From assembly GCF_022814865.1 (NCBI RefSeq), contig NZ_JAKVRD010000005.1:124001-188000 (forward strand): DNA of 64,000 nucleotides, read 5' to 3'. The stretch is from Shimia aestuarii (GTDB taxonomy: Bacteria; Pseudomonadota; Alphaproteobacteria; Rhodobacterales; Rhodobacteraceae). Both the position numbers and the translations under genes were made by a program. The notes under the pieces are model-generated. The model was not told where the DNA came from and made no database searches. It saw nothing but the letters and a program-made list of their open reading frames with translations. This document shows, in pieces, positions 1 to 64,000 of the stretch (within the stretch, counting starts at the first letter, position 1; each line of letters starts with the position of its first letter).

Positions 1-2877
1 AGCATTACTCTGACCTTCGAGGCCGGAACCGACCCGGACGTGGCGCAGGTGCAAGTGCAGAACAAACTGGCACAGGCAACACCGCTGCTGCCCGAAACCG
101 TGCAACGCCTCGGCGTGCAGGTGCAAAAAGCGTCGTCTTCCTTCTTCATGGTGCTGGCGCTGATTTCCGAGGATGGCCGCCTCGACCAAGCCGACCTCTC
201 GGACTATCTCAGCTCGAACCTCGTGGATGAGTTCAGCCGCATCGAAGGCGTGGGCGGCGCACAGGTGTTTGGCGCGCAATACGCCATGCGCATCTGGCTC
301 GACCCTTCAAAGCTCGCCGCCTTCGAGATGACGCCCTCTGATGTCGTGAATGCGGTCTCTGCCCAGAACGCCCAAATTTCCGCCGGCGCTTTTGGCACCC
401 TGCCTGCCCCAAGCGGGCAACAGCTCAACGCAACGATCACTGCGCAATCGCTCCTGTCCACGCCCGAGGACTTCCGTAACATCGTCCTGCGGGCTGAAAC
501 CGATGGCGGTCTTGTGCTCCTGCGGGATGTGGCACGTGTCGAAATCGGTGCTGAAAATTACGCCACCATCGCCCGCTACAACGGTCAGCCCGCCTCGGGC
601 ATGGCGCTCAACCTCGCTTCTGGGGCCAACGCGCTCGATACCGCTGAACGGGTAAAACACCGCATCGAAGAGTATAAGGAATTCTTCCCCGTAGGGGTCT
701 CCTACGTCATCCCCTATGACACCACACCCTTCATCGAGATTTCCATCCACGAAGTGCAAAAGACGCTGTTCGAAGCCATCGGCCTCGTCTTCCTCGTGAT
801 GCTTCTCTTCCTGCAGAACCTCCGTGCGACGCTTATCCCGACGCTCGCCGTGCCGGTCGTGATCCTCGGCACCTTCGCGATCCTGTCGATCACGGGCTTT
901 ACCATCAACACACTGACCATGCTCGCCATGGTGCTCGCCATCGGCCTGCTTGTGGATGACGCCATCGTCGTGGTCGAAAACGTCGAACGCATCATGGAAG
1001 AAGAGGGCCTCTCTCCGCGTGAGGCGACGCGTAAATCCATGGGCCAGATCACCGGTGCCCTGATCGGGATCGCACTCGTTCTGTCCGCGGTCTTCGTGCC
1101 GATGGCCTTCTTCGGTGGCTCCACCGGTGTGATCTATCGCCAGTTCTCGATCACCATCGTCTCGGCCATGGCGCTTTCGGTGCTGGTCGCCCTGACCCTG
1201 ACTCCGGCCCTCTGTGCCACGCTCCTGAAAGCCAAGGATGCCCACCATACGCACCGCGGCCCTCTCGGCTGGTTCAACATCGCCTTCGAAAAGGTGACAG
1301 GCGGGTATGCCGGGACGGTTGGCCACGTGATCCGCCGCCCCTTCCGCGTTCTCGTCCTCTATGCCGCCCTTGGCTATGGCATGGTCTTCCTGTTCAACAA
1401 CACGCCAACGGGTTTTCTCCCCGATGAAGATCAGGGCATTTTGATGACCCTCATCCAAGGCCCGACCGGCGCCTCCGCCGAGCGCACGCTCGACGTGGTG
1501 AAACAGGTCGAATCCCATTTCCACGGAGCCGAAGGAGAGAACGTGGAATCCGCCTTTGGCGTCGTCGGGTTCTCTTTCGCCGGCCAGGGTCAAAACATGG
1601 GCCTCGCCTTCGTGCGCATGAAAGACTGGGACGAACGCCCCTCGCCCGCGCAATCGGTGCAGGCGGTGGCGGGCCGTGCCTTCCCGGCGTTCTCAGCGAT
1701 CCGCGATGCGATGGTGTTCCCCATCGTGCCACCCTCGGTCATCGAACTCGGCAACGTCTCGGGCTTTGACTTCTACCTTCAGGCGCAAGGCGGTCAGACC
1801 CACGAACAGCTCCTGAACGCCCGCAATCAGCTCTTGGGCATGGCAGCACAAAGCCCGCTGATCGGCTCGGCCCGCCCCTCGGGCCTCGAAGATGCCGCAC
1901 AGTTCAAGCTCGATATCGACTGGCGCGCTGCCGGGGCGGTTGGGGTGAGCCCTGCCAATGTCGGCACCACGCTCAACATCGCGTGGGCCGGGGCCTATGT
2001 GAACGACTTCAACGACAATGGCCGCATCAAGCGCGTGTATGTCCAAGGCGAACCCGATAGTCGCGCCACACCCTCGGACCTACAGAAATGGCGCGTCCGC
2101 AACGCCAGTGGCGATCTTGTGCCTTTCGCCAACTTCACCACCGAAAGCTGGGAATACGGCCCCCAAGGTCTGACGCGTTACAACGGTGTGCCCTCGATGC
2201 AGGTCCAGGGCTCGCCCGCGCCCGGCGTTTCGACCGGCGACGCCATCGCCGAAATAGAACGCCTCGTCTCGCAACTCCCGCCCGGCTATAGCGTCGCATG
2301 GACGGGTCTCTCTCTCGAAGAACTGGATTCCGGCGGTTCCGCCCCGATGCTCTATGCGCTCTCGCTGGCCGCGATCTTCCTTTGCCTCGCCGCGCTCTAC
2401 GAAAGCTGGGCCATTCCCTTCTCGGTCATGCTGGCTATGCCGATCGGGGTGCTTGGCACCATGGGCGCGGCCTATTGGTTCGGCTTTGAAAACGGTGTCT
2501 TCTTCCAAGTCGGCCTGCTGACCGTGATCGGCCTCACCGGCAAGAACGCGATCCTAATCGTGGAATTTGCCCGCGAACGGTTCGAAGCAGGGGAAGACCT
2601 CTATACCGCCGTCCGCGAAGCGGCGCGGCAACGCTTCCGCCCGATCATCATGACCTCGCTGGCCTTCTCGCTCGGTGTCGTGCCTCTCGCCCTGTCGAGC
2701 GGCGCGGGCGCGGGTGGGCGCACGGCCGTCGGCTCCGCCGTGCTTGGTGGCACGATCACTGGCACGGTGCTCGGCGTCGTCTTTGTACCGCTCTTCTTCG
2801 TGCTTGTGGCGCGCGTCTTTAGCCGCAAGCGTGTCGCCGCACAGAAAGGCGCCCCGGCGCCCGATACTGCGCACTAA
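1..2877 (+). CDS. RND-family multidrug efflux permease (AcrB/MexB-like), 5' end cut by window edge
   Basis: Inner-membrane proton-driven pump subunit of a tripartite RND exporter that would pass drugs or detergents to a periplasmic adaptor and outer-membrane channel. The frame is open from base 1, giving about 958 residues. Family members are about 1030-1050 aa, so roughly 90 N-terminal residues including TM1 lie outside the window. Visible features are the porter-domain segment VQVQNKLAQATPLLPE, the TM4 motif GLLVDDAIVVVEN with the Asp-Asp proton-relay pair near 955-960, and the TM10 region GLTGKNAILIVEF with its conserved Lys. The C-terminus ends in a short basic tail after TM12. The adaptor gene is presumably upstream, outside the window. 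Substrate is unknown. HAE1-type membership is confident. Confidence 0.93.
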   Translation, partial: SITLTFEAGTDPDVAQVQVQNKLAQATPLLPETVQRLGVQVQKASSSFFMVLALISEDGRLDQADLSDYLSSNLVDEFSRIEGVGGAQVFGAQYAMRIWLDPSKLAAFEMTPSDVVNAVSAQNAQISAGAFGTLPAPSGQQLNATITAQSLLSTPEDFRNIVLRAETDGGLVLLRDVARVEIGAENYATIARYNGQPASGMALNLASGANALDTAERVKHRIEEYKEFFPVGVSYVIPYDTTPFIEISIHEVQKTLFEAIGLVFLVMLLFLQNLRATLIPTLAVPVVILGTFAILSITGFTINTLTMLAMVLAIGLLVDDAIVVVENVERIMEEEGLSPREATRKSMGQITGALIGIALVLSAVFVPMAFFGGSTGVIYRQFSITIVSAMALSVLVALTLTPALCATLLKAKDAHHTHRGPLGWFNIAFEKVTGGYAGTVGHVIRRPFRVLVLYAALGYGMVFLFNNTPTGFLPDEDQGILMTLIQGPTGASAERTLDVVKQVESHFHGAEGENVESAFGVVGFSFAGQGQNMGLAFVRMKDWDERPSPAQSVQAVAGRAFPAFSAIRDAMVFPIVPPSVIELGNVSGFDFYLQAQGGQTHEQLLNARNQLLGMAAQSPLIGSARPSGLEDAAQFKLDIDWRAAGAVGVSPANVGTTLNIAWAGAYVNDFNDNGRIKRVYVQGEPDSRATPSDLQKWRVRNASGDLVPFANFTTESWEYGPQGLTRYNGVPSMQVQGSPAPGVSTGDAIAEIERLVSQLPPGYSVAWTGLSLEELDSGGSAPMLYALSLAAIFLCLAALYESWAIPFSVMLAMPIGVLGTMGAAYWFGFENGVFFQVGLLTVIGLTGKNAILIVEFARERFEAGEDLYTAVREAARQRFRPIIMTSLAFSLGVVPLALSSGAGAGGRTAVGSAVLGGTITGTVLGVVFVPLFFVLVARVFSRKRVAAQKGAPAPDTAH

Positions 2878-2886
2878 ACTGGTCTC

Positions 2887-2910
2887 GGCGCGCGGCTCAT
2901 GGCGCGCGCC
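2887..2910 (+). terminator. GC-rich stem-loop after the RND gene
   Basis: GGCGCGC (2887-2893) pairs with GCGCGCC (2904-2910). An outer GGTCTC (2881-2886) can also pair with GAGACC (2937-2942). No U-tract follows, so intrinsic termination is uncertain. The hairpin may simply mark the 3' end of the efflux transcript. Confidence 0.3.
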
Positions 2911-2982
2911 CGGTCTACGCATTGCCAAACGGCTCTGAGACCCCCATCTTTCCTCCTGACACTGCACCCGGAGGAAATCCCC

Positions 2983-4041
2983 ATGCTCGATATCGACCGT
3001 TCCGCGCCCGTGATGGTCACAGGCGCGACAGGCTATGTTGCGGGCTGGATCGTCAAAGCCCTGCTCGACGCAGGCCTGACCGTTCATGCCCCCGTCCGTG
3101 ATCCTGCCAAGACCGAAAAGACCGCCCACCTGACCGCACTGGCCGAAGCCGCGCCCGGCGAAATCCGCTTCTTCAAAGCCGACCTGCTAGAGCCCGGTTC
3201 CTATGGCGAAGCGATGCAGGGGTGTTCCGTGGTGTTTCACACCGCCTCGCCTTTTATCGTGAACGTCAAAGACCCCCAGCGCGACCTGATCGACCCCGCC
3301 GTCAAAGGCACGCGAAACGTCCTCGAAGAAGCCAACCGCACCGAGAGCGTGCGCCGCGTTGTCCTGACAAGCTCCTGCGCCGCGATCTATACCGATGCCA
3401 TCGATTGCGCCTCTGCGCCCGGAGGGATGCTGACGGAAGACGTCTGGAACACCACGGCTTCACTCGACTATCAGCCCTACTCCTACTCCAAGACACTGGC
3501 CGAGAAAGAAGGCTGGACCATCGCGGCAGAGCAGGACCGTTGGGATCTTGTCGTCATCAACCCGTCTCTCGTGCTTGGCCCTGCGATCAACGACCTGCCC
3601 ACTTCCGAAAGCTTCCGCATCATCAAGATGCTTGGCGACGGCACCATGAAGGCGGGCGCCCCCAAGCTCGGGCTTGGCGTGGTCGACGTGCGTGACCTCG
3701 CCCAAGCGCATCTCGCCGCCGCCTTCACCCCCAAAGCCGAAGGCCGCCATATCACTTCAGGCCACGGCACCAACACGTTCGAGATCGCCACACTGCTTCA
3801 GGACAAGTTCGGCGCGGATTATCCGCTCCCCAAGCGCCCCCTGCCGAAATGGCTCTTCTGGCTGCTCGCCCCGACCGCGGGCGTGGAACGCAAGTTCGTC
3901 TCCCGCAATGCCAACATTGTCTGGAAGGCGGACAATTCCAAGGGACGCACCGCGCTCGGCCTGACCTATCGGCCGCTGAAGGAAACCGTCGAAGACATGT
4001 TCGCTCAAATGGTCGAACGCGGCGCCTTCACGAAAAGCTGA
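2983..4041 (+). CDS. NAD(P)-dependent epimerase/dihydroflavonol-4-reductase-like extended SDR
   Basis: A 352-aa extended short-chain dehydrogenase, probably cytosolic, reducing a ketone or aldehyde with NAD(P)H. The substrate is not evident. The N-terminal Rossmann fingerprint [11 protein letters not shown] is followed by [10 protein letters not shown], a basic stretch often seen in NADPH-using members. The catalytic YxxxK is in [13 protein letters not shown], with an upstream serine in [10 protein letters not shown]. The start is the ATG at 2983, preceded by a strong GGAGG at 2970-2974; an upstream in-frame ATG at 2899 lacks a ribosome binding site. It sits between the RND gene and copA without an obvious functional link. 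DFR/cinnamoyl-CoA-reductase-like proteins are the closest family I recognise. Confidence 0.85.
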
Positions 4042-4056
4042 TACATTTTCCGCGAT

Positions 4057-4075
4057 CCTTCCAGTCGCTGGAAGG
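4057..4075. promoter_or_regulatory. CueR-type palindrome 1 upstream of copA
   Basis: A perfect 8-3-8 palindrome, CCTTCCAG-TCG-CTGGAAGG, starting 15 bp after the SDR stop codon. It closely resembles the operator between the -35 and -10 boxes of CueR-controlled copper-efflux promoters (CCTTCC...GGAAGG). cueR itself is downstream of copA, which supports the assignment. Good -35 and -10 boxes are not obvious here. Confidence 0.75.
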
Positions 4076-4090
4076 GTTGCGGGCCTCCAT

Positions 4091-4109
4091 CCTTCCAAAT
4101 ACTGGAGGG
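4091..4109. promoter_or_regulatory. CueR-type palindrome 2 upstream of copA
   Basis: CCTTCCA-AATAC-TGGAGGG is a second, imperfect copy of the CCTTCC...GGAAGG operator. Its centre is 34 bp downstream of the first and it lies 37 bp before the copA ATG. Being nearer the gene, this copy may be the promoter-proximal operator. Confidence 0.55.
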
Positions 4110-4145
4110 TTGTCGCGCGCCGTTCGCGCGTTCAGGAGGCATGTC

Positions 4146-6611
4146 ATGACCACGCTACGCTTTGAGATCGACGGAATGAGCTGTGCCGGATGCGCCGGAC
4201 GGGCTGAACGCGCGCTTCAGGCCATGCCGGGACAGACTTCCGCTGCGGTGAACCTCGCCAACACGATGGGGACCGTCGACCTTGATGGTGCAAAGGCCGC
4301 TGACATCCGCGAGACCCTGAAGAGCGCAGGCTACCCGGCCCGCGAAGAGAACATCACGCTCGATATCTCCGACATGAGCTGTGCCTCCTGCGCCGCACGG
4401 GTCGAGGCCGCACTACAAGAGGTGCCCGGCGTTCTCGAAGCATCAGTCAATCTCGCCTCCGAAACCGCCCAGGTACAGGTGCTGCGTCGGTCCGTCGCTG
4501 CGACCGACCTCGCCGCTGCCGTGCGCGCCGCAGGCTACACCGCGACACCCCGCACGGACGAAACCACCCGCGACGCCGGGGCCGAGGAAGCTGCGAAAGT
4601 CGACGATGCCCGCCGCATCGCCCTGATCTCCGCCCTCCTGACCCTACCGGTTTTCCTGATCGAAATGGGCGGCCACGCGATCCCCGCCCTGCATCACTGG
4701 ATCATGGCCAATATCGGCCAGAGCCAATCCTGGCTCCTGCAATTCGTGCTGACGAGCCTTGTCCTGATCTGGCCCGGCCGCGGCTTCTTCCTGAAAGGCA
4801 TCCCGCTTCTCTTGCGCCGCAGCCCCGACATGAACTCCCTCGTCGCCATGGGCGCCTCTTCCGCATGGGGCTATTCGACCGTTGCGCTTTTCGCACCTGC
4901 GATCCTGCCGCCTGGCGCACGCTATGTGTATTTCGAGGCCGCCGCCGTCATCGTCACACTGATCCTCGTCGGACGCTGGTTCGAAACCCGCGCCAAGGGC
5001 CGCACAGGCGGCGCGATCCGCAAGCTGGCTCGTCTCAAGGCCGATACCGCCCGCGTTGAACGCGACGGCAAGGTCACCGAGGTTCCCGTCGATAGCGTCA
5101 CTGTTGGCGATCTCCTGCATCTGCGCCCCGGCGAACGTCTCGCCGTCGATGGCACGGTCGATTCCGGCGAGAGCTATGTCGACGAAAGCATGATCACGGG
5201 CGAACCGCTCCCCGTTGCGAAAGCCAAAGGCGACACCGTGGTCGCCGGGACGATCAATGGCGACGGCGCCCTGATCTACCGCGCCACGGGCGTTGGAAGT
5301 GACACCATGCTCGCCCGGATCATCACGATGGTGGAACGTGCCCAGGGCGCGAAACTCCCGGTGCAGGCGTTGGCGGATCGCGTGGTGCTGATCTTCGTGC
5401 CTGCGGTGATCCTTGTTGCTGCGCTCGCGCTGTCGGGTTGGCTCGCCTTTGGACCGGACCCGCGCCTGCCGCACGCCCTCGTCGCCGCCGTCTCGGTGCT
5501 CATCATCGCCTGCCCCTGCGCCATGGGCCTCGCCACGCCAACCTCAATCATGGTCGGCACCGGGCGCGCCGCCGAACTCGGCGTGCTTTTCCGCAAGGGC
5601 GAAGCGCTGCAAAGGCTCGAAACCCTCTCGGTTGTCGCGTTCGACAAGACCGGAACCCTGACCGAAGGCCGCCCCACACTGGCAACCCTGTCCCCCTGCA
5701 CCGACATTGCGCCGGACACCCTCCTGCGCCTTGTCGCCGCTGCCGAGGCCCCTTCGGAGCACCCAATCGCACGCGCCATCACCGCCGCCGCCAACGAACA
5801 AGGGCTTACCCTGCCCAAAGCCGAAGGGTTCTTGGCCATTGGCGGCTTTGGCATCCGCGCCACGGTCGAGGAAAAGACTGTCCTCATCGGGGCCGCCCGC
5901 CTCATGACGCGCGAAGGGATCGACGCTGCCCCCCTCGCAGACGATGCCGAAGCACTGGCCGCGCGCGGCGAGACCCCCTTCTATGTCGCCATCGACGGCA
6001 CCCTTGCAGGGTTGATCTCTGTCGCCGATCCGATCCGCCCAACCGCCCGCGCCGTCGTCAATCGCCTCAAGGCCATGGGCAAGTCTGTCGCCATGATCAC
6101 CGGCGACAGCAGCACCACAGCCTGCGCCATCGCCGCCGATCTTGGCATCGACCATGTTGCGTCCGAAGTCCTCCCCGAGGGTAAAGCCGCCGAAGTCGAG
6201 GCTCTGCGCGCAGCACACGGCCCGATCGCTTTCGTCGGAGACGGGATCAACGACGCCCCCGCCCTCGCAAGCGCCGACACCGGGATCGCCATCGGCACGG
6301 GCACCGATATTGCCATCGAAAGCGCCGATGTCGTCCTCATCGGACCGGACCTCTCGGGCGTCGTCACGGCCATTGACCTGTCGCACCGCACCATGCGCAA
6401 TATCCGCCAGAATCTGTTCTGGGCCTTTGCCTATAACATCGCGCTGATCCCGGTCGCGGCGGGCCTCTTCTACCCCCTGCTTGGCTGGCAGCTCTCGCCG
6501 ATGCTCGGTGCCGGGGCTATGGCCCTCTCCTCTATCTTCGTGCTATCCAATGCTTTGCGGCTGCGGCGAGTCTCTCCGTCCGCGATCTCGCCAGCACGCG
6601 AGGAGGTATAG
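4146..6611 (+). CDS. copA: Copper-exporting P1B-type ATPase CopA
   Basis: Pumps Cu(I) from cytosol to periplasm using ATP. The 821-aa product has two N-terminal HMA domains, each with a Cu-binding CxxC (MSCAGC at Cys13/16 and MSCASC at Cys79/82). These are followed by the transmembrane region with the CPC metal site (residues 456-458), the phosphorylated DKTGTLTEG (Asp500) and the hinge [10 protein letters not shown] (698-707). CPC plus HMA domains indicates monovalent copper (or silver) rather than zinc. The ATG at 4146 was chosen because AGGAGG lies 6 bases upstream; an out-of-frame ATG precedes it at 4141. The gene ends one base before cueR, whose ribosome binding site lies inside the copA 3' end, so the two are co-transcribed behind the paired CueR-type palindromes. 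Confidence 0.95.
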
Positions 6612-6612
6612 T

Positions 6613-7005
6613 ATGAATATCGGAGAAATTTCCAAACGATCCGGCGTCCCGGCCAAGACAATCCGCTACTACGAGGATATTGGCCTGATCCAACCGGAAC
6701 GTACTCCGAACGGGTATCGTGTCTTTTCGGAAACGGATCTACACCGTCTCTCCTTCCTTGGACGCGCGCGAAAACTCGGCTTTTCGATCGAAGACTGCCG
6801 GGCCCTCATTCGTCTCTACGAGGACGAGGCCCGCGCCAGTGCAGAGGTCAAGGATTTGGCCATGAACCATCTCGGTCGGGTCGAAGAGAAAATCGCGCAA
6901 CTTCAACACATGCGAAATTCCCTGGTCGAAGTGATCGAGGATTGCGCCGGGGATCATAGCCCGGACTGCGCCATTCTCGACCGTCTCGCCGGGCGTATGC
7001 TCTAG
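6613..7005 (+). CDS. cueR: MerR-family copper sensor CueR
   Basis: A 130-aa MerR regulator. The N-terminal winged HTH (MNIGEISKRSGVPAKTIRYY) is followed by a coiled-coil dimerisation helix. The C-terminal metal loop runs from Cys111 to Cys119 with internal GDHSPD, matching the Cx7C loop by which CueR binds one Cu(I). It is expected to distort the spaced copA promoter and activate it when Cu(I) is bound. The gene is directly coupled to copA (1-bp gap, AGGAGG at 6601-6606). The sensor is therefore made from the operon it appears to control, unless an internal promoter exists, which suggests positive feedback. Confidence 0.92.
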   Translation: MNIGEISKRSGVPAKTIRYYEDIGLIQPERTPNGYRVFSETDLHRLSFLGRARKLGFSIEDCRALIRLYEDEARASAEVKDLAMNHLGRVEEKIAQLQHMRNSLVEVIEDCAGDHSPDCAILDRLAGRML

Positions 7006-7046
7006 AAGGACTGGACGCCGGGCCGCGGGGCCTTACTTTGCCGGTC

Positions 7047-8447
7047 ATGACTGTTTCGATCCATTGGTTTCGCCGTGATCTGCGGCTGTCCGACAACCCC
7101 GCCCTGTCCTACGCCGCCAAGCGCGGCGCGCTTCTACCTGTCTACATATTGGAAGAGGCCGATGCCCCCGGCGGGGCGACCCGTGCTTGGCTGCACCGGT
7201 CTCTTGAAGCCTTGAACGCAGCGCTGACTGGGGCGCTGCACGTCTACAGGGGCGACCCTGCCGAGATCCTGCCCCGCCTTGCCGAAACCCACGGCGCCGA
7301 GACCCTGACATGGAACCGCCGCTATGACGCCCGCGGCATGGACTGCGATACAGCGCTCAAGACCGAGCTGCGCACCCGTGGTCTCAATGTGCATTCCGCG
7401 AACGGAGCCCTCCTGTGGGAACCAATGGATGTGAACAAGGCTGATGGCACACCCTATCGCGTATTCTCGCCCTTCTTCCGCAAAGGCTGTGCCGCCGCCG
7501 CACCACCGCGCGAGCCGCTTCCTGCGCCGTCGATTGCCTTGCTCGATGTCCCGAATGACACCGCCCTTGATGATCTCGCCCTGCGCCCGACACCGGCTTG
7601 GGATGAAGACGTGCTCGCGGATTGGACGCCCGGCGAAGCAGGCGCAACGGCCCGCCTTGAGGCCTTTCTCGAAGAGGGCCTTTCCGGCTACAAAGAGGGG
7701 CGCGACATACCATCCGCGCCACATGTCTCGCGCCTCTCACCACACCTCGCCTTCGGGGAAATCTCACCCAATACGGTATGGTATGGCGCCAAGGCACAAC
7801 CCGCCTCCCGCGATCGCGATCATTTCCTGTCGGAACTCGGCTGGCGCGAATTCTCCTACAACCTCCTGTTCCATAACCCGGACATGGATTGGCAGAACCT
7901 CAACCGCAAATTCGATGGCTTCCCCTGGCGCGATGCCCCCGACCTCCTGACCGCATGGCAAAAGGGCCAGACCGGCATCCCCATCGTCGATGCCGGGATG
8001 CGAGAGCTTTGGCAAACCGGCTACATGCACAACCGCGTGCGGATGATCGTGGCCTCTTTCCTCGTCAAGAATTTGCGCGTGCATTGGCGCCACGGCCTCG
8101 CTTGGTTCCACGACACGCTCTTTGACGCCGATCCCGCCAACAACCCGGCAAGCTGGCAATGGGTGGCCGGATCAGGGGCCGATGCTGCACCCTATTTCCG
8201 TATCTTCAACCCGGTGACACAATCGGCAAAGTTCGATGCCGAAGGTGCCTACCTGCGCCGCTATGTGCCGGAACTCGCCCGCCTCCCCGACAAGCATCTC
8301 CATGCCCCGTGGGAGGCCCCAGCCGAGGTTCTGCGCGGGGCGGGAATCGTTCTTGGCACGGACTATCCCCACCCGATCGCCGACCTGCGCGAGTCGCGGC
8401 AAGGCGCGCTTTCGGCCTATGACCAGATCAAAGGCAGCCCAAGCTGA
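7047..8447 (+). CDS. phrB: Deoxyribodipyrimidine photolyase
   Basis: Light-driven repair of cyclobutane pyrimidine dimers using FADH- and an antenna cofactor. The 466-aa protein begins with HWFRRDLRLSDNPAL, the start of the N-terminal antenna-binding domain. It carries the FAD-domain signatures RLSPHLAFGEIS, ELGWREFSYN, GIPIVDAGMREL and NRVRMIVASFLVKNL. The electron-transfer and FAD-binding block NPASWQWVAGSGADAAPYFRIFNP is intact. The ATG at 7047 gives the usual N-terminus; an in-frame TTG three codons upstream is possible. It follows cueR by 41 bp on the same strand, so read-through is possible, though a functional tie to copper is not evident. A class I bacterial CPD photolyase is more likely than a cryptochrome. 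Confidence 0.93.
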   Translation: MTVSIHWFRRDLRLSDNPALSYAAKRGALLPVYILEEADAPGGATRAWLHRSLEALNAALTGALHVYRGDPAEILPRLAETHGAETLTWNRRYDARGMDCDTALKTELRTRGLNVHSANGALLWEPMDVNKADGTPYRVFSPFFRKGCAAAAPPREPLPAPSIALLDVPNDTALDDLALRPTPAWDEDVLADWTPGEAGATARLEAFLEEGLSGYKEGRDIPSAPHVSRLSPHLAFGEISPNTVWYGAKAQPASRDRDHFLSELGWREFSYNLLFHNPDMDWQNLNRKFDGFPWRDAPDLLTAWQKGQTGIPIVDAGMRELWQTGYMHNRVRMIVASFLVKNLRVHWRHGLAWFHDTLFDADPANNPASWQWVAGSGADAAPYFRIFNPVTQSAKFDAEGAYLRRYVPELARLPDKHLHAPWEAPAEVLRGAGIVLGTDYPHPIADLRESRQGALSAYDQIKGSPS

Positions 8448-8451
8448 CGCG

Positions 8452-8497
8452 GCGTTATCGCTACCACGCGGGAACCGGCCAATCTTTATCGCTAACA
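8452..8497. promoter_or_regulatory. Pair of LacI-type (CceR-like) operators upstream of gap
   Basis: Two near-palindromes with a central CG: GTTATCGCTACC (8454-8465) and TTTATCGCTAACA (8485-8497). Their centres are 31 bp apart, about three helical turns. They match the TGTTA..CG..TAACA style of operator that I recall for CceR, the LacI-family regulator of central carbon metabolism in Rhodobacterales. The gene immediately downstream encodes a GAPDH, a plausible member of that regulon. Assignment to CceR is from memory and inference. Confidence 0.5.
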
Positions 8498-8581
8498 CCA
8501 TGATTGGCTGCCAAAAGCCCCCTTTCGTCATGGGAGGGAGCCGTCTATACCCCGCCTGAATTCAGGACGAAGGGATACCTC

Positions 8582-9580
8582 ATGACCGTGACTGTTGGCA
8601 TCAACGGGTTTGGCCGCATTGGCCGCTGCACCCTCATGCACATCGCCGAAAGCGCCCGCGACGACGTGAAGGTCGTCAAGGTGAACGCCACCGGCCCGCT
8701 CGAGACCGCAGCACACCTGATCCGCTACGACTCTGTGCATGGCCGCTTCCGCAACGAAGTCAAGATCGGCGACGGCATGATGGATCTCGGCGCAGGCGAG
8801 ATGGAGATGTTCTCGACCTATGACATGGACGAACTGGACTGGTCCGGCGTCGACGTGGTCATGGAATGCACCGGCAAGTTCAATGACGGCGACAAAGCCA
8901 AGGCCCACCTCGACCGCGGTGCCAAGAAAGTGCTTCTGTCCGCTCCCGGCAAGAATGTCGACAAGACCATCGTCTTCGGTGTCAACGACGAGATGCTCGA
9001 AGCCTCGGACACGATGATCTCCAACGGCTCCTGCACCACCAACTGCCTCGCGCCGGTGGCCAAGGTTCTGCACAACGCTTTCGGCATTGAATCGGGCATC
9101 ATGACCACGATCCACGCCTATACCGGCGACCAACCGACCCTCGACCGTCGCCACAAGGATCTCTACCGCGCCCGTGCCGCCGCCATGTCGATGATCCCGA
9201 CATCCACCGGCGCCGCCAAGGCGCTTGGCGAAGTCCTTCCCGATCTCAAGGGCAAACTCGACGGCTCTGCCGTGCGTGTGCCGACGCCGAATGTCTCCGC
9301 CGTGGACCTGACCTTCGTGGCACAAAAAGACGTGACCGAGGCGGACGTGAACGCTGTCATGGCCGAAGCCGCCGCCGGCGCCATGAAAGGCGTCCTCGGT
9401 TACACCGAAGAGAAACTCGTCTCCGTCGATTTCAACCACACCAGCGAAAGCTCGACCTTTGCCGCCGACCAAACCAAGGTCATCGGCGGCCGCCTCGTGC
9501 GCGTGCTGGCATGGTATGACAACGAATGGGGCTTCTCCTGCCGCATGGCCGACGTGGCCCAGAAGATGGGCTCCATGTAA
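8582..9580 (+). CDS. gap: Type I glyceraldehyde-3-phosphate dehydrogenase (possibly GapB-like)
   Basis: Interconverts glyceraldehyde-3-phosphate and 1,3-bisphosphoglycerate. The 332-aa length is normal. It has the Rossmann start GINGFGRIGR, the catalytic Cys151 in SNGSCTTNC and the conserved C-terminal WYDNEWGFSCRM. After the second beta strand it reads VVKVNATGPL, where NAD-specific glycolytic enzymes have an Asp (typically AIND). Loss of that Asp is seen in NADP-tolerant, gluconeogenic GapB-type enzymes, so a gluconeogenic role is possible. The start is the ATG at 8582, after two LacI-type operators. A long hairpin and a 47-aa membrane protein follow. Confidence 0.92.
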   Translation: MTVTVGINGFGRIGRCTLMHIAESARDDVKVVKVNATGPLETAAHLIRYDSVHGRFRNEVKIGDGMMDLGAGEMEMFSTYDMDELDWSGVDVVMECTGKFNDGDKAKAHLDRGAKKVLLSAPGKNVDKTIVFGVNDEMLEASDTMISNGSCTTNCLAPVAKVLHNAFGIESGIMTTIHAYTGDQPTLDRRHKDLYRARAAAMSMIPTSTGAAKALGEVLPDLKGKLDGSAVRVPTPNVSAVDLTFVAQKDVTEADVNAVMAEAAAGAMKGVLGYTEEKLVSVDFNHTSESSTFAADQTKVIGGRLVRVLAWYDNEWGFSCRMADVAQKMGSM

Positions 9581-9603
9581 GCCTAGGCAATCGCCTGCAA
9601 AAC

Positions 9604-9660
9604 TTGCGCCTCCGGGCGGTCTGAGGCATACCTTTGCCCAAGGACCACCCGGAGGCGCAA
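9604..9660 (+). other. Long stem-loop after gap that buries the SD of the next small gene
   Basis: TTGCGCCTCCGGGCGGT (9604-9620) and ACCACCCGGAGGCGCAA (9644-9660) form a 17-bp stem with one mismatch and a 23-nt loop. The right arm contains GGAGG (9651-9655), the only Shine-Dalgarno candidate for the small gene starting at 9667. No U-tract follows. It could end or stabilise gap mRNA, or gate translation of the small protein. Confidence 0.7.
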
Positions 9661-9666
9661 TTCGTT

Positions 9667-9810
9667 ATGACCAACCCGATCGCCGTTTTCCTGGCCGTGC
9701 TGATCTTCTCCGGCCTGGCATACGATCTTATCTGGCTCGATGGTCAGGCGACGCTTCTGCTCGCCCGCAAGTTCTTCCAACTGGTCGAGTGGGTCGCCTT
9801 CTGGCGCTAG
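9667..9810 (+). CDS. Conserved 47-aa single-pass membrane protein
   Basis: Encodes a 47-aa protein starting MTNPIAVFLAVLIFSGLAYD and ending in EWVAFWR. One hydrophobic helix covers about residues 4-21, followed by an amphipathic segment (LLLARKFFQLVEW). From memory, short membrane proteins ending in FWR are common in Alphaproteobacteria; I know no function for them. GGAGG lies 11 bases upstream but inside the hairpin at 9604-9660. It is 86 bp after gap on the same strand and may share its transcript. Its TAG stop overlaps the stop of the convergent beta-helix gene within a shared CTAG. Confidence 0.7.
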   Translation: MTNPIAVFLAVLIFSGLAYDLIWLDGQATLLLARKFFQLVEWVAFWR

Positions 9811-12089
9811 TCCATCCGCACCTTGACCCAGACCTTGCCGCGCACTGGCACATCCCACTTGAGATGCACTTCGTCGCCATTGGCGCCTTTCTCGACCTCA
9901 ACATACGGCATCGTATAGACCGGATTCCCCGCCCCATCCTCGATCCGCCCTTTCGCGACCACAGACTCGACCGTGCGCGCGCGCCATTCAAACGGTAGCC
10001 GCCCCTGCGTCTCGACGACCCAAGTCTGTGCCGCGCTGTTCTGGTCATGCTCGACCAAAAGCGGATTGCGCATCCCGTCACCGACCGCGTGATAGGTGTT
10101 GCCCTCGACATGGATGTTCTTGCTCTTGGTCTTATCCAACTCGGCAAAGCTGGTATCGATCCGGTCCACCCGGTCGATATGCCCGTTGATCGAACGGAAC
10201 TTGTTCCCGGTCACGGTGAACCCGGTGAAATAATGGTTCGCCCCATGCGGTTTCACCACGAGATAGGCAAACCACGACGCCACATGCCCGGACAGGAACA
10301 CATTGTCCGTCACCGAAAGCGCACTGAAAGAGTAGCCGCTGGTAAAGTCAGGTTCCGCCTCGTACTCGTTGCTCCATTCAATCGTGGCATTGTCGATATA
10401 GTTGCCATCAATGCTCGCCGCACAATGCGCCGCCCCAAGCAAGATTCCCGCCGTGCGAAGTCCCGCAGGCTCTGAATCGCCTTGGAAGAAATGGTTGCCC
10501 GTGATGATCGAGTTTGTCCCGCCGATCACAAGGAAATGGCGAAACTGGCTGGCCCTGTTGTTGCGGATTTTCACATCATTGGCATTGGTGTTGATCGCCA
10601 CCGTCTCCCGATCTTGCGCCGGGGTGCCACCCTCGCGCGTCTTGAAATCGCAGCGGTCGACAAGCATCCCCTGACACCCGTCCCCAATACTTGTGATCGC
10701 GCGCCAGCCGGGGCGGTTGAAATGGCAATCCTTGACATGAAACGCGACCCCCGCCGCAGACAAGGCAATCCCGCTCGCGACAGAGTTGCAAAGGAACTCG
10801 ATCCCTTGAACCTCGAAAGAGCTGATCTTGCTGAAGCCGGTGAAATCGAGCACGTATTTGAACCGCGTGAAGGTAAAGGTCTGCGTGCCCTCCGCATCAT
10901 AGAGTGGTTGCGAAAGCGTGATCTCCTGCGTCGCTTCGTTCTTGTCCTTGACGTAGATCTCGCGCCCGACACCGCTCCCCGTGACATGACTGCCAATGGC
11001 GATATTGGCCACGTTGGTCACATTGGTCAGCGTCCGCGACTGGTTCGAGTCATAGCTCGCCACCGAAGTGACAATATCCGGATCCCAGACCGTATCACCC
11101 GTGACATAGAACTGCCCGTTGCGGATCACCCGCCGCTGTTTGTATTCCGTGCGATTGGCGACGATCGCCTGAAGGTCGAGCGGTTCATCAATCGTCACCC
11201 GTCGACCGCCCATATCAAGCGATTCATGGTCTGCGTTGTTGAGAAGCGACTGGAACATCTTCTTGAACCCAAGCGTTTCATCCCCGAACGCATCGATATA
11301 GGCCGCCAGCTCGAAATTCTTGGTCAATGAGAAATACTTGTCCTCCGGCATCGTGACCGTCCCGACGAACCGCACCGGCGTGTTGAAGGTCACGTTGTCG
11401 TCGAGAAAGAACACCCCCTCCGAGACCAAAACCTCGCGCCCGTTCGCCGCATCGTCCGCAGCGGCAAAGGCGGCCGAGTCATCCGTGACCCCATCGCCCA
11501 CCGCGCCGAAATCGCGCACATCGACCCAATCCATCATATCGCGCAAGAAGGCGCTGGTGACATCCTCGATGCTGATGTCGTCGATACGCACCACACCGCC
11601 AATCGCCCCGGTGAGGTCGAGCCCGAAATGCCCGTAGACAGGTTCCGAGCCCCAGGTCATGTCAACACCGCCGCGCGCGCCTGTGCCGATGATCGCGCTG
11701 ACCTCAACGACCGATCCATAGGAGGTCAGCGTCACCTCGTCGCCCGCCTCCACAAGGCCGCTCACGTGGTCACCGCTGCCATCCCCGGCCCAGGCCGCGA
11801 TACGCACTTTCGGAAGGTTGCCAGACACCGCCTTGACCCGCGCTGTGACCCGGAGGTAGCACCCGGGCAGGATCGGCGTCTCTCCCATATAACGGAGCTT
11901 CTGAACCGCCTCGAGCTTCACCAGCTCGAGACAGCCGCCAAAATCCGCATCTGCCGGAACAAGCGCCGCATTGACCGCGCCGTCATACGTGTCCGATCCC
12001 GGCGTGCCATCGCCGCTCGACCACTGGGCCAGCCCCGCCGCAAAGGCCGGTGGCATCAACAAAAGACCGTCGGTAATCGCCTTGTTCAT
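9807..12089 (-). CDS. Right-handed beta-helix (pectate-lyase-superfamily) protein
   Basis: A 760-aa protein without a clear signal peptide (starts MNKAITDGLLLMPPAFAAGL). Residues to about 180 look like a beta-sandwich or carbohydrate-binding module. WVDVRDFGAVGDGVTDDSAAF at about 188-208 is the hallmark entry of the Pectate_lyase_3/GH28-related beta-helix. The following 450 residues carry parallel-helix rungs with repeated N-x-F and G-N-x-(F/Y) turns such as ITGNHFFQG, IDGNYIDN and VTGNKFRS. Rhodobacterales homologues are usually annotated glycosyl-hydrolase-28-related, and a role in polysaccharide modification or a surface layer is plausible. Catalytic residues cannot be assigned. The gene stands alone; GGAAAGGGAAGAG precedes its ATG. 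Confidence 0.75.
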   Translation of the reverse strand: MNKAITDGLLLMPPAFAAGLAQWSSGDGTPGSDTYDGAVNAALVPADADFGGCLELVKLEAVQKLRYMGETPILPGCYLRVTARVKAVSGNLPKVRIAAWAGDGSGDHVSGLVEAGDEVTLTSYGSVVEVSAIIGTGARGGVDMTWGSEPVYGHFGLDLTGAIGGVVRIDDISIEDVTSAFLRDMMDWVDVRDFGAVGDGVTDDSAAFAAADDAANGREVLVSEGVFFLDDNVTFNTPVRFVGTVTMPEDKYFSLTKNFELAAYIDAFGDETLGFKKMFQSLLNNADHESLDMGGRRVTIDEPLDLQAIVANRTEYKQRRVIRNGQFYVTGDTVWDPDIVTSVASYDSNQSRTLTNVTNVANIAIGSHVTGSGVGREIYVKDKNEATQEITLSQPLYDAEGTQTFTFTRFKYVLDFTGFSKISSFEVQGIEFLCNSVASGIALSAAGVAFHVKDCHFNRPGWRAITSIGDGCQGMLVDRCDFKTREGGTPAQDRETVAINTNANDVKIRNNRASQFRHFLVIGGTNSIITGNHFFQGDSEPAGLRTAGILLGAAHCAASIDGNYIDNATIEWSNEYEAEPDFTSGYSFSALSVTDNVFLSGHVASWFAYLVVKPHGANHYFTGFTVTGNKFRSINGHIDRVDRIDTSFAELDKTKSKNIHVEGNTYHAVGDGMRNPLLVEHDQNSAAQTWVVETQGRLPFEWRARTVESVVAKGRIEDGAGNPVYTMPYVEVEKGANGDEVHLKWDVPVRGKVWVKVRMD

Positions 12090-12225
12090 CTCTTCCCTTT
12101 CCTGATCGCTCAGCGCATGGGGCGCATGACTTCGGAAAGGGAAATATCAACCGCGCCTTAACGCGCCCCGACAGCACCGTGACGGTGCCTGTCGACCCAA
12201 GCGATTTCGAAAAACCTTGCCCGCC

Positions 12226-12621
12226 TCAGACGCCCACATCAGGAAGCGGCAGGCGCTGCACCGCGTTGATGCGCCACGCGCCCTCATGTTCGACCATCTG
12301 GTAGTCGAATAGGTGCATCGCCCCGCCACTATCCTCGACCAGCACCTTTTGCCAAAGATTGCCCGCAATCTCGCGCCGTTCAAGAAGCCGGACATACCCC
12401 GGTTGCCAGACTTCAGGATATCCCGTCCGTACCATCGTGCCGAACCGCTCTGACGAGCCAAAGAAGCGCTGAAGTCTCGGGCTGGCATAGGAAAACGCAT
12501 CCTCGACATCGCCCGCCCGAAACGCATCCATCTGCGCCCCGATCACCTGTTTTATTCCTTGCTCAGAGGCGCTCGCCGCGAGCCCCCAAAGCGTCATCGC
12601 CATCACCAAGATCATCCGCAT
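12226..12621 (-). CDS. DUF4864 domain exported protein
   Basis: A 131-aa protein with an N-terminal signal peptide (MRMILVMAMTLWGLAASASEQ), so probably periplasmic. The mature part matches what I recall of DUF4864, an NTF2-like fold: QMDAFRAGDVEDAFSYASP near the N-terminus, then GYPEVWQPG and a C-terminal EHEGAWRINAVQ strand. Function is unknown. It lies downstream of the DUF4336 gene on the same strand, separated by the nested palindrome. Confidence 0.75.
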   Translation of the reverse strand: MRMILVMAMTLWGLAASASEQGIKQVIGAQMDAFRAGDVEDAFSYASPRLQRFFGSSERFGTMVRTGYPEVWQPGYVRLLERREIAGNLWQKVLVEDSGGAMHLFDYQMVEHEGAWRINAVQRLPLPDVGV

Positions 12622-12677
12622 AGCGTTTCCTCCTTACCCGGAGAGCTAGCGCAATCGCCGAGCGCGACCAGACCGCC

Positions 12678-12792
12678 TAAAGCGTTTCGACTTATACTTG
12701 AGGCACGAAGATAGGGCGAAACGCGCGCAACGTTCCTATGTTGCGCGCGTTTCGCGAAAAGCTGAGCCTCAGGTTTTTCTCGAAACGCTTTA
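12678..12792. repeat. 115-bp nested palindrome (three concentric inverted repeats)
   Basis: Outer arms TAAAGCGTTTCGA (12678-12690) and TCGAAACGCTTTA (12780-12792) match perfectly over 13 bp. Middle arms are TGAGGC (12699-12704) and GCCTCA (12766-12771). Inner arms GCGAAACGCGCGCAAC (12716-12731) and GTTGCGCGCGTTTCGC (12740-12755) match perfectly over 16 bp around an 8-nt loop. The right edge supplies the TAA stop of the DUF4336 gene. It contains no ORF. It could be a MITE-like or REP-like element, or a processing or termination structure between the two genes. Confidence 0.85.
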
Positions 12793-13542
12793 GCCAAGCA
12801 CCCAGCGGAACGCCCGGCGTAGCTCGGTCACCGCGTCGCCCTCAAACCACGCCCCATGCGCAATCACGATCCGCTCCGGTTCCCAGCCGATCATCTCCTC
12901 GATCCCGGCGCGCAGCGTGTCGTGATGACCCATGAAACTCATCTGCATGTCGCGCGGCATCTGCCCGTCCGGCGCGATGATCCGACCGAACCGCCCGGCG
13001 ATTCGCATCCACCACGGGATCTTCTCCGGCTCGAAATTCTCGATCAGGTCGGTCAGGATCAGGGTCTTCGACGCCTCGTGAAAGAACACCGCCTCGCGGT
13101 GAATCTTGCTGCCTTCGATGATCCTTTGCTTGATCTCCCCGCGCCATGGCGCCTCTGCCGCATCGCCCCGCAGATCATGGTCAACCCGCATCGCGACGCC
13201 GTGCTTTTCCGCCCGTTCCGCAACGCCCGGCGCGGCCCAGGCCTTGGCCTCGGGATAGACCTCCTGCCACGCGCCCACATAGGCATAATGGATCCAGTTC
13301 GGCGCGATGAGATGCCGGATCGGCCCCAACGCCTCGAGCGCCCGCGCCAAAGCCGCATCATAGGCGACCGGCGAATGCAGCCAGAGATCGCCATTCGCCA
13401 GCCGCACCACGGTCATCCGCGTTGAAAACGGCATGCCGTAAAACCGGATCGCGGGGCCATCCACGATCCAGATATCTTTGCCAATCGGCTTTAACGTGTT
13501 GAGCGGTTCATATCCGGTTGCCATGGCCCAATCCTGCGCCAT
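12790..13542 (-). CDS. DUF4336 domain protein
   Basis: A 250-aa cytosolic protein matching the DUF4336 family I recall: GYEPLNTLKPIGKDIWIVDGP at the N-terminus, MTVVRLANGDLWLHSPV, and a metallo-beta-lactamase-like layout with HLIAPNWIHYAYVGAW in place of the usual HxHxDH motif. It ends IVIAHGAWFEGDA. It may be a degenerate MBL-fold protein; enzymatic activity is unproven. The start at 13542 has AGGGGG only two bases upstream, so the in-frame ATG at 13524 (MATGYEPL) is a serious alternative. It begins 13 bp after the lysyl-tRNA synthetase stop and is probably co-transcribed. Its stop codon lies in the nested palindrome. Confidence 0.75.
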   Translation of the reverse strand: MAQDWAMATGYEPLNTLKPIGKDIWIVDGPAIRFYGMPFSTRMTVVRLANGDLWLHSPVAYDAALARALEALGPIRHLIAPNWIHYAYVGAWQEVYPEAKAWAAPGVAERAEKHGVAMRVDHDLRGDAAEAPWRGEIKQRIIEGSKIHREAVFFHEASKTLILTDLIENFEPEKIPWWMRIAGRFGRIIAPDGQMPRDMQMSFMGHHDTLRAGIEEMIGWEPERIVIAHGAWFEGDAVTELRRAFRWVLG

Positions 13543-13555
13543 GGCCCCCTGTCGA

Positions 13556-15130
13556 TCAAACCAATTCGCCGGCCAGCGCCTTGTTGATCAGCGCAACGCT
13601 CTCTTCGACGCCATAAAGCGCGATGAACCCGCCGAAACGCGGCCCCTGCGATGCACCCAAAAGCACCTCGTAAAGCGCCTTGAACCAATCGCGCATCGGG
13701 TCGAACCGTTCGCGGCCAACCGAGAACACCACCGACTGAAGCTCATCGCCATCCACCGGGCCATCATAAGCCACAAGCTTGTCGCGCAACTCTTCAAGCG
13801 CCTCACGCTCAAGCTCTGTCGGCGCGCGGTAGACCTTCGTGGGCTGCACGAAGTCCTCGTAATACTTCACCGCAAAGCCCGCCGCCGCATCGAGGTCCGG
13901 GTGGCTCTCCGGCGTCGCCTCTGGCGCATAGCGGCGGATAAAGCCCCAGAGCGTTTCCTTGTCATGCGCCGAGGCAACCGACGCAAGGTTGAGCAGCATC
14001 GAGAACGGCACGACCATGTTCGACTGCGGCACCTTCCCGCCGTGGATATGCCACACCGGATTGTTCAACTGCGCCTTGAGATCTTGTCCGTGATAGGCCC
14101 GAAGCTGCTGGTGGTATTCATCAACCGCCTTGGGGATCACATCGAAGTGCATCCGCTTCGCCGTCTTCGGCTTCTGATACATGAAGTAAGACAGGCTCTC
14201 GGTGCTCGCATAGGTAAGCCACTCGTCAATCGACACACCATTGCCGCTCGACTTGGAGATCTTCTGCCCGTTCTCATCAAGGAAAAGCTCGTATGTGAAA
14301 TGCTCCGGCGCCCGCCAACCGAGGATACGACAGATCTTGTCATAGATCGGCGTGTTGGTGCTGTGGTCCTTGCCATACATCTCGAAATCGACCTCGAGCG
14401 CCGCCCAGCGCGCGCCGAAATCCGGCTTCCACTGAAGCTTTACGTTGCCGCCGGTGACAGGCAGGGTCCATTCCTTGCCGTCCTCGTCGTCAAAGGTGAT
14501 CGTATGATCCTGCGCGTTCACCTCTTTCATCGGCACATAGAGAACCCGTCCCGTCTCGGGATGGATCGGCAGAAAAATGGAATAGGTCTGGCGACGCTCT
14601 TCACGCAGGGACTTGAGCATCACCTCCATGATCTCGTCGTATTTCTCGACCGCGCGCTTGAGCACCTCGTCGAACTGCCCCGACCCATAGAATTCAGTTG
14701 CCGAAAAGAACTCATACTCGAACCCAAAGGTATCAAGGAACCGGCGCAGCATGGCGTTGTTGTGATGGCCAAAGCTCTCATGCGTGCCGAATGGATCCGG
14801 CACCGAGGTCAGCGGCTTTTGCAGATGTGTTTGCAATTCCTCTTGGTTCGGCACGTTACCCGGCACCTTGCGCATTCCGTCAAGGTCATCAGAGAAACAG
14901 ATGAGCCGCGTCGGAATATCCGAGATAAGCTCGAACGCGGTCTTGATCATCGTGGTGCGCGCCACCTCGCCGAAGGTGCCGATATGCGGCAGGCCCGACG
15001 GCCCATAGCCTGTCTCGAACAGCACGTAGCCCTTCTCGGGCGCCTGCTTCTGATACCGTTTGAGCACCCGGCGCGCCTCTTCAAAGGGCCAGGCTTTCGA
15101 AACGAGGGCAGCTTCGCGCAGTTCAGACAT
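13556..15130 (-). CDS. lysK: Class I lysyl-tRNA synthetase
   Basis: Charges tRNA-Lys with lysine. The 524-aa product belongs to the class I (archaeal-type) LysRS that replaces the class II enzyme in many Alphaproteobacteria. The ATP-binding HIGH-type motif is GLPHIGT (residues 47-52) and the second signature is KISKS (290-294), followed by GNGVSIDEW. The C-terminal half is the helical anticodon-binding region. The ATG at 15130 gives the usual [19 protein letters not shown] start. The DUF4336 gene follows 13 bp downstream on the same strand. Confidence 0.95.
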
Positions 15131-15277
15131 TCTTACTTCTCCAGTCGAGCGTCGCCCGCCCCATGCGGACCGACTTCCGGGGTCTATTGTGCCGTTGCAG
15201 CATCGTCAAGATTTTAGGGGCGAAAACGGCGTCCTACTCCAAGCCGAAGCCGATTCAGAACAGCTTGTCCCGCCGCC

Positions 15278-16171
15278 TCAAACCACCCCGGCGCGCGCGA
15301 CGATCCAGTCGAACACCGCCCGCGCATCGACCCGCGCCGCAAGCCCCTCGCGTAGCGCGATATGATAGCCGCGATCCGAATGCGCCACCTCGTCGCCAAG
15401 CCGCAGCACCGCACCGCTTTCAAGAAACTGCTCAAGAAGCCCACTCCAGCAGAGGCATATCCCCTGCCCGGCAAGGGCTGCGTTGACGAGATGGGCATAG
15501 GAATTGAAATCAAGCTCCCGCACCCGGCCCGGCATCGCGCGCCCCACCGCCTCGAACCAGCTTGGCCAGTCGTGCCAATGGCTTCGCGCGCTCTCCATCG
15601 TCAACAACGTCAGCCCCTCGAAATCGACCGCGTCCGGCGCAAGCCCCCGGCGCTGTAGATAGAGCGGGCTGGCCACCGCAAACACCTCGTCACCAAGGAT
15701 TCGCTCTTCCCCCGCGACGCTTGTATCCGGAAGGCCAAAGCGCACGGCAACATCGCCGGGACGCTCTGGATCACCATGTTCTTGGCTGATGATGCGAATG
15801 GTGATCTCGGGAAAGGCCTCTTCGAGATCACCTAGGTTCTGGATAAGCCAGTATCCGACAAATCCTGACGGCGCGCTAACGGTGACGACGCGCCTGGCCG
15901 CGCCGCGCCGGAGTCGCTCTACCACGGTCTCGATCGACCCAAAGCTCGCACGCAGCGTCTGGGAAAGCTCTCGCCCTTGTTCTGTTAGCTGTATTGGCTT
16001 TCGGCTTCGGTCAAAAAGGTGGCACCCGAGATCCGCTTCCAAGGCTGAAATCCGGCGCGAGATGGCCGGCTGTGACACGTTCAGCTCCTGCGCCGCTCCG
16101 GTGAGCGTGCCATGGCGCACCGCGGCATAGAAGGCAACGAGACCGGAGAAGGCAGGCAAGCGTACAGACAT
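15278..16171 (-). CDS. LysR-family regulator divergent from dddW
   Basis: A 297-aa LysR-type regulator. The N-terminal HTH reads FYAAVRHGTLTGAAQELNVS then QPAISRRISALE, and the C-terminal two-lobed effector domain contains GDVAVRFG. It is GcvA-like in style. An ATG at 16195 is in frame, but GAGG at 16177-16180 sits correctly for the ATG at 16171, so MSVRLPAFSG is preferred. The gene is divergent from the cupin gene at 16260 with under 100 bp between starts. That is the layout I recall for the regulator of DMSP-inducible dddW in Ruegeria. It would respond to DMSP or a product; no operator was securely identified. Confidence 0.88.
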   Translation of the reverse strand: MSVRLPAFSGLVAFYAAVRHGTLTGAAQELNVSQPAISRRISALEADLGCHLFDRSRKPIQLTEQGRELSQTLRASFGSIETVVERLRRGAARRVVTVSAPSGFVGYWLIQNLGDLEEAFPEITIRIISQEHGDPERPGDVAVRFGLPDTSVAGEERILGDEVFAVASPLYLQRRGLAPDAVDFEGLTLLTMESARSHWHDWPSWFEAVGRAMPGRVRELDFNSYAHLVNAALAGQGICLCWSGLLEQFLESGAVLRLGDEVAHSDRGYHIALREGLAARVDARAVFDWIVARAGVV

Positions 16172-16259
16172 CATAACCTCAGCGTATAGTATCATGCCCT
16201 TTTAGCGGATTGTCAGAAGGCCGAAAACCCCGTTACGTGAAGCGACAGGAGAACACGCC

Positions 16260-16739
16260 ATGACCATGCACACCGACGCCGCCCCGTTCGAGATCGACTT
16301 CGACGAAACCTTCGACGCGCCGACCCCGGACAATAGCCCCTTTGCGCCCTCCGACCGCGCCTATTCCCTCGATAGCGCGGATGTTCCCCTCGAAGGCGGC
16401 ACCGATCCGACCTTCGGCACCGTGCGCTGGCGGACCCTCGTCAACGGCCATTCGGACGATCCCAAGGATCTCGTCTTCGGCATCGCCGAATTCGAAGCGG
16501 GCGGCACCCTCCTGCCCCATCGCCACCGGCAAGCCGAGATTTACTTTGGCCTCGAAGGCGACGGCGTCGTGACCATCGAAGGCGTGGCGCACCGTATCGC
16601 CGCCGGCGTCGTGATCTATGTCCCCGGCGAGGTCGAGCACGGCACAGTCGCGGGTCCCGACGGCCTCAAGTTCGCCTACGGCTTTGCCGAGCGGAGCTTT
16701 GCCGAAATCGACTACCGCTTTAGCGCGCAAATGGCCTGA
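16260..16739 (+). CDS. dddW: Cupin protein, probable DMSP lyase DddW
   Basis: A 159-aa protein with a C-terminal cupin. Candidate metal ligands are His87, His89 and Glu93 in PHRHRQAEIYFG plus His127 in GEVEHGT, with Tyr95 two residues after the Glu. This spacing (H, +2 H, +6 E, +8 Y, +40 H) equals that of Ruegeria DddW as I remember it (His81, His83, Glu87, Tyr89, His121), offset by six. DddW cleaves dimethylsulfoniopropionate to dimethyl sulfide and acrylate with iron. The divergent LysR gene strengthens the call. Start: ATG 16260, with CAGGAGA about 10 bases upstream. A different small cupin remains possible because the N-terminal 60 residues are less diagnostic. Confidence 0.72.
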   Translation: MTMHTDAAPFEIDFDETFDAPTPDNSPFAPSDRAYSLDSADVPLEGGTDPTFGTVRWRTLVNGHSDDPKDLVFGIAEFEAGGTLLPHRHRQAEIYFGLEGDGVVTIEGVAHRIAAGVVIYVPGEVEHGTVAGPDGLKFAYGFAERSFAEIDYRFSAQMA

Positions 16740-16817
16740 CAAGGCGGCAAGCCCTCTTGCTGGCACGGGGCGCGATGCCTATTCTCTGACAGTGGTCAAG
16801 AATAAGGATGAGCGCCC

Positions 16818-17240
16818 GTGCCCCAAGACACCCCGACCCCCCTCACACCGCAGGATAGCCTCGTGGCTGTCATGGTCGCGATTTCCGCCTCGGACGAAAA
16901 CATCCGCACCGCCGAACTCGTCAAGATTCAATCCGCCGTGAACAACCTCCCGGTCTTTGCGAGCTATGATCTCGACCGGCTCAAGTTCGTGTCGCAAACC
17001 GTGTTCGATCTCTTCGAACAGGAAGACGGCCTCGCCGCTCTATTCGGCCTCATCCGCGACAACCTCCCCGAGCGTCTCTACGAGACCGCCTATGCTCTGG
17101 CCTGTGACGTGGCCGCCGCCGATGGCGCCATCGCCGAAGCTGAACTGCGCCTGCTCGAAGAGATCCGCTATGAGCTCGAGATTGATCGCCTCCATGCTGC
17201 CGCGATCGAGCGTGGCGCGCGGGCCCGGCACATGACGTAA
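16818..17240 (+). CDS. TerB-like small helical protein
   Basis: A 140-aa all-helical protein resembling the TerB/DUF533 tellurite-resistance fold. Two acidic motifs face each other: AISASDENIRTAELVKIQ near residue 30 and ACDVAAADGAIAEAELRLLE near residue 105, the DG-I-EE type pair seen in TerB metal-binding proteins. No other ter genes are nearby, so true tellurite resistance is doubtful. The start is GTG at 16818, with AAGGA nine bases upstream; the ATG at 16808 is out of frame. It lies between dddW and the L,D-transpeptidase with no clear operon partner. Confidence 0.72.
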   Translation: MPQDTPTPLTPQDSLVAVMVAISASDENIRTAELVKIQSAVNNLPVFASYDLDRLKFVSQTVFDLFEQEDGLAALFGLIRDNLPERLYETAYALACDVAAADGAIAEAELRLLEEIRYELEIDRLHAAAIERGARARHMT

Positions 17241-17325
17241 CCACACGTTTGCGTGAAGAGGTTTTGACAAACCGCCTATCGCTGCGTCAACATCGTCCGA
17301 CAGATTTCCTAACTGACCGGACTCC

Positions 17326-17829
17326 ATGCGTTTTTCCCTGATTGCCGCGACGCTCCTGACCTTGGCGCCCGCCTTGCCCGCCTTTGCCCAACCCCTCATG
17401 GGACGCGACCTCGTCGCCCACGGCCCGCAAAGCTATTCCGTCTCTCTGTCCCAGACCCCCAAGGCGCCAAGCACCGTGCTTGCTCTCGTCGACAAGTCCG
17501 ATCAGCACCTCAAGGTCTTTGTCAACGGTCGGCAGCGCTATACCTGGCCCGTCTCCACCGCCCGACGCGGTAAGATCACGCCAAATGGCGAATACACCGC
17601 CTATCTCCTGTCGCGCTATCACAAGTCGAGCCTCTACAACGATGCGCCGATGCCCTACTCGATCTTCTTTCATAGCCACTATGCGATCCACGGCACCGAT
17701 CAGGTCTCGCGCCTCGGGCGCCCGGCCTCGGCCGGCTGTGTGCGCCTGCATCCCGACCATGCAAGCGTCCTCTTTGACCTGACCAAACAGGTCGGACTCG
17801 AGAACATGAAAGTGGTGATCCGCGACTAA
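17326..17829 (+). CDS. Exported L,D-transpeptidase (YkuD family)
   Basis: A 167-aa periplasmic protein with a signal peptide ending near AFAQ (residue 21). The YkuD catalytic segment is complete: His122 in IHGTDQ and SAGCVRLHP with the nucleophile Cys138 and Arg140. Such enzymes form 3-3 peptidoglycan cross-links or attach proteins to the wall. The short length places it with single-domain ErfK/YnhG-like proteins without a LysM domain. A possible promoter is TTGACA at 17264-17269 with a weak -10 about 17 bp later. The gene converges on PBP4 with only 10 bp between stops. Confidence 0.88.
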   Translation: MRFSLIAATLLTLAPALPAFAQPLMGRDLVAHGPQSYSVSLSQTPKAPSTVLALVDKSDQHLKVFVNGRQRYTWPVSTARRGKITPNGEYTAYLLSRYHKSSLYNDAPMPYSIFFHSHYAIHGTDQVSRLGRPASAGCVRLHPDHASVLFDLTKQVGLENMKVVIRD

Positions 17830-17839
17830 AGCGACCGCC

Positions 17840-19336
17840 CTAGCCGTGATCGGCATAGAGCGCATCCCAACGCTCGATAAGCCGCTGTTGCAGGTGGCGC
17901 GCCTTATGGACCCAGCGCCGCGCCCCTTTCGGGCGCTCCCTGTCATGTGCCGGCACCGCCGCCCGCGCCTCGAGATCTGCGCTCAGGATCGCAAAGGCAA
18001 GCATCCGCCCGTTGTGCAATGTCACATAGCCCGCAAGCCCACTGACAAAGTTGAGCGTCCCGGTCTTGGCCTGAACGCTCATCGGCGCGCCTTCCTTGAC
18101 CCGGCCCTTGGCATCGCGCAGGCGGATATCCTTGAGGATCGGGCGCAGCACATCGCGCCGCTTCGCCGCCGCCAAGGCGCGGACCAACTCGTCCGGCCGC
18201 ATCCGTGACGCCCCGCCAAGCCCCGAGTGATCGACCAGCGCCGCATGCGGCATGTTGAGCGCCTCATGCGCCCACGCGCTCATCGCCGCCGCCGACTCCG
18301 CCAGTGTTTCGATCGCGACGCCCCGCGCCTTGCTCGCCGCCATCCCGACCATTTCCGCCGTGAGATTCGTCGAATAGCGCAGCATCCCGCGCAGGATTTC
18401 CCGAAGCGGCTCGCTCAAATGGAAGGCCACGACCCGCCCCTCTGGCACGCCAAAATCAAGCTTTGCAGGCTCAAGGACAATGCCATGCGCCCGCGCCAAG
18501 GTGCGGAACACGTCGCCCGCGTATAGCTCGGGCTGGCGCACCGGCAACCACCGCGCGCCGCCCCGGCCCAGCGCTCCGCTCGCCACGGTCCAGACGTCCT
18601 GCGACCCCTTGGATTCATAGGTGTAGACCGGAAGCGCCCGATCCGCGACGGCGATCTTGGCAATGCTCACGTCGGGCCGATACTTGGCCGAGCGCGCGTC
18701 CATCGTGACACTGTATCCCTCGGCCGCCGGCTTCCATTCGAAATGCACCCGGTTGAAATTGAGGCTCAACCCCGAGACCGCCGGGCTATACCCCGCGTGG
18801 GCAGGCTGAACCGGATCAATGCTGCGGATCGACGGCAAGGCCGCCCCGTTGACAAGGAACCGCCCCTTGACCTCGTGGATGCCCGCCTCCTTAAGCCCCC
18901 GCGCCAGATCGCCAAGCGCATCTGTGTCAAAGGTCGGATCGCCTCCCCCGACAAGGATCAAATCGCCCTTGAGAATCCCGTTCGAAATCTCGCCCCGCGC
19001 CATGAGACGGGTGACAAAGCGATGCTCCGCCCCAAGCGTCTCAAGTGCGTACATCGCCGTCACCGCCTTGGTGACGCTCGCGGGCGGCAAGGTCGCCTCA
19101 GGTTGATGCCCTTCGAGAATCTCTCCGCTTTCCACATCGGCCAACGCAAAGCCCACCGCGCCGGAAACCCCGGCCCGGCGAATAAGCTCTCCCGCCCCCG
19201 GCGCCGCGCGCTTGGCAAACCCTTTCGGGCGAAGCTTCGGTCGCAAGGATTGCCCCGGCGGACCTGCCAAGGCCGCACTGCCCGCAAGGGAGGCGCTCAA
19301 CGCTATGAAAACCCGACGTGAAACACTCTGAACCAT
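17840..19336 (-). CDS. dacB: D-alanyl-D-alanine carboxypeptidase/endopeptidase (PBP4 type)
   Basis: A 498-aa periplasmic penicillin-binding protein of the S13 family that trims or cleaves peptidoglycan cross-bridges. A signal peptide (SRRVFIALSASLAGSAALAG) with an RR pair is present; Sec or Tat export cannot be distinguished. Active-site motifs are SVTK (Ser87-Lys90), STN in RYSTNLTAE, and KTG in QAKTGTLNF. The large insert between the first and second motifs is typical of PBP4. The extreme C-terminus is basic (RPKGARRWVHKARHLQQR). It converges with the L,D-transpeptidase gene and is divergent from the DMT transporter. Confidence 0.92.
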   Translation of the reverse strand: MVQSVSRRVFIALSASLAGSAALAGPPGQSLRPKLRPKGFAKRAAPGAGELIRRAGVSGAVGFALADVESGEILEGHQPEATLPPASVTKAVTAMYALETLGAEHRFVTRLMARGEISNGILKGDLILVGGGDPTFDTDALGDLARGLKEAGIHEVKGRFLVNGAALPSIRSIDPVQPAHAGYSPAVSGLSLNFNRVHFEWKPAAEGYSVTMDARSAKYRPDVSIAKIAVADRALPVYTYESKGSQDVWTVASGALGRGGARWLPVRQPELYAGDVFRTLARAHGIVLEPAKLDFGVPEGRVVAFHLSEPLREILRGMLRYSTNLTAEMVGMAASKARGVAIETLAESAAAMSAWAHEALNMPHAALVDHSGLGGASRMRPDELVRALAAAKRRDVLRPILKDIRLRDAKGRVKEGAPMSVQAKTGTLNFVSGLAGYVTLHNGRMLAFAILSADLEARAAVPAHDRERPKGARRWVHKARHLQQRLIERWDALYADHG

Positions 19337-19432
19337 GGCAAGACATTAACCCCACGTCACAGCCCCCGGCAAGCCGCAGCCCGCTCACAATCGCGCTTCC
19401 GACGTCGCACCCCCCATGCTATCGCCCTCTCC

Positions 19433-20275
19433 ATGGGACAGGCCATCTTCATCATGTTCATCGCCATGTCGATGATCCCCTCCGGCGACACAGCAGGCAA
19501 GCTCTTGACCATGGAGCATGGCGCCTCGCCGCTGTTTGTGGCCTGGTCTCGCTTTGTGATCGGCACCGCGCTGGCCCTGCCCTTCCTCAATGGCGAAACG
19601 GCACGCCTTCTACGCGACTGGCGCATCTGGCTGCGCGCCCTGCTGCTCACCGGCGGCATCACCTCGATTCAGACCGCGCTTCAAACCGTGCCTGTCGCCG
19701 ATGTCTTCGCCGCCTTCTTCGTCGGCCCGCTCCTAAGTTACGCGCTCTCCGCGCTTCTGCTGCGCGAAACGATCACGCCTGCGCGCACCGCGCTTATCGC
19801 GCTCGGCTTTGTTGGCGTGCTTCTGGTGGTGCGCCCCGGCCTGTCGCCCACTCCGGGCATCGGTTTCGCCCTCCTCGCGGGGTGTTTCTATGGAGCCTTC
19901 CTGACCGCTTCACGCTGGCTGTCCTCTGTCGGCCGCCCAACCTCTCTGTTCTTTACCCAACTCGCGCTCAGCGCCCTGTTCCTGACGCCCTTCGCCTATG
20001 CTTCCCTGCCGCCCCTGACCGCAACCGTAGGTGCGCTGACCGTCGCCTCGGCGTTGTTTTCCGCCGGAGGCAACCTGCTCCTGCTCTATGCCTATGCCCG
20101 CGCGCCCGCCTCGCAACTCGCGCCCTTGGTCTATTTTCAACTGATCGCCGCTACAGGCTTGGGCTGGGCCGTGTTCTCCGATCTGCCCGACGCCTGGACG
20201 CTGACCGGCCTCGCCCTCATCATCACCTCAGGCCTCGCCTCGGCCCTCCTCGCCACTCGGCCCGCCAAGGCCTGA
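19433..20275 (+). CDS. DMT-superfamily transporter (EamA/RhaT type)
   Basis: A 280-aa membrane protein with about ten hydrophobic helices in two EamA repeats, e.g. ALLLTGGITSIQTALQTVPV and TVGALTVASALFSAGGNLLL. The VADVFAAFFVGPLLSYALSALLLRE segment is typical of EamA exporters of metabolites or amino acids. Substrate is unknown. The start at 19433 (MGQAIFIMF) begins inside the first helix as usual. Its 3' end faces nadD, and the element at 20281-20306 lies between them. Confidence 0.88.
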   Translation: MGQAIFIMFIAMSMIPSGDTAGKLLTMEHGASPLFVAWSRFVIGTALALPFLNGETARLLRDWRIWLRALLLTGGITSIQTALQTVPVADVFAAFFVGPLLSYALSALLLRETITPARTALIALGFVGVLLVVRPGLSPTPGIGFALLAGCFYGAFLTASRWLSSVGRPTSLFFTQLALSALFLTPFAYASLPPLTATVGALTVASALFSAGGNLLLLYAYARAPASQLAPLVYFQLIAATGLGWAVFSDLPDAWTLTGLALIITSGLASALLATRPAKA

Positions 20276-20280
20276 CCCAC

Positions 20281-20343
20281 TCTTCTTCTCTGGAGAAATA
20301 CTCGGGGTGAATTGAGCCAAAGGCTCAAGAGGGGCAACGCCCC
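20281..20343 (-). repeat. 3'-tail element, copy 1 (behind nadD)
   Basis: Read in the nadD sense: stem GGGGC-GCCCC (20331-20343), stem TTGAGCC-GGCTCAA (20312-20328), then CACCCCGAGTATTT and AGAGAAGAAGA (ending at 20281). This is the hairpin(s), then GAG(G)TATTT, then an AAGAAGAAG-type tract that recurs behind seven other genes in the window. No coding content. Confidence 0.75.
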
Positions 20344-20936
20344 TAGCGCACCCAACCGCCGCGCGCACGGATGGCCGAGGAACTCACATCAACCATCGCC
20401 ACGTTGACATAGGCCCAGGCCGGCGCCGCGCGCCGCCCAAGCCCCTGCGCCGGAACCCGCGCCTCGCGGAAGACCTGTGCCGCCTTCGCCGTGCGCCCGG
20501 CGATCCGATCCCCGGGCCGCGCCATGACACCGACCGGCACCCGCGCCATAATCTCGCGCCAGTCCTTCCAGCGATGAAACTGCGCCAGGTTATCCGCCCC
20601 CATGAGCCAGACGAACCGCACACCAGGACACACCGCCTGCAACCGTGCAATCGTCTCCGCCGTATAGCGCGTCCCGGCACGCGCCTCGACATCGCTCACA
20701 TGCACGCGCGGATGCTGCATCACCGCCCGCGCCGCCGCCATCCGCCGCTGCAAATCCGCTGGCCCCTCGGCCTTCAAAGGATTGCCCGGACTGACAAGCC
20801 ACCAGACATGATCCAAGCCGAACCGCTTCAGCGCCTCGCGCGTGATATGCACATGGCCCTCATGGGCCGGATCGAACGATCCTCCCAACAACCCGATCAC
20901 TTGGCCGGGGCGCGTATGCGGCAATCCCAAAGTCAT
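20343..20936 (-). CDS. nadD: Nicotinate-nucleotide adenylyltransferase
   Basis: Transfers AMP from ATP to nicotinate mononucleotide, making deamido-NAD. The 197-aa protein has the nucleotidyltransferase signature [14 protein letters not shown] near the N-terminus, [11 protein letters not shown], and the C-terminal SSSAIRA motif (ISSTxxR type). The ATG at 20936 ([19 protein letters not shown]) was chosen over an in-frame ATG 41 codons upstream, because that extension is unlike the family and overlaps the divergent MarR-GNAT gene. No strong SD is visible. With nadE at 50.2 kb, the last two NAD-synthesis steps are both in this window but unlinked. Confidence 0.9.
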
Positions 20937-20994
20937 TGCGCTTGCATCGCTTGCGGCCCGCGCCCTGTCAACAAGAACCCCTTGACCGCCCCCA

Positions 20995-21039
20995 TTGGTT
21001 GACCTAAGCAAACTATTAAAGTTGACGAAGGTAAACCAA
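20995..21039. promoter_or_regulatory. Inverted repeat directly upstream of the MarR-GNAT gene
   Basis: TTGGTTGAC (20995-21003) and GTAAACCAA (21031-21039) match at 8 of 9 paired positions. The right arm touches the ATG at 21040. TTGACC at 20982-20987 with TAAGCA 17 bp later could be a promoter overlapping the left arm. A MarR-type autoregulatory operator is the simplest reading. Confidence 0.4.
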
Positions 21040-21918
21040 ATGCACAACTCCGCCGACATCGTCCGCGTCCGCCGCTTCTACCGCGCCGCCACGCGGGACA
21101 CTGGCGCGCTCGACCAATCCTTCCTCGGTCGTGGCCGCCCCCTCGGCCCGGCCCGCGTGCTGCATTCCGTCGCGCCAGAAGGCACGCCCGTCGATACGAT
21201 CCGAACCTATCTCGACCTCGACAAAACGCTCCTGAGCCGCTTCCTGCGCGGCCTCGCCGACGAGGGCCTCGTGACGCTCGACACCGACCCCGACGACCGC
21301 CGCCGCCGCATCGTCCGCCTGACCGACACGGGCCGCACCGAACAGGCGCTTTATAACAAACTCTCTGACGACCACGCCGCCGCGCTCCTGTCCCGCGCCA
21401 AGGATCGCACGGCCCTCCTCGCCGCCATGGACCTCATCACGATGACCCTGAACCAGACCCACATCACGCTCCGCGAAACCGACCCGCAGCATCCCGACGC
21501 CGTCGCCTGCCTCGAAGCCTATTACGCCGAACTCGCCGCGCGGTTTGAAACCGGCTTTGATGTCTCTCTCTCCCGCGACCCCGACGCCGCCGACATGCGC
21601 TCCCCCCGCGGCGCCTTCCTCGTCGCCTACCGCGACGACGCCCCCATCGGCTGCGTCGGCCTCAAAGGCTCGGACAAGGGCTACGCGGAAGTCAAACGCC
21701 TCTGGGTCTCCCCCGACGCCCGCGGCTTGGGGCTGGCCAAACGCCTGATGGACGCCACCGAGGACGCCGCCCGCGCCTTGGGCATCACCACCCTGCGCCT
21801 CGACACCAACTCAAGCCTCCCCGAAGCCGTCCGCCTCTACCAAACCACCGGCTGGACCTCCATCGACCGCTTCAACGACGATCCCTACCCGGATTACTTT
21901 TTCGAAAAACACCTCTGA
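21040..21918 (+). CDS. MarR-type HTH fused to GNAT N-acetyltransferase
   Basis: A 292-aa two-domain protein. Residues about 1-135 form a MarR winged HTH ([20 protein letters not shown] followed by the wing [18 protein letters not shown]). Residues about 140-292 form a GNAT acetyltransferase with the acetyl-CoA loop [13 protein letters not shown]. The fused architecture is known in Alphaproteobacteria; the acetyl acceptor is unknown, possibly a small toxic molecule sensed by the HTH. ATG 21040 is preferred (GAAGG 9 bases upstream) over an in-frame start at 20995. Divergent from nadD. Codon use is markedly C-ending, as in its neighbours. Confidence 0.85.
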
Positions 21919-21921
21919 CCA

Positions 21922-21967
21922 TGCGCGTGCTCAGCACGCGCAGCGCCCGAACCGCCCCCACGGGGCG
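21922..21967 (+). terminator. Two stem-loops after the MarR-GNAT gene
   Basis: TGCGCGTGCT and AGCACGCGCA (21922-21942) form a 10-bp stem with a single-base loop. A second stem, GCCCC-cac-GGGGC, follows at about 21955-21967. No U-tract is present. They probably mark the 3' end facing the convergent orphan gene. Confidence 0.4.
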
Positions 21968-22037
21968 GGCGCACACATCGCCACAATCAAAAGCACTCCC
22001 CAGCCCTCATAGGCCGGGCTTCAACCCGGCAATAACC

Positions 22038-22619
22038 TCACAAATCGCATTTTAGATAGTTCTTGAGAACATCCACCCACACACTTCTGGCATTAAATCC
22101 TTTTACCAAACCGTCGCCCGCATCCTTTGTGAATGCTCCCATGCCATGTTGAATCATATATCGTGGCGAATGCGTGGGAGGCCCCACTTGCTTCTGAACG
22201 GCACAGAGCTGCTCATGCCTCGTTGACCCGGCGGCACCAAAACGCTCAAACGCACGCGACATCCTCTGTTCCCATGTTGCCCCACCGGCGTTGTGTAGGT
22301 TCAGGGCCAACACCCGCCCGGCTTGATGCGCCGTTCGGTCCTTCACGCGACGAATATCAAAAGCAGCCCGTAGCTGCATCACTACCAACATTTCCACCGC
22401 CTGGTCGTCTTTCCCCTCGCGAAAACACGCACGTACACCACCGGCAATATCAGCCGGTGAGTACTCATTACGGATTTTCGATATTTCCAGACATGGCACA
22501 TCATTCGTCGCTTCGAGATTACCTTCGGCGGCATGGTTTGTAACCTGTGCAACCACTGGCGTCGCAAGAGATACCGCAAGAAACAGCAATCTCAGTATGT
22601 GAATTCTCCTATGTTCCAT
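22038..22619 (-). CDS. Exported protein of unknown function, AT-richer than its surroundings
   Basis: A 193-aa protein with a signal peptide (MEHRRIHILRLLFLAVSLAT, cleavage near VVAQ). The mature part has three cysteines in conserved-looking contexts (PCLEISKI, VRACFREG, QLCAVQKQ) and one near the C-terminus (YLKCDL), suggesting disulfides. Segments KDRTAHQAGRVLALNL, PRYMIQHGMGAF and DGLVKGF recall a family of short secreted proteins that I have seen in Gammaproteobacteria, with no known function. GC is visibly lower than in flanking genes and codon use differs, so horizontal acquisition is likely. It is divergent from ettA. Confidence 0.7.
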   Translation of the reverse strand: MEHRRIHILRLLFLAVSLATPVVAQVTNHAAEGNLEATNDVPCLEISKIRNEYSPADIAGGVRACFREGKDDQAVEMLVVMQLRAAFDIRRVKDRTAHQAGRVLALNLHNAGGATWEQRMSRAFERFGAAGSTRHEQLCAVQKQVGPPTHSPRYMIQHGMGAFTKDAGDGLVKGFNARSVWVDVLKNYLKCDL

Positions 22620-22694
22620 GCTTCCACAATTGCCCTTTCCCTTCCTCTTGGCTAGACCCGCTGAAACACGTTTTCCAACCGGAGTCGCGCAGCA

Positions 22695-24362
22695 ATGGCA
22701 TCTTACCAGTACGTCTACCACATGCAGGGGGTCTCCAAGACCTATCCCGGCGGCAAGAAATGCTTTGAGAACATCCACCTCTCGTTCCTGCCCGGCGTGA
22801 AGATCGGTGTTGTCGGCGTCAACGGCGCCGGTAAATCGACCCTGATGAAGATCATGGCCGGCCTCGACACCGACTTCACCGGCGAGGCCTGGGCCGCCGA
22901 GGGCGCCAAGGTCGGCTACCTCCCACAGGAGCCGCAGCTCGACGAGAGCCTCTCCGTGCGCGAGAACGTCATGCTTGGCGTCGCCGAGAAGAAGGCCAAG
23001 GTTGATCGCTTCAACGAGATCGCCATGCAGATCGCCGAGGATTATTCCGACGAACTCATGGAGGAAATGACCACCCTTCAGGACGCCATCGACGCCGAGA
23101 ACCTCTGGGATCTCGACAGCCAGATCGACATCTCCATGGAGGCCCTGCGCTGCCCGCCCGACGATGCCGACGTCAAAACCCTCTCGGGCGGGGAACGCCG
23201 CCGCGTCGCGCTCTGCAAGCTGCTGCTCGAAGCGCCCGACATGCTCCTCCTCGACGAGCCGACCAACCACCTCGACGCCGAGACCATCGCCTGGCTGCAA
23301 CAGCACCTGATCGACTACAAAGGCACGATCCTCATCGTCACCCACGACCGTTACTTCCTCGACGACATCACCGGCTGGATTCTCGAACTCGACCGCGGCG
23401 CGGGTATCCCCTACGAGGGCAACTATTCCGCATGGCTCGAGCAAAAGGCCAAGCGCCTCGAGCAAGAAGCCCGCGAGGACAAGTCGAAACAGAAAACCCT
23501 CGAACGCGAACTCGAATGGATGCGTCAGGGCCAGAAAGCCCGCCAGGCCAAATCCAAGGCCCGTATTCAGGCCTATAACGAACTCGCCAACCAGTCCGAG
23601 CGCGAAAAGATCACCCGCGCCCAGATCGTCATCCCCAATGGCCCGCGCCTCGGCTCCAAGGTCATCGAGGTCGAGGGCTTGGGCAAACACATGGGCGACA
23701 AGCAACTGATCGAAGACCTCTCGTTTTCGCTCCCGCCCGGCGGCATCGTCGGCGTCATCGGCCCCAACGGGGCCGGTAAATCGACCCTGTTCCGCATGTT
23801 GACCGGTCAGCTCGAGCCCGACACAGGCACGGTCGAATATGGCGACACGGTCCAGCTTTCCTACGTCGACCAATCCCGCGATGACCTCAATGATGGCGAC
23901 ACCGTCTGGGAAGCGATCTCCGGTGGGGCCGAGATCATCGAGCTGGGCGATGCACAGGTCAACTCGCGCGCCTATTGCTCGTCCTTCAACTTCAAGGGCG
24001 GCGACCAGCAAAAGAAACTCTCGCTCCTGTCGGGCGGGGAACGCAACCGCGTCCACATGGCCCGGCTCCTGAAAGAAGGCGGCAACGTCCTCCTCCTCGA
24101 CGAACCGACCAACGACCTCGACGTGGAAACCCTCCGCGCCCTCGAAGACGCCCTCGTCGATTTCGCCGGTTGCGCCGTGGTGATCTCGCACGACCGCTTC
24201 TTCCTCGACCGCATCTGTACCCACATCCTCGCCTTTGAGGGCGACGCGCATGTGGAATGGTTCGAAGGCAACTTCGAGGACTACGAAGAAGACAAGAAAC
24301 GCCGCCTTGGCCCAGACGCGCTCGAGCCGAAGCGCTTGAAGCACAAGAAGTTCACGCGATGA
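22695..24362 (+). CDS. ettA: ABC-F translation factor EttA
   Basis: A cytosolic ABC-F ATPase that binds the ribosomal E site and gates entry into elongation according to energy state. The length of 555 aa equals the E. coli protein. It has two ABC domains with Walker A GVNGAGKST and GPNGAGKST, signatures LSGGERRRV and LSGGERNRV, and Walker B LLLDEPTNHLD and LLLDEPTNDLD. The linker rich in K, R and E (about residues 250-305) is the P-site tRNA-interaction motif. No membrane segments exist, so it is not a transporter. GGAG lies upstream of the ATG, and a clear terminator follows. Confidence 0.95.
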   Translation: MASYQYVYHMQGVSKTYPGGKKCFENIHLSFLPGVKIGVVGVNGAGKSTLMKIMAGLDTDFTGEAWAAEGAKVGYLPQEPQLDESLSVRENVMLGVAEKKAKVDRFNEIAMQIAEDYSDELMEEMTTLQDAIDAENLWDLDSQIDISMEALRCPPDDADVKTLSGGERRRVALCKLLLEAPDMLLLDEPTNHLDAETIAWLQQHLIDYKGTILIVTHDRYFLDDITGWILELDRGAGIPYEGNYSAWLEQKAKRLEQEAREDKSKQKTLERELEWMRQGQKARQAKSKARIQAYNELANQSEREKITRAQIVIPNGPRLGSKVIEVEGLGKHMGDKQLIEDLSFSLPPGGIVGVIGPNGAGKSTLFRMLTGQLEPDTGTVEYGDTVQLSYVDQSRDDLNDGDTVWEAISGGAEIIELGDAQVNSRAYCSSFNFKGGDQQKKLSLLSGGERNRVHMARLLKEGGNVLLLDEPTNDLDVETLRALEDALVDFAGCAVVISHDRFFLDRICTHILAFEGDAHVEWFEGNFEDYEEDKKRRLGPDALEPKRLKHKKFTR

Positions 24363-24369
24363 TCAATCG

Positions 24370-24404
24370 GGGCGGCCTTCTTCGGGCCGCCCTTCTCGTT
24401 TTCG
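24370..24404 (+). terminator. Rho-independent terminator of ettA
   Basis: GGGCGGCC (24370-24377) pairs with GGCCGCCC (24385-24392) around a 7-nt loop, then TTCTCGTTTTC. It begins 8 bases after the ettA stop. Confidence 0.85.
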
Positions 24405-24544
24405 GCCCCAGCGCCCGCCCTGGGGGGCGGGTCGGGCGCGATGCAGGATGCCGAGCATCATGCGTTTGTTCGCTCAAATCCCCACCCCCTAGACTCCTCA
24501 CCCCTTAATCTGCCAACCTTCCTGCACCCAATAGGGAGGCTCGC

Positions 24545-25030
24545 ATGATCCGGTTCCGCTCGTTCCTTGCCCTTCTCGCCACGCTGACGCTGGTTGCCTG
24601 CGCGGCGGCCACGATCCCGCGCGACGCCGAGACGACGATCATCGCCCTGCGCCATGCCGACCGCGATCTGGAACAGCTCAACGCCAAGGGCCGCGCCCGC
24701 GCGGCGGCGCTTCCGGCTGCACTCTCTGACTACAAGATCGACGCGATCTTCTCCCCCGGCATGGACCGCAACCGCGACACAGCCGCGCCGCTGGCCAAGG
24801 CGACGGGCCTGCCCGTGACGATCATCACCACCGACAAGGTCGCCGCCCAGATCACGAGCCGCTATCCCAAGGGCACGGTCGTCTGGGTCGGCAACAAATC
24901 GAACCTGACCCCGCTTTGGGAAGACCTCGCCGCGCCCGGCCCCGCCCCCCTCGAATACGGCGATCTCTTCATTGTCCGCCTGCACCCGGATGGCCGCCGC
25001 ACCGTCACACGTCGTCACGTCGCCCCATAA
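24545..25030 (+). CDS. Lipoprotein with histidine-phosphatase fold (SixA-like)
   Basis: A 161-aa protein. The N-terminus MIRFRSFLALLATLTLVACA has a lipobox (LVAC), so it is probably lipid-anchored at Cys19. The mature part carries the histidine phosphatase entry ALRHADRD with the phospho-accepting His, then KGRARAAAL, and IFSPGMDRNRDTAAPL resembling the second Arg motif. The usual C-terminal catalytic His region is abbreviated (IVRLHPDGRRTV), so activity is uncertain. AGGGAGG lies upstream of the ATG. Its last 26 bp overlap the convergent BrnA-like gene. Confidence 0.75.
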   Translation: MIRFRSFLALLATLTLVACAAATIPRDAETTIIALRHADRDLEQLNAKGRARAAALPAALSDYKIDAIFSPGMDRNRDTAAPLAKATGLPVTIITTDKVAAQITSRYPKGTVVWVGNKSNLTPLWEDLAAPGPAPLEYGDLFIVRLHPDGRRTVTRRHVAP

Positions 25031-25379
25031 GCGCGGCCTCATTCCGCGCCACCCGCGCCTCAAGCGCCGCGTCGAGCTTTACCTCCTCGGCGATCTTCAT
25101 CTGCACCCATGTCCTGAGAAGCCGGTTGATCCGCGATTGATACCCCTTGCCCATCGCCTTGAAGACCTTCGCCACCGACTTGTCGAGGTAGAGCGAGATC
25201 TTTTCCTTCGGCTCCTCGGTCGGGATATCCGCCTCAAGCGTGTGCCACGCCTCCGGCACCTCGTCACGGATATCGGCATCAATAAGCCGCTCGCGGCGCA
25301 GATAGGTCAGATCCCAGATGAGCTGCGACCGTGCCGCTTGGGCGGCTTTCGTCTGAGGGCGTTTTCTCGTCTCTGTCAT
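25005..25379 (-). CDS. Orphan BrnA-like antitoxin/RHH DNA-binding protein
   Basis: A 124-aa protein. The C-terminal part KEKISLYLDKSVAKVFKAMG then KGYQSRINRLLRTW matches the BrnA_antitoxin family, a ribbon-helix-helix DNA binder: a beta strand, a helix and a GKGYQ-(S/T)-RIN motif. Normally BrnA pairs with the BrnT toxin encoded directly upstream; no BrnT-like gene is adjacent. The ATG at 25379 has GGAGA 8 bases upstream. Three 11-bp iterons lie about 80 bp upstream, and RHH proteins typically bind tandem repeats of that kind. The gene overlaps the convergent lipoprotein gene by 26 bp. It may now act only as a regulator. Confidence 0.72.
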   Translation of the reverse strand: MTETRKRPQTKAAQAARSQLIWDLTYLRRERLIDADIRDEVPEAWHTLEADIPTEEPKEKISLYLDKSVAKVFKAMGKGYQSRINRLLRTWVQMKIAEEVKLDAALEARVARNEAALMGRRDDV

Positions 25380-25455
25380 GGGCAGGTCTCCTTTGCGGCC
25401 ATCCTCGCAAACCCGCCTTACCCTCGCCTTAGCGCCCCGCACGCTGCACCACCGC

Positions 25456-25488
25456 GATATAGACGCAATACCGACGTGATACCGACGT
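25456..25488. repeat. 11-bp iteron cluster A upstream of the BrnA-like gene
   Basis: Three contiguous 11-bp units: GATATAGACGC (degenerate), AATACCGACGT and GATACCGACGT. The same units in the same order occur at 57202-57245. A GGGTTTTTCCC-like stretch follows, as GCGTTTCCC does at the other locus. The period of one helical turn suggests cooperative binding by an oligomeric DNA-binding protein. Confidence 0.7.
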
Positions 25489-25510
25489 GGGTTTTTCCCC
25501 TCCTGAACGC

Positions 25511-25536
25511 AAAAGGCCCCGCCATGTGGCAGGGCC
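25511..25536 (-). terminator. Rho-independent terminator of the DUF2892 gene
   Basis: On the minus strand AGGCCCTGCC pairs with GGCGGGGCCT (25514-25536, one mismatch, 4-nt loop), followed by TTTT (25511-25514). It lies 25 bp after the DUF2892 stop. Confidence 0.8.
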
Positions 25537-25560
25537 TATGCGTGAGTGGTGTGGCGGGAT

Positions 25561-25761
25561 TTAGAAGGCCTTGCCTTCCTTCGCGCCGAGCTTCTTGAAG
25601 ACAATCGCCGCCGGGCAGAACCCGGTGATCGACGATTGCATGAGGTTCGCTCCGACGAACACTGTCAACCACATGAAAAGCGGCGAGACAAAGACGGTCA
25701 GCGCAACGCTAAGCAGCACCATACCGCCAGCGAACATGAACATGATGCGATCCAAGCACAT
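25561..25761 (-). CDS. DUF2892 (YgaP-like transmembrane) small membrane protein
   Basis: A 66-aa protein with two transmembrane helices (MFMFAGGMVLLSVALTVFV and LFMWLTVFVGANLMQSSI), then the family signature TGFCPAAIVFKKLG containing a Cys. This is the membrane domain found fused to rhodanese in YgaP or as a stand-alone protein, often in sulfide- or persulfide-responsive loci. The ATG at 25761 was chosen because AAGGA lies 9 bases upstream; the in-frame ATG at 25788 has no SD. A promoter with an overlapping SqrR/BigR-type palindrome lies upstream. A role in reactive sulfur handling is inferred. Confidence 0.85.
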   Translation of the reverse strand: MCLDRIMFMFAGGMVLLSVALTVFVSPLFMWLTVFVGANLMQSSITGFCPAAIVFKKLGAKEGKAF

Positions 25762-25818
25762 TGTTTTTATTCCTTTTTCCGGTGCCACAGCCCAAGAATC
25801 AGCGCGGCTTCAGGAACG

Positions 25819-25859
25819 ACAATACGCGAGTGGAAATAAATATTCAATAGTCAGAATAT
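25819..25859 (-). promoter_or_regulatory. Promoter with SqrR/BigR-type operator for the DUF2892 gene
   Basis: ATATTC-N8-GAATAT (25840-25859) is a perfect inverted repeat with the ATTC-N8-GAAT core I recall for the sulfide-responsive ArsR-family repressors SqrR/BigR/YgaV. On the minus strand a promoter reads TTGAAT (complement of 25842-25847), a 17-bp spacer and TATTGT (complement of 25819-25824). Its -35 box lies inside the operator, so bound repressor would block it. The patch is AT-rich against the local background. Confidence 0.7.
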
Positions 25860-25862
25860 AAC

Positions 25863-26249
25863 TCACTCCGGCGGCACGGGACGCGGGCTGCCATCGTCGT
25901 CAATCGCCACATAGGTAAAGACGGCCTCGGTGACCTTTTCCATGTGAAGCGCCCGGTGACGCACCACCCAGGCCTCGATCTTGATCCCCATCGACGACCG
26001 TCCGACCCGCTCGACCCAGGCCCAGACGCACAGGATATCCCCAACCCCCACAGGCCGAATGAACTTCATCGCATCCACCGCCACAGTCGTCACCCGCCCC
26101 TTGGCGCGCGCCGCCGCGACGATGCCGCTGGCGATGTCCATCTGGGCAAGCACCCACCCCCCGAAAATATCGCCATTGACGTTGACATCCGCAGGTGTCG
26201 CAACCGTGCGCAGGGTGGCTTCGCCTTCTGGTTTGATCTCTTCGCTCAT
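25863..26249 (-). CDS. Hotdog-fold acyl-CoA thioesterase (YciA-like)
   Basis: A 128-aa hotdog protein hydrolysing acyl-CoA. The active-site helix is NVNGDIFGGWVLAQMDIASG, with the Asp typical of the YciA/BACH group, followed by VDAMKFIRPVGVGD and the strand pair around IKIEAWVVRH. One hotdog domain is expected to form a hexamer. The ATG at 26249 has AGAGGA about 9 bases upstream. The start is 70 bp from the divergent FAD reductase gene. The SqrR/BigR-type operator lies just beyond its stop codon. Confidence 0.87.
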   Translation of the reverse strand: MSEEIKPEGEATLRTVATPADVNVNGDIFGGWVLAQMDIASGIVAAARAKGRVTTVAVDAMKFIRPVGVGDILCVWAWVERVGRSSMGIKIEAWVVRHRALHMEKVTEAVFTYVAIDDDGSPRPVPPE

Positions 26250-26319
26250 TGCCAGTTTCCTCTTGTTTTGCCCAAGACTAACCCTATGCGACCTCACAAG
26301 AAAGCTGGTAGAAGCACGC

Positions 26320-27504
26320 ATGACCGAAGACACCAGTTCAGAGCCATTCGACATCGTCGTGATCGGGGCCGGCCCCGCCGGAAGCGCCGCGGCTTTCTGC
26401 GCCGCGCGCGCAGGTCTACGCGTCGCCCTTGTCGACAAGGCGCGCTTCCCACGGGACAAGCTCTGCGGTGGTCTCTTCACCGGTCGGAGTCGCGCCTATT
26501 ACCGCGAGATTTTCGGGCAAGAGTTCGAGACGGACCGTGCTGTTAACCTCTCGGAAATCGAGTTCTGGTATCAAGATCGCCGCCTTGCCCGGCTCTCGGA
26601 TATTCCGCCGGTCAATCTCACCATGCGTCGCGATCTCGATGCGACGCTTCTGGATCATGCGCTTGCGGCTGGGGCCGAGGATTTCACGGGCCGCGCCATC
26701 GCAACGCTTGATGATGCGGGTGTGGCGCTGCGCAACGGGACGCGGCTCGAGGCATCGGTGCTGATCGGTGCGGATGGCGTCAATTCCATCACCGCGCGCC
26801 ATCTCTTTGGCGCCCCTTTCGACAAAGAAACGATCGGTTTCGGGCTTGAGATCGAAGCCACCCCAGAGGAACAGCCCCCAAAAGATCACCCCCTGCGCAT
26901 CGACTTTGCCGCCGCCACATGGGGCTATGGCTGGTCCTTCCCAAAACAGCACTCGACAACCGTCGGCGTTGGCGGATTGCACGCCCCAAACCCGGATATG
27001 AAGGCGCATTTTTCTACGTATCTTCAATCACTTGACTTGCCTGACGACACCCGCCGCTTCAAGGGGCATTACCTGCCCTTCGGCGATTTTCGCAAGGCTC
27101 CGGGACGGGCGCATATCCTGCTTGCCGGAGATGCGGCAGGGCTTGTCGATCCGATCACCGGTGAGGGCATCGCGCTTGCCATGAAGAGCGGCCAGCTTGC
27201 CGCCGAGGCCGCCATGGCCGCGCTCCGCGACGGACGTCCAGAGACCGCCTACACCCGCTACCACACCGCGCTACGCGACATGCACCGGAGCTTGCGCATC
27301 GCGCGGATGCTGCGCCCAATCATCTTTGCGCCACGCTGGCAGGGCGCTTTTACCCGCACCTTCGAACGCTCTGGCACGGTGCGGATGCAATACATGCGCC
27401 TCCTCGCGGGCGAGGTTGAATATCCCGAATTGGCCCGCGCCGTGCTGCGCCGCCTGCCGCGTTATCTCATGAACCGGATCAGACGCTCGCGCGGACCCAT
27501 TTGA
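26320..27504 (+). CDS. FAD-dependent oxidoreductase, geranylgeranyl-reductase family
   Basis: A 394-aa flavoprotein. It starts with a dinucleotide-binding site DIVVIGAGPAGSAAAFCAA, then DKLCGGLFTGRS, where the CGG motif typical of geranylgeranyl reductases/electron-flow proteins is present. The second FAD motif is LLAGDAAGLVDPITGEGI. Family members reduce isoprenoid double bonds (archaeal lipids, phytyl chains) or act on quinones. No chlorophyll or carotenoid genes are adjacent, so the substrate is open. ATG 26320 has only a weak SD. The 3' end overlaps trxC by 26 bp, convergently. Confidence 0.82.
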   Translation: MTEDTSSEPFDIVVIGAGPAGSAAAFCAARAGLRVALVDKARFPRDKLCGGLFTGRSRAYYREIFGQEFETDRAVNLSEIEFWYQDRRLARLSDIPPVNLTMRRDLDATLLDHALAAGAEDFTGRAIATLDDAGVALRNGTRLEASVLIGADGVNSITARHLFGAPFDKETIGFGLEIEATPEEQPPKDHPLRIDFAAATWGYGWSFPKQHSTTVGVGGLHAPNPDMKAHFSTYLQSLDLPDDTRRFKGHYLPFGDFRKAPGRAHILLAGDAAGLVDPITGEGIALAMKSGQLAAEAAMAALRDGRPETAYTRYHTALRDMHRSLRIARMLRPIIFAPRWQGAFTRTFERSGTVRMQYMRLLAGEVEYPELARAVLRRLPRYLMNRIRRSRGPI

Positions 27505-27910
27505 CGATCGCCCCCGCAGGCATCGCCCCGGATTCACGCGCCCGCTCGCGCCCCCCGGCAAAGGCCGCCATGGTCGGTATCCCCCGGATACGGTATTTCG
27601 CGCCTGCCTGCGGGTGATCCTCGGTATTGAGCTTCACAAGCCGCGCCTGACCCGTAAGCTCTTGCGCAGCCTGCTGAAATTGTGGTGCCATCTGGCGACA
27701 CGGACCACACCACGGCGCCCAGAAATCCACGACCAAAGGCACCTCATCATTGCGCGCCGCTTTCTCAAGCGTCGCAAGATCGACCTCAGCGACTTTCGCT
27801 TTCATCAAGGGCGCGCCGCAGGTGCCGCATTTTGGCCCGGCGCCGAGCTTGTCCTCAGGCACCCGGTTGACCTGACCACAATCGAAACAGGTGATTTTCT
27901 TGCCGCTCAT
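27479..27910 (-). CDS. trxC: Thioredoxin 2 with N-terminal zinc site
   Basis: Cytosolic thiol-disulfide reductase of 143 aa. The N-terminal extension carries two CxxC pairs (CFDC, Cys8/11; CGTC, Cys28/31) that bind zinc, which distinguishes TrxC from TrxA. The active site is WAPWCGPC (Cys68/71). Conserved cis-Pro is in RGIPTMAAF. TrxC is usually oxidative-stress induced; no OxyR site was identified here. Convergent with the FAD reductase, sharing 26 bp. Confidence 0.95.
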   Translation of the reverse strand: MSGKKITCFDCGQVNRVPEDKLGAGPKCGTCGAPLMKAKVAEVDLATLEKAARNDEVPLVVDFWAPWCGPCRQMAPQFQQAAQELTGQARLVKLNTEDHPQAGAKYRIRGIPTMAAFAGGRERARESGAMPAGAIVKWVRASV

Positions 27911-27958
27911 GAGTTTCGCTCCGAAATCACATTCATTTTTTCATACATAAGGCTTCGG

Positions 27959-29002
27959 TCACGTTTGTGAACCCCGGCCAAGCATCAGCGGCAGCAACAC
28001 CGGGAGGATGAGGAGCCGCCCAAGATGGCAGGCCGCGACGAACCCGGCATCCGCTCCGAGGATCGCGCCCATAGCGATCATCGTCTCAAGGCCGCCGGGC
28101 GCAAAAGCGACCACGACATGCGCAAGCGGCATGGCAAGAAACCCCGCCACAGGCACCGCAATCAGAACCGTCAGGCCAAGCGTCACTGCCGCCGCGCTCA
28201 ACGCCGCAAGAAGCGCGCGCCAGAGATCGCGGAACGTGATCCCGCGAAATCGCGTCCCGATCAACGTGCCAATGGTCGCGAACCCCGCAAGCGCGATGGC
28301 CGGATGCACCGCTCCCGGCGTGAGATCAAAGAAATGCGCAATCGCCGACACAAGAAGCCCCGCGATGAGAAAATGCGCCGGCACCCGAAGCCGCTTCAAA
28401 ACCGGACCTAGCGCACCGCCAAGCCCGAGAAGGATCGCCATCGCGCCGACCCCCATGATCTCCTGCGCCATCGGAAACGAGGTCTCGACATCCGCGCCAA
28501 GCCCGCCAAGCGCGAAGGGAACAAGCACCGAGAGGATCAGGACGCGCACCGTCTGGATCACGGTGATCCGCTCGGCATCGGCATGAAGCGCCGAGGACAT
28601 GGCCACGACAAAGCTAAGATGCCCCGGTGACGCTGCCAGAAGCGCCGCGCGCCGCTCAAATCCAAACGCCGCGACAAGCAGCCAGCGATTGACGAGCAGG
28701 ATCAAGACCATCAACCCCGCCAACGCGGCAAAGGCCACGGGCCAGCGCAGCATTGCCTCGCGCGCAGCCGCGTTCATACCCGCTCCGATGCCGACACCCA
28801 CGACAAGGAATGCCACGTTGCGAAACGGCACGGCAAGCCCAAGCGGCACCCCGGCAAGGCTCAGCAGACTGATGAAAAGCGCAGGCCCGGTGATCGGAAA
28901 AAGCGGCAGCCCGACCCACGCACCAAGCGCCGCCCCGACCGCGCCAAGCGCCAGCGTCACGAGCGTTTGCACGACCGGGTTTGCATCGATGAAGAACCGC
29001 AT
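27959..29002 (-). CDS. AbrB-family (PF05145) multi-pass membrane protein
   Basis: A 347-aa polytopic protein with about ten helices in two internally similar halves. The family segments GLPLFPITGPALFISLLSLAG, SPGHLSFVVAMSSALHADAE and APGGLETMIAMGAILGADAG correspond to the duplicated AbrB/ammonia-monooxygenase-like domain. The name in databases (AbrB transcriptional regulator) is misleading; this is an integral membrane protein of unknown, possibly transport, function. The ATG at 29002 starts MRFFIDANP; a GTG at 29017 is an alternative and neither has a strong SD. It lies downstream of the ABC operon terminator. Confidence 0.8.
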   Translation of the reverse strand: MRFFIDANPVVQTLVTLALGAVGAALGAWVGLPLFPITGPALFISLLSLAGVPLGLAVPFRNVAFLVVGVGIGAGMNAAAREAMLRWPVAFAALAGLMVLILLVNRWLLVAAFGFERRAALLAASPGHLSFVVAMSSALHADAERITVIQTVRVLILSVLVPFALGGLGADVETSFPMAQEIMGVGAMAILLGLGGALGPVLKRLRVPAHFLIAGLLVSAIAHFFDLTPGAVHPAIALAGFATIGTLIGTRFRGITFRDLWRALLAALSAAAVTLGLTVLIAVPVAGFLAMPLAHVVVAFAPGGLETMIAMGAILGADAGFVAACHLGRLLILPVLLPLMLGRGSQT

Positions 29003-29031
29003 GTCCCGCGCTACCACATTGCTCTGCCTCG

Positions 29032-29066
29032 AAAAAGCAAAAGGGCCGGAGGTCTCCCCCCGGCCC
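29032..29066 (-). terminator. Rho-independent terminator of the pyrimidine ABC operon
   Basis: Minus-strand stem GGGCCGGGGG with CCTCCGGCCC (29043-29066, one mismatch), followed by TTTTGCTTTTT (29042 down to 29032). It follows the binding-protein stop at 29092 and separates the importer from the AbrB-type gene. Confidence 0.85.
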
Positions 29067-29091
29067 CTTTCCCGCTCCCCGCGGGTCAGGC

Positions 29092-30081
29092 TCAGTTCAG
29101 AGCCTTATCCGTGATCGCATGGGTCCATGCGCCTTCCGGCTGCTTTGTGATGACCGGATCCGAGCCACCCGACAGAAGACTGTCAACGGTGCGCTGATAA
29201 TCGGCCGGGTCAAGCGCGCCGTTCGAACCGGCGGTGAGCTTGGCCACTTCCGTCATCATGCGGATCTGGTGTTCCTCGGTCTGTGCGCCCGATGCGTCGT
29301 TATCGAGAACGATCATCGCCGCGTCTTCCGGGTTCTCCTCGGCCCATTTCCAGCCCTTCATCGAAGCGCGCACGAAACGCACCATCTTGTCGACGAAGGC
29401 CGGATCTTCGAGGTTTTCCTCGAGGACATACATGCCATCCTCGAGCGTCGCGACGCCCTGATCCTCATACTTGAACACCACGAGGTCATCCGGGGTCAGG
29501 CCCGCATCGATCACCTGCCAGTATTCGTTATACGTCATGGTCGACACACACGCCGCCTGCCCCTGAAGAAGCGGATCGACGTTGAAGCCCTGCTTGAGAA
29601 CCGTGACGCCATCCTCGCCACCGTCGGTCGAGAGGCCAAGCTTGCTCATCCAGCTCAGGAACGGATACTCGTTGCCAAAGAACCAAACACCGAGCGTCTT
29701 ACCCGCGAAATCGTCGGGGCTTGCGACGCCTGCATCCTTGCGGCAGGTGAGCATCATGCCCGAGGATTTGTAGGGCTGCGCGATGTTGACCAGCGGCAGA
29801 CCCTTTTCGCGGCTGGCAAGCGCCGACGGCATCCAGTCGAGCACGACATCAGCACCGCCACCGGCGATGACCTGCGCCGGTGCGATATCCGGGCCGCCCG
29901 GCTTGATCGTGACGTTGAGGTCTTCTTCCTCGTAGAACCCCTTGTCGAGGGCGACATAATAGCCCGCGAACTGGGCCTGCGTGACCCATTTGAGCTGGAG
30001 CGTAACGTCATCGGCGGCCTGCGCCATCGACGCCGCGAGGCCAAGCGCCGCAGCGCTCATTGTCTTCATCATGGTTTTCAT
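29092..30081 (-). CDS. ABC transporter periplasmic binding protein (NMT1/THI5-like)
   Basis: A 329-aa secreted binding protein with a signal peptide (cleavage near MAQA, residue 22). The mature start DDVTLQLKWVTQAQFAGYYVALDKG is the NMT1/THI5 signature of pyrimidine-precursor-binding proteins. Its position in an operon with two permeases, an ATPase, dihydropyrimidinase and an amidohydrolase points to a pyrimidine or hydropyrimidine ligand; thiamine-precursor uptake is the alternative. AGGAGA lies 8 bases before ATG 30081. The operon terminator follows. Confidence 0.88.
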   Translation of the reverse strand: MKTMMKTMSAAALGLAASMAQAADDVTLQLKWVTQAQFAGYYVALDKGFYEEEDLNVTIKPGGPDIAPAQVIAGGGADVVLDWMPSALASREKGLPLVNIAQPYKSSGMMLTCRKDAGVASPDDFAGKTLGVWFFGNEYPFLSWMSKLGLSTDGGEDGVTVLKQGFNVDPLLQGQAACVSTMTYNEYWQVIDAGLTPDDLVVFKYEDQGVATLEDGMYVLEENLEDPAFVDKMVRFVRASMKGWKWAEENPEDAAMIVLDNDASGAQTEEHQIRMMTEVAKLTAGSNGALDPADYQRTVDSLLSGGSDPVITKQPEGAWTHAITDKALN

Positions 30082-30134
30082 TTTCTTTCTCTCCTTGTTG
30101 GACTTGGCTATTTGGACTTTGGTCTTTTCTTTGC

Positions 30135-30974
30135 TCAGCCTCTTTGTGACGGGTGCCAGAAGGTGACTGCCTTTTCGAGCAGTGCGACCCCGCCATAGAA
30201 CGCGGACCCCACCACAGCGGCAACAACGATCTCGGCCCAGACGAGGTCGAGCGCGAGTTGCCCCACGGATGTGGAAATCCGGAATCCCATGCCCTTGATG
30301 GGCGAGCCGAAGAACTCGGCCACGATGGCGCCGATAAGCGCGAGCGTGGTGGCGATCTTCAGGCCATTAAAGATGAACGGCATCGCTGCGGGCAAGCGCA
30401 GTTTGAGCAGCGTCTGCCCATAGCTTGCCGCATAGGTGCGCATCAAATCGCGCTGCATGTGATCGGTCGCCTGAAGCCCCTGCACCGTGTTGACGAGCAT
30501 CGGGAAGAACACCATCACGACAACGACCGCCGCCTTGGATTGCCAGTCAAAGCCGAACCACATCACGAGGATCGGTGCCATGCCGATGATCGGCAGCGCG
30601 GCGACGAAATTGCCAACCGGCAGAAGGCCGCGTTGCAGGAACGGGAAGCGGTCGATCAGCACCGCAATGAGGAACGCCGCACCGCACCCAAGGATATAGC
30701 CCGACAAGGCGCCCTTGATGACGGTCTGTACGAAGTCCTCCCAGAGGATACCCGTCGAGACCCCGAACCGCGCCGCAATCATCGACGGCGGTGGTAGGAG
30801 CACGGGCGAAATCTCAAGCCCGCGCACCATACATTCCCAGATCAGGATCAGCGTGATCCCGAAGATCGCCGGAACAGCAAGCCCCGTCGCCCGCGTCTTC
30901 GGACGCCGCGACAGAAGGACATTGCTCCACCAACCAATCGCCCAGATGGCGAGCCCTGCGATTACCCAGATCAT
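30135..30974 (-). CDS. ABC transporter permease 2
   Basis: A 279-aa inner-membrane permease of the SsuC/TauC type with about six helices and the EAA-loop region DLMRTYAASYGQTLLKLRLPAAMPF that contacts the ATPase. ATG 30974 overlaps the stop of the preceding permease in an ATGA, indicating translational coupling. A much longer upstream-open frame exists but overlaps that gene and is not credible. It works with the adjacent permease as a heterodimeric channel for the substrate delivered by the binding protein. Confidence 0.9.
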   Translation of the reverse strand: MIWVIAGLAIWAIGWWSNVLLSRRPKTRATGLAVPAIFGITLILIWECMVRGLEISPVLLPPPSMIAARFGVSTGILWEDFVQTVIKGALSGYILGCGAAFLIAVLIDRFPFLQRGLLPVGNFVAALPIIGMAPILVMWFGFDWQSKAAVVVVMVFFPMLVNTVQGLQATDHMQRDLMRTYAASYGQTLLKLRLPAAMPFIFNGLKIATTLALIGAIVAEFFGSPIKGMGFRISTSVGQLALDLVWAEIVVAAVVGSAFYGGVALLEKAVTFWHPSQRG

Positions 30975-31858
30975 CGCACCATCCCCATCCGTTTGAGAAC
31001 CACAGTCTGCATAAGCCCGATCAACCCGACAAGCGCCGCCGCAAGGGCCGCCGCCGTGATGAGCGCGCTCCAGATCTGGATCGTCTGCCCGTAGTAGCTC
31101 CCCGCGAGAAGCCGCGCGCCAAGGCCCGCAACCGCGCCAGTCGGCAATTCGCCCACGATGGCCCCCACGAGGGACGCCGCCATCGCGATTTTGAGCGAGG
31201 TAAAGAGATAGGGCATCGACGACGGCAGGCGCAGTTTCCAGAACTCCTGACCGCTGGTCGCGTTCCATGTTTTCATCTGGTCAAGCTGCATGTGATCGGG
31301 GCTGCGCAGCCCTTTCACCATACCGACGACGACCGGGAAGAACGAAAGATACATCGAGATGACCGCCTTCGGCAGCAGCCCGGAAATCCCGACCGCGTTG
31401 AGCACCACGATAATCATCGGCGCAATGGCAAGGATCGGGATGGTCTGACTCGCGATGACCCAAGGCATCACGCTCATATCCATCGTGCGGTTGTAAACGA
31501 TCCCCACCGCCAGCGCGATACCAAGCGCCGTGCCAAGCGCGAAACCGAGAAGCGTCGAGGATAGCGTCACAGTGCTATGGAACAGAAGCGAGCGCTTCGA
31601 GAAGGCCCGCCCTTTGACGACCATCTCGCCTGTGGTTTTCCAGATCTCCTGCCCAACCTGATGCGGCGCGGGGAGTTTCGGTTTCTTCTGGCTCATCGTG
31701 TCCGCGACAAGCTCGGAAAAACTCAACTCAACCCCTGCCCGCTTGGCCTTGTCCTGCGCCCACGGCGCATTCAACGCGAGCGTCCCGGCGTACCAAAGCA
31801 CGAAGATCGCGATCACCACCGTGACGATGGGGCCAAGCCTATGCCAAAGCCCCGCCAT
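30971..31858 (-). CDS. ABC transporter permease 1
   Basis: A 295-aa permease of the same type. It has one N-terminal helix (GPIVTVVIAIFVLWYAGTLAL), a periplasmic or cytosolic loop rich in Lys, then five helices. The EAA-like loop is DQMKTWNATSGQEFWKLRLP. ATG 31858 overlaps the ATPase stop by one base (TGATG), so translation is coupled; a GTG one codon upstream is possible. Together with permease 2 it forms the transmembrane pore. Confidence 0.9.
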   Translation of the reverse strand: MAGLWHRLGPIVTVVIAIFVLWYAGTLALNAPWAQDKAKRAGVELSFSELVADTMSQKKPKLPAPHQVGQEIWKTTGEMVVKGRAFSKRSLLFHSTVTLSSTLLGFALGTALGIALAVGIVYNRTMDMSVMPWVIASQTIPILAIAPMIIVVLNAVGISGLLPKAVISMYLSFFPVVVGMVKGLRSPDHMQLDQMKTWNATSGQEFWKLRLPSSMPYLFTSLKIAMAASLVGAIVGELPTGAVAGLGARLLAGSYYGQTIQIWSALITAAALAAALVGLIGLMQTVVLKRMGMVR

Positions 31859-32664
31859 CACGCGTCGTCCTCGTGGCCCGCGCGAAGCCCGTCACGGACC
31901 CGGTGCGCGATCTCGATAAATTCCGGTGTATCGCGGATTTCAAGCGGCCGTTCCTTGGGGAGCGGGCTGTCGATCACGTCGGTAATCCGCCCCGGCCGCG
32001 GACTCATCACCACGATCTTGGTCGAGAGATAGACCGCCTCGGGGATCGAGTGCGTGACGAACCCAATCGTCTTGTTGGTGCGCGCCCACAGCTCGAGAAC
32101 CTGCTCATTGAGGTGATCGCGCACGATCTCGTCCAACGCCCCGAACGGCTCATCCATCAAAAGAATATCGGCATGGAAGGCAAGCGCCCGCGCAATAGAC
32201 GCGCGCTGCTGCATCCCGCCCGAAAGCTGCCAGGGGAACTTGCGCTCGAACCCGTCAAGGTGGACCAGCTCAAGAACTTCCTTCACCGCCGCGTCCTGCT
32301 CGGCCTTGCTCACACCCATGATCTCGAGCGGCAGGCGGATATTGCCGCCAATCGTGCGCCACGGATAAAGCCCCGCGTGCTGAAACACATAGCCATAGGC
32401 ACGCGCCTTGCGGGCCTCTTCGGGGCTGACGCCGTTGACCGTGATCTCGCCCGCCGTGGGCTTTTCAAGGTCCGCCATCACCCGCAGCAAGGTGGTCTTG
32501 CCACAGCCCGACGGGCCGATGAAGCTCACGAAATCGCCCTTCTCGATATCGAGGTTGACGTCTTTCAGGGCATGGACCGGACCATCGTTGGTCTGGAAGG
32601 TCAGCGACAGGTTTTTTGCGCTGATCACAGGTTCGCTTGTCAAAGTCTTCGCTCCGCTGGCCAT
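31858..32664 (-). CDS. ABC transporter ATP-binding protein
   Basis: A 268-aa ATPase of the nitrate/sulfonate/taurine import group. Walker A is GPSGCGKTT, Q-loop VFQHAGLYPW, signature LSGGMQQRASIARAL, Walker B ILLMDEPFGALD, and the H-loop is in VTHSIPEAVYL. It energises the two permeases encoded directly after it. It starts 55 bp after dihydropyrimidinase; that gap contains a GC hairpin (CCCCGCC-GGCGGGG near 32684-32704) that could modulate expression of importer relative to enzyme. Confidence 0.93.
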   Translation of the reverse strand: MASGAKTLTSEPVISAKNLSLTFQTNDGPVHALKDVNLDIEKGDFVSFIGPSGCGKTTLLRVMADLEKPTAGEITVNGVSPEEARKARAYGYVFQHAGLYPWRTIGGNIRLPLEIMGVSKAEQDAAVKEVLELVHLDGFERKFPWQLSGGMQQRASIARALAFHADILLMDEPFGALDEIVRDHLNEQVLELWARTNKTIGFVTHSIPEAVYLSTKIVVMSPRPGRITDVIDSPLPKERPLEIRDTPEFIEIAHRVRDGLRAGHEDDA

Positions 32665-32719
32665 TTTGGCTTGCTTGTTGGCCGCCCCGCCGGGTCTGGC
32701 GGGGCCGCAGGTTTCTGTC

Positions 32720-34183
32720 TTAGATGCCCGCCGGGATGTTCATCGGGTCCCGGTGAATCTGTTTCGGGGCGGTAAGCTCTTTCCACTTCGAAAGCGCCAC
32801 ATTGGCACTCGGGAAGGCCGGACGCGGCACGAACCGGCCCCGACCGGGCTGCGGCTGGCTGTTTTGCCCCCAAGCCCAGATCACTTCACCCCGGCTCAAG
32901 GTGTAGCGCGACTGCGCCTTGACCTCAAAGCCCTCAAACACGTTGTAGTCGAGAATCGAGTGATGGTTCGAGGCGCTGATCGTCTTGGTGATCTTCGGAT
33001 CCCACACCACGATATCCGCGTCCGCGCCCTCCACGATCGCCCCTTTCTTGGGGTAAATGTTGAGGATCTTCGCCACATTGGTCGAGGTCGCCGCAACAAA
33101 TTCGTTCGGCGTCAGGCGGCCGGTCTCGACCCCTTCGGTCCAAAGCACGGCAAGCCGTTCCTCAAGCCCGTTCGAGCCGTTCGGGATCTTGGTGAAATCG
33201 GCAACCCCCATGCGTTTCTGCTCGGTCGAGAACGCCGCGTGGTCCGTCGCCACGACCTGCAGGCTCCCGGCCTGAAGCCCGGCCCAAAGGCTATCCTGAT
33301 GATCCTTGTTGCGGAACGGCGGGCTCATGACCCGGCGCGCGGCATGGTCCCAATCGGTGTTGAAATACTCGCGCTCATCAAGCGTCAGGAACTGCACCAG
33401 CGGCTCGCCATAGACGCGCATCCCCTTCTGGCGCGCGCGCCGGATCGCCTCATGTGCCTGCTCACAGGAGACATGCACGATATAAAGCGGCACACCGGCA
33501 GCATCCGCGATGGTGATCGCCCGGTTCGCGGCCTCACCCTCGAATTCCGGCGGGCGCGAATAGGCGTGCCCCTCCGGCCCGGTGATCCCCTTCTCAAGCA
33601 TCTGCGCCTGCATATCGGCCACAAGGTCGCCGTTCTCGGCATGCACCATCGGCAGCGCGCCAAGCTCCTTACAGCGCTTGAACGAGGCGAACATCTCGTC
33701 ATCCTCGATCATCAGCGCGCCCTTATAGGCCATGAAGTGCTTGAACGAGTTGACGCCCATATCCACGGCGTCTTTCATCTCTTCAAAGATGGTCTCATTC
33801 CAGCCCGTGATCGCCATGTGATAGCCCACGTCCGAGCAAATCTGCGGCGCGCTCTTGCGGTGCCATTCGTTGATCGCGTTCTTGATCGACCCATCTTCGC
33901 CCGGAAGACAGAAATCGACGACCATCGTCGTGCCGCCCACGGCCGCGGCCCAAGTGCCGGTCTCGAAGGTCTCGGCGGCAGTGGTGCCCATGAAGGGCAT
34001 CTCGAGGTGCGTATGCGGGTCGATCCCGCCGGGGATCACATAGGCGCCTTCCGCGTCGATATATTCGTCGCCCTTGAGGTCTTCACCAATCTGCTTGATC
34101 GTCTCTCCCTCGATCAGCACATCCGCTTTCCATGTCCGGTCGGCGGTGCAGACCATGCCGCCCTTGATAACCTTGGTTCCCAT
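32720..34183 (-). CDS. hydA: Dihydropyrimidinase (D-hydantoinase)
   Basis: Hydrolyses dihydrouracil or dihydrothymine to the N-carbamoyl beta-amino acid, step two of reductive pyrimidine breakdown. The 487-aa amidohydrolase has the metal-binding GGIDPHTHLEMPF, the lysine that becomes carboxylated in FKHFMAYKGAL, VHAENGDLV, IVHVSC, and the catalytic Asp in ATDHAAFS. ATG 34183 (MGTKVIKGG) is preceded by GGGAG. It lies between the amidohydrolase and the ABC importer on one strand. A 3'-tail element at 34221-34266 separates it from the amidohydrolase gene. Confidence 0.93.
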   Translation of the reverse strand: MGTKVIKGGMVCTADRTWKADVLIEGETIKQIGEDLKGDEYIDAEGAYVIPGGIDPHTHLEMPFMGTTAAETFETGTWAAAVGGTTMVVDFCLPGEDGSIKNAINEWHRKSAPQICSDVGYHMAITGWNETIFEEMKDAVDMGVNSFKHFMAYKGALMIEDDEMFASFKRCKELGALPMVHAENGDLVADMQAQMLEKGITGPEGHAYSRPPEFEGEAANRAITIADAAGVPLYIVHVSCEQAHEAIRRARQKGMRVYGEPLVQFLTLDEREYFNTDWDHAARRVMSPPFRNKDHQDSLWAGLQAGSLQVVATDHAAFSTEQKRMGVADFTKIPNGSNGLEERLAVLWTEGVETGRLTPNEFVAATSTNVAKILNIYPKKGAIVEGADADIVVWDPKITKTISASNHHSILDYNVFEGFEVKAQSRYTLSRGEVIWAWGQNSQPQPGRGRFVPRPAFPSANVALSKWKELTAPKQIHRDPMNIPAGI

Positions 34184-34220
34184 TGTTCTTCTCCCTGTCG
34201 GCAAGGGACGCCCCCCTTGC

Positions 34221-34266
34221 ATCTTCTTGGTTGAAATACCTCGGGGGTCCGGGGGCTGGCCCCCGG
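34221..34266 (-). repeat. 3'-tail element, copy 2 (behind the amidohydrolase gene)
   Basis: In the sense of the upstream gene: stem CCGGGGG-CCCCCGG (34249-34266), then CCCCCGAGGTATTT and CCAAGAAGAT (ending at 34221). It lies inside an operon-like run of minus-strand genes, so it does not necessarily end transcription. Confidence 0.75.
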
Positions 34267-34281
34267 TCCTCCTTTATCCGT

Positions 34282-35532
34282 TCACTCGACGATCTCTGCC
34301 GTCTCGAGAACCGCATGCAGAAGCACATCCGCCCCCGCTGCGGCCCAGTCTTTGGAAATCTCTTCCGCCTCGTTATGCGAAAGCCCGTCCACGCAAGGGC
34401 ACATGACCATCGCCGTCGGCGCCACCTGGTTGATCCAGCAGGCATCATGCCCCGCGCCCGAGATGATATCCTTGTGGCTATAGCCAAGACGCTCCGCCGC
34501 GCCCCGGATCGCGCCCACGCATCCGTCGTCGAACTTGACCGGGTCGAACCCGCCCACTTTCTCAAAGGAAATCGTCAGGCCCATATCATCGGCGATCTTC
34601 TGACCTTCTACCTTGAGACGGTTCTCCATGTCGGTGATCACGTCAAGCTCGGGGCTGCGGAAATCGACGGTGAACACCACCTTACCGGGGATCACGTTGC
34701 GCGAGTTGGGATACACATCAATATGCCCCGCCGCGCCAACCGCATGAGGCGCGTGGCTGAGGGCAATCTCGTCAACCTTCTCGAGAACGCGCGCCATGCC
34801 AAGGCCCGCATTGCGGCGCATCGGCATCGGGGTCGAACCGGTATGCGCGTCCTTGCCCTCGATCGTAACTTGCGTCCAGCTAAGGCCCTGCCCATGCGTG
34901 ACAACGCCGATATCCTTGCCTTCCGCTTCAAGGATCGGTCCCTGTTCGATATGCAGCTCAAAGAAGGCATGCATCTTGCGTGCGCCAACTTCTTCCTCGC
35001 CGCGCCAACCGATCCGCTTCAGCTCGTCGCCAAAGGACTTGCCCTCCGCATCCTCGCGCTCATAGGCCCAATCCTGCGTGTGGATGCCTGCAAAGACACC
35101 GGACGAGAGCATCGCCGGGGCAAACCGCGTCCCTTCCTCGTTGGTCCAGTTGGTGACAACGATCGGGTGTTTCGTCTTGATGCCAAGGTCTTTCATAGTC
35201 CGCAGGATTTCCAGCCCGCCAAGCACGCCGAGCACCCCGTCATACTTGCCGCCCGTCGGCTGCGTGTCGAGATGCGAGCCGACATAGACCGGGAGCGCCT
35301 GCGGGTCGGTGCCCGGATATTCAGCAAACATATTGCCCATCTGGTCGAGCCCCATGGTGCAGCCCACCGCCTCGCACCATGTCTGGAACAGGGCGCGGCC
35401 CTCGCCATCCTCGTCCGTCACGGTCTGGCGGTTGTTGCCACCCGCCACGCCGGGGCCGATCTTGGCCATCTCCATGAGACTATCCCAAAGCCGGTCGGCA
35501 TTGATCTTGAGGTTTTCACCGGGCGCCGCCAT
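34282..35532 (-). CDS. N-carbamoyl-beta-alanine amidohydrolase (M20-type Zn hydrolase)
   Basis: Third step of reductive pyrimidine catabolism: N-carbamoyl-beta-alanine to beta-alanine, CO2 and ammonia. The 416-aa protein has M20/HydC metal ligands in GSHLDTQPTGGKYDG and NEEGTRFAPAM, and the binding segment FFELHIEQGPILEAE. The C-terminal SGAGHDACWINQ provides the last His. An L-N-carbamoylase for hydantoins is the alternative specificity. ATG 35532 (MAAPGENLKI) has GGGAGA nearby. It is divergent from rutR copy 1 with two RutR-type operators between. Confidence 0.9.
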   Translation of the reverse strand: MAAPGENLKINADRLWDSLMEMAKIGPGVAGGNNRQTVTDEDGEGRALFQTWCEAVGCTMGLDQMGNMFAEYPGTDPQALPVYVGSHLDTQPTGGKYDGVLGVLGGLEILRTMKDLGIKTKHPIVVTNWTNEEGTRFAPAMLSSGVFAGIHTQDWAYEREDAEGKSFGDELKRIGWRGEEEVGARKMHAFFELHIEQGPILEAEGKDIGVVTHGQGLSWTQVTIEGKDAHTGSTPMPMRRNAGLGMARVLEKVDEIALSHAPHAVGAAGHIDVYPNSRNVIPGKVVFTVDFRSPELDVITDMENRLKVEGQKIADDMGLTISFEKVGGFDPVKFDDGCVGAIRGAAERLGYSHKDIISGAGHDACWINQVAPTAMVMCPCVDGLSHNEAEEISKDWAAAGADVLLHAVLETAEIVE

Positions 35533-35653
35533 CTCGTATCTCCCTTGCTTGCCGGGCCGGGGGCTGCATTTTTCGGCACTCACCCCGCCCGCTGCTTGCT
35601 TTTTATGTCCTCCCGGCGTCCGGTCCGACTGGACTCTTGCGCTCGGGTAAATC

Positions 35654-35702
35654 CTGACCATATGGTCAATGTGAGGCCACCACAGTCTGACCAACCGGTC
35701 AA
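35654..35702. promoter_or_regulatory. Two RutR-type operators between hydrolase and rutR genes
   Basis: CTGACCATATGGTCAA (35654-35669) and CTGACCAACCGGTCAA (35687-35702) both fit the TTGACCA-NN-TGGTCAA pattern recognised by RutR; the first has a perfect 14-bp palindromic core. Centres are 33 bp apart. They sit in the divergent promoter region of the amidohydrolase/dihydropyrimidinase/importer genes and the first rutR gene, so uracil or thymine probably relieves repression of both directions. Confidence 0.85.
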
Positions 35703-35727
35703 GATTTTTCTCCACAGGGATTTTCCC

Positions 35728-36363
35728 ATGCCGCGCGCGCAAAAACCAAACAGCAAAAAAGAACGCCGCCTGGAAAGCGAAAAGCTTATTTTGGATGCAG
35801 CGGAAAAAGTCTTTGCCGAGGCAGGCTTTGGCGGTGCCACGATGCAGCTCATCGCGGACCTTGCTGGGCTTCCCAAGGCCAACCTGCACTATTACTTCCC
35901 GACCAAGGAATCTCTTTATCGGCAAGTGGTGCAAAACATCTTTCAGATCTGGCTCGAGGCCGCGGACGTCTTTGACAAGGCCGATGGCCCGGCCGAGGGA
36001 ATCGGTGCCTATATCGACGCCAAGATGGAAATCTCTCGTCTGCACCCCGCCGGGTCCAAGGTCTGGGCCTCCGAAGTCATGCACCGCGCGCCGGTGATTC
36101 AGGACTATCTCGAGACAACACTGACCGAATGGACCGAAGGGCGCGCCGCCGTGATCGACCGCTGGATCGCCGAGGGGCGCATGGCGCCTGTCGACCCTCG
36201 CCATCTGCTCTATATGCTGTGGGCCACAACCCAGCACTACGCCGACTTCAACCACCAGATCGAGACACTGAACGGTGGGGCCCCGCTTTCTGAGGCGCAA
36301 TGGGACGCGGCCAAGAAAAGCGTGAAAGAGATCATCCTGCGCGGTATCGGCATCCCCGCGTGA
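35728..36363 (+). CDS. TetR-family regulator, RutR-like (copy 1)
   Basis: A 211-aa TetR protein. The N-terminal HTH reads EAGFGGATMQLIADLAGLPK then ANLHYYFPTKESLY. The C-terminal part RWIAEGRMAPVDPRHLLYML then WATTQHYADFNHQ matches the RutR ligand domain. RutR binds uracil or thymine and leaves its operators. ATG 35728 (MPRAQKPNSKK) is used; an upstream in-frame ATG at 35662 lies within the operator and is unlikely. Its own upstream region holds two RutR-type palindromes, so autoregulation is expected. Confidence 0.88.
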   Translation: MPRAQKPNSKKERRLESEKLILDAAEKVFAEAGFGGATMQLIADLAGLPKANLHYYFPTKESLYRQVVQNIFQIWLEAADVFDKADGPAEGIGAYIDAKMEISRLHPAGSKVWASEVMHRAPVIQDYLETTLTEWTEGRAAVIDRWIAEGRMAPVDPRHLLYMLWATTQHYADFNHQIETLNGGAPLSEAQWDAAKKSVKEIILRGIGIPA

Positions 36364-36434
36364 TTTCGTCCGCTGGACGCCCCGCCCGGTCTGACGTATC
36401 CTCGCCCCCCCGACCACGGATCAGGACAGGCGTC

Positions 36435-37061
36435 ATGGCTGAACCCGCCACCAAGAGCGAGAAGAAACCGAGCCGCATTCAACTGCGCAATCGCAAACGC
36501 ATTCTCGACGCTGCGCTCGAGGTTTTCGCCCAGCACGGCTTTCGCGGTGCCACCCTCGACCAGATCGCCGCAGAGGCCGGACTGTCGAAGCCCAATATCC
36601 TCTATTATTTCTCCGGCAAGGAAGAGATTCACGTCACACTCCTGAATCAGTTGATGGAGACGTGGCTTGACCCGCTCGCGCATCTCGACCCCGAAGGCGA
36701 CCCGGTCGAGGAGATCCTCGCCTATGTCTATCGCAAGCTCGACATGGCGCGCGAATTCCCCCGTGAAAGCCGCCTTTTCGCCAACGAGATCCTGCAAGGC
36801 GCGCCGCGCATGCGCCCGCATCTCGAAACCGCGCTGAAACCGCTTTTCGACGCCGAATGTGCACTGATCCAAAGCTGGATCGACGCGGGCAAGCTCGCGC
36901 CGCTCGATCCACGTCACCTGATCGTATCGATCTGGGCCACGACCCAGCATTACGCAGATTTCGACGCTCAGCTTCAGGTGCTCATACCCGGCGACGAAGA
37001 CGTGATCGACGGCGCACGCACGTATCTTGACACGATGTTCCGCAAGATGCTCGCCCCCTGA
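36435..37061 (+). CDS. TetR-family regulator, RutR-like (copy 2)
   Basis: A 208-aa RutR paralogue 71 bp after copy 1 on the same strand. HTH: QHGFRGATLDQIAAEAGLSK then PNILYYFSGKEEIH. The ligand domain GKLAPLDPRHLIVSIWATTQ then HYADF is, to my eye, closer to E. coli RutR than copy 1 is. Two paralogues in tandem could control separate halves of the pathway (importer and hydrolases versus preA-preT) or sense different pyrimidines. No palindrome was found directly upstream of this copy. Confidence 0.87.
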   Translation: MAEPATKSEKKPSRIQLRNRKRILDAALEVFAQHGFRGATLDQIAAEAGLSKPNILYYFSGKEEIHVTLLNQLMETWLDPLAHLDPEGDPVEEILAYVYRKLDMAREFPRESRLFANEILQGAPRMRPHLETALKPLFDAECALIQSWIDAGKLAPLDPRHLIVSIWATTQHYADFDAQLQVLIPGDEDVIDGARTYLDTMFRKMLAP

Positions 37062-37083
37062 CATCCCCTGACACCCGGACATG

Positions 37084-37118
37084 AAAAACCCGGCGGGAAG
37101 GAGAACACCCCGCCGGGT
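37084..37118 (-). terminator. Rho-independent terminator of preT-preA
   Basis: Minus-strand stem ACCCGGCGGG with CCCGCCGGGT (37088-37118, perfect 10 bp, 11-nt loop), followed by TTTTT (37088 down to 37084). It lies 55 bp beyond the preA stop and also faces the end of rutR copy 2. Confidence 0.88.
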
Positions 37119-37172
37119 CTCTTGTCGTGGGTGGGCTGCAACCTGCCTACCCTGCACAGAGAGCTTGTGCTG

Positions 37173-38477
37173 TTACTCCGCCGCCTGCGACGCCGGGTTG
37201 TTCGGATGCGCAAGCCAATTGCCATATTCCGCCGCAACCGGCTGGCCCGTGCGCTCGTCCATCTCGCCGGGGGCAAGCGTGCGCATGGTGATGCAATCCT
37301 CAACCGGGCAGACATTCACGCAAAGGTTACAGGCGACGCACTCGTCGTCCTTGACCCGGAACACCCGATCCTCGGTCATCTCGATCGCCTGATGGCTGGT
37401 ATCCTCACAAGCCGCATAGCAGCGCCCGCACTTGATACAATCATCCTCGTTGATAACCGCCTTGGTCACGTGGTTGAGGTTGAGATACTGCCAATCGGTG
37501 ACATTCGGCGTTGCCATACCAACGAAGTCGGCAGTGCTCGTATGGCCCTTCTCATCCATCCACTGGCTCAGGCCCGAGATCATCTCCTGCACGATCTTGA
37601 ACCCATAGGTCATCGCCGCCGTGCAAACCTGCACATTCCCCGCGCCAAGCGCCATGAACTCCGCCGCATCGCGCCATGTCGTGACGCCACCAATGCCGCT
37701 GATCGGGAGGTTCGCCGTCTCCGCATTGCGCGCGATCTCGGCCACCATGTTCATCGCGATGGGCTTAACTGCCGGACCACAATAGCCCCCATGCGTGCCC
37801 TTGCCGTCAATCGTCGGCATCGGCGCCATCACATCGAGGTCCACCCCGGTGATCGAGTTGATGGTGTTGATGAGGCTGACCGCATCAGCGCCCCCCTTCA
37901 TCGCCGCCGTCGCCGGGTTGAGGATATTGGTGATGTTCGGCGTCAACTTGACGATCACCGGCATCCGCGTGTTCGCCTTGCACCAGCGCGTGACCATCTC
38001 GACATATTCCGGCACCTGTCCCACGGCCGATCCCATGCCGCGCTCGGCCATCCCGTGCGGACAGCCAAAGTTAAGCTCGATCCCGTCTGCGCCCGTCTCC
38101 TCGACCAGCGGCAGGATCGCTTTCCACGCCTCTTCCTCGCACGGCACCATGAGCGAAACGATCACCGCACGATCCGGGTAATCCCGCTTCACCGCCTTGA
38201 TCTCCTGAAGGTTCGTCTGGAGCGGGCGGTCCGTAATAAGCTCGATATTGTTGAGGCCCAAAAGCCGCCGATCCGCCCCGTGGATTGCGCCATAGCGCGG
38301 GCCGTTGACGTTGACGACGGGCGGACCTTCCTCGCCAAGGGTCTTCCAGACGACCCCGCCCCACCCCGCCTCAAAGGCGCGGCGCACGTTATATTCCTTG
38401 TCCGTCGGCGGCGCAGAGGCGAGCCAAAACGGGTTCGGGGATTTGATCCCCACGAAGTTGCTTTGAAGATTGGCCAT
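37173..38477 (-). CDS. preA: Dihydropyrimidine dehydrogenase catalytic subunit PreA
   Basis: Reduces uracil or thymine to the dihydro form (first step of the pathway) with electrons from PreT. The 434-aa protein is an FMN TIM barrel like dihydroorotate dehydrogenase (NPFWLASAPPTDKEYNVRRA, LNFGCPHGMAERGMGSAVGQ with the active-site Cys). A C-terminal ferredoxin domain has two [4Fe-4S] motifs: CIKCGRCYAAC and CVACNLCVNVCPVEDC. PreT is encoded 18 bp upstream, so the pair is an operon. A strong terminator follows. Confidence 0.95.
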   Translation of the reverse strand: MANLQSNFVGIKSPNPFWLASAPPTDKEYNVRRAFEAGWGGVVWKTLGEEGPPVVNVNGPRYGAIHGADRRLLGLNNIELITDRPLQTNLQEIKAVKRDYPDRAVIVSLMVPCEEEAWKAILPLVEETGADGIELNFGCPHGMAERGMGSAVGQVPEYVEMVTRWCKANTRMPVIVKLTPNITNILNPATAAMKGGADAVSLINTINSITGVDLDVMAPMPTIDGKGTHGGYCGPAVKPIAMNMVAEIARNAETANLPISGIGGVTTWRDAAEFMALGAGNVQVCTAAMTYGFKIVQEMISGLSQWMDEKGHTSTADFVGMATPNVTDWQYLNLNHVTKAVINEDDCIKCGRCYAACEDTSHQAIEMTEDRVFRVKDDECVACNLCVNVCPVEDCITMRTLAPGEMDERTGQPVAAEYGNWLAHPNNPASQAAE

Positions 38478-38495
38478 GTCGCTGATCTCCCTTTC

Positions 38496-39818
38496 TTACG
38501 CCGTCAACGCGGCGTGGATGTCTTCGGCGGCATCGCGCCCTTCGGCCACTGCGGTCACGGTGAGGTCATCCCCCCCGCTCGCACAATCGCCCCCGGCCCA
38601 GACGCCTTTGACGCTCGTGCGCCCCGCGCCGGTCACCTTGATCTTGCCGCGCTCCGTCTCCGGCAGGGCCGCGCCCTCAAGGGTCTGACCGATTGCCTTG
38701 AAAACCTGGTCGGCGGCAATACGCACCGTCTGGCCCGTAGGCTTGAGATCGTCATCGGTATATTCGAACTCGATCTCGCGCACCGCGCCATTGCCGATCA
38801 CGGCCTTGGGCGAGGCATTGGTGATGATCCGCACGCCTTTCGACGCCGCTAGGTCTTGCTCAAAGACGCTGGCATTCATCCGCTCCCGGCCCCGTCGATA
38901 GACAAGGCTGACGTTCAGCGCGCCCAGAAGTTTCGCCTGAACCGCGGCATCCACCGCCGTCATGCCGCCGCCGATCACAACCACGTCGCGCCCGATGGCC
39001 ACATCCCCAAGGTCCGACGCCTGGCGCAGCTCGGCAATGAAGTCGACCGCGTCAAGAACGCCGCCCTTCTCCTCGCCATCGACGCCAAGCGCATTGACCC
39101 CGCCAAGCCCGATCCCAAGGAACACCGCATCATAATCGCCCTTGAGCGCCTCGAGCGTCAGACCCGCGCCAAGCGCCTTGCCGGTCTCAACGGTGATCCC
39201 ACCGATCTTCAAAAGCCAGTCGACCTCCTTCGCCGCGAAATCATCGACCGACTTGTAGCTCGCAATGCCGAACTCGTTGAGCCCGCCCGGCTTCTGGCGC
39301 GCATCGAACACGGTGACGTCATGGCCATGCATCGCCAGCCGGTGCGCCGCCGCAAGACCCGCAGGCCCCGCCCCGACCACCGCGACGCGCTTTCCCGTCG
39401 CCGCGGCGCGCTCGAACGGGTGCACCCCCGCCTGCATGAGCGTGTCCGTCGCATAGCGTTGCAGCCGTCCGATCTCGACCGGCTTACCCTCCGCCGTCTC
39501 CCGCACACAGACCTGCTCACAGAGCGTCTCCGTCGGGCAAACCCGCGCACACATACCCCCAAGGATATTCTGGTTCAGGATCGTCTTGGCCGCCGCCTCC
39601 GGCGTGCCGGTCGCGATCTGGCGAATGAATAGCGGGATGTCGATATCGGTCGGACAGGCGTCCATGCAGGGCGCGTCGTGACAGAAGTAACACCGATCCG
39701 CGGCGACCAGCGCCTCGTGATCCTCGAGCCGGGGATGCAAATCCCCGAAATTGTCGGCAAGCTGGTCGGGGCCAAGACGCCCTCCCACGATACCTTCGCT
39801 CAACGGTGAATTGGTCAT
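38496..39818 (-). CDS. preT: Dihydropyrimidine dehydrogenase NADH-oxidising subunit PreT
   Basis: Passes electrons from NAD(P)H through FAD and iron-sulfur clusters to PreA. The 440-aa product resembles the glutamate synthase small subunit. The N-terminal cysteine clusters are CYFCHDAPCMDACP and CARVCPTETLCEQVC. These precede an FAD site VVGAGPAGLAAAHRLAMHG, an NAD site VVVIGGGMTAVDAAV and the closing GDCASGGDDLTVTAV. ATG 39818 (MTNSPLSEG) fits the GGGGAGAGGA upstream; an in-frame ATG at 39830 lies inside that SD stretch. Confidence 0.93.
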   Translation of the reverse strand: MTNSPLSEGIVGGRLGPDQLADNFGDLHPRLEDHEALVAADRCYFCHDAPCMDACPTDIDIPLFIRQIATGTPEAAAKTILNQNILGGMCARVCPTETLCEQVCVRETAEGKPVEIGRLQRYATDTLMQAGVHPFERAAATGKRVAVVGAGPAGLAAAHRLAMHGHDVTVFDARQKPGGLNEFGIASYKSVDDFAAKEVDWLLKIGGITVETGKALGAGLTLEALKGDYDAVFLGIGLGGVNALGVDGEEKGGVLDAVDFIAELRQASDLGDVAIGRDVVVIGGGMTAVDAAVQAKLLGALNVSLVYRRGRERMNASVFEQDLAASKGVRIITNASPKAVIGNGAVREIEFEYTDDDLKPTGQTVRIAADQVFKAIGQTLEGAALPETERGKIKVTGAGRTSVKGVWAGGDCASGGDDLTVTAVAEGRDAAEDIHAALTA

Positions 39819-40127
39819 TCCTCTCCCCATGTCATCGTTTGGCTAATGGAATCAGGCTGTCACGGGTTCTGTTTTTTATCAACTGGTAAAATTTAAACTG
39901 GTGGCCAAAAAACTTCAGATGCCCGAAAATTCAGCGAATTTTGCCGCTCATCGCGAGGCGTTTCGCCAGACAATGCTTGCGAAAAAACCGACTCTCGCGG
40001 ATACTCACCGCGCAACGTTACCTCTATCGACCTACTGTTCCTTCGGCTCAGGCACTCGATTTTGCACTGACCGAGCCACGCTGCCGCAGGATCGCGGGCA
40101 GTTACGATACAGACAGGAGATACGACG
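39819..40127. promoter_or_regulatory. 309-bp divergent control region between preT and cspA
   Basis: No gene. Near preT are two direct repeats AACTGGT (39881-39887, 39896-39902; 15-bp period) in an AT-rich stretch, possible half-sites of a regulator. A 17-bp perfect palindrome, AAAATTC-AGC-GAATTTT, lies at 39926-39942. The remaining 185 bp before cspA probably holds the long 5' UTR usual for cold-shock genes, with CAGGAGA at 40115-40121 as its SD. No RutR-type site was found here, unlike at 35.7 kb. Confidence 0.5.
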
Positions 40128-40334
40128 ATGGCAACTGGCACCGTCAAATGGTTCAACACCACCAAAGGCTACGGCTTTATCGCACCCGATGAGGGCGGCA
40201 AGGACGTATTCGTTCACATTTCGGCCGTGGAACGTTCCGGGCTGACCGGCCTCGCCGACAACCAGAAGGTCACTTACGAACTTCAGGCCGGCCGTGATGG
40301 CCGCGAAAGCGCGGTGGACATCGCTCTGGCCTGA
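40128..40334 (+). CDS. cspA: Cold-shock protein (CspA family)
   Basis: A 68-aa single-domain OB-fold RNA chaperone that melts mRNA structure. RNP1 is KGYGFI and RNP2 is VFVHI, preceded by the standard MATGTVKWFN start. Length and motifs are typical. ATG 40128 has CAGGAGA upstream. It is divergent from preT and monocistronic, closed by its own terminator. Whether it is cold-inducible or constitutive cannot be told from the sequence. Confidence 0.96.
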   Translation: MATGTVKWFNTTKGYGFIAPDEGGKDVFVHISAVERSGLTGLADNQKVTYELQAGRDGRESAVDIALA

Positions 40335-40360
40335 TCCGCCGGCGCGACTGACAGATTTCG

Positions 40361-40395
40361 AAAAGGGCGTGAGGGCTTCCTCCCGCCCTTTTTTC
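40361..40395 (+). terminator. Rho-independent terminator of cspA
   Basis: AAAAGGGCG pairs with CGCCCTTTT, with an inner GAGG-CCTC stem and a GCTT loop, then a run of T to 40395. Confidence 0.88.
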
Positions 40396-40410
40396 ATACG
40401 CAAACGCCCC

Positions 40411-40445
40411 TGCTTCTCCTTTGCCCAAATACTCCCGCCGGAGGC
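40411..40445 (-). repeat. 3'-tail element, copy 3 (behind gcvP)
   Basis: In the gcvP sense: GCCTCCGGCGGGAGTATTT then GGGCAAAGGAGAAGCA. CCTCC-GGCGGGAG can form a short stem. It lies about 125 bp after the gcvP stop, with several GC hairpins between (e.g. CCCGGCC-GGCCGGG near 40514-40530). Confidence 0.72.
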
Positions 40446-40570
40446 GTCCCATCCAACGCAAAAGGCGCGCCGCCCGCAAGCAACGCGCCGTTTTCTCAAC
40501 CCGCGACGGGCCCGGACCCGGCCTTGGCCGGGGCTGGGCGAAACCTGCGGCGGCGTAAGCCGCCCCCGCT

Positions 40571-43393
40571 TTAGTCCACGTAGTCTTCCATCGGCGGACA
40601 GATACAGACGAGGTTGCGGTCGCCATAGGCATTGTCGACCCGGTTGACCGGCGGCCAATACTTATCGACCCGGAAAGACCCCGGCGGGAAACAGCCCTGC
40701 TCGCGGCTATAGGGCCGGTCCCATTCACCCACGAGGTCTTGCGTCGTGTGCGGCGCGTGTTTGAGCGGGTTGTTCTCCGCATCCATCTCGCCCGCCTCGA
40801 TGACGCGGATTTCCTCGCGGATTGCCAGCATCGCATCGCAGAACCGATCGAGCTCGGCCTTGGTCTCGCTCTCCGTCGGCTCGATCATCAGCGTGCCCGC
40901 CACGGGCCAGCTCATGGTCGGCGCGTGGAACCCGCAATCCATCAGGCGCTTGGCAATATCATCGACCGTCACGCCCGCGCTTTCGGCAAAGGGGCGCGTG
41001 TCAATGATGCACTCATGTGCAACCCGGCCCGTCGGCCCTTTGTAAAGGACGTCATAGGCCCCCTCGAGACGCTTAGCGATGTAGTTGGCGTTGAGGATCG
41101 CCGCCCGCGTGGCCTGCGTCAGGCCCTCTCCCCCCATCAAGAGGATATAGGCCCAGGAGATTGGCAAGATCGACCCCGACCCGACCGGCGCCGCGCTGAC
41201 TGCGCCCGCCTTCTCTGGCAGGTGCGGCACGAGATGCGCCTTGACCCCGATCGGCCCCATGCCGGGACCACCGCCACCATGCGGGATGGCAAAGGTCTTG
41301 TGCAGGTTGAGGTGGCTCACATCCCCACCAAGATCGCCGGGCCGCGACAGGCCCACCATGGCGTTGAGGTTGGCGCCGTCGATATAGACCTGCCCACCAT
41401 GCTCATGGGTGATCGCACAGACCTCGCGCACCGTTTCCTCGAACACACCATGCGTCGAGGGGTAGGTGATCATGCAGCCTGCAAGCTCGTTCGAGTGTTT
41501 CTGCGCTTTCGCAAGGAAATCGTTGAGATCAATGTCACCGTTCTCGCTCGACTTCACCGGCACGACCTTCCAGCCAACCATCTGCGCACTCGCCGGGTTG
41601 GTGCCATGCGCGCTCATCGGGATGAGACAGACATTGCGATGCCCCTCGCCCCGCGCCGCGTGATAATCCGCAATGGTCAGGAGACCGGCATATTCCCCCT
41701 GCGCGCCAGAATTGGGCTGCATCGAGAAATCGTCATAGCCGGTAATCTGGCAAAGCTTCGCGGTGAGATCGTCAAGCATCTCGCGATAGCCAAGCGCCTG
41801 ATCCTCTGGACAATAGGGATGTAACAACGAGAATTCGCGCCAGCTTACCGGCATCATCTCGGCGGCAGCGTTGAGCTTCATCGTGCACGACCCAAGCGGG
41901 ATCATCGCCCGATCAAGCGCAAGATCACGATCCGCAAGGCGGCGCATGTAGCGCATCATTTCCGTCTCGGCGCGGTTCATGTGGAACACCGGATGGGTGA
42001 GAAAATCGCTCCGGCGGTGCATGTTGTCCGGCACGCGATACTCGGCCTCGAAATTGTCATCCTTGCGGTCGATCCCAAAGGCTCGCCACACGGCCTCAAT
42101 CACTGCCGGGCGCGTGGCCTCGTCCACGGTGATCCCTACCCGTGTCTCGCCGACCGGGCGCAGGTTGACGTTCTCGTCCACCGCCGACTTGATAACCGCC
42201 GCCTGAAGCGGGCCCACATCGACAGTGATCGTGTCGAAGAACACCTTGGGATCTACCTTGAACCCCGCCGCCTCAAGCCCATTGGCAAGGCGCACGGTCT
42301 TGCGGTGAATCCGCTGCGCAATCGCCTTGAGCCCCTTCGGCCCGTGGAACACCGCATACATCGACGCCATCACCGCCAAAAGCGCCTGCGCCGTGCAGAC
42401 GTTCGACGTCGCCTTTTCGCGCCGGATATGCTGTTCGCGGGTCTGGAGCGAGAGACGATACGCCTTGTTGCCGCGCGCATCGACCGACACGCCGACAATC
42501 CGCCCCGGCATCTGCCGCTTATAGGCGTCCTTGGTCGCCACATAGGCCGCGTGCGGCCCGCCATATCCCATCGGCACGCCAAAGCGCTGGGTGGTGCCCA
42601 CGGCGATATCCGCCCCCATTGCACCCGGCTCTTTCAGCAGGGTAAGCGACAGCGGATCGGCACTGATAATCCCGATCGCCTTGGCCTCATGCAGCGCCGC
42701 AATATGGTCGGTGAAATCCCGCACGTGCCCATATGTGCCCGGATACTGGAAAATCGCGCCGAAAACCTTGTCGGCCTCCAACTTGTCCGGATTGCCGACG
42801 ATGACCTCGATGCCAAGCGGCTTTGCACGGGTCTGGATCACAGCGATATTCTGAGGGTGGCAATCACGGTCGACAAAGAACGCCTTGGCCTTCGATTTCG
42901 ACACCCGCTGCGCCATGGTCATCGCCTCGGCACAGGCCGTCGCCTCGTCAAGAAGCGACGCATTGGCAACCTCAAGCCCCGTCAAGTCCGACACCATGGT
43001 CTGAAAATTCAAGAGCGCCTCAAGGCGGCCCTGCGAAATCTCTGGCTGATACGGCGTATAGGCCGTGTACCACGCCGGGTTCTCAAGGATGTTGCGCTGG
43101 ATCGCGGGCGGCGTCACCGTGCCGTGATATCCCTGCCCGATAAGGCTTGTCAGAACCTTGTTCTTCGCCGCCGTGACCCGCATCCGATAAAGCAACTCGC
43201 GCTCCGAGAACGGCCGCCCGAAATCAAGCGGTGCCTCTTGCCGGATGCTCTTGGGCACCGTGTCCTCGATCAGCGCATCAAGGCTTTCGGCCCCAACCAC
43301 CCCAAGCATGTCGGCCATTTCCTCGGGCGATGGCCCGATGTGGCGGCGGTTGGCGAAATCATACGGCAGGTAGTCCGTCGGCGTGAACGGCAT
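40571..43393 (-). CDS. gcvP: Glycine dehydrogenase (aminomethyl-transferring), P-protein
   Basis: Pyridoxal-phosphate enzyme that decarboxylates glycine and passes the aminomethyl group to lipoylated GcvH. The single-chain form of 940 aa contains both halves: an inactive N-terminal half, and a C-terminal half with the PLP lysine in [19 protein letters not shown]. Glycine-rich [17 protein letters not shown] follows. ATG 43393 is fixed by GGAGG five bases upstream; the ATG at 43405 lies before that SD. Last gene of the riboswitch-controlled gcvT-gcvH-gcvP operon. The lipoamide dehydrogenase is not in the window. Confidence 0.96.
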
Positions 43394-43502
43394 GGTGTCC
43401 TCCATAACTTACCCATCGGCGCTCCGGCATCGGTCGCGCCCTGCCCTCTCGGGCGTCATTTCCCTTGCAAACCCGGCACACCCCGCGCCGGACAGTCGCG
43501 CG

Positions 43503-43862
43503 TCAGCCCACGAAGTCCTTGTAGGCCGCCTCGTCCATGTAATCGTCCATCTGGCTGGCATCCGCGGGCTTCATCTTGAAGAACCACGCATCACCAAGCG
43601 GGTCTTCGTTGACCTTGCCCGGATCCTCGACCAAGGCCGCGTTGACCTCGACAATCTCGCCATCAAGCGGCGCAAGGATATCGCTTGCCGCCTTGACCGA
43701 CTCGATGACGCAAACCTCGTCATCCTTCGACACCTCGGTGCCTTCTTCCGGCAATTCGATGAACACCACATCGCCAAGCTGCTCGCTCGCGTGTTCCGTG
43801 ATGCCCACGACAACCACGTCATCCTCGACGCGCAGCCATTCATGTTCTTCGGTGAATTTCAT
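43503..43862 (-). CDS. gcvH: Glycine cleavage system H protein
   Basis: A 119-aa lipoyl carrier shuttling the aminomethyl intermediate between P, T and L proteins. The lipoyl-lysine is Lys57 in [10 protein letters not shown], flanked by the typical [23 protein letters not shown] 43862 ([10 protein letters not shown]) is the conserved start; an upstream in-frame start at 43925 overlaps gcvT and is unlikely. It is 22 bp after gcvT and 109 bp before gcvP. The 109-bp spacer to gcvP has no obvious terminator. Confidence 0.96.
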
Positions 43863-43884
43863 CTTCCGAGGTCTCCCTGTTCGT

Positions 43885-45009
43885 TCAACGTTTGAAACCG
43901 GCCGGCACGAAAGGCAGTCTGACAACCTTCACAGGCATCCGCTTGCCGCGCACCTCGCCAAAAAGTTCGCTATCCTTGCTCGCATATTCCGCAGAGACAT
44001 AGCCCATGGCAACAGGTCCGTTGACGCTCGGACCAAATCCGCCGCTCGTCACCGTTCCGATGGGCGCACCGCCCTCGTCACTTGCATAGATTTCCGTACC
44101 GCCGCGCATGGGTGCCCGGCCCTCCGGCAAAAGACCAACCCGCTTGCGTGCCACGCCCTCGGCCATCTGGCCTAGGATCGCCTCCGCGCCGGGGAAACCA
44201 CCCGCACGCGCTCCGCCCGTGCGCCGCACCTTCTGGATCGCCCAGGTCAGTGCCGCTTCGACCGGGCTGGTGCCCGCATCAATATCGTTTCCATATAGGC
44301 AAAGCCCGGCCTCGAGCCGCAGACTGTCACGCGCGCCAAGGCCGATCGCCTCGACCTCCTCCATCTCGAGAAGCGCCCGGCAAAGCGCCTCTGCGCTGCC
44401 GTCCGGAACCGAGATCTCGAACCCGTCCTCGCCGGTATAGCCCGAACGCGACACCCAACAGTCCACGCCCAAGATCTCGACCGTCGCCACATCCATGAAC
44501 CGCATCTCCGCAATCTCCGGCGCGAGCCGCGACAACGCGGCCTCCGCCTGCGGCCCCTGAAGCGCGACAAGCGCCCGGTCCGTGATCGTCTCAACCGTGA
44601 TCCCCGGCTCCAACGCCGCCTTCATCCGCGCGATATCCGCCGCTTTGCAGGCCGCGTTGACCACAACGAAAAGATGATCGCCCCGGTTGGCGAACATGAG
44701 ATCGTCCTCGATCCCGCCTGTGTCGTTGGTGAAAAAGCCGTAGCGCTGGCGCCCCGTGTCAAGGCCAAGCACATCCACCGGCACAAGGCCCTCGAACGCT
44801 TTGGCAATCGCCTCGAGGCTCTCGCCGCGCAGGATCACCTGCCCCATATGGCTGACATCGAACAGCCCAGCCTCGGCGCGGGTATGAAGATGCTCCTTCA
44901 TGACGCCGAGCGGATATTGCACCGGCATCTCGTATCCCGCGAAAGGCACCATCTTGGCGCCAAGCTCCAGATGAAGATCGTATAGCGGCGTGCGCTGCAA
45001 CGCGTCCAT
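43885..45009 (-). CDS. gcvT: Aminomethyltransferase, T protein
   Basis: Transfers the methylene group from GcvH-bound aminomethyl to tetrahydrofolate and releases ammonia. The 374-aa protein has the folate-binding region [17 protein letters not shown] then [14 protein letters not shown], with the catalytic Asp in FDVSHMG, and [15 protein letters not shown] 45009 ([13 protein letters not shown]) has GGGAG about 8 bases upstream. First gene of the gcv operon; a tandem glycine riboswitch occupies its leader. Confidence 0.95.
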
Positions 45010-45101
45010 GGTCTCGCTCCCTGTCTTCCGGAGCGTCTTCTGATCATGAAGGCATCCGGCATCACTCTCTCGCGCGAATGTGGCCCGCGCGGGCAATGCC
45101 C

Positions 45102-45256
45102 CCTCTGTCCTTTCGCCTGAGATCGCTATCCCTTCGGCGGCCTGCCTCTCGCAGGCTCTCTCCAGAGTGTTATCGGTGCGTGTCGGTCCCTGTGGCCTGA
45201 GAGTTTCCGGGGCGGTTGCTCCTTCGGCACCGGGTCAACCCGGTTCTCCCGACTCG
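45102..45256 (-). ncRNA. Tandem glycine riboswitch in the gcvT leader
   Basis: Minus-strand RNA with two consecutive glycine aptamers. Aptamer I (about 45256 to 45177) reads GGGAGAACC, GCCGAAGGAGCAACC and CTCTCAGGCCACAGGGACCG. Aptamer II (about 45168 to 45102) reads GGAGAGAGCC, GCCGCCGAAGGGA and CTCAGGCGAAAGGACAGAGG. These are the diagnostic CCGAAGG and CUCAGG..AAAGGAC segments of both halves. A GC stem (GCCCGCG-CGCGGGC type, 45081-45095) follows. It probably switches gcv expression on when glycine is abundant. Confidence 0.93.
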
Positions 45257-45275
45257 CGTCAACCGATACCTAGTG

Positions 45276-45761
45276 TTATGCGGAGGCGCTGACAAGCCCT
45301 GCCGACGCAGCGCCACGCTCGCGGCAATTCCGCGGCGCAAGGATATCAAGCAACGCCGCGTTGTTGCAGACCAGCGCATTCAGCGTCACACCGTCAAGAA
45401 CGTCATAGAAGGCTTCCGCCGCATCCTGCAACGCCACCCGCAATAGGCAGGCATTGACAAGCGGGCAGGAGTTGTCTGCATCCGCGAAACACTCTGCCAA
45501 CGGCACAGGGGCCTCCATGTGGCGGAAAATCTGGCCAACCTCGATCTGTTCCGGCTCAAGCGCAAGCTCGATGCCGCCGTTGCGCCCGCGATGGGTATGG
45601 ATGATCCCCATCTGGCCCAATTGGTTGATCACCTGCGCAAGGTGGTTCTCGGAAGATTTGCACACCCGCGCAATCTCCGCCTTGGTCACAAGACGGTCGC
45701 GGTGCGCCGCGCAAAACATCAGCACGCGGATCGCAATATTGGTTCTTTTCGTAATACGCAC
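45276..45761 (-). CDS. nsrR: Rrf2-family NO sensor, NsrR-like
   Basis: A 161-aa Rrf2 regulator. It opens RITKRTNIAIRVLMFCAAH with an HTH including KSSENHLAQVINQL, the NsrR/IscR-type recognition helix. Three cysteines, CFADADNSCPLVNAC (Cx7Cx5C), would hold the iron-sulfur cluster attacked by nitric oxide. The GTG at 45761 is preferred because GGAG lies 6 bases upstream; a GTG 13 codons further up extends the frame. An FNR-type box lies upstream. The stop is about 20 bp before the glycine riboswitch of gcvT. IscR is less likely since no isc genes are near. Confidence 0.82.
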   Translation of the reverse strand: MRITKRTNIAIRVLMFCAAHRDRLVTKAEIARVCKSSENHLAQVINQLGQMGIIHTHRGRNGGIELALEPEQIEVGQIFRHMEAPVPLAECFADADNSCPLVNACLLRVALQDAAEAFYDVLDGVTLNALVCNNAALLDILAPRNCRERGAASAGLVSASA

Positions 45762-45830
45762 AGTCTTCTCCGAACTAGGGTTATGGCCGAAAACATCCAC
45801 GGAAAATGCGGGTTTTGACGCCTAAATGCT

Positions 45831-45844
45831 TTGACATGGATCAA
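45831..45844. promoter_or_regulatory. FNR/FnrL-type box
   Basis: TTGACATGGATCAA fits TTGAY-N4-RTCAA exactly. It is centred 76 bp upstream of the nsrR start and 21 bp upstream of the cyclotransferase start, so activation of nsrR at low oxygen is geometrically easier than activation of the other gene, where it would overlap the leader. Confidence 0.6.
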
Positions 45845-45857
45845 CAGATACTAGTGA

Positions 45858-46463
45858 ATGTCGGCCAATATGCACCAAAAATACTTCTTTGGCTATGGAA
45901 GTCTCGTGAACCGCGCCACCCACGCGTATGGTCAGGCCCGTCCCGCGCGACTGTTCGGTTGGCGACGAATCTGGCGCCATACCGACCTGCGACCCGTGGC
46001 CTATCTGACAGCGATCCCCGATCCGGACTGCGCCATCGACGGGCTGATCGCGCATGTGCCCGGCGACGACTGGCGCGCACTCGACATCCGCGAACACGCC
46101 TATGATCGCGTCGCCGTCTGCGATGACGTCACCCACGACGCGCCCGACCCGATCCACATCGCCGTCTATACCGTCCCCGAAGGCAAACACGGCCGCCCAA
46201 GCGCTGAACACCCGGTGCTGCTCTCCTATATCGACACGGTGGTGCAAGGCTACCTACAGGAATTCGGCGCGTCCGGCGTGGCGCATTTCTTCGCGACAAC
46301 CTCAGGCTGGTCCGCCCCGATCCTCGACGACCGCTCCGCTCCGATCTACCCGCGCGCCCAGACCACGACCGACGCCCTGCGCAAACGGGTCGATACCCAT
46401 CTCGCGCACCTCGCCACAACGCGCATCCCGCTGGCCGAGGCACACCCGTCCCTTAGGCGCTGA
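45858..46463 (+). CDS. Gamma-glutamylcyclotransferase-like protein (AIG2/GGACT fold)
   Basis: A 201-aa cytosolic protein. The fold signature is FFGYGSLVNRATH near the N-terminus (substrate-binding YGSL), then LDIREHAYDRVAV, which holds the catalytic Glu in the Asp-x-x-Glu position typical of the family. Such enzymes release 5-oxoproline from gamma-glutamyl amines or peptides. An ATG at 45870 (MHQKYFFGYGSL) is an equally plausible start; neither has a strong SD. Divergent from nsrR and convergent with gltX, with a 3'-tail element of gltX just beyond its stop. Confidence 0.82.
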   Translation: MSANMHQKYFFGYGSLVNRATHAYGQARPARLFGWRRIWRHTDLRPVAYLTAIPDPDCAIDGLIAHVPGDDWRALDIREHAYDRVAVCDDVTHDAPDPIHIAVYTVPEGKHGRPSAEHPVLLSYIDTVVQGYLQEFGASGVAHFFATTSGWSAPILDDRSAPIYPRAQTTTDALRKRVDTHLAHLATTRIPLAEAHPSLRR

Positions 46464-46470
46464 CGCCCGG

Positions 46471-46505
46471 ATCTTCCTCTTGCTGAAAATATCCCCGCCG
46501 GAGGC
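46471..46505 (-). repeat. 3'-tail element, copy 4 (behind gltX)
   Basis: In the gltX sense: GCCTCCGGCGGGGATATTTT then CAGCAAGAGGAAGAT. It is nearly identical to copy 3 over its first 18 bases. A CGCGCCTCCGGCGCG stem (46518-46532) precedes it. Confidence 0.72.
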
Positions 46506-46585
46506 CATCCGAGGAGCCGCGCCGGAGGCGCGGGGACGAGATATCCTGCGCGCGGCCCTGGCCGCGCACATTCAAGCGACAGACC

Positions 46586-47911
46586 TTATCCGCGCGCCTT
46601 CACCACCTGCAAAAGCGGCATCACCGCGCTCATGTCCGGCCCGTTGCTCTGTCCGGTAAGCGCCTTGCGGAGCGGCATGAAAAGCCCCCGCCCCTTGCGG
46701 CCCGTCGCCTCTTTCACGGCCTTGGTCCAAGTGCCCCAGGTCTCGCCGTCAAACGGCCCCTCGGGCAAAAGCGCCATCGCCTCGGCGATGAACGCGCGGT
46801 CTTCCTCGTCAATCTCCGGCTCCGCGCCGTTGGCGAACAAATCCCACCAGGTGGCAAGGTCCTTGCGCGTGACGATATTCTCGCGCGTCACCTCCCAGAA
46901 CTGCTCGGCCAGATCATCCGGCACGCCCGCCGCCTTCACATCCGCCGCCATCGCCGCGAAAGGCTGTTCATGCAGGATGCGTGCGGTGAGCGGGTAAAGA
47001 TCCTGCTCGTCGAACTTCGTCGGGGCCGACCCGAAATGGCCGATATCGAACCCATCAGCCACCTCGTCCATGCTCTCGCGCAACTCGACCGGATCGGACG
47101 ACCCAAGCCGCGCCATCAGGCTGACAAGCGCCATCGGCTCAACGCCCGCGGCGCGCAGATCGCGCAGCGAAAGTGTCCCCAAACGCTTCGAAAGCGCCTC
47201 GCCCTGCGGCCCGGTCAAAAGCGAATGGTGCGCAAATTCCGGCACCGCCCCGCCAAGCGCCTCGATGATCTGAATCTGCGTCGCGGTGTTGGTGACGTGA
47301 TCCGACCCGCGCACCACATGCGTCACCCCGAAATCCACGTCATCGCAGACCGACGCAAGCGTATAAAGGAACTGCCCATCGCCGCGAATAAGAACCGGGT
47401 CCGACACGCTGGCCGCATCAATCGACAGATCCCCAAGGATGCCATCGGTCCATTCGATCCGCTCTTGAATGAGCTTAAAGCGCCAATGCCCGTTGCCCCG
47501 CTCCGCGCGCAGCGCCTCTTTCTCCGCCTCGGACAGATCGAGCGCAGCGCGGTCATAGACCGGCGGCTTGCCCATGTTGAGCTGTTTCTTGCGCTTCAGG
47601 TCCAACTCGGTCGGCGTCTCGAAACACTCGTAGAACCGCGCCTTCTCGCGCAGCTCTTCAGCCGCCTGCTCGTAACGCTCGAGCCGCGCCGACTGGCGCT
47701 CCATCCGGTCCCATGTGATGCCGAGCCATTCAAGGTCTTCCTGAATCGCATCGACATATTCCTGCTTCGAGCGCTCCGGGTCGGTGTCATCGATGCGCAG
47801 GATAAAGGTGCCGCCTGCCTTCTTCGCGATGAGAAAGTTCATCAACGCAGTGCGCAGGTTGCCAACATGGATATAGCCCGTGGGAGAGGGCGCGAAACGT
47901 GTCGTGGTCAT
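46586..47911 (-). CDS. gltX: Glutamyl-tRNA synthetase
   Basis: Class I synthetase of 441 aa charging tRNA-Glu (and, in bacteria lacking GlnRS, tRNA-Gln). The N-terminus RFAPSPTGYIHVGNLRTALM is the HIGH region (His15-Asn18 as HVGN). The KMSKS equivalent is ALSKRLGTLSLRDL. The C-terminal helical domain binds the anticodon. ATG 47911 has GGAGA upstream; longer in-frame starts lack homology. Alphaproteobacteria often encode two GltX paralogues, so this may be one of a pair. Divergent from the MBL-fold gene. Confidence 0.94.
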   Translation of the reverse strand: MTTTRFAPSPTGYIHVGNLRTALMNFLIAKKAGGTFILRIDDTDPERSKQEYVDAIQEDLEWLGITWDRMERQSARLERYEQAAEELREKARFYECFETPTELDLKRKKQLNMGKPPVYDRAALDLSEAEKEALRAERGNGHWRFKLIQERIEWTDGILGDLSIDAASVSDPVLIRGDGQFLYTLASVCDDVDFGVTHVVRGSDHVTNTATQIQIIEALGGAVPEFAHHSLLTGPQGEALSKRLGTLSLRDLRAAGVEPMALVSLMARLGSSDPVELRESMDEVADGFDIGHFGSAPTKFDEQDLYPLTARILHEQPFAAMAADVKAAGVPDDLAEQFWEVTRENIVTRKDLATWWDLFANGAEPEIDEEDRAFIAEAMALLPEGPFDGETWGTWTKAVKEATGRKGRGLFMPLRKALTGQSNGPDMSAVMPLLQVVKARG

Positions 47912-48073
47912 GGGAATCTCCGGATATCGCGCGCTACCTCTCATACGCGCGCGGTTTTGTCCATAAGAAGCCCGCACCAGGTGCCGTTCCCGCCGGACAC
48001 ACAAAGTTGACATGGCGGCGGCGCCGTTCCGCGCTACCCTCTCAGACACGCACATATCAGGAGGACACAGGAA

Positions 48074-49003
48074 ATGCCCTTGAAGACCCCCCATATCAAT
48101 CGTCGCTCAGTCCTGCTTGGCGGAGCAGCCCTGCCGCTCGCCGCTGCAACGGCCTCCCCCGCCCTCGCCGCTGCCGAGATGATGGGCGTCGGCACCACCC
48201 GCTTCAATCGCGTGAAACTCGGTGGGTTCGAAGTCACCACGTTGCTGGCCGGAACCCGCACCGTGCCCAATCCGCAAACCATCTTCGGCATGAACGTCGA
48301 TGCCGATACCTTCGCCGCCGCCTCTGCCAAGGCCAATATTCCCACCGACGCGGCACAGTTCTTCTTTACCCCGACCGTGGTCAATACCGGTTCCGAGTTG
48401 ATCCTCATTGACACCGGCCTCAACCCCGCAGGCATCACCGCCGCCCTCGAGACCGCAGGCTATCGCCCCGACCAGATCGACACCGTGGTGATCACCCATA
48501 TGCACGGCGACCATGTGGGCGGGCTGATGGGCGACGGCGGAGAAACCTTTGCCGGAGCCAAATACGTGACGGGTGCGGCCGAATTCGACGCATGGGACAT
48601 GGCGGGCAACGACACGTTCGAAGCCAAGGTCCGCCCGCTCGAAGACAAGATCGCCATGATCAAGGGCGGCGATGCGGTTGCCTCAGGCGTGACCGCGATC
48701 GAAGCCTTCGGCCACACCCCCGGCCACATGGCCTACATGCTCGAAAGCGAGGGCAAACAGCTCGTGCTCGGTGCCGATTTCGCCAACCACTATGTCTGGT
48801 CCCTCGCCCACCCCGACTGGGAAGTGAAATTCGACCGCGACAAAGAAGCCGCCGCCGCCACTCGCCGCAAAATGCTCTCGATGATGGCCGGGAGCGAGAT
48901 TCCCTTTGTCGGCTATCACATGCCTTGGCCCGGCATCGGCTATGTCGAAACCCGAGGCGACGGGTATCACTATGTTCCGGCGAGCTATCAGCTTATGCTC
49001 TAG
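48074..49003 (+). CDS. Tat-exported MBL-fold metallo-hydrolase
   Basis: A 309-aa periplasmic metallo-beta-lactamase-fold hydrolase. The N-terminus INRRSVLLGGAALPLAAATA is a twin-arginine signal. Zinc ligands are THMHGDHVGG (His142, His144, Asp146, His147), GHTPGHMAY and GADFANHYV. It resembles N-acylhomoserine-lactonase-like or YcbL-type proteins in layout, but the substrate is not assignable. AGGAGG precedes the ATG at 48074. Divergent from gltX and followed after 33 bp by the PfkB kinase. Confidence 0.86.
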   Translation: MPLKTPHINRRSVLLGGAALPLAAATASPALAAAEMMGVGTTRFNRVKLGGFEVTTLLAGTRTVPNPQTIFGMNVDADTFAAASAKANIPTDAAQFFFTPTVVNTGSELILIDTGLNPAGITAALETAGYRPDQIDTVVITHMHGDHVGGLMGDGGETFAGAKYVTGAAEFDAWDMAGNDTFEAKVRPLEDKIAMIKGGDAVASGVTAIEAFGHTPGHMAYMLESEGKQLVLGADFANHYVWSLAHPDWEVKFDRDKEAAAATRRKMLSMMAGSEIPFVGYHMPWPGIGYVETRGDGYHYVPASYQLML

Positions 49004-49036
49004 GTCCAAACGGACCAGAGACCGGAGACACGTCCC

Positions 49037-49987
49037 TTGCAGGACATCCTGACGATGACGCTGAACCCGGCGGTGGACATGTCCACCGCCGTCGACCACG
49101 TGGAGGCCGGGCCGAAATTGCGCTGCGACCGGCCCGCTGTCGATCCCGGCGGGGGCGGCATCAACGTCTCCCGCGCCATTCGAACCCTTGGCGGGCAAAC
49201 CCGCGCCCTTGTCGCCGTGGGCGGATCGACCGGCAAGACGCTGCGCCACCTTCTGCTTGATGAAGGCATCGCCTACCTGCCCTTCCGCGCCCCCGGCGAA
49301 ACCCGTCAGAGCCTCGCTGTGACAGACCGCGACAGTGGCGCGCAATACCGCTTTGTCCTGCCCGGCTCAGACTGGAGCGCGGCGGATGTAGAGCGCCTCC
49401 TCGACATGATTCCCGGCATCGTGCCAGACGGCGGTTTTGTCGTGCCAAGCGGCAGCCTGCCGCCCGGCGTACCGCCCGACTTCATCGCCCGGCTCTGTGC
49501 TTTGCTGTCCGGACGCGATGTGCGGGTGGTCGCGGATGTGTCCGGCACCGCGCTCGAGGCGCTTGTCGCGCGCCCGGCTCCCGGTCTCGACACGCTGCGC
49601 ATGGATCAGCACGAAGCCGAGACCCTGCACGGCGCGCCCCTGCCCACACGCACCGACACCGCCGGTTTCGCCCGCGCCCTCGTCGGCAAAGGCGTGGCCC
49701 GCACCGTCATCGTCGCACGTGGCGCCGATGGCTCGGTCCTTGCCACCGCCGCCACCGCCCTTCACGCCGCCGCCGCAGATGTCCCGGTGCAAAGCCGTAT
49801 CGGCGCAGGCGACAGTTTTGTCGGCGCCTACACGCTCGCGCTGGCGCTGGGTGCCGACCCCGGCACCGCCCTGCAACGCGGTGCGGCCGCGGCAAGCGCG
49901 GCGGTGATGACAGGCGCCACCGACCTCTGCACCCGCGCCGACGCCGAGCGCCTCCTGACCGACTGCCCGCTCACGGTTCTGGGCTAA
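49037..49987 (+). CDS. PfkB-family phosphofructokinase-type sugar kinase
   Basis: A 316-aa ribokinase-fold kinase. It opens DILTMTLNPAVDMSTAVD, as in FruK/LacC/Pfk-2, with the sugar-binding GGGGINVSRAI and the ATP/anion-hole GAGDSFVGAY carrying the catalytic Asp. 6-phosphofructokinase or 1-phosphofructokinase are both possible; no PTS genes are nearby to decide. The start is TTG 49037 with GGAGA 8 bases upstream; ATG 49055 would remove the first beta strand and is less likely. Probably co-transcribed with the MBL gene. Confidence 0.85.
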   Translation: MQDILTMTLNPAVDMSTAVDHVEAGPKLRCDRPAVDPGGGGINVSRAIRTLGGQTRALVAVGGSTGKTLRHLLLDEGIAYLPFRAPGETRQSLAVTDRDSGAQYRFVLPGSDWSAADVERLLDMIPGIVPDGGFVVPSGSLPPGVPPDFIARLCALLSGRDVRVVADVSGTALEALVARPAPGLDTLRMDQHEAETLHGAPLPTRTDTAGFARALVGKGVARTVIVARGADGSVLATAATALHAAAADVPVQSRIGAGDSFVGAYTLALALGADPGTALQRGAAAASAAVMTGATDLCTRADAERLLTDCPLTVLG

Positions 49988-50091
49988 GGAAGAACGCGCC
50001 GCCCGCCCCCGCGAGGGGGCCGGTCGCCCCGGCCCGCCACCGCGGGCATCGCACCCTCACCGCAAAGACATCGACTCAGGAGACGTCCAGT

Positions 50092-50114
50092 ATGAGTATT
50101 TTCGCAGAGAAGAA
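50092..50114 (+). repeat. 3'-tail element, copy 5 (behind the PfkB gene)
   Basis: ATGAGTATTTTCGCAGAGAA followed by GAA, about 105 bp after the kinase stop. It lacks the CCCC block preceding the core in other copies but matches copy 8 (GAGTATTTTCGCA) closely. It faces copy 6 head-to-head; AGAGAAGAA here can pair with TTCTTCTCT at 50129-50137. Confidence 0.6.
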
Positions 50115-50125
50115 ACGGACCCCCG

Positions 50126-50203
50126 CTCTTCTTCTCTGTTCCAAATACCTCCGGGGTGAATGGCCGCTTGCGGCCAGAGGGGCAGCGCCCCTTTCGCCCT
50201 ATC
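50126..50203 (-). repeat. 3'-tail element, copy 6 (behind nadE)
   Basis: In the nadE sense: GAAAGGGGCGCTGCCCC hairpin, GGCCGC-GCGGCC hairpin, CATTCACCCCGGAGGTATTT, then CAGAGAAGAAGAG (ending near 50126). Its hairpin section resembles that of copy 1 behind nadD (GGGGCGYTGCCCCTC, ATTCACCCCG). Confidence 0.75.
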
Positions 50204-50233
50204 AAGACGCGCCCGCATAGGGCGCGCAGAGGT

Positions 50234-51892
50234 CTAGCTCTTGTCGCGGAAGCGGTTGACGATCGGATAGCGGCGATCCAGCCAGAACGCCTTTTTCGAA
50301 AGCCGTGCGCCGGGGGCGGACTGGAACCGCTTGTATTCCGAGATGTAGAGCAGATGCTCCACCCGTTTCACCGTCTCACGCGCGAACCCCGCCGCGACGC
50401 ACTCGGCGACCGAGCGCTCCTCGTCCACCAGCATCGTCAGGATCGCGTCCAGCTCGTCATAGGGTGGCAGGCTGTCCTCGTCCTTCTGATCCGGGCGCAG
50501 CTCGGCGGAGGGGGGCTTGTCGATGATCGACACCGGGATCACCTCGCCGCCGGGGCCGTTCATCCAGTCGCGATGCACGGCGTTGCGCCAGCGGCAGGTC
50601 TCGAAGACCCGTGTCTTGTACATGTCCTTGATCGGATTATAGCCGCCCGCCATATCGCCATAGATCGTCGCGTATCCCACCGCGACCTCGGATTTGTTGC
50701 CCGTGGTGAGAAGCATCTCTCCGAACTTGTTGGAAAGCGCCATGAGCAAAAGCCCCCGCAGGCGGGACTGGATATTTTCCTCAGTGATATCCGGCGCCGT
50801 GCCTTCGAACAGGGGCGCCAGCGCCTCTGTCACCGCATCGCGCGGCCTGGAGATCGGCAGATAGTCATAGCGACAGCCCAATCGCTCGGCGATGTCCTTT
50901 GCGTCATCAAGCGAGCCTTGCGAAGTATATTCCGACGGCAGCATCACGCAGCGCACATTCTCCGCCCCGAGCGCATCGACCGCGATCGTCGCCACGAGCG
51001 CCGAGTCGATCCCACCCGAGAGACCAAGAAGCACCTTGGAAAACCCGGTCTTTCCCATGTAATCGCGCAGCGCTTCTGTGCAGACGCGGTAATCCTGTTC
51101 CTCGCCCGCGGGCAGCACCGCCTTTTCGCCATGCGCCGCGCGCCAACCGGTATCGGTGCGGGTGAAATCCACATGCACCACGCGCTTGTCGAAGACCGGG
51201 AGCTGCACCGCCAGCTCACCACCGGGGTTGAGCACGAATGAGCCGCCGTCAAACACCTGATCGTCCTGACCACCGACCATGTTCAGATAGACCAGCGGCA
51301 GGCCTGTCTCGATCACCCGGGCGACCATGTGGCTCATGCGGCGGTCGAACTTGTCGCGATAATAGGGCGAACCGTTGGGCACCACGAGAATCTCCGCACC
51401 GGTCTCCTCCATGGTCTCCGAGACATCCTCAAACCACGCATCTTCGCAAATGGGTGAGCCGACCCGCACGCCACCCACGTCATACGGCCCGCCAAGAGGC
51501 CCGGCATCGAACAGGCGTTTTTCGTCGAAGACCGTGTAATTCGGCAGGTGGTGCTTGCGCTGGCGGTGCACGATCTTGCCACCGCGACAGACGAAATAGG
51601 CGTTATAGAGCGCCCCGTCCTCTGCCAGCGGCCCACCAATGGCAAGCACCGGGCCATCGGCGCAATCGCGGGCCAGCGCCTCGATCTCCGCCATTGCGGC
51701 CTCTTGAAACGCTGGCTTGAGGATCAGGTCTTGCGCGTTATAGCCAGTGATGAACATCTCCGGCAGCGCCACGAGGTCCGCCCCCGCCGCTTTGCCTTCC
51801 TGCCAGACGCGACGCGCCTCGGCGGCGTTGCCTTCAAGGTCGCCCATCACCGGGTTGACCTGTGCCATGGTGAGACGGAAACTGTCGGCCAT
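50234..51892 (-). CDS. nadE: Glutamine-dependent NAD+ synthetase
   Basis: Last step of NAD synthesis: deamido-NAD plus glutamine and ATP to NAD. The 552-aa protein joins an N-terminal nitrilase-type glutaminase (LPEMFITGY, KHHLPNYTVFDEKR, and the nucleophile in SPICEDAW) to a C-terminal synthetase with the PP-loop LGLSGGIDSALV and TTGNKSEVAVGY. It closes with RRYPIVNRFRDKS. ATG 51892 has AGGAG 7 bases upstream; the in-frame ATG at 51910 precedes that SD. Divergent from the MORN gene. Confidence 0.95.
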   Translation of the reverse strand: MADSFRLTMAQVNPVMGDLEGNAAEARRVWQEGKAAGADLVALPEMFITGYNAQDLILKPAFQEAAMAEIEALARDCADGPVLAIGGPLAEDGALYNAYFVCRGGKIVHRQRKHHLPNYTVFDEKRLFDAGPLGGPYDVGGVRVGSPICEDAWFEDVSETMEETGAEILVVPNGSPYYRDKFDRRMSHMVARVIETGLPLVYLNMVGGQDDQVFDGGSFVLNPGGELAVQLPVFDKRVVHVDFTRTDTGWRAAHGEKAVLPAGEEQDYRVCTEALRDYMGKTGFSKVLLGLSGGIDSALVATIAVDALGAENVRCVMLPSEYTSQGSLDDAKDIAERLGCRYDYLPISRPRDAVTEALAPLFEGTAPDITEENIQSRLRGLLLMALSNKFGEMLLTTGNKSEVAVGYATIYGDMAGGYNPIKDMYKTRVFETCRWRNAVHRDWMNGPGGEVIPVSIIDKPPSAELRPDQKDEDSLPPYDELDAILTMLVDEERSVAECVAAGFARETVKRVEHLLYISEYKRFQSAPGARLSKKAFWLDRRYPIVNRFRDKS

Positions 51893-52044
51893 CAGGCTCT
51901 CCTGTCGCATTTCTTCGTCGCAGATTTAGCAGATGCACGCGTGAGGGGAAGAGCCAAGGCAAAAGGCGTTGCCCCGAAACCGCCCCTGTTCTAGGATTCG
52001 CAAAACGCCACGCACGTGACCGGGCTTGGCCCGAGGGGATGAAT

Positions 52045-53472
52045 ATGAGCAGAAAACAGGCGATCACAAAGCGGACGATCACTCTCGCCGTTCTCATGGC
52101 CATGGGTGCATGGTCTGCGCCCGTGGCGGCGCAGGATGGGGAAATCCTGACCAAGCAATATGATGACGGCGGCGTCTATGAAGGCACCTTCAAGGACGGG
52201 CTGCAACACGGCACCGGAAGCTACCGCCTCCCCAATGGCTATGAATATACGGGCGCATGGGTCGAAGGCGAAATCCGCGGCGAAGGCCAGGCACGCTTTC
52301 CCAACGGGTCGGTCTATGTCGGCGAGTTCGCCAAAGGCAAACCCGAAGGCATCGGCAAGATCACATTTACCGACGGCGGCACCTATGAAGGGGAATGGAA
52401 AGACGGCAAGATCAACGGCCAGGGCGTCGCGGTCTATGCCAACGGGGTGCGCTATGAGGGCGGGTTTAAGAACGCCATGCATCACGGCAAGGGCACCATG
52501 CTGTCGCCCGGTGGCTACGTCTATGAAGGCGATTGGGTCAATGGCGTCAAGGAAGGCCAAGGCACCATCAGCTATCCCGACGGCGCCACCTACCAAGGCG
52601 AGATCGTCGCGGGCGAACGCTCTGGTCAAGGCGTGCTGACAACCGATGACGGTCTCATCTACGAAGGCCTCTGGGCAGCGGGCCAGATCGAAGGCACGGG
52701 CAAACTCATTCAGCCCAATGGCGATATTTACGAAGGCGATCTCGTCGCCGGACAGCGTCAAGGGCAAGGTCGGGTGATCTATGCCAATGGCGACACCTAT
52801 GAAGGCAGCTTTGAAGCCGACAAACGCCACGGCCAAGGCGAATTCAAAGGCGCGGACGGCTATCACTATGTCGGCAACTGGGTCGCTGGACATATCGAAG
52901 GCAACGGCACCGTGACCTATCCCGACGGGTCGGTCTATGTCGGAGAATTCCGCGAAGACCTCGCCGATGGCACTGGCAAGATCACCTACCCGGACGGGTC
53001 GACCTATGAAGGTGAATGGGAAGCCGGGGTGATCGAAGGGTCCGGCACTGCAACCTTCGCCAACGGGCTGACCTATGTCGGCCAGTTCCACAATGCCCGC
53101 AACCACGGGCAGGGCGTGATGACCTATTCGACAGAGACCGGCGACTATCGCTACGAGGGCGAATGGGTCGACGGCCAGCGCCATGGCATCGGCACCGCCT
53201 CCTACCCGGATGGCTCGGTCTATGAAGGCCAGTTCGCCAACGGCCAGCGCCACGGTGTCGGCGAGATCACCATGGAAGACGGGTTCAAATATGCCGGTGA
53301 ATGGCAAAACGGCGAGATCAGCGGCCGCGGCGTCGCAACCTATGCCAATGGCGATGTCTATGAAGGCATGTTCAAATCCGGCAAACGTCAGGGCGAAGGC
53401 ACGATGCGCTATGCCAGTGGCGACGAAAGCTCTGGCACCTGGGAAAACAACGCCCTCAAGACCGACGGGTAA
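52045..53472 (+). CDS. Exported MORN-repeat protein (18 repeats)
   Basis: A 475-aa protein with a signal peptide (ITLAVLMAMGAWSAPVAAQD, cleavage near residue 30). The rest is built of 18 consecutive MORN units of 23 residues, each of the form Y-x-G-x-(F/W)-x5-(H/E)-G-x-G-x6-(P/N)-(D/N)-G, from YEGTFKDGLQHGTG to YEGMFKSGKRQGEG. One unit (STETGDYR) is three residues longer. The repeats should form a long twisted beta-sheet rod. Bacterial MORN proteins are poorly understood; membrane or envelope scaffolding is possible. GAGGGG abuts an ATG at 52039, so ATG 52045 is the better-spaced start. No enzyme domain is attached. Confidence 0.9.
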   Translation: MSRKQAITKRTITLAVLMAMGAWSAPVAAQDGEILTKQYDDGGVYEGTFKDGLQHGTGSYRLPNGYEYTGAWVEGEIRGEGQARFPNGSVYVGEFAKGKPEGIGKITFTDGGTYEGEWKDGKINGQGVAVYANGVRYEGGFKNAMHHGKGTMLSPGGYVYEGDWVNGVKEGQGTISYPDGATYQGEIVAGERSGQGVLTTDDGLIYEGLWAAGQIEGTGKLIQPNGDIYEGDLVAGQRQGQGRVIYANGDTYEGSFEADKRHGQGEFKGADGYHYVGNWVAGHIEGNGTVTYPDGSVYVGEFREDLADGTGKITYPDGSTYEGEWEAGVIEGSGTATFANGLTYVGQFHNARNHGQGVMTYSTETGDYRYEGEWVDGQRHGIGTASYPDGSVYEGQFANGQRHGVGEITMEDGFKYAGEWQNGEISGRGVATYANGDVYEGMFKSGKRQGEGTMRYASGDESSGTWENNALKTDG

Positions 53473-53545
53473 TTCCTAATCGAGAGGGGGCGCTCCCGCC
53501 CCTTTCGCGGCGCAGCAAAGCTGCACCCGAAAGCGTTGGGCGTGG

Positions 53546-53599
53546 CTGGGGGACGCTGTCCCCCAGACCCCCTGAGGTATTTTCACCAAGAAGAAGACA
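53546..53599 (+). repeat. 3'-tail element, copy 7 (behind the MORN gene)
   Basis: Stem CTGGGGG-CCCCCAG (53546-53566), then CCCCCTGAGGTATTTT and CACCAAGAAGAAGAC. Upstream, AAAGCGTTGGGCGTGGC (53530-53546) and CTCCCGCCCCTTT are shared exactly with the tail of rodA. Confidence 0.8.
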
Positions 53600-53606
53600 A
53601 GGCGCT

Positions 53607-54275
53607 TCACCAGGGAAGACGCGTGCCATCCCAGCTATAGAATTGACCCGTGTCGGCCGGAGTGAGGTTTTCGAGCACTGTAAGAAGGTTCTCGGCGCTT
53701 TCCTCCGGGCTATGCTTCCGGTGCGCCTTGTGATCCGCGGTAAATTGCGTCGCCACGGTGCCCGGATGCAGCGTCACACAGATCGCCTCTCGATGAGAAC
53801 GCGCCAGTTCTATGGCGCCGGTGTGGACGATCTGGTTCAGCGCCGCCTTGGCCGCGCGGTAGCTATACCAACCGCCCAACTGGTTATCCCCAATGGACCC
53901 GACCTTCGCCGAGATCGCCGCAAAGACCGCCCGCCGGTCGCGGCGCAAAAGGCGCGGCGCATGGCGCAGGATCAGCGCCGGGCCGATCGCATTGACCGCG
54001 TATTGATCCGCAAGCGCCGCCGCGCTCAGGCTGCGCAGGGATTTCTCTGGCGGCTGGCCCGCACCATGAAGCGCCCCGGTCGCGACGAAGATCATGTCGA
54101 CCCCCGGTGTCACCCCGCCGAGCACGGCCTCGACCGAGGCCTCGTCGGTGATCTCCAGACCGTTTTCGCGCCGTGATAGCCCCGTCACCGCCACGCCGCG
54201 TGCAGCAAGCGCCGCACAAAGCGCGCCGCCAATACCGCCCGAGGCGCCGATGACCAATGCCCGTGTTCCTGTCAT
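53607..54275 (-). CDS. Short-chain dehydrogenase/reductase (CsgA-like)
   Basis: A 222-aa classical SDR. The cofactor fingerprint ALVIGASGGIGGALCAALAA is followed by GLSRRENGLEITDE, with Arg residues suggesting NADP. Catalytic residues are Ser in AISAKVGSI and Tyr/Lys in YSYRAAKAALNQ. It ends FYSWDGTRLPW, a C-terminus I associate with CsgA-like reductases of unknown substrate. ATG 54275 places the Rossmann motif at the N-terminus; a longer in-frame start at 54383 overlaps the leuA leader region. Convergent with the MORN gene. Confidence 0.85.
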   Translation of the reverse strand: MTGTRALVIGASGGIGGALCAALAARGVAVTGLSRRENGLEITDEASVEAVLGGVTPGVDMIFVATGALHGAGQPPEKSLRSLSAAALADQYAVNAIGPALILRHAPRLLRRDRRAVFAAISAKVGSIGDNQLGGWYSYRAAKAALNQIVHTGAIELARSHREAICVTLHPGTVATQFTADHKAHRKHSPEESAENLLTVLENLTPADTGQFYSWDGTRLPW

Positions 54276-54381
54276 GGGGGGCAAAGGTGGCGCAGGACGC
54301 GTGGAAGTCAATCGCCCTGCTTTGCCGCGATCTGCAAAAAGCCTCTTCCCTTTTGGACCATGTTCCGTATAGTCCGCCCCC

Positions 54382-54471
54382 ATGACACGGGTTTCTCATA
54401 TCCACATTGCACAGGTTGCCGCGCGCGACCTGCGTCCCCGTGACCTCCTTCTTCTTCTCAGCCTCCGCTGA
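54382..54471 (+). CDS. leuL: Leucine-rich leader peptide of leuA (attenuator)
   Basis: A 29-codon ORF, MTRVSHIHIAQ...DLRPRDLLLLLSLR, ending TGA at 54469-54471. Codons 22-28 are CTC CTT CTT CTT CTC AGC CTC, six leucines in seven codons. This is the classic layout of a ribosome-mediated attenuator. A stem, TGAGC-GCGC-TTCG-GCGC..GCTCA (about 54468-54494), follows immediately and leuA starts 80 bp later. Stalling at the Leu run when charged tRNA-Leu is scarce would alter folding and raise leuA expression. No clear SD is visible before the ATG. Confidence 0.8.
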   Translation: MTRVSHIHIAQVAARDLRPRDLLLLLSLR

Positions 54472-54551
54472 GCGCGCTTCGGCGCGGGCCGCTCAGTATG
54501 GACAGCGCCGACCCCGAATAGCCGACCCCAGAAGAACACGAGACAATCGAC

Positions 54552-56126
54552 ATGACTGATACCAAACCCCAGGACCGCGTCCTGATTTTCGACACGACCC
54601 TGCGCGACGGTGAGCAATCCCCCGGCGCCACCATGACCCACGACGAGAAGATCGAGATCGCGGGCATGCTCGACGAGATGGGCGTCGACATCATCGAAGC
54701 GGGCTTCCCGATCGCCTCTGAGGGCGACTTTGCCGCCGTGAGCGAGATCGCCAAGAACGCTGTCAATAGCCGCATCTGCGGCCTCGCGCGCGCCAATTTC
54801 GCCGATATCGACCGCTGCTGGGAGGCGGTCAAACACGCCGAGAAGAACCGCATCCATACCTTCATCGGCACCTCGCCGCTGCACCGCGCGATCCCGAACC
54901 TGACCATGGACGAGATGGCCGACAAGATCCACGAGACCGTGACCCGCGCCCGCAACCTCTGCGAGGACGTGCAATGGTCGCCAATGGACGCGACGCGCAC
55001 CGAATGGGACTATCTCTGCCGCGTGATCGAGATCGCCATCAAGGCGGGCGCCACCACGATCAACATCCCCGACACCGTGGGCTATACCGCGCCAGAGGAA
55101 TCGGCCGACCTGATCCGCCGCCTGATCGAAACCGTGCCGGGCGCCGATGAGGTCATCTTCGCGACCCACTGCCACAACGACCTCGGCATGGCGACAGCCA
55201 ACGCGCTGGCCGCCGTCGCAGGCGGTGCACGTCAGATCGAATGCACCATCAACGGCCTCGGCGAACGCGCCGGCAACACCGCCCTCGAAGAGGTGGTGAT
55301 GGCGATGAAGACCCGCCACGACATCATGCCGTGGACGACCGGCGTCGACACCACCAAGATCATGGCCATCTCGCGCCGCGTCGCGACCGTGTCGGGCTTC
55401 CCGGTGCAGTTCAACAAGGCCATCGTCGGCAAGAACGCCTTCGCCCACGAAAGCGGCATCCACCAGGACGGCATGCTGAAGAACCGCGAGAACTTCGAGA
55501 TCATGCGCCCCGAGGATATCGGTCTCGCAGGCACCTCGCTGCCCTTGGGCAAACACTCCGGCCGCGCCGCGCTGCGCGACAAGCTCGAGCATCTGGGCTT
55601 TGAGCTGGGCGATAACCAGCTCAAGGACGTGTTCGTGCGCTTCAAGGATCTCGCAGACCGCAAGAAAGAGGTGATGGACGACGACCTCATCGCACTGATG
55701 CGTGTGGGCGGGGACGACGAGAGCGATGCGCTCAAGCTGGTGTCGATGAAAGTGATCTGCGGCACTGGTGGTCAGGCCGAGTCGACCGTCGAGATGGAGA
55801 TCAACGGCAAGGACATCTCGGCCACCGCCTATGGCGATGGCCCGGTGGACGCGACCTTCAAGGCCGTGCGCGAAATCCATCCCAACGAGGCGCGCCTGCA
55901 GCTCTATCAGGTGCACGCCGTGACGGAAGGCATGGACGCACAGGCGACCGTCTCGGTCCGCCTCGAGGAGAACGGCAATGTCGTGACCGGCCAATCCGCC
56001 GACACCGACACCGTGGTCGCTTCGGCCAAGGCCTATATCAACGCGCTGAACCGCCTGCTGGTGCGGCGCGCCAAGATGGGCGAAGGCGCCGACACGCGCG
56101 AAATCTCCTATCGCGACATGAGCTGA
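54552..56126 (+). CDS. leuA: 2-isopropylmalate synthase
   Basis: First committed step of leucine synthesis: condenses 2-ketoisovalerate and acetyl-CoA. The 524-aa enzyme has the TIM-barrel start IFDTTLRDGEQSPGATM, the metal ligands in THCHNDLGMATAN, NGLGERAGNTALEE and HESGIHQDG. The C-terminal third is the LeuA regulatory domain that binds leucine for feedback inhibition. Cytosolic, with a divalent metal. Expression is probably set by the upstream leader peptide. Confidence 0.95.
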   Translation: MTDTKPQDRVLIFDTTLRDGEQSPGATMTHDEKIEIAGMLDEMGVDIIEAGFPIASEGDFAAVSEIAKNAVNSRICGLARANFADIDRCWEAVKHAEKNRIHTFIGTSPLHRAIPNLTMDEMADKIHETVTRARNLCEDVQWSPMDATRTEWDYLCRVIEIAIKAGATTINIPDTVGYTAPEESADLIRRLIETVPGADEVIFATHCHNDLGMATANALAAVAGGARQIECTINGLGERAGNTALEEVVMAMKTRHDIMPWTTGVDTTKIMAISRRVATVSGFPVQFNKAIVGKNAFAHESGIHQDGMLKNRENFEIMRPEDIGLAGTSLPLGKHSGRAALRDKLEHLGFELGDNQLKDVFVRFKDLADRKKEVMDDDLIALMRVGGDDESDALKLVSMKVICGTGGQAESTVEMEINGKDISATAYGDGPVDATFKAVREIHPNEARLQLYQVHAVTEGMDAQATVSVRLEENGNVVTGQSADTDTVVASAKAYINALNRLLVRRAKMGEGADTREISYRDMS

Positions 56127-56135
56127 GCCAGCGCC

Positions 56136-56206
56136 AAGAGGTTTCGAAACCGCTTGAAAAACGTGTTGCGAAACACGGTCCCCAAGGCCCCTCGAAGGGC
56201 CTTGGG
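56136..56206 (+). other. Three consecutive stem-loops between leuA and asparaginase
   Basis: AAGAGGTTTCGAAACCGCTT (56136-56155) is a near-perfect palindrome. CGTGTT and AACACG (56162-56177) form a second stem. CCCAAGGCCC and GGGCCTTGGG (56181-56206) form a perfect 10-bp stem with a 6-nt loop. No U-tract follows the last one, so these may end leuA mRNA by a Rho-dependent or processing route rather than intrinsically. Confidence 0.6.
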
Positions 56207-56230
56207 CACCTCTCAGAAGGAGAAACCCCC

Positions 56231-57166
56231 ATGAAAACCCTTCTGATCCATACAGGCGGCACGATTGGCATGGTGGCGACCGACGCGGGATTTGCCCCGG
56301 CCGAGGGGGTGGTCGAGGGTTTTCTCGCCGCCCATGCACCCGATACCGTCGACCTCTGCCTGCTCTCCCCGCTCATCGATAGCGCCAACGCGACGCCCGC
56401 CGACTGGGGCCGCATCGCCGCGACCATCGCGGACCACTACGCCGCCTATGACGCCTTCCTCGTCACCCATGGCACCGACACGCTCGCCTATACCGCCGCC
56501 GCGCTCTGTTTCGCGCTTGAGGGGCTAGGCAAGCCGGTGATCCTGACCGGAGCAATGTTGCCGCTCACGGTCGAGGGCTCGGACGGCGGACAGAACCTCC
56601 TCGACGCGATCGTTGCGGCGCATGGCGCGCCCGCCGGGGTCTGGGTGCAATTTGCCGGACGCCTCTTGCATGGCGCGCGGGTGCGCAAATCCCATTCCCG
56701 CGCCTTGGATGCCTTTGCGGCCGATCCCTCCGACATCGCTCCGCGCCGCCTTGGGGATACGCTCCTGCGCCATACGACCGGCCCGGCCAAAACGGCCTTT
56801 CTCTCGGTCGCACCCGGCGTCCCAACCGACCTCTTCCAACATGCTGCCGAGACCTGTGACGGGTTGATCCTGCGTTGCTACGGCTCGGGCACCGTCCCCG
56901 GAACCCCCGGCCTCGCCCGCGCGCTCGCCACCGCCCGCGCCCGCGACATCCCCGTGCTCGCCGTGTCTCAATGTCCCGAGGGCGGCATGGTCCTTGGCAC
57001 CTACGCCGCCGCCGCGATCCTCCTCGATCATGGCGTGATTGACGGGCGCGACATGACGGTCGAGGCCGCCTATGCCAAACTCGCCTATACCCTCGCCGAA
57101 AGCCACGATCCAGCCACCCGCCGCGCCCACCTCGAACGCTCTCTTTGCGGCGAATTCACTCCCTGA
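56231..57166 (+). CDS. Type I-like asparaginase
   Basis: A 311-aa enzyme hydrolysing L-asparagine to aspartate and ammonia. Motifs are LLIHTGGTIGMVAT with the first nucleophilic Thr, and VTHGTDTLAYTAAAL with the second Thr-Asp pair and PVILTGAMLP beyond. No signal peptide, so cytosolic (type I, metabolic) rather than the periplasmic type II. AGAAGGAG lies upstream of the ATG. It follows leuA by 104 bp, with three stem-loops between. Glutaminase side activity is possible. Confidence 0.9.
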   Translation: MKTLLIHTGGTIGMVATDAGFAPAEGVVEGFLAAHAPDTVDLCLLSPLIDSANATPADWGRIAATIADHYAAYDAFLVTHGTDTLAYTAAALCFALEGLGKPVILTGAMLPLTVEGSDGGQNLLDAIVAAHGAPAGVWVQFAGRLLHGARVRKSHSRALDAFAADPSDIAPRRLGDTLLRHTTGPAKTAFLSVAPGVPTDLFQHAAETCDGLILRCYGSGTVPGTPGLARALATARARDIPVLAVSQCPEGGMVLGTYAAAAILLDHGVIDGRDMTVEAAYAKLAYTLAESHDPATRRAHLERSLCGEFTP

Positions 57167-57201
57167 GCGCGCGTACCGTTCACCTCGCCGCCGCGCGAAA
57201 C

Positions 57202-57245
57202 CGCACAGACGCGATACCGACGGAATACCGACGTGATACCGATCC
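57202..57245. repeat. 11-bp iteron cluster B between asparaginase and mreB
   Basis: Contiguous 11-bp units: CGCACAGACGC (degenerate), GATACCGACGG, AATACCGACGT and GATACCGATCC. The middle units equal those at 25456-25488 upstream of the BrnA-like gene, in the same order, and both clusters run into a G-x-GTTT-(TT)-CCC stretch. The cluster is 35 bp after the asparaginase stop and about 170 bp before the mreB start. Confidence 0.7.
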
Positions 57246-57284
57246 GCGTTTCCCGGTCTGCCAATGCGTTAACCTGACCCATGA

Positions 57285-58457
<1,173 letters not shown>

Positions 58458-58512
58458 GGCCCGCGCCGCCCGTCTGGCGCACCATGCGCAACGAACCTGA
58501 GTAGGGGAAAGC

Positions 58513-59433
58513 TTGGCCCGGGATCGGACACAAGGCGAAGACTATATCGCGCCGCTCAAGCGGCTTCTTCTGGGCGTGCTGATCGTTGTTCTGCTCGGGA
58601 TCTTCCTCGTCTGGCGCATCGATTCTCCCCGCGTTGAACGCTTCCGCGCCCAAGTCGTCGACCGCGTCATGCCCTCGTTTGACTGGGCCATGACCCCGGT
58701 TACGACAACCGTCGCGCTCTTCAGAGACCTGCAATCTTATCAACGCCTTGCCGAGCAGAACCGCGAGCTGCGCCGCGAGTTGCAGCAAATGAAAGCCTGG
58801 AAAGAGGCCGCGCTTCAACTCGAACAGGAAAACGCCCGCCTGCTCGATCTCAACAACGTGCGCCTTGATCCGCGCCTGACCTTCATCACCGGCGTTGTTC
58901 TGGCTGATAGCGGCTCTCCGTTCCGCCAGTCCGTGCTGCTCAATATCGGGTCGCGCGATGGGTTGGTGGATGGCTGGGCGGCGATGGATGGCATCGGGCT
59001 CGTCGGTCGCGTCTCTGGCACTGGTGACAATACAAGCCGCGTGATCCTACTCACCGATAGTTCCTCGCGTATTCCGGTGATCGTCCAACCCTCAGGCCAA
59101 CGCGGCCTCGTGGTCGGCGACAACACCCCCGCGCCGCATATCGACTTTCTCGAGAACCGCGAACTGGTGCGGCCTGGTGACCGGGTGATTTCCTCTGGCG
59201 ACGGAGGGGTTTTCCCGCCCGGCCTCCTCGTCGGTCAGGTGGCCAGCGATCCCGGTGGTCGCCTGCGTGTCCGCCTTGCCGCCGATTACGAGCGGCTCGA
59301 ATACCTGCGCGTGCTGCGCCATCACGGACGCGAACGCATCCACAATCCCGGCGCCCTGATTGGTCCCGAACTGCCTGCTGCCTCCTCTGCCCCTGCCCCG
59401 TCGTCCGAGGCCACGGAGGGGGACAATGGCTGA
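58513..59433 (+). CDS. mreC: Rod-shape protein MreC
   Basis: A 306-aa bitopic protein linking MreB to periplasmic PBP2. One N-terminal helix (RLLLGVLIVVLLGIFLVW), a coiled coil (YQRLAEQNRELRRELQQMKA to about residue 115), then the beta-rich MreC domain with SGDGGVFPPGLLVG. The C-terminus is Ala/Pro/Ser-rich and ends PSSEATEGDNG. The start is TTG 58513, set by AGGGGAA upstream and a missing ATG in range. It overlaps mreD by 8 bp. Confidence 0.94.
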   Translation: MARDRTQGEDYIAPLKRLLLGVLIVVLLGIFLVWRIDSPRVERFRAQVVDRVMPSFDWAMTPVTTTVALFRDLQSYQRLAEQNRELRRELQQMKAWKEAALQLEQENARLLDLNNVRLDPRLTFITGVVLADSGSPFRQSVLLNIGSRDGLVDGWAAMDGIGLVGRVSGTGDNTSRVILLTDSSSRIPVIVQPSGQRGLVVGDNTPAPHIDFLENRELVRPGDRVISSGDGGVFPPGLLVGQVASDPGGRLRVRLAADYERLEYLRVLRHHGRERIHNPGALIGPELPAASSAPAPSSEATEGDNG

Positions 59434-59968
59434 GTCTGGCGCACGCTCTCCGAAATGGCCCATGCGGCTTGCCTATATCGGGCTGTCGCTCCTGTGCCTT
59501 GCGCTGGCGCTGCTGCCGTTTCAGACCGTGCCGCGTGGCTGGGCCGGGCCTGACTGGATCATGGTCCTGACCCTCGCATGGGCCGCGCGCCGCCCGGACT
59601 ATGTGCCGGTGCTTGCTGTGGGCGCCGTGGTGCTCTTGGCCGACTTCCTCCTGATGCGCCCGCCGGGGTTGCTCGCGGCGTTCATGGTCATCGCCCGCCA
59701 GGCCCTGCGCAAAAGAACCATCGCACTGCGCGATGCCTCCTTCCCCAATGAATGGCTGACCATTGCTGCGCTGATGATTGCCATCGCGCTGGCAGAACGG
59801 CTCGCCTATGCTATCTTCCTGCTTGATCAGCCGCCACTTGGCCTTGCCCTCATGCGCCTTGTGACAAGCATCGTCGCCTATCCGGTTGTGGTCTTCGCCT
59901 CGCAGTTCCTGCTTGGCCTGCGCAAACCACAACCTGGCGACGGAGACACCTTTGCGAGGCAGCCATGA
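59426..59968 (+). CDS. mreD: Rod-shape protein MreD
   Basis: A 180-aa polytopic membrane protein with about five helices (AYIGLSLLCLALALLPF, YVPVLAVGAVVLLADFLLM, EWLTIAALMIAIALAERLAY, LVTSIVAYPVVVFASQFLLG). MreD is poorly conserved, and the call rests on size, topology and its place between mreC and mrdA. ATG 59426 lies inside the mreC 3' end with GGAGGGGG upstream. The stop overlaps the mrdA start (ATGA). It partners MreC in the elongasome. Confidence 0.9.
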   Translation: MAESGARSPKWPMRLAYIGLSLLCLALALLPFQTVPRGWAGPDWIMVLTLAWAARRPDYVPVLAVGAVVLLADFLLMRPPGLLAAFMVIARQALRKRTIALRDASFPNEWLTIAALMIAIALAERLAYAIFLLDQPPLGLALMRLVTSIVAYPVVVFASQFLLGLRKPQPGDGDTFARQP

Positions 59969-61911
59969 AACGCCCCGTTGCAGATACGGCAGAAAGCCAT
60001 CGTCGCCTGACCCGGCGCGCGCTTCTCCTTGGTGGCGCGCAGATCGGATTCATGGCCATGCTCGGCCTGCGCATGCGGCATCTACAGGTCGATCAGGCCG
60101 ATCAATACCGCCTTCTGGCCGAGGAAAACCGGATCAACATCCGCCTCTTGCCGCCGACACGTGGCGAGATTTTCGACCGGAACGGCACGCCCCTCGCCGT
60201 CAATCAACCCTCCTACCGCATCACCATCGTCCGAGAAGACGCAGGCGACGTGGACAAGGTCATCGACCACCTGTCGACCCTCGTCTCTCTCGATCCGGTA
60301 AAGCTCGAACGCGCCCGCACCGAGATGGCCCGGTCGGCGCCGTTCCTACCGGTGACGCTCGCCGATCACGTGAGCTGGGAAGAGATGAGCCGCGTTGCCG
60401 TCAATGCCCCCGCCCTGCCCGGCATCACGCCCGAGGTCGGCCTGTCGCGGCGCTACCCGATCAAAGGCGACTTTGCCCATGTCGTCGGCTATGTCGGCCC
60501 AGTGTCCGACTATGATCTCTCCAAGATCGAGGACCCGGATCCGCTCCTGCGCATCCCGCGCTTCCAGCTTGGCAAGGTCGGCGTCGAGGCCAAACACGAA
60601 GACCTGTTGCGCGGCAAGGCCGGGACCAAGCGGGTCGAGGTGAACTCTGTGGGCCGCGTCATGCGCGAGCTTGACCGCCGCGAGGGCCAGCCCGGCGCCG
60701 ACCTGCAACTGACGCTGGACCAAACGCTTCAATCCTATGTGCAGGCCCGCCTCGGAGAGGAAAGCGCCGCCGCCATCGTCATGGATTGCGAAACCGGCGA
60801 CCTACTCGCCCTGAATTCCGCGCCGAGTTTCGACCCCAACCTCTTTGTCACCGGGATTTCCGTCGCCGACTACGGCGCCCTGACCGAGAATACCTATCGC
60901 CCGCTGGCCGCCAAATCCGTTCAAGGCACCTATCCGCCCGGCTCGACCTTCAAGATGGTCACCGCGCTGGCCGCGCTCGAAGCGGGAGTCATCGATTCCG
61001 AAGACACCGTCTGGTGTCCGGGCCACCTCGAGGTCTCCAACCGCCGGTTTCATTGCTGGAAACGGGTCGGCCACGGGCACATGACCCTGCAACAAGCCCT
61101 CCGCGAAAGCTGTGATGTCTTTTTCTACAAGGTGGCGCTCGAGCTTGGCATCGACAGGCTTTCGGCCATGTCGGAACGCCTTGGTCTTGGACAACGCTTT
61201 GACCTGCCGCTCTCCGGGATCGCCAGCGGCCTCAACCCGTCTCGCGAATGGAAAGAAACCGTGCGCGGCGCACAGTGGCTGGTCGGCGATACGGTCAACG
61301 CGTCGATCGGACAGGGCTTTGTCCTCGCTTCGCCCTTGCAACTGGCGGTGATGACGGCCCGCCTCGCCACTGGACGCGAGATCATGCCGCGCCTCGTGAA
61401 ATCCATTGATGGCGTCGAGACAGGCGGCGGTCCCGCTGAGCCTCTTGGCGTGAACGAGAACAACCTGCGCCATATCCGCAAGGCGATGTTCGACGTGTCC
61501 AACAACCGCCGCGGCACCGCCTACGGTAGCCGCATCATCGACGATGCCTACCGCATGGCAGGCAAGACCGGCACCAGCCAGGTCCGCAACATTACCGCCG
61601 CCGAACGGGCCGCCGGGGTGACTCGCAACGAAGACCTGCCGTGGGAGCGCCGCGACCACGCGCTCTTTGTGAACTTCGCGCCCTACGATGCGCCGCGCAT
61701 TGCCGTGGCCGTCGTGGTGGAACACGGCGGGGGCGGCTCGACCGCCGCCGCGCCCATCGCCCGTGACATTACGCTGCGCGCCTTGCATGGCAGCACACCG
61801 CCGCTCGAGGCCTACCCGAGGAAAGACCGCGACCGCATCAAGAGCCAGCAGGAGCGCCTCAACGCCCTGATCCCTGATCGCGACGGCAATGTCGGGGGGG
61901 ATCGGGTATGA
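59965..61911 (+). CDS. mrdA: Penicillin-binding protein 2 (elongation transpeptidase)
   Basis: Cross-links new peptidoglycan during cell elongation. The 648-aa class B PBP has an N-terminal membrane anchor (ALLLGGAQIGFMAMLGLRM), the dimerisation domain entry LPPTRGEIFDRNGTPLAVN, and the transpeptidase motifs STFK (in YPPGSTFKMV), SCD (RESCDVFFY) and KTGT (MAGKTGTSQV). ATG 59965 overlaps the mreD stop by 4 bp and its stop overlaps the rodA start by 4 bp, so the three genes are translationally coupled. It acts with the RodA glycosyltransferase and MreC. Confidence 0.96.
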   Translation: MKRPVADTAESHRRLTRRALLLGGAQIGFMAMLGLRMRHLQVDQADQYRLLAEENRINIRLLPPTRGEIFDRNGTPLAVNQPSYRITIVREDAGDVDKVIDHLSTLVSLDPVKLERARTEMARSAPFLPVTLADHVSWEEMSRVAVNAPALPGITPEVGLSRRYPIKGDFAHVVGYVGPVSDYDLSKIEDPDPLLRIPRFQLGKVGVEAKHEDLLRGKAGTKRVEVNSVGRVMRELDRREGQPGADLQLTLDQTLQSYVQARLGEESAAAIVMDCETGDLLALNSAPSFDPNLFVTGISVADYGALTENTYRPLAAKSVQGTYPPGSTFKMVTALAALEAGVIDSEDTVWCPGHLEVSNRRFHCWKRVGHGHMTLQQALRESCDVFFYKVALELGIDRLSAMSERLGLGQRFDLPLSGIASGLNPSREWKETVRGAQWLVGDTVNASIGQGFVLASPLQLAVMTARLATGREIMPRLVKSIDGVETGGGPAEPLGVNENNLRHIRKAMFDVSNNRRGTAYGSRIIDDAYRMAGKTGTSQVRNITAAERAAGVTRNEDLPWERRDHALFVNFAPYDAPRIAVAVVVEHGGGGSTAAAPIARDITLRALHGSTPPLEAYPRKDRDRIKSQQERLNALIPDRDGNVGGDRV

Positions 61912-63047
61912 GCTATCTCGAGTATTCGATCAAACATGTCCCCACCGGCCCGCGCAAACTCCTCTACCTGCATTGGCCGCTGATCCTCTTGCTCTGTGCC
62001 GTCGCCGGGGTTGGCTTCCTGATGCTCTACTCGGTCGCAGGCGGCAATCCGGATCCATGGGCCGAACCCCAGCTCAAACGCTTCGGCATGGGCCTGACCC
62101 TGATGCTCATCGTGGCCATGGTGCCGATCTGGTTCTGGAGTAGCCTCTCGTGGATTGCCTATGGTGGCACGATCCTCTTGCTCATCCTCGTCGAAGTGAT
62201 GGGCAGCGTCGGTATGGGCGCGCAACGCTGGATTGACCTTGGTTTCATGCGCCTACAACCCTCGGAGCTAATGAAGATCACCCTCGTGATGGCGCTTGCG
62301 GCCTATTACGACTGGCTCTCGCCCAATCGCACGTCGCGCCCGCTCTGGCTCTTGCCACCGATCGCGCTCATCCTCCTGCCCACAGCCCTCGTGCTGCGCC
62401 AACCGGACCTCGGCACCTCGATCCTCCTGCTCGCGGGGGGCGGCATGGTGATGTTCATGGCGGGCGTCCACTGGGGCTATTTCGCCGCCGTGATCGCCAT
62501 GGGCGTCGGCCTCGTGACCGCCGTCTTCCAGTCGCGCGGCACGACGTGGCAGCTCCTTAAGGACTACCAATATCGCCGCATCGACACGTTTCTTGATCCT
62601 TCAAGCGACCCGCTCGGTGCAGGCTATCACATCACCCAATCCAAGATCGCCCTCGGCTCTGGCGGCTGGACCGGGCGCGGCTTCATGCAAGGCACACAAT
62701 CGCGGCTGAACTTCCTGCCCGAGAAACACACTGACTTTATTTTCACGACACTGGCCGAGGAATTTGGCTTTGTCGGGGGGATGTCCCTCCTGACGCTCTA
62801 TGGGTTCATCATCGTCTTTTGTGTCATCGCTGCCCTGCGCAATCGAGACCGCTTTTCTTCGCTCCTCATGCTGGGCATTGCGGCCACCTTCTTCCTGTTT
62901 TTCGCCGTCAACATGTCGATGGTCATGGGCATGGCCCCCGTCGTCGGCGTGCCATTGCCGCTCGTGAGCTACGGCGGTTCGGCCATGCTGGTGCTGCTCG
63001 TCGCCTTCGGTCTTGTGCAGAGCGCCCACGTGCATCGCCCGCGCTAA
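61908..63047 (+). CDS. rodA: SEDS glycosyltransferase RodA
   Basis: Polymerises lipid II into glycan strands for elongation, paired with PBP2. The 379-aa polytopic protein has about ten helices. The SEDS segments are present: RWIDLGFMRLQPSELMKITL, VLRQPDLGTS with the catalytic-region Asp, and NFLPEKHTDFIFTTLAEEFG. The C-terminal GVPLPLVSYGGSAM block is also intact. ATGA overlap with mrdA. Last gene of the cell-shape operon, followed by a long hairpin-rich tail that carries 3'-tail element copy 8. Confidence 0.96.
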   Translation: MSYLEYSIKHVPTGPRKLLYLHWPLILLLCAVAGVGFLMLYSVAGGNPDPWAEPQLKRFGMGLTLMLIVAMVPIWFWSSLSWIAYGGTILLLILVEVMGSVGMGAQRWIDLGFMRLQPSELMKITLVMALAAYYDWLSPNRTSRPLWLLPPIALILLPTALVLRQPDLGTSILLLAGGGMVMFMAGVHWGYFAAVIAMGVGLVTAVFQSRGTTWQLLKDYQYRRIDTFLDPSSDPLGAGYHITQSKIALGSGGWTGRGFMQGTQSRLNFLPEKHTDFIFTTLAEEFGFVGGMSLLTLYGFIIVFCVIAALRNRDRFSSLLMLGIAATFFLFFAVNMSMVMGMAPVVGVPLPLVSYGGSAMLVLLVAFGLVQSAHVHRPR

Positions 63048-63182
63048 GGCGGGCTCCCGCCCCTTTGCCCCGCGGCAAAGCCGCGCCTCAAAGCGTTGGG
63101 CGTGGCCCCACGCGCGCCGCGCGCGGGGCCCGCGAGGGGCCAGCCCCTCGCCTTGCTATTGCCTCGGCCAAAGCAAGGCTCA

Positions 63183-63209
63183 CCCCGGAGTATTTTCGCA
63201 AAGGTGAAG
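63183..63209 (+). repeat. 3'-tail element, copy 8 (behind rodA)
   Basis: CCCCGGAGTATTTTCGCA then AAGGTGAAG. The 130 bp between the rodA stop and this core are GC-rich with several hairpins (e.g. CGCGCGCCGCGCGCG near 63112-63126 and GAGGGGC-GCCCCTC at 63133-63150). They share CTCCCGCCCCTTT and AAAGCGTTGGGCGTGGC (63090-63106) with the MORN gene tail. Confidence 0.75.
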
Positions 63210-63279
63210 TTCGGGAGAACGGGTTGCCACCGCGCGCCAGATATGGCCTCACTGGCGAAACGCAGCGAAGGGAACCTCC

Positions 63280-63690
63280 ATGTCGATTTTTCACTTGGCC
63301 TATAACGTCACCGACCTTGCCGAAGCGCGGGCGTTTTACGGCGATCTCCTGGGATGCACCGAGGGCCGCAGCACCGAGACCTGGGTCGATTTCAACTTTT
63401 TCGGCCACCAGATTTCGCTTCATCTAGGCACCCCTTTCGCCACCGCCGCGACAGGCCATGTCGGCGATCATCTCGTGCCCATGCCGCATCTCGGCGTGAT
63501 CCTCCCCAAGGCGGACTGGGACGCGCTGGCAGCCCGGCTCGAGGCCGCCGGCGTCGAGTTCGTCCTTGCGCCTTTCACCCGCTTCGCCGGCGAGCCCGGC
63601 GAGCAAAGCACCATGTTCTTCCGCGATCCCTCCGGCAATCCGATCGAGATCAAGGGCTTCGCCGATATGTCCGGAGTATTCGCCACATGA
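63280..63690 (+). CDS. VOC-family (glyoxalase/dioxygenase-fold) protein
   Basis: A 136-aa vicinal-oxygen-chelate protein. The N-terminal His is in SIFHLAYNVTDLAEARAFYG, a second possible ligand His in QISLHLG, and the C-terminal Glu in DPSGNPIEIKGF, the usual metal-binding set. Substrate is unknown. The stop overlaps the start of the GhrA-type gene (ATGA), so the two are coupled; a role in oxo-acid metabolism is possible. The ATG at 63280 is preceded by AAGGGAA. Confidence 0.85.
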   Translation: MSIFHLAYNVTDLAEARAFYGDLLGCTEGRSTETWVDFNFFGHQISLHLGTPFATAATGHVGDHLVPMPHLGVILPKADWDALAARLEAAGVEFVLAPFTRFAGEPGEQSTMFFRDPSGNPIEIKGFADMSGVFAT

Positions 63691-64000
63691 TCAACGTCCT
63701 TTTCGCCGCCCGCCCCGAACGCTGGGCCACCTACGAAACCCCGCTACGCAAAGCGTTTGCCGAGGCTGGTCTCGATGTGGACCTGCGCACTGAATTCGCG
63801 CCGGATGAGGTGGATTACATCGTCTATGCCCCCAATGGCGACGTGCAGGATTTCACGCCCTACAGCCGCTGCAAGGCCGTGCTGAACCTCTGGGCCGGGG
63901 TCGAGGACGTGGTCTCGAACCCGACCCTGACCCAACCGCTCGCCCGTATGGTCGATCACGGCTTAACCCAAGGCATGCGCGAGTGGGTGGCGGGCCACAC
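63687..64000 (+). CDS. Glyoxylate/hydroxypyruvate reductase A-like protein, 3' end cut by window edge
   Basis: First 104 codons of a D-2-hydroxyacid dehydrogenase. The translation starts MINVLFAARPERWATYETPL and continues VDYIVYAPNGDVQDF, CKAVLNLWAGVEDVV and MVDHGLTQGMREW, which match the N-terminal catalytic domain of GhrA-type reductases (NADPH-dependent reduction of glyoxylate or hydroxypyruvate). The cofactor domain and active-site His lie beyond base 64000. Coupled by ATGA to the VOC gene. Confidence 0.82.
   Translation, partial: MINVLFAARPERWATYETPLRKAFAEAGLDVDLRTEFAPDEVDYIVYAPNGDVQDFTPYSRCKAVLNLWAGVEDVVSNPTLTQPLARMVDHGLTQGMREWVAGH

Follow-up and report, generated by a model that had tools for sequence, protein, structure and literature searches.

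The 64-kb stretch of DNA from Shimia aestuarii analysed here (hereafter the window) carries on its minus strand, at positions 25561-25761, a gene for a 66-aa membrane protein of the YgaP-like_TM (DUF2892) family with an invariant Cys in a TGFCP motif. The length is counted from the ATG at 25761; the corresponding entry in the list of open reading frames is 75 aa long and begins at a GTG further upstream. A perfect palindrome, ATATTC-N8-GAATAT (ATATTCAATAGTCAGAATAT, 25840-25859, assigned to neither strand), precedes the gene and overlaps with promoter-like elements. A sequence-only reading of the window had proposed that this palindrome is a sulfide-type (SqrR/BigR) operator controlling a stand-alone DUF2892 gene.

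The 66-aa protein matched PF11127 (YgaP-like_TM, DUF2892) with an E value of 2e-11 and 44.3 bits, above the cut-off of 25.3 bits, and matched the solved membrane domain of YgaP (2mpn) with an E value of 1.3e-4, which bears out the family originally assigned to it. It consists of the membrane domain only, and the rhodanese domain that completes a full YgaP is not fused to it. The Cys of the TGFCP motif was found in all of the best 80 of 94 relatives, 77 with TGFCP, 2 with TGLCP, and 1 with TKWCP, and was aligned to Ser at chain position 53 of 2mpn. With an offset of 106, which agrees with the residue letters named in passages of PMC4730233, 2mpn position 53 becomes residue 159 of YgaP, and the same passages describe position 159 as a native Cys that was changed to Ser in the constructs. 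It is thus inferred from the alignment that the TGFCP Cys is common to YgaP. In a predicted model of 65 residues, from which the initial Met was omitted (mean pLDDT 83.5), helices span residues 2-23, 26-45, and 49-56, and the Cys (residue 48 without the initial Met) is located just after the second helix. Fold comparison of this model gave a best match of only E 3.3, as is expected because the protein is small and helical.

The palindrome contains the core ATTC-N8-GAAT (25842-25857), which is given in passages of PMC9774250 as the deduced recognition site of SqrR. Both the perfect palindrome and this core had been pointed out before, and the palindrome proved to be the sole exact match within the window. 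Under an order-1 Markov model of the window, 0.0005 occurrences of the 6-8-6 palindrome are expected against the one observed, and the bare core was observed once with 1.0 occurrences expected. On the minus strand, a -35 element TTGAAT (25842-25847) lies inside the gene-proximal half-site of the operator and is separated by 17 bp from a -10 element TATTGT (25819-25824), exactly as the sequence-only reading had described. These two hexamers score 8 of 12, and the promoter was absent from a strict sigma-70 scan, in which 9 of 12 matches were needed. TTGAAT was found at the same position in 13 of the 14 relatives that carry the exact site, and a hexamer beginning with TA follows 16 or 17 bp past it in those 13. 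The overlap of the operator with the promoter at the -35 element, a geometry kept in relatives, is predicted to allow repression.

The window also contains, at 25464-25487 and 57210-57244, a repeat with an 11-bp period and the core AATACCGACGTGATACCGACG, often in three or four units. It has 69 matches in the genome at no more than one mismatch, a few of them overlapping, and its backward control has none; 22 of 30 fetched copies were located outside rough gene calls.

Conservation of the site and its occurrence at other genes

The upstream regions of all of the best 80 of 94 relatives of the DUF2892 protein were scanned for the exact site within 170 bp. ATTC-N8-GAAT was detected in 14 of the 80, and all 14 belong to the 22 loci that were chosen as Rhodobacteraceae-like by label or likeness; it is absent in the remaining 8 of these 22. 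When other spacings were examined at the same 22 loci, with the other 58 omitted, spacings of 3-7 and 9-14 gave 0-2 sites each, against 14 for N8. The conservation of this exact spacing argues for a function of the putative operator. The DUF2892 gene was found in 6 of 24 genomes sampled from the genus of the window, and each of the 6 copies has AT[T/G]C-N8-GAAT upstream, at 51-81 bp from the start of the match. Four of these have exact ATTC and two have ATGC, one of the two being the nearest relative. Two entries, L028 and L133, whose contigs have the same length (18,782 bases), are probably one locus that is counted in both the set of 80 relatives and the genus set. DUF2892 genes were also seen by eye near genes for RND efflux pumps at L036, L037, L040, L045, L051, and L087, with an oxidoreductase gene resembling SQR nearby at L051.

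In the whole genome, the bare motif occurs 30 times with N8, 25 times with N7, and 17 times with N9, and we rejected these counts as proof of function. Because these counts show no clear enrichment of the bare core, the case for an operator function rests on position and conservation. Eleven of the 30 sites fall outside rough gene calls, and together with a site just before a likely gene start (C4:85895) they make up a best-placed set of 12. Seven of the 12 belong to the window gene, a rhodanese gene (C7), a SulP gene (C2), a TsoY gene (C12), the sox cluster (C8), and two genes for MBL-fold proteins; at the other five no sulfur link is evident. The site on C7 precedes a gene for a 119-aa single-domain rhodanese, and the one on C8 lies between SoxV-like and SoxY genes. 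On C2 it is found at the gene for a SulP transporter, which lies downstream of two paired genes, DUF2892 and DUF442-SQR. The TsoY-family gene on C12 has a second site beside it, which is one of 4 sites in the genome with the variant RYATTC-N8-GCATRY. The two MBL-fold genes (C3, C4) were considered as SoxH candidates; neither reaches the curated threshold of the NCBIfam family that it matches best, and a link of theirs to sulfur is no more than possible.

The sequence-only reading had suggested a scan for the same operator at other sulfur genes, and such sites were found to be strongly conserved at two gene families of the genus. The exact site is present at 7 of 7 orthologues of the rhodanese (at least 59% identity) and at 13 of 15 orthologues of TsoY, or 14 of 15 with the relaxed pattern, own genes included, and spacings of 4-7 and 9-12 gave zero sites at both. 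None of the 19 fetched rhodanese loci of lower similarity (at most 44% identity) carries the site, even with the relaxed pattern. Conservation was weak at the DUF442-SQR operon, where the relaxed site occurs at 5 of 11 loci versus 4 of 11 for a spacing of 11, and this operon is at best a tentative candidate target. The rhodanese is present in 5 of the 6 genomes with the DUF2892 gene versus 7 of 24 overall (hypergeometric 0.003, uncorrected for relatedness).

Two further arrangements were observed at these genes. With the relaxed pattern, ten of the 15 TsoY genes (L116, G000:C12:66812-68035, and L199-L212) have sites in pairs, at a distance of 25 or 56-58 bp. Directly before the DUF442-SQR fusion (L124, G000:C2, 7065-8980) is another, more distantly related gene of the DUF2892 family, and GAATGC-N8-GAATAT is found upstream of it.

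Candidate repressors and alternative explanations

The sequence-only reading would have been refuted had the genome lacked a SqrR/BigR homologue, but two such proteins were found. Nine proteins matched HTH_5, some of them other ArsR-like proteins, and two of the nine, encoded on C8 and C23, possess the sensing Cys pair of SqrR. Their best match was solved SqrR (6o8k-6o8o; 6O8N is named SqrR in passages of PMC9774590), with E values of 6.7e-37 for C8 and 2.5e-32 for C23. Identity to the matched stretch of SqrR was 62 of 96 aligned columns for C8 and 60 of 92 for C23 (about 65% each). Against the NCBIfam BigR equivalog they scored 93 and 108 bits, short of its cut-off of 155. The C8 regulator gene adjoins sox-type genes and a YeeE/YedE transporter gene, and the C23 regulator gene stands alone. 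Genes for relatives of the C8 and C23 regulators are absent from the 64-kb window, in agreement with the earlier remark that no regulator gene lies beside the DUF2892 gene; a co-directional thioesterase-like ORF does adjoin it.

In a tree with many long or weak branches, R. capsulatus SqrR grouped with the sox-linked C8 type and not with C23 (support 95/82). When types were assigned by identity, the tree being used only for the rows included in it, the 24 genus genomes comprised 22 with the C23 type and 16 with the C8 type, and each of them had at least one of the two. TsoY operators are present in G010 and G017, where C23 alone was found, and also in G020 and G021, where C8 alone was found, although the absence of C23 from the latter two is uncertain since G020 is 93% and G021 88% complete. 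The persistence of operators where only one type was found suggests that C8 and C23 may both read the site. In the own genome, no operator was found before the C8 or C23 gene, even with the relaxed pattern.

A SqrR-type gene was found in the fetched DNA of 21 of the 80 DUF2892 loci. Where SqrR-family genes adjoin DUF2892 genes, the exact site was found in 4 of 22 start regions of the former, two of which are from two Kaistia species with an identical site sequence. At L140 and L141, from two genomes that are more distant, an ArsR gene is located directly before a gene for a fused, YgaP-like rhodanese-DUF2892 protein, and the ArsR places are matches of the C23 regulator with 43% and 39% identity.

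The conserved position of the palindrome and the SqrR-type regulators in the genome support the proposed sulfide-type operator. On these sequence comparisons, the DUF2892 promoter very probably contains a SqrR-type operator at 25840-25859, with binding and induction as its predicted consequences. It could be argued that the operator is real but is used by another ArsR-type or dimeric regulator, which recognizes a similar site and responds to a signal other than persulfide, such as a metal or peroxide. The other ArsR-like proteins among the nine HTH_5 matches would be candidates, and binding by C8 or C23 is itself a prediction. Against this, the site accompanies the rhodanese and TsoY genes, precedes SqrR-family genes beside DUF2892 genes, and matches the SqrR motif in passages of PMC9774250, and we consider the involvement of such a regulator unlikely.

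Another explanation is that the DUF2892 gene shares its main transcript with the thioesterase-like gene upstream, the operator having a minor modulating role. The two genes are co-directional, the operator starts 3 bp past the stop codon of the thioesterase-like ORF, and the gene order is the same in the nearest relative. This explanation is opposed by the promoter-like elements in the operator and by an intrinsic-terminator-like hairpin downstream of the DUF2892 gene (25514-25537, minus strand). RNA folding of 25500-25545 gave -28.7 kcal/mol (z -5.9), and a 1-kb stretch contained 3 terminator-like sites versus 0.9 in shuffles. Moreover, only 3 of the 80 DUF2892 loci were found to hold a thioesterase relative, which is adjacent in 1 of them (flank lengths differ), whereas the operator is retained. 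The DUF2892 message is probably monocistronic, and main control from the thioesterase-like gene is improbable. That the palindrome is a chance product of AT-rich promoter DNA is scarcely credible, since its exact spacing is conserved before three gene families, even though chance alone would give about one bare core per window and the core lacks clear enrichment in the genome.

A probable dispersed persulfide regulon and known systems

We therefore favor, as highly likely, a SqrR/SoxR/BigR-type operator through which persulfides would derepress DUF2892, with an unlinked regulator and a rhodanese as the probable partner of the product. When sulfane sulfur is absent, a repressor dimer over the -35 element would block RNA polymerase. 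As persulfides or polysulfides build up, the two conserved Cys residues would be bridged, the repressor would leave the DNA, and DUF2892 would be transcribed. The regulator may be the SqrR/SoxR-type protein encoded beside the sox genes on C8 or its stand-alone paralogue on C23, or the two may both act. DUF2892 encodes a small helical protein of the inner membrane whose invariant Cys is positioned shortly past the second helix. Its probable partner is the separate, co-regulated single-domain rhodanese, and the pair, which resembles a split E. coli YgaP, would handle or move sulfane sulfur at the membrane. A more specific form is a two-gene sulfane-sulfur relay under dual control by two SqrR paralogues with one operator, in which the membrane Cys would take persulfide from the rhodanese and then pass on or export the sulfur. 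We regard this relay as a speculative possibility, with the chances rather against it.

The sequence-only reading had called the locus a minimal reactive-sulfur unit. The operator and the DUF2892 gene that make up this unit stand, but the gene is better described as one of a dispersed regulon, since the site is also found at the rhodanese and TsoY genes. The best reading of the sequence data is that the DUF2892 gene is an unlinked member of a conserved SqrR-type persulfide regulon, a small one being predicted for the window's genus. DUF2892 proteins are widespread, and a conserved persulfide-type operator before lone copies offers a regulatory handle on them. It would assign lone DUF2892 proteins to the response to reactive sulfur, with the co-regulated rhodanese as their likely partner, and it points to a candidate Cys. 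Within a library of open-licence papers, none was found that treats BigR and DUF2892 together, one combines DUF2892 with rhodanese, and one combines DUF2892 with sulfide; of 1,239 papers for TsoY, the 20 listed seem from their titles to be unrelated.

A sulfide-related DUF2892 gene has been described in Azospira suillum. According to passages of PMC5358917, the transcript of Dsui_0042 is ~10-fold higher under sulfide-oxidizing conditions, and loss of the gene by deletion had a minor effect, with the onset slightly delayed and the rate unchanged. These passages describe no regulator or operator, in contrast to the arrangement proposed here. In Hyphomicrobium denitrificans, SoxR and sHdrR, which together with BigR form one repressor family with sulfur-gene targets, likewise act on sulfur genes as two paralogues per cell (passages of PMC10451225, PMC12423496, PMC5823870). 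The targets named there for H. denitrificans and BigR are sulfur-oxidation or blh operons, unlike the lone DUF2892 gene.

The E. coli ygaV-ygaP system is similar in that YgaV, a SqrR/BigR homologue, binds over the RNA polymerase site of its promoter (ygaVP), and the region that it covers there includes a sequence similar to ATTC-N8-GAAT; YgaV also binds the katG promoter, and such a motif was not found in the bound area of the latter (passages of PMC9774250). YgaP, whose membrane domain is treated in connection with thiocyanate (passages of PMC4730233), joins a rhodanese domain to this membrane domain (passages of PMC4730233 and PMC9774250), whereas in the present genome the two are separate genes on different contigs and the regulator is unlinked. 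The Rhodobacter capsulatus regulon, in which the rhodanese gene rcc01557 and sqr are under SqrR control (passages of PMC9995734), shares with the present one the operator core, a homologous two-Cys repressor, and a rhodanese target (passages of PMC9995734 and PMC9774250). It differs from the present case, which has a lone DUF2892 target, two SqrR-type paralogues, and an induction that is predicted. The known SqrR system is thus extended here to a protein of which little is understood, and a system of a new kind is not involved.
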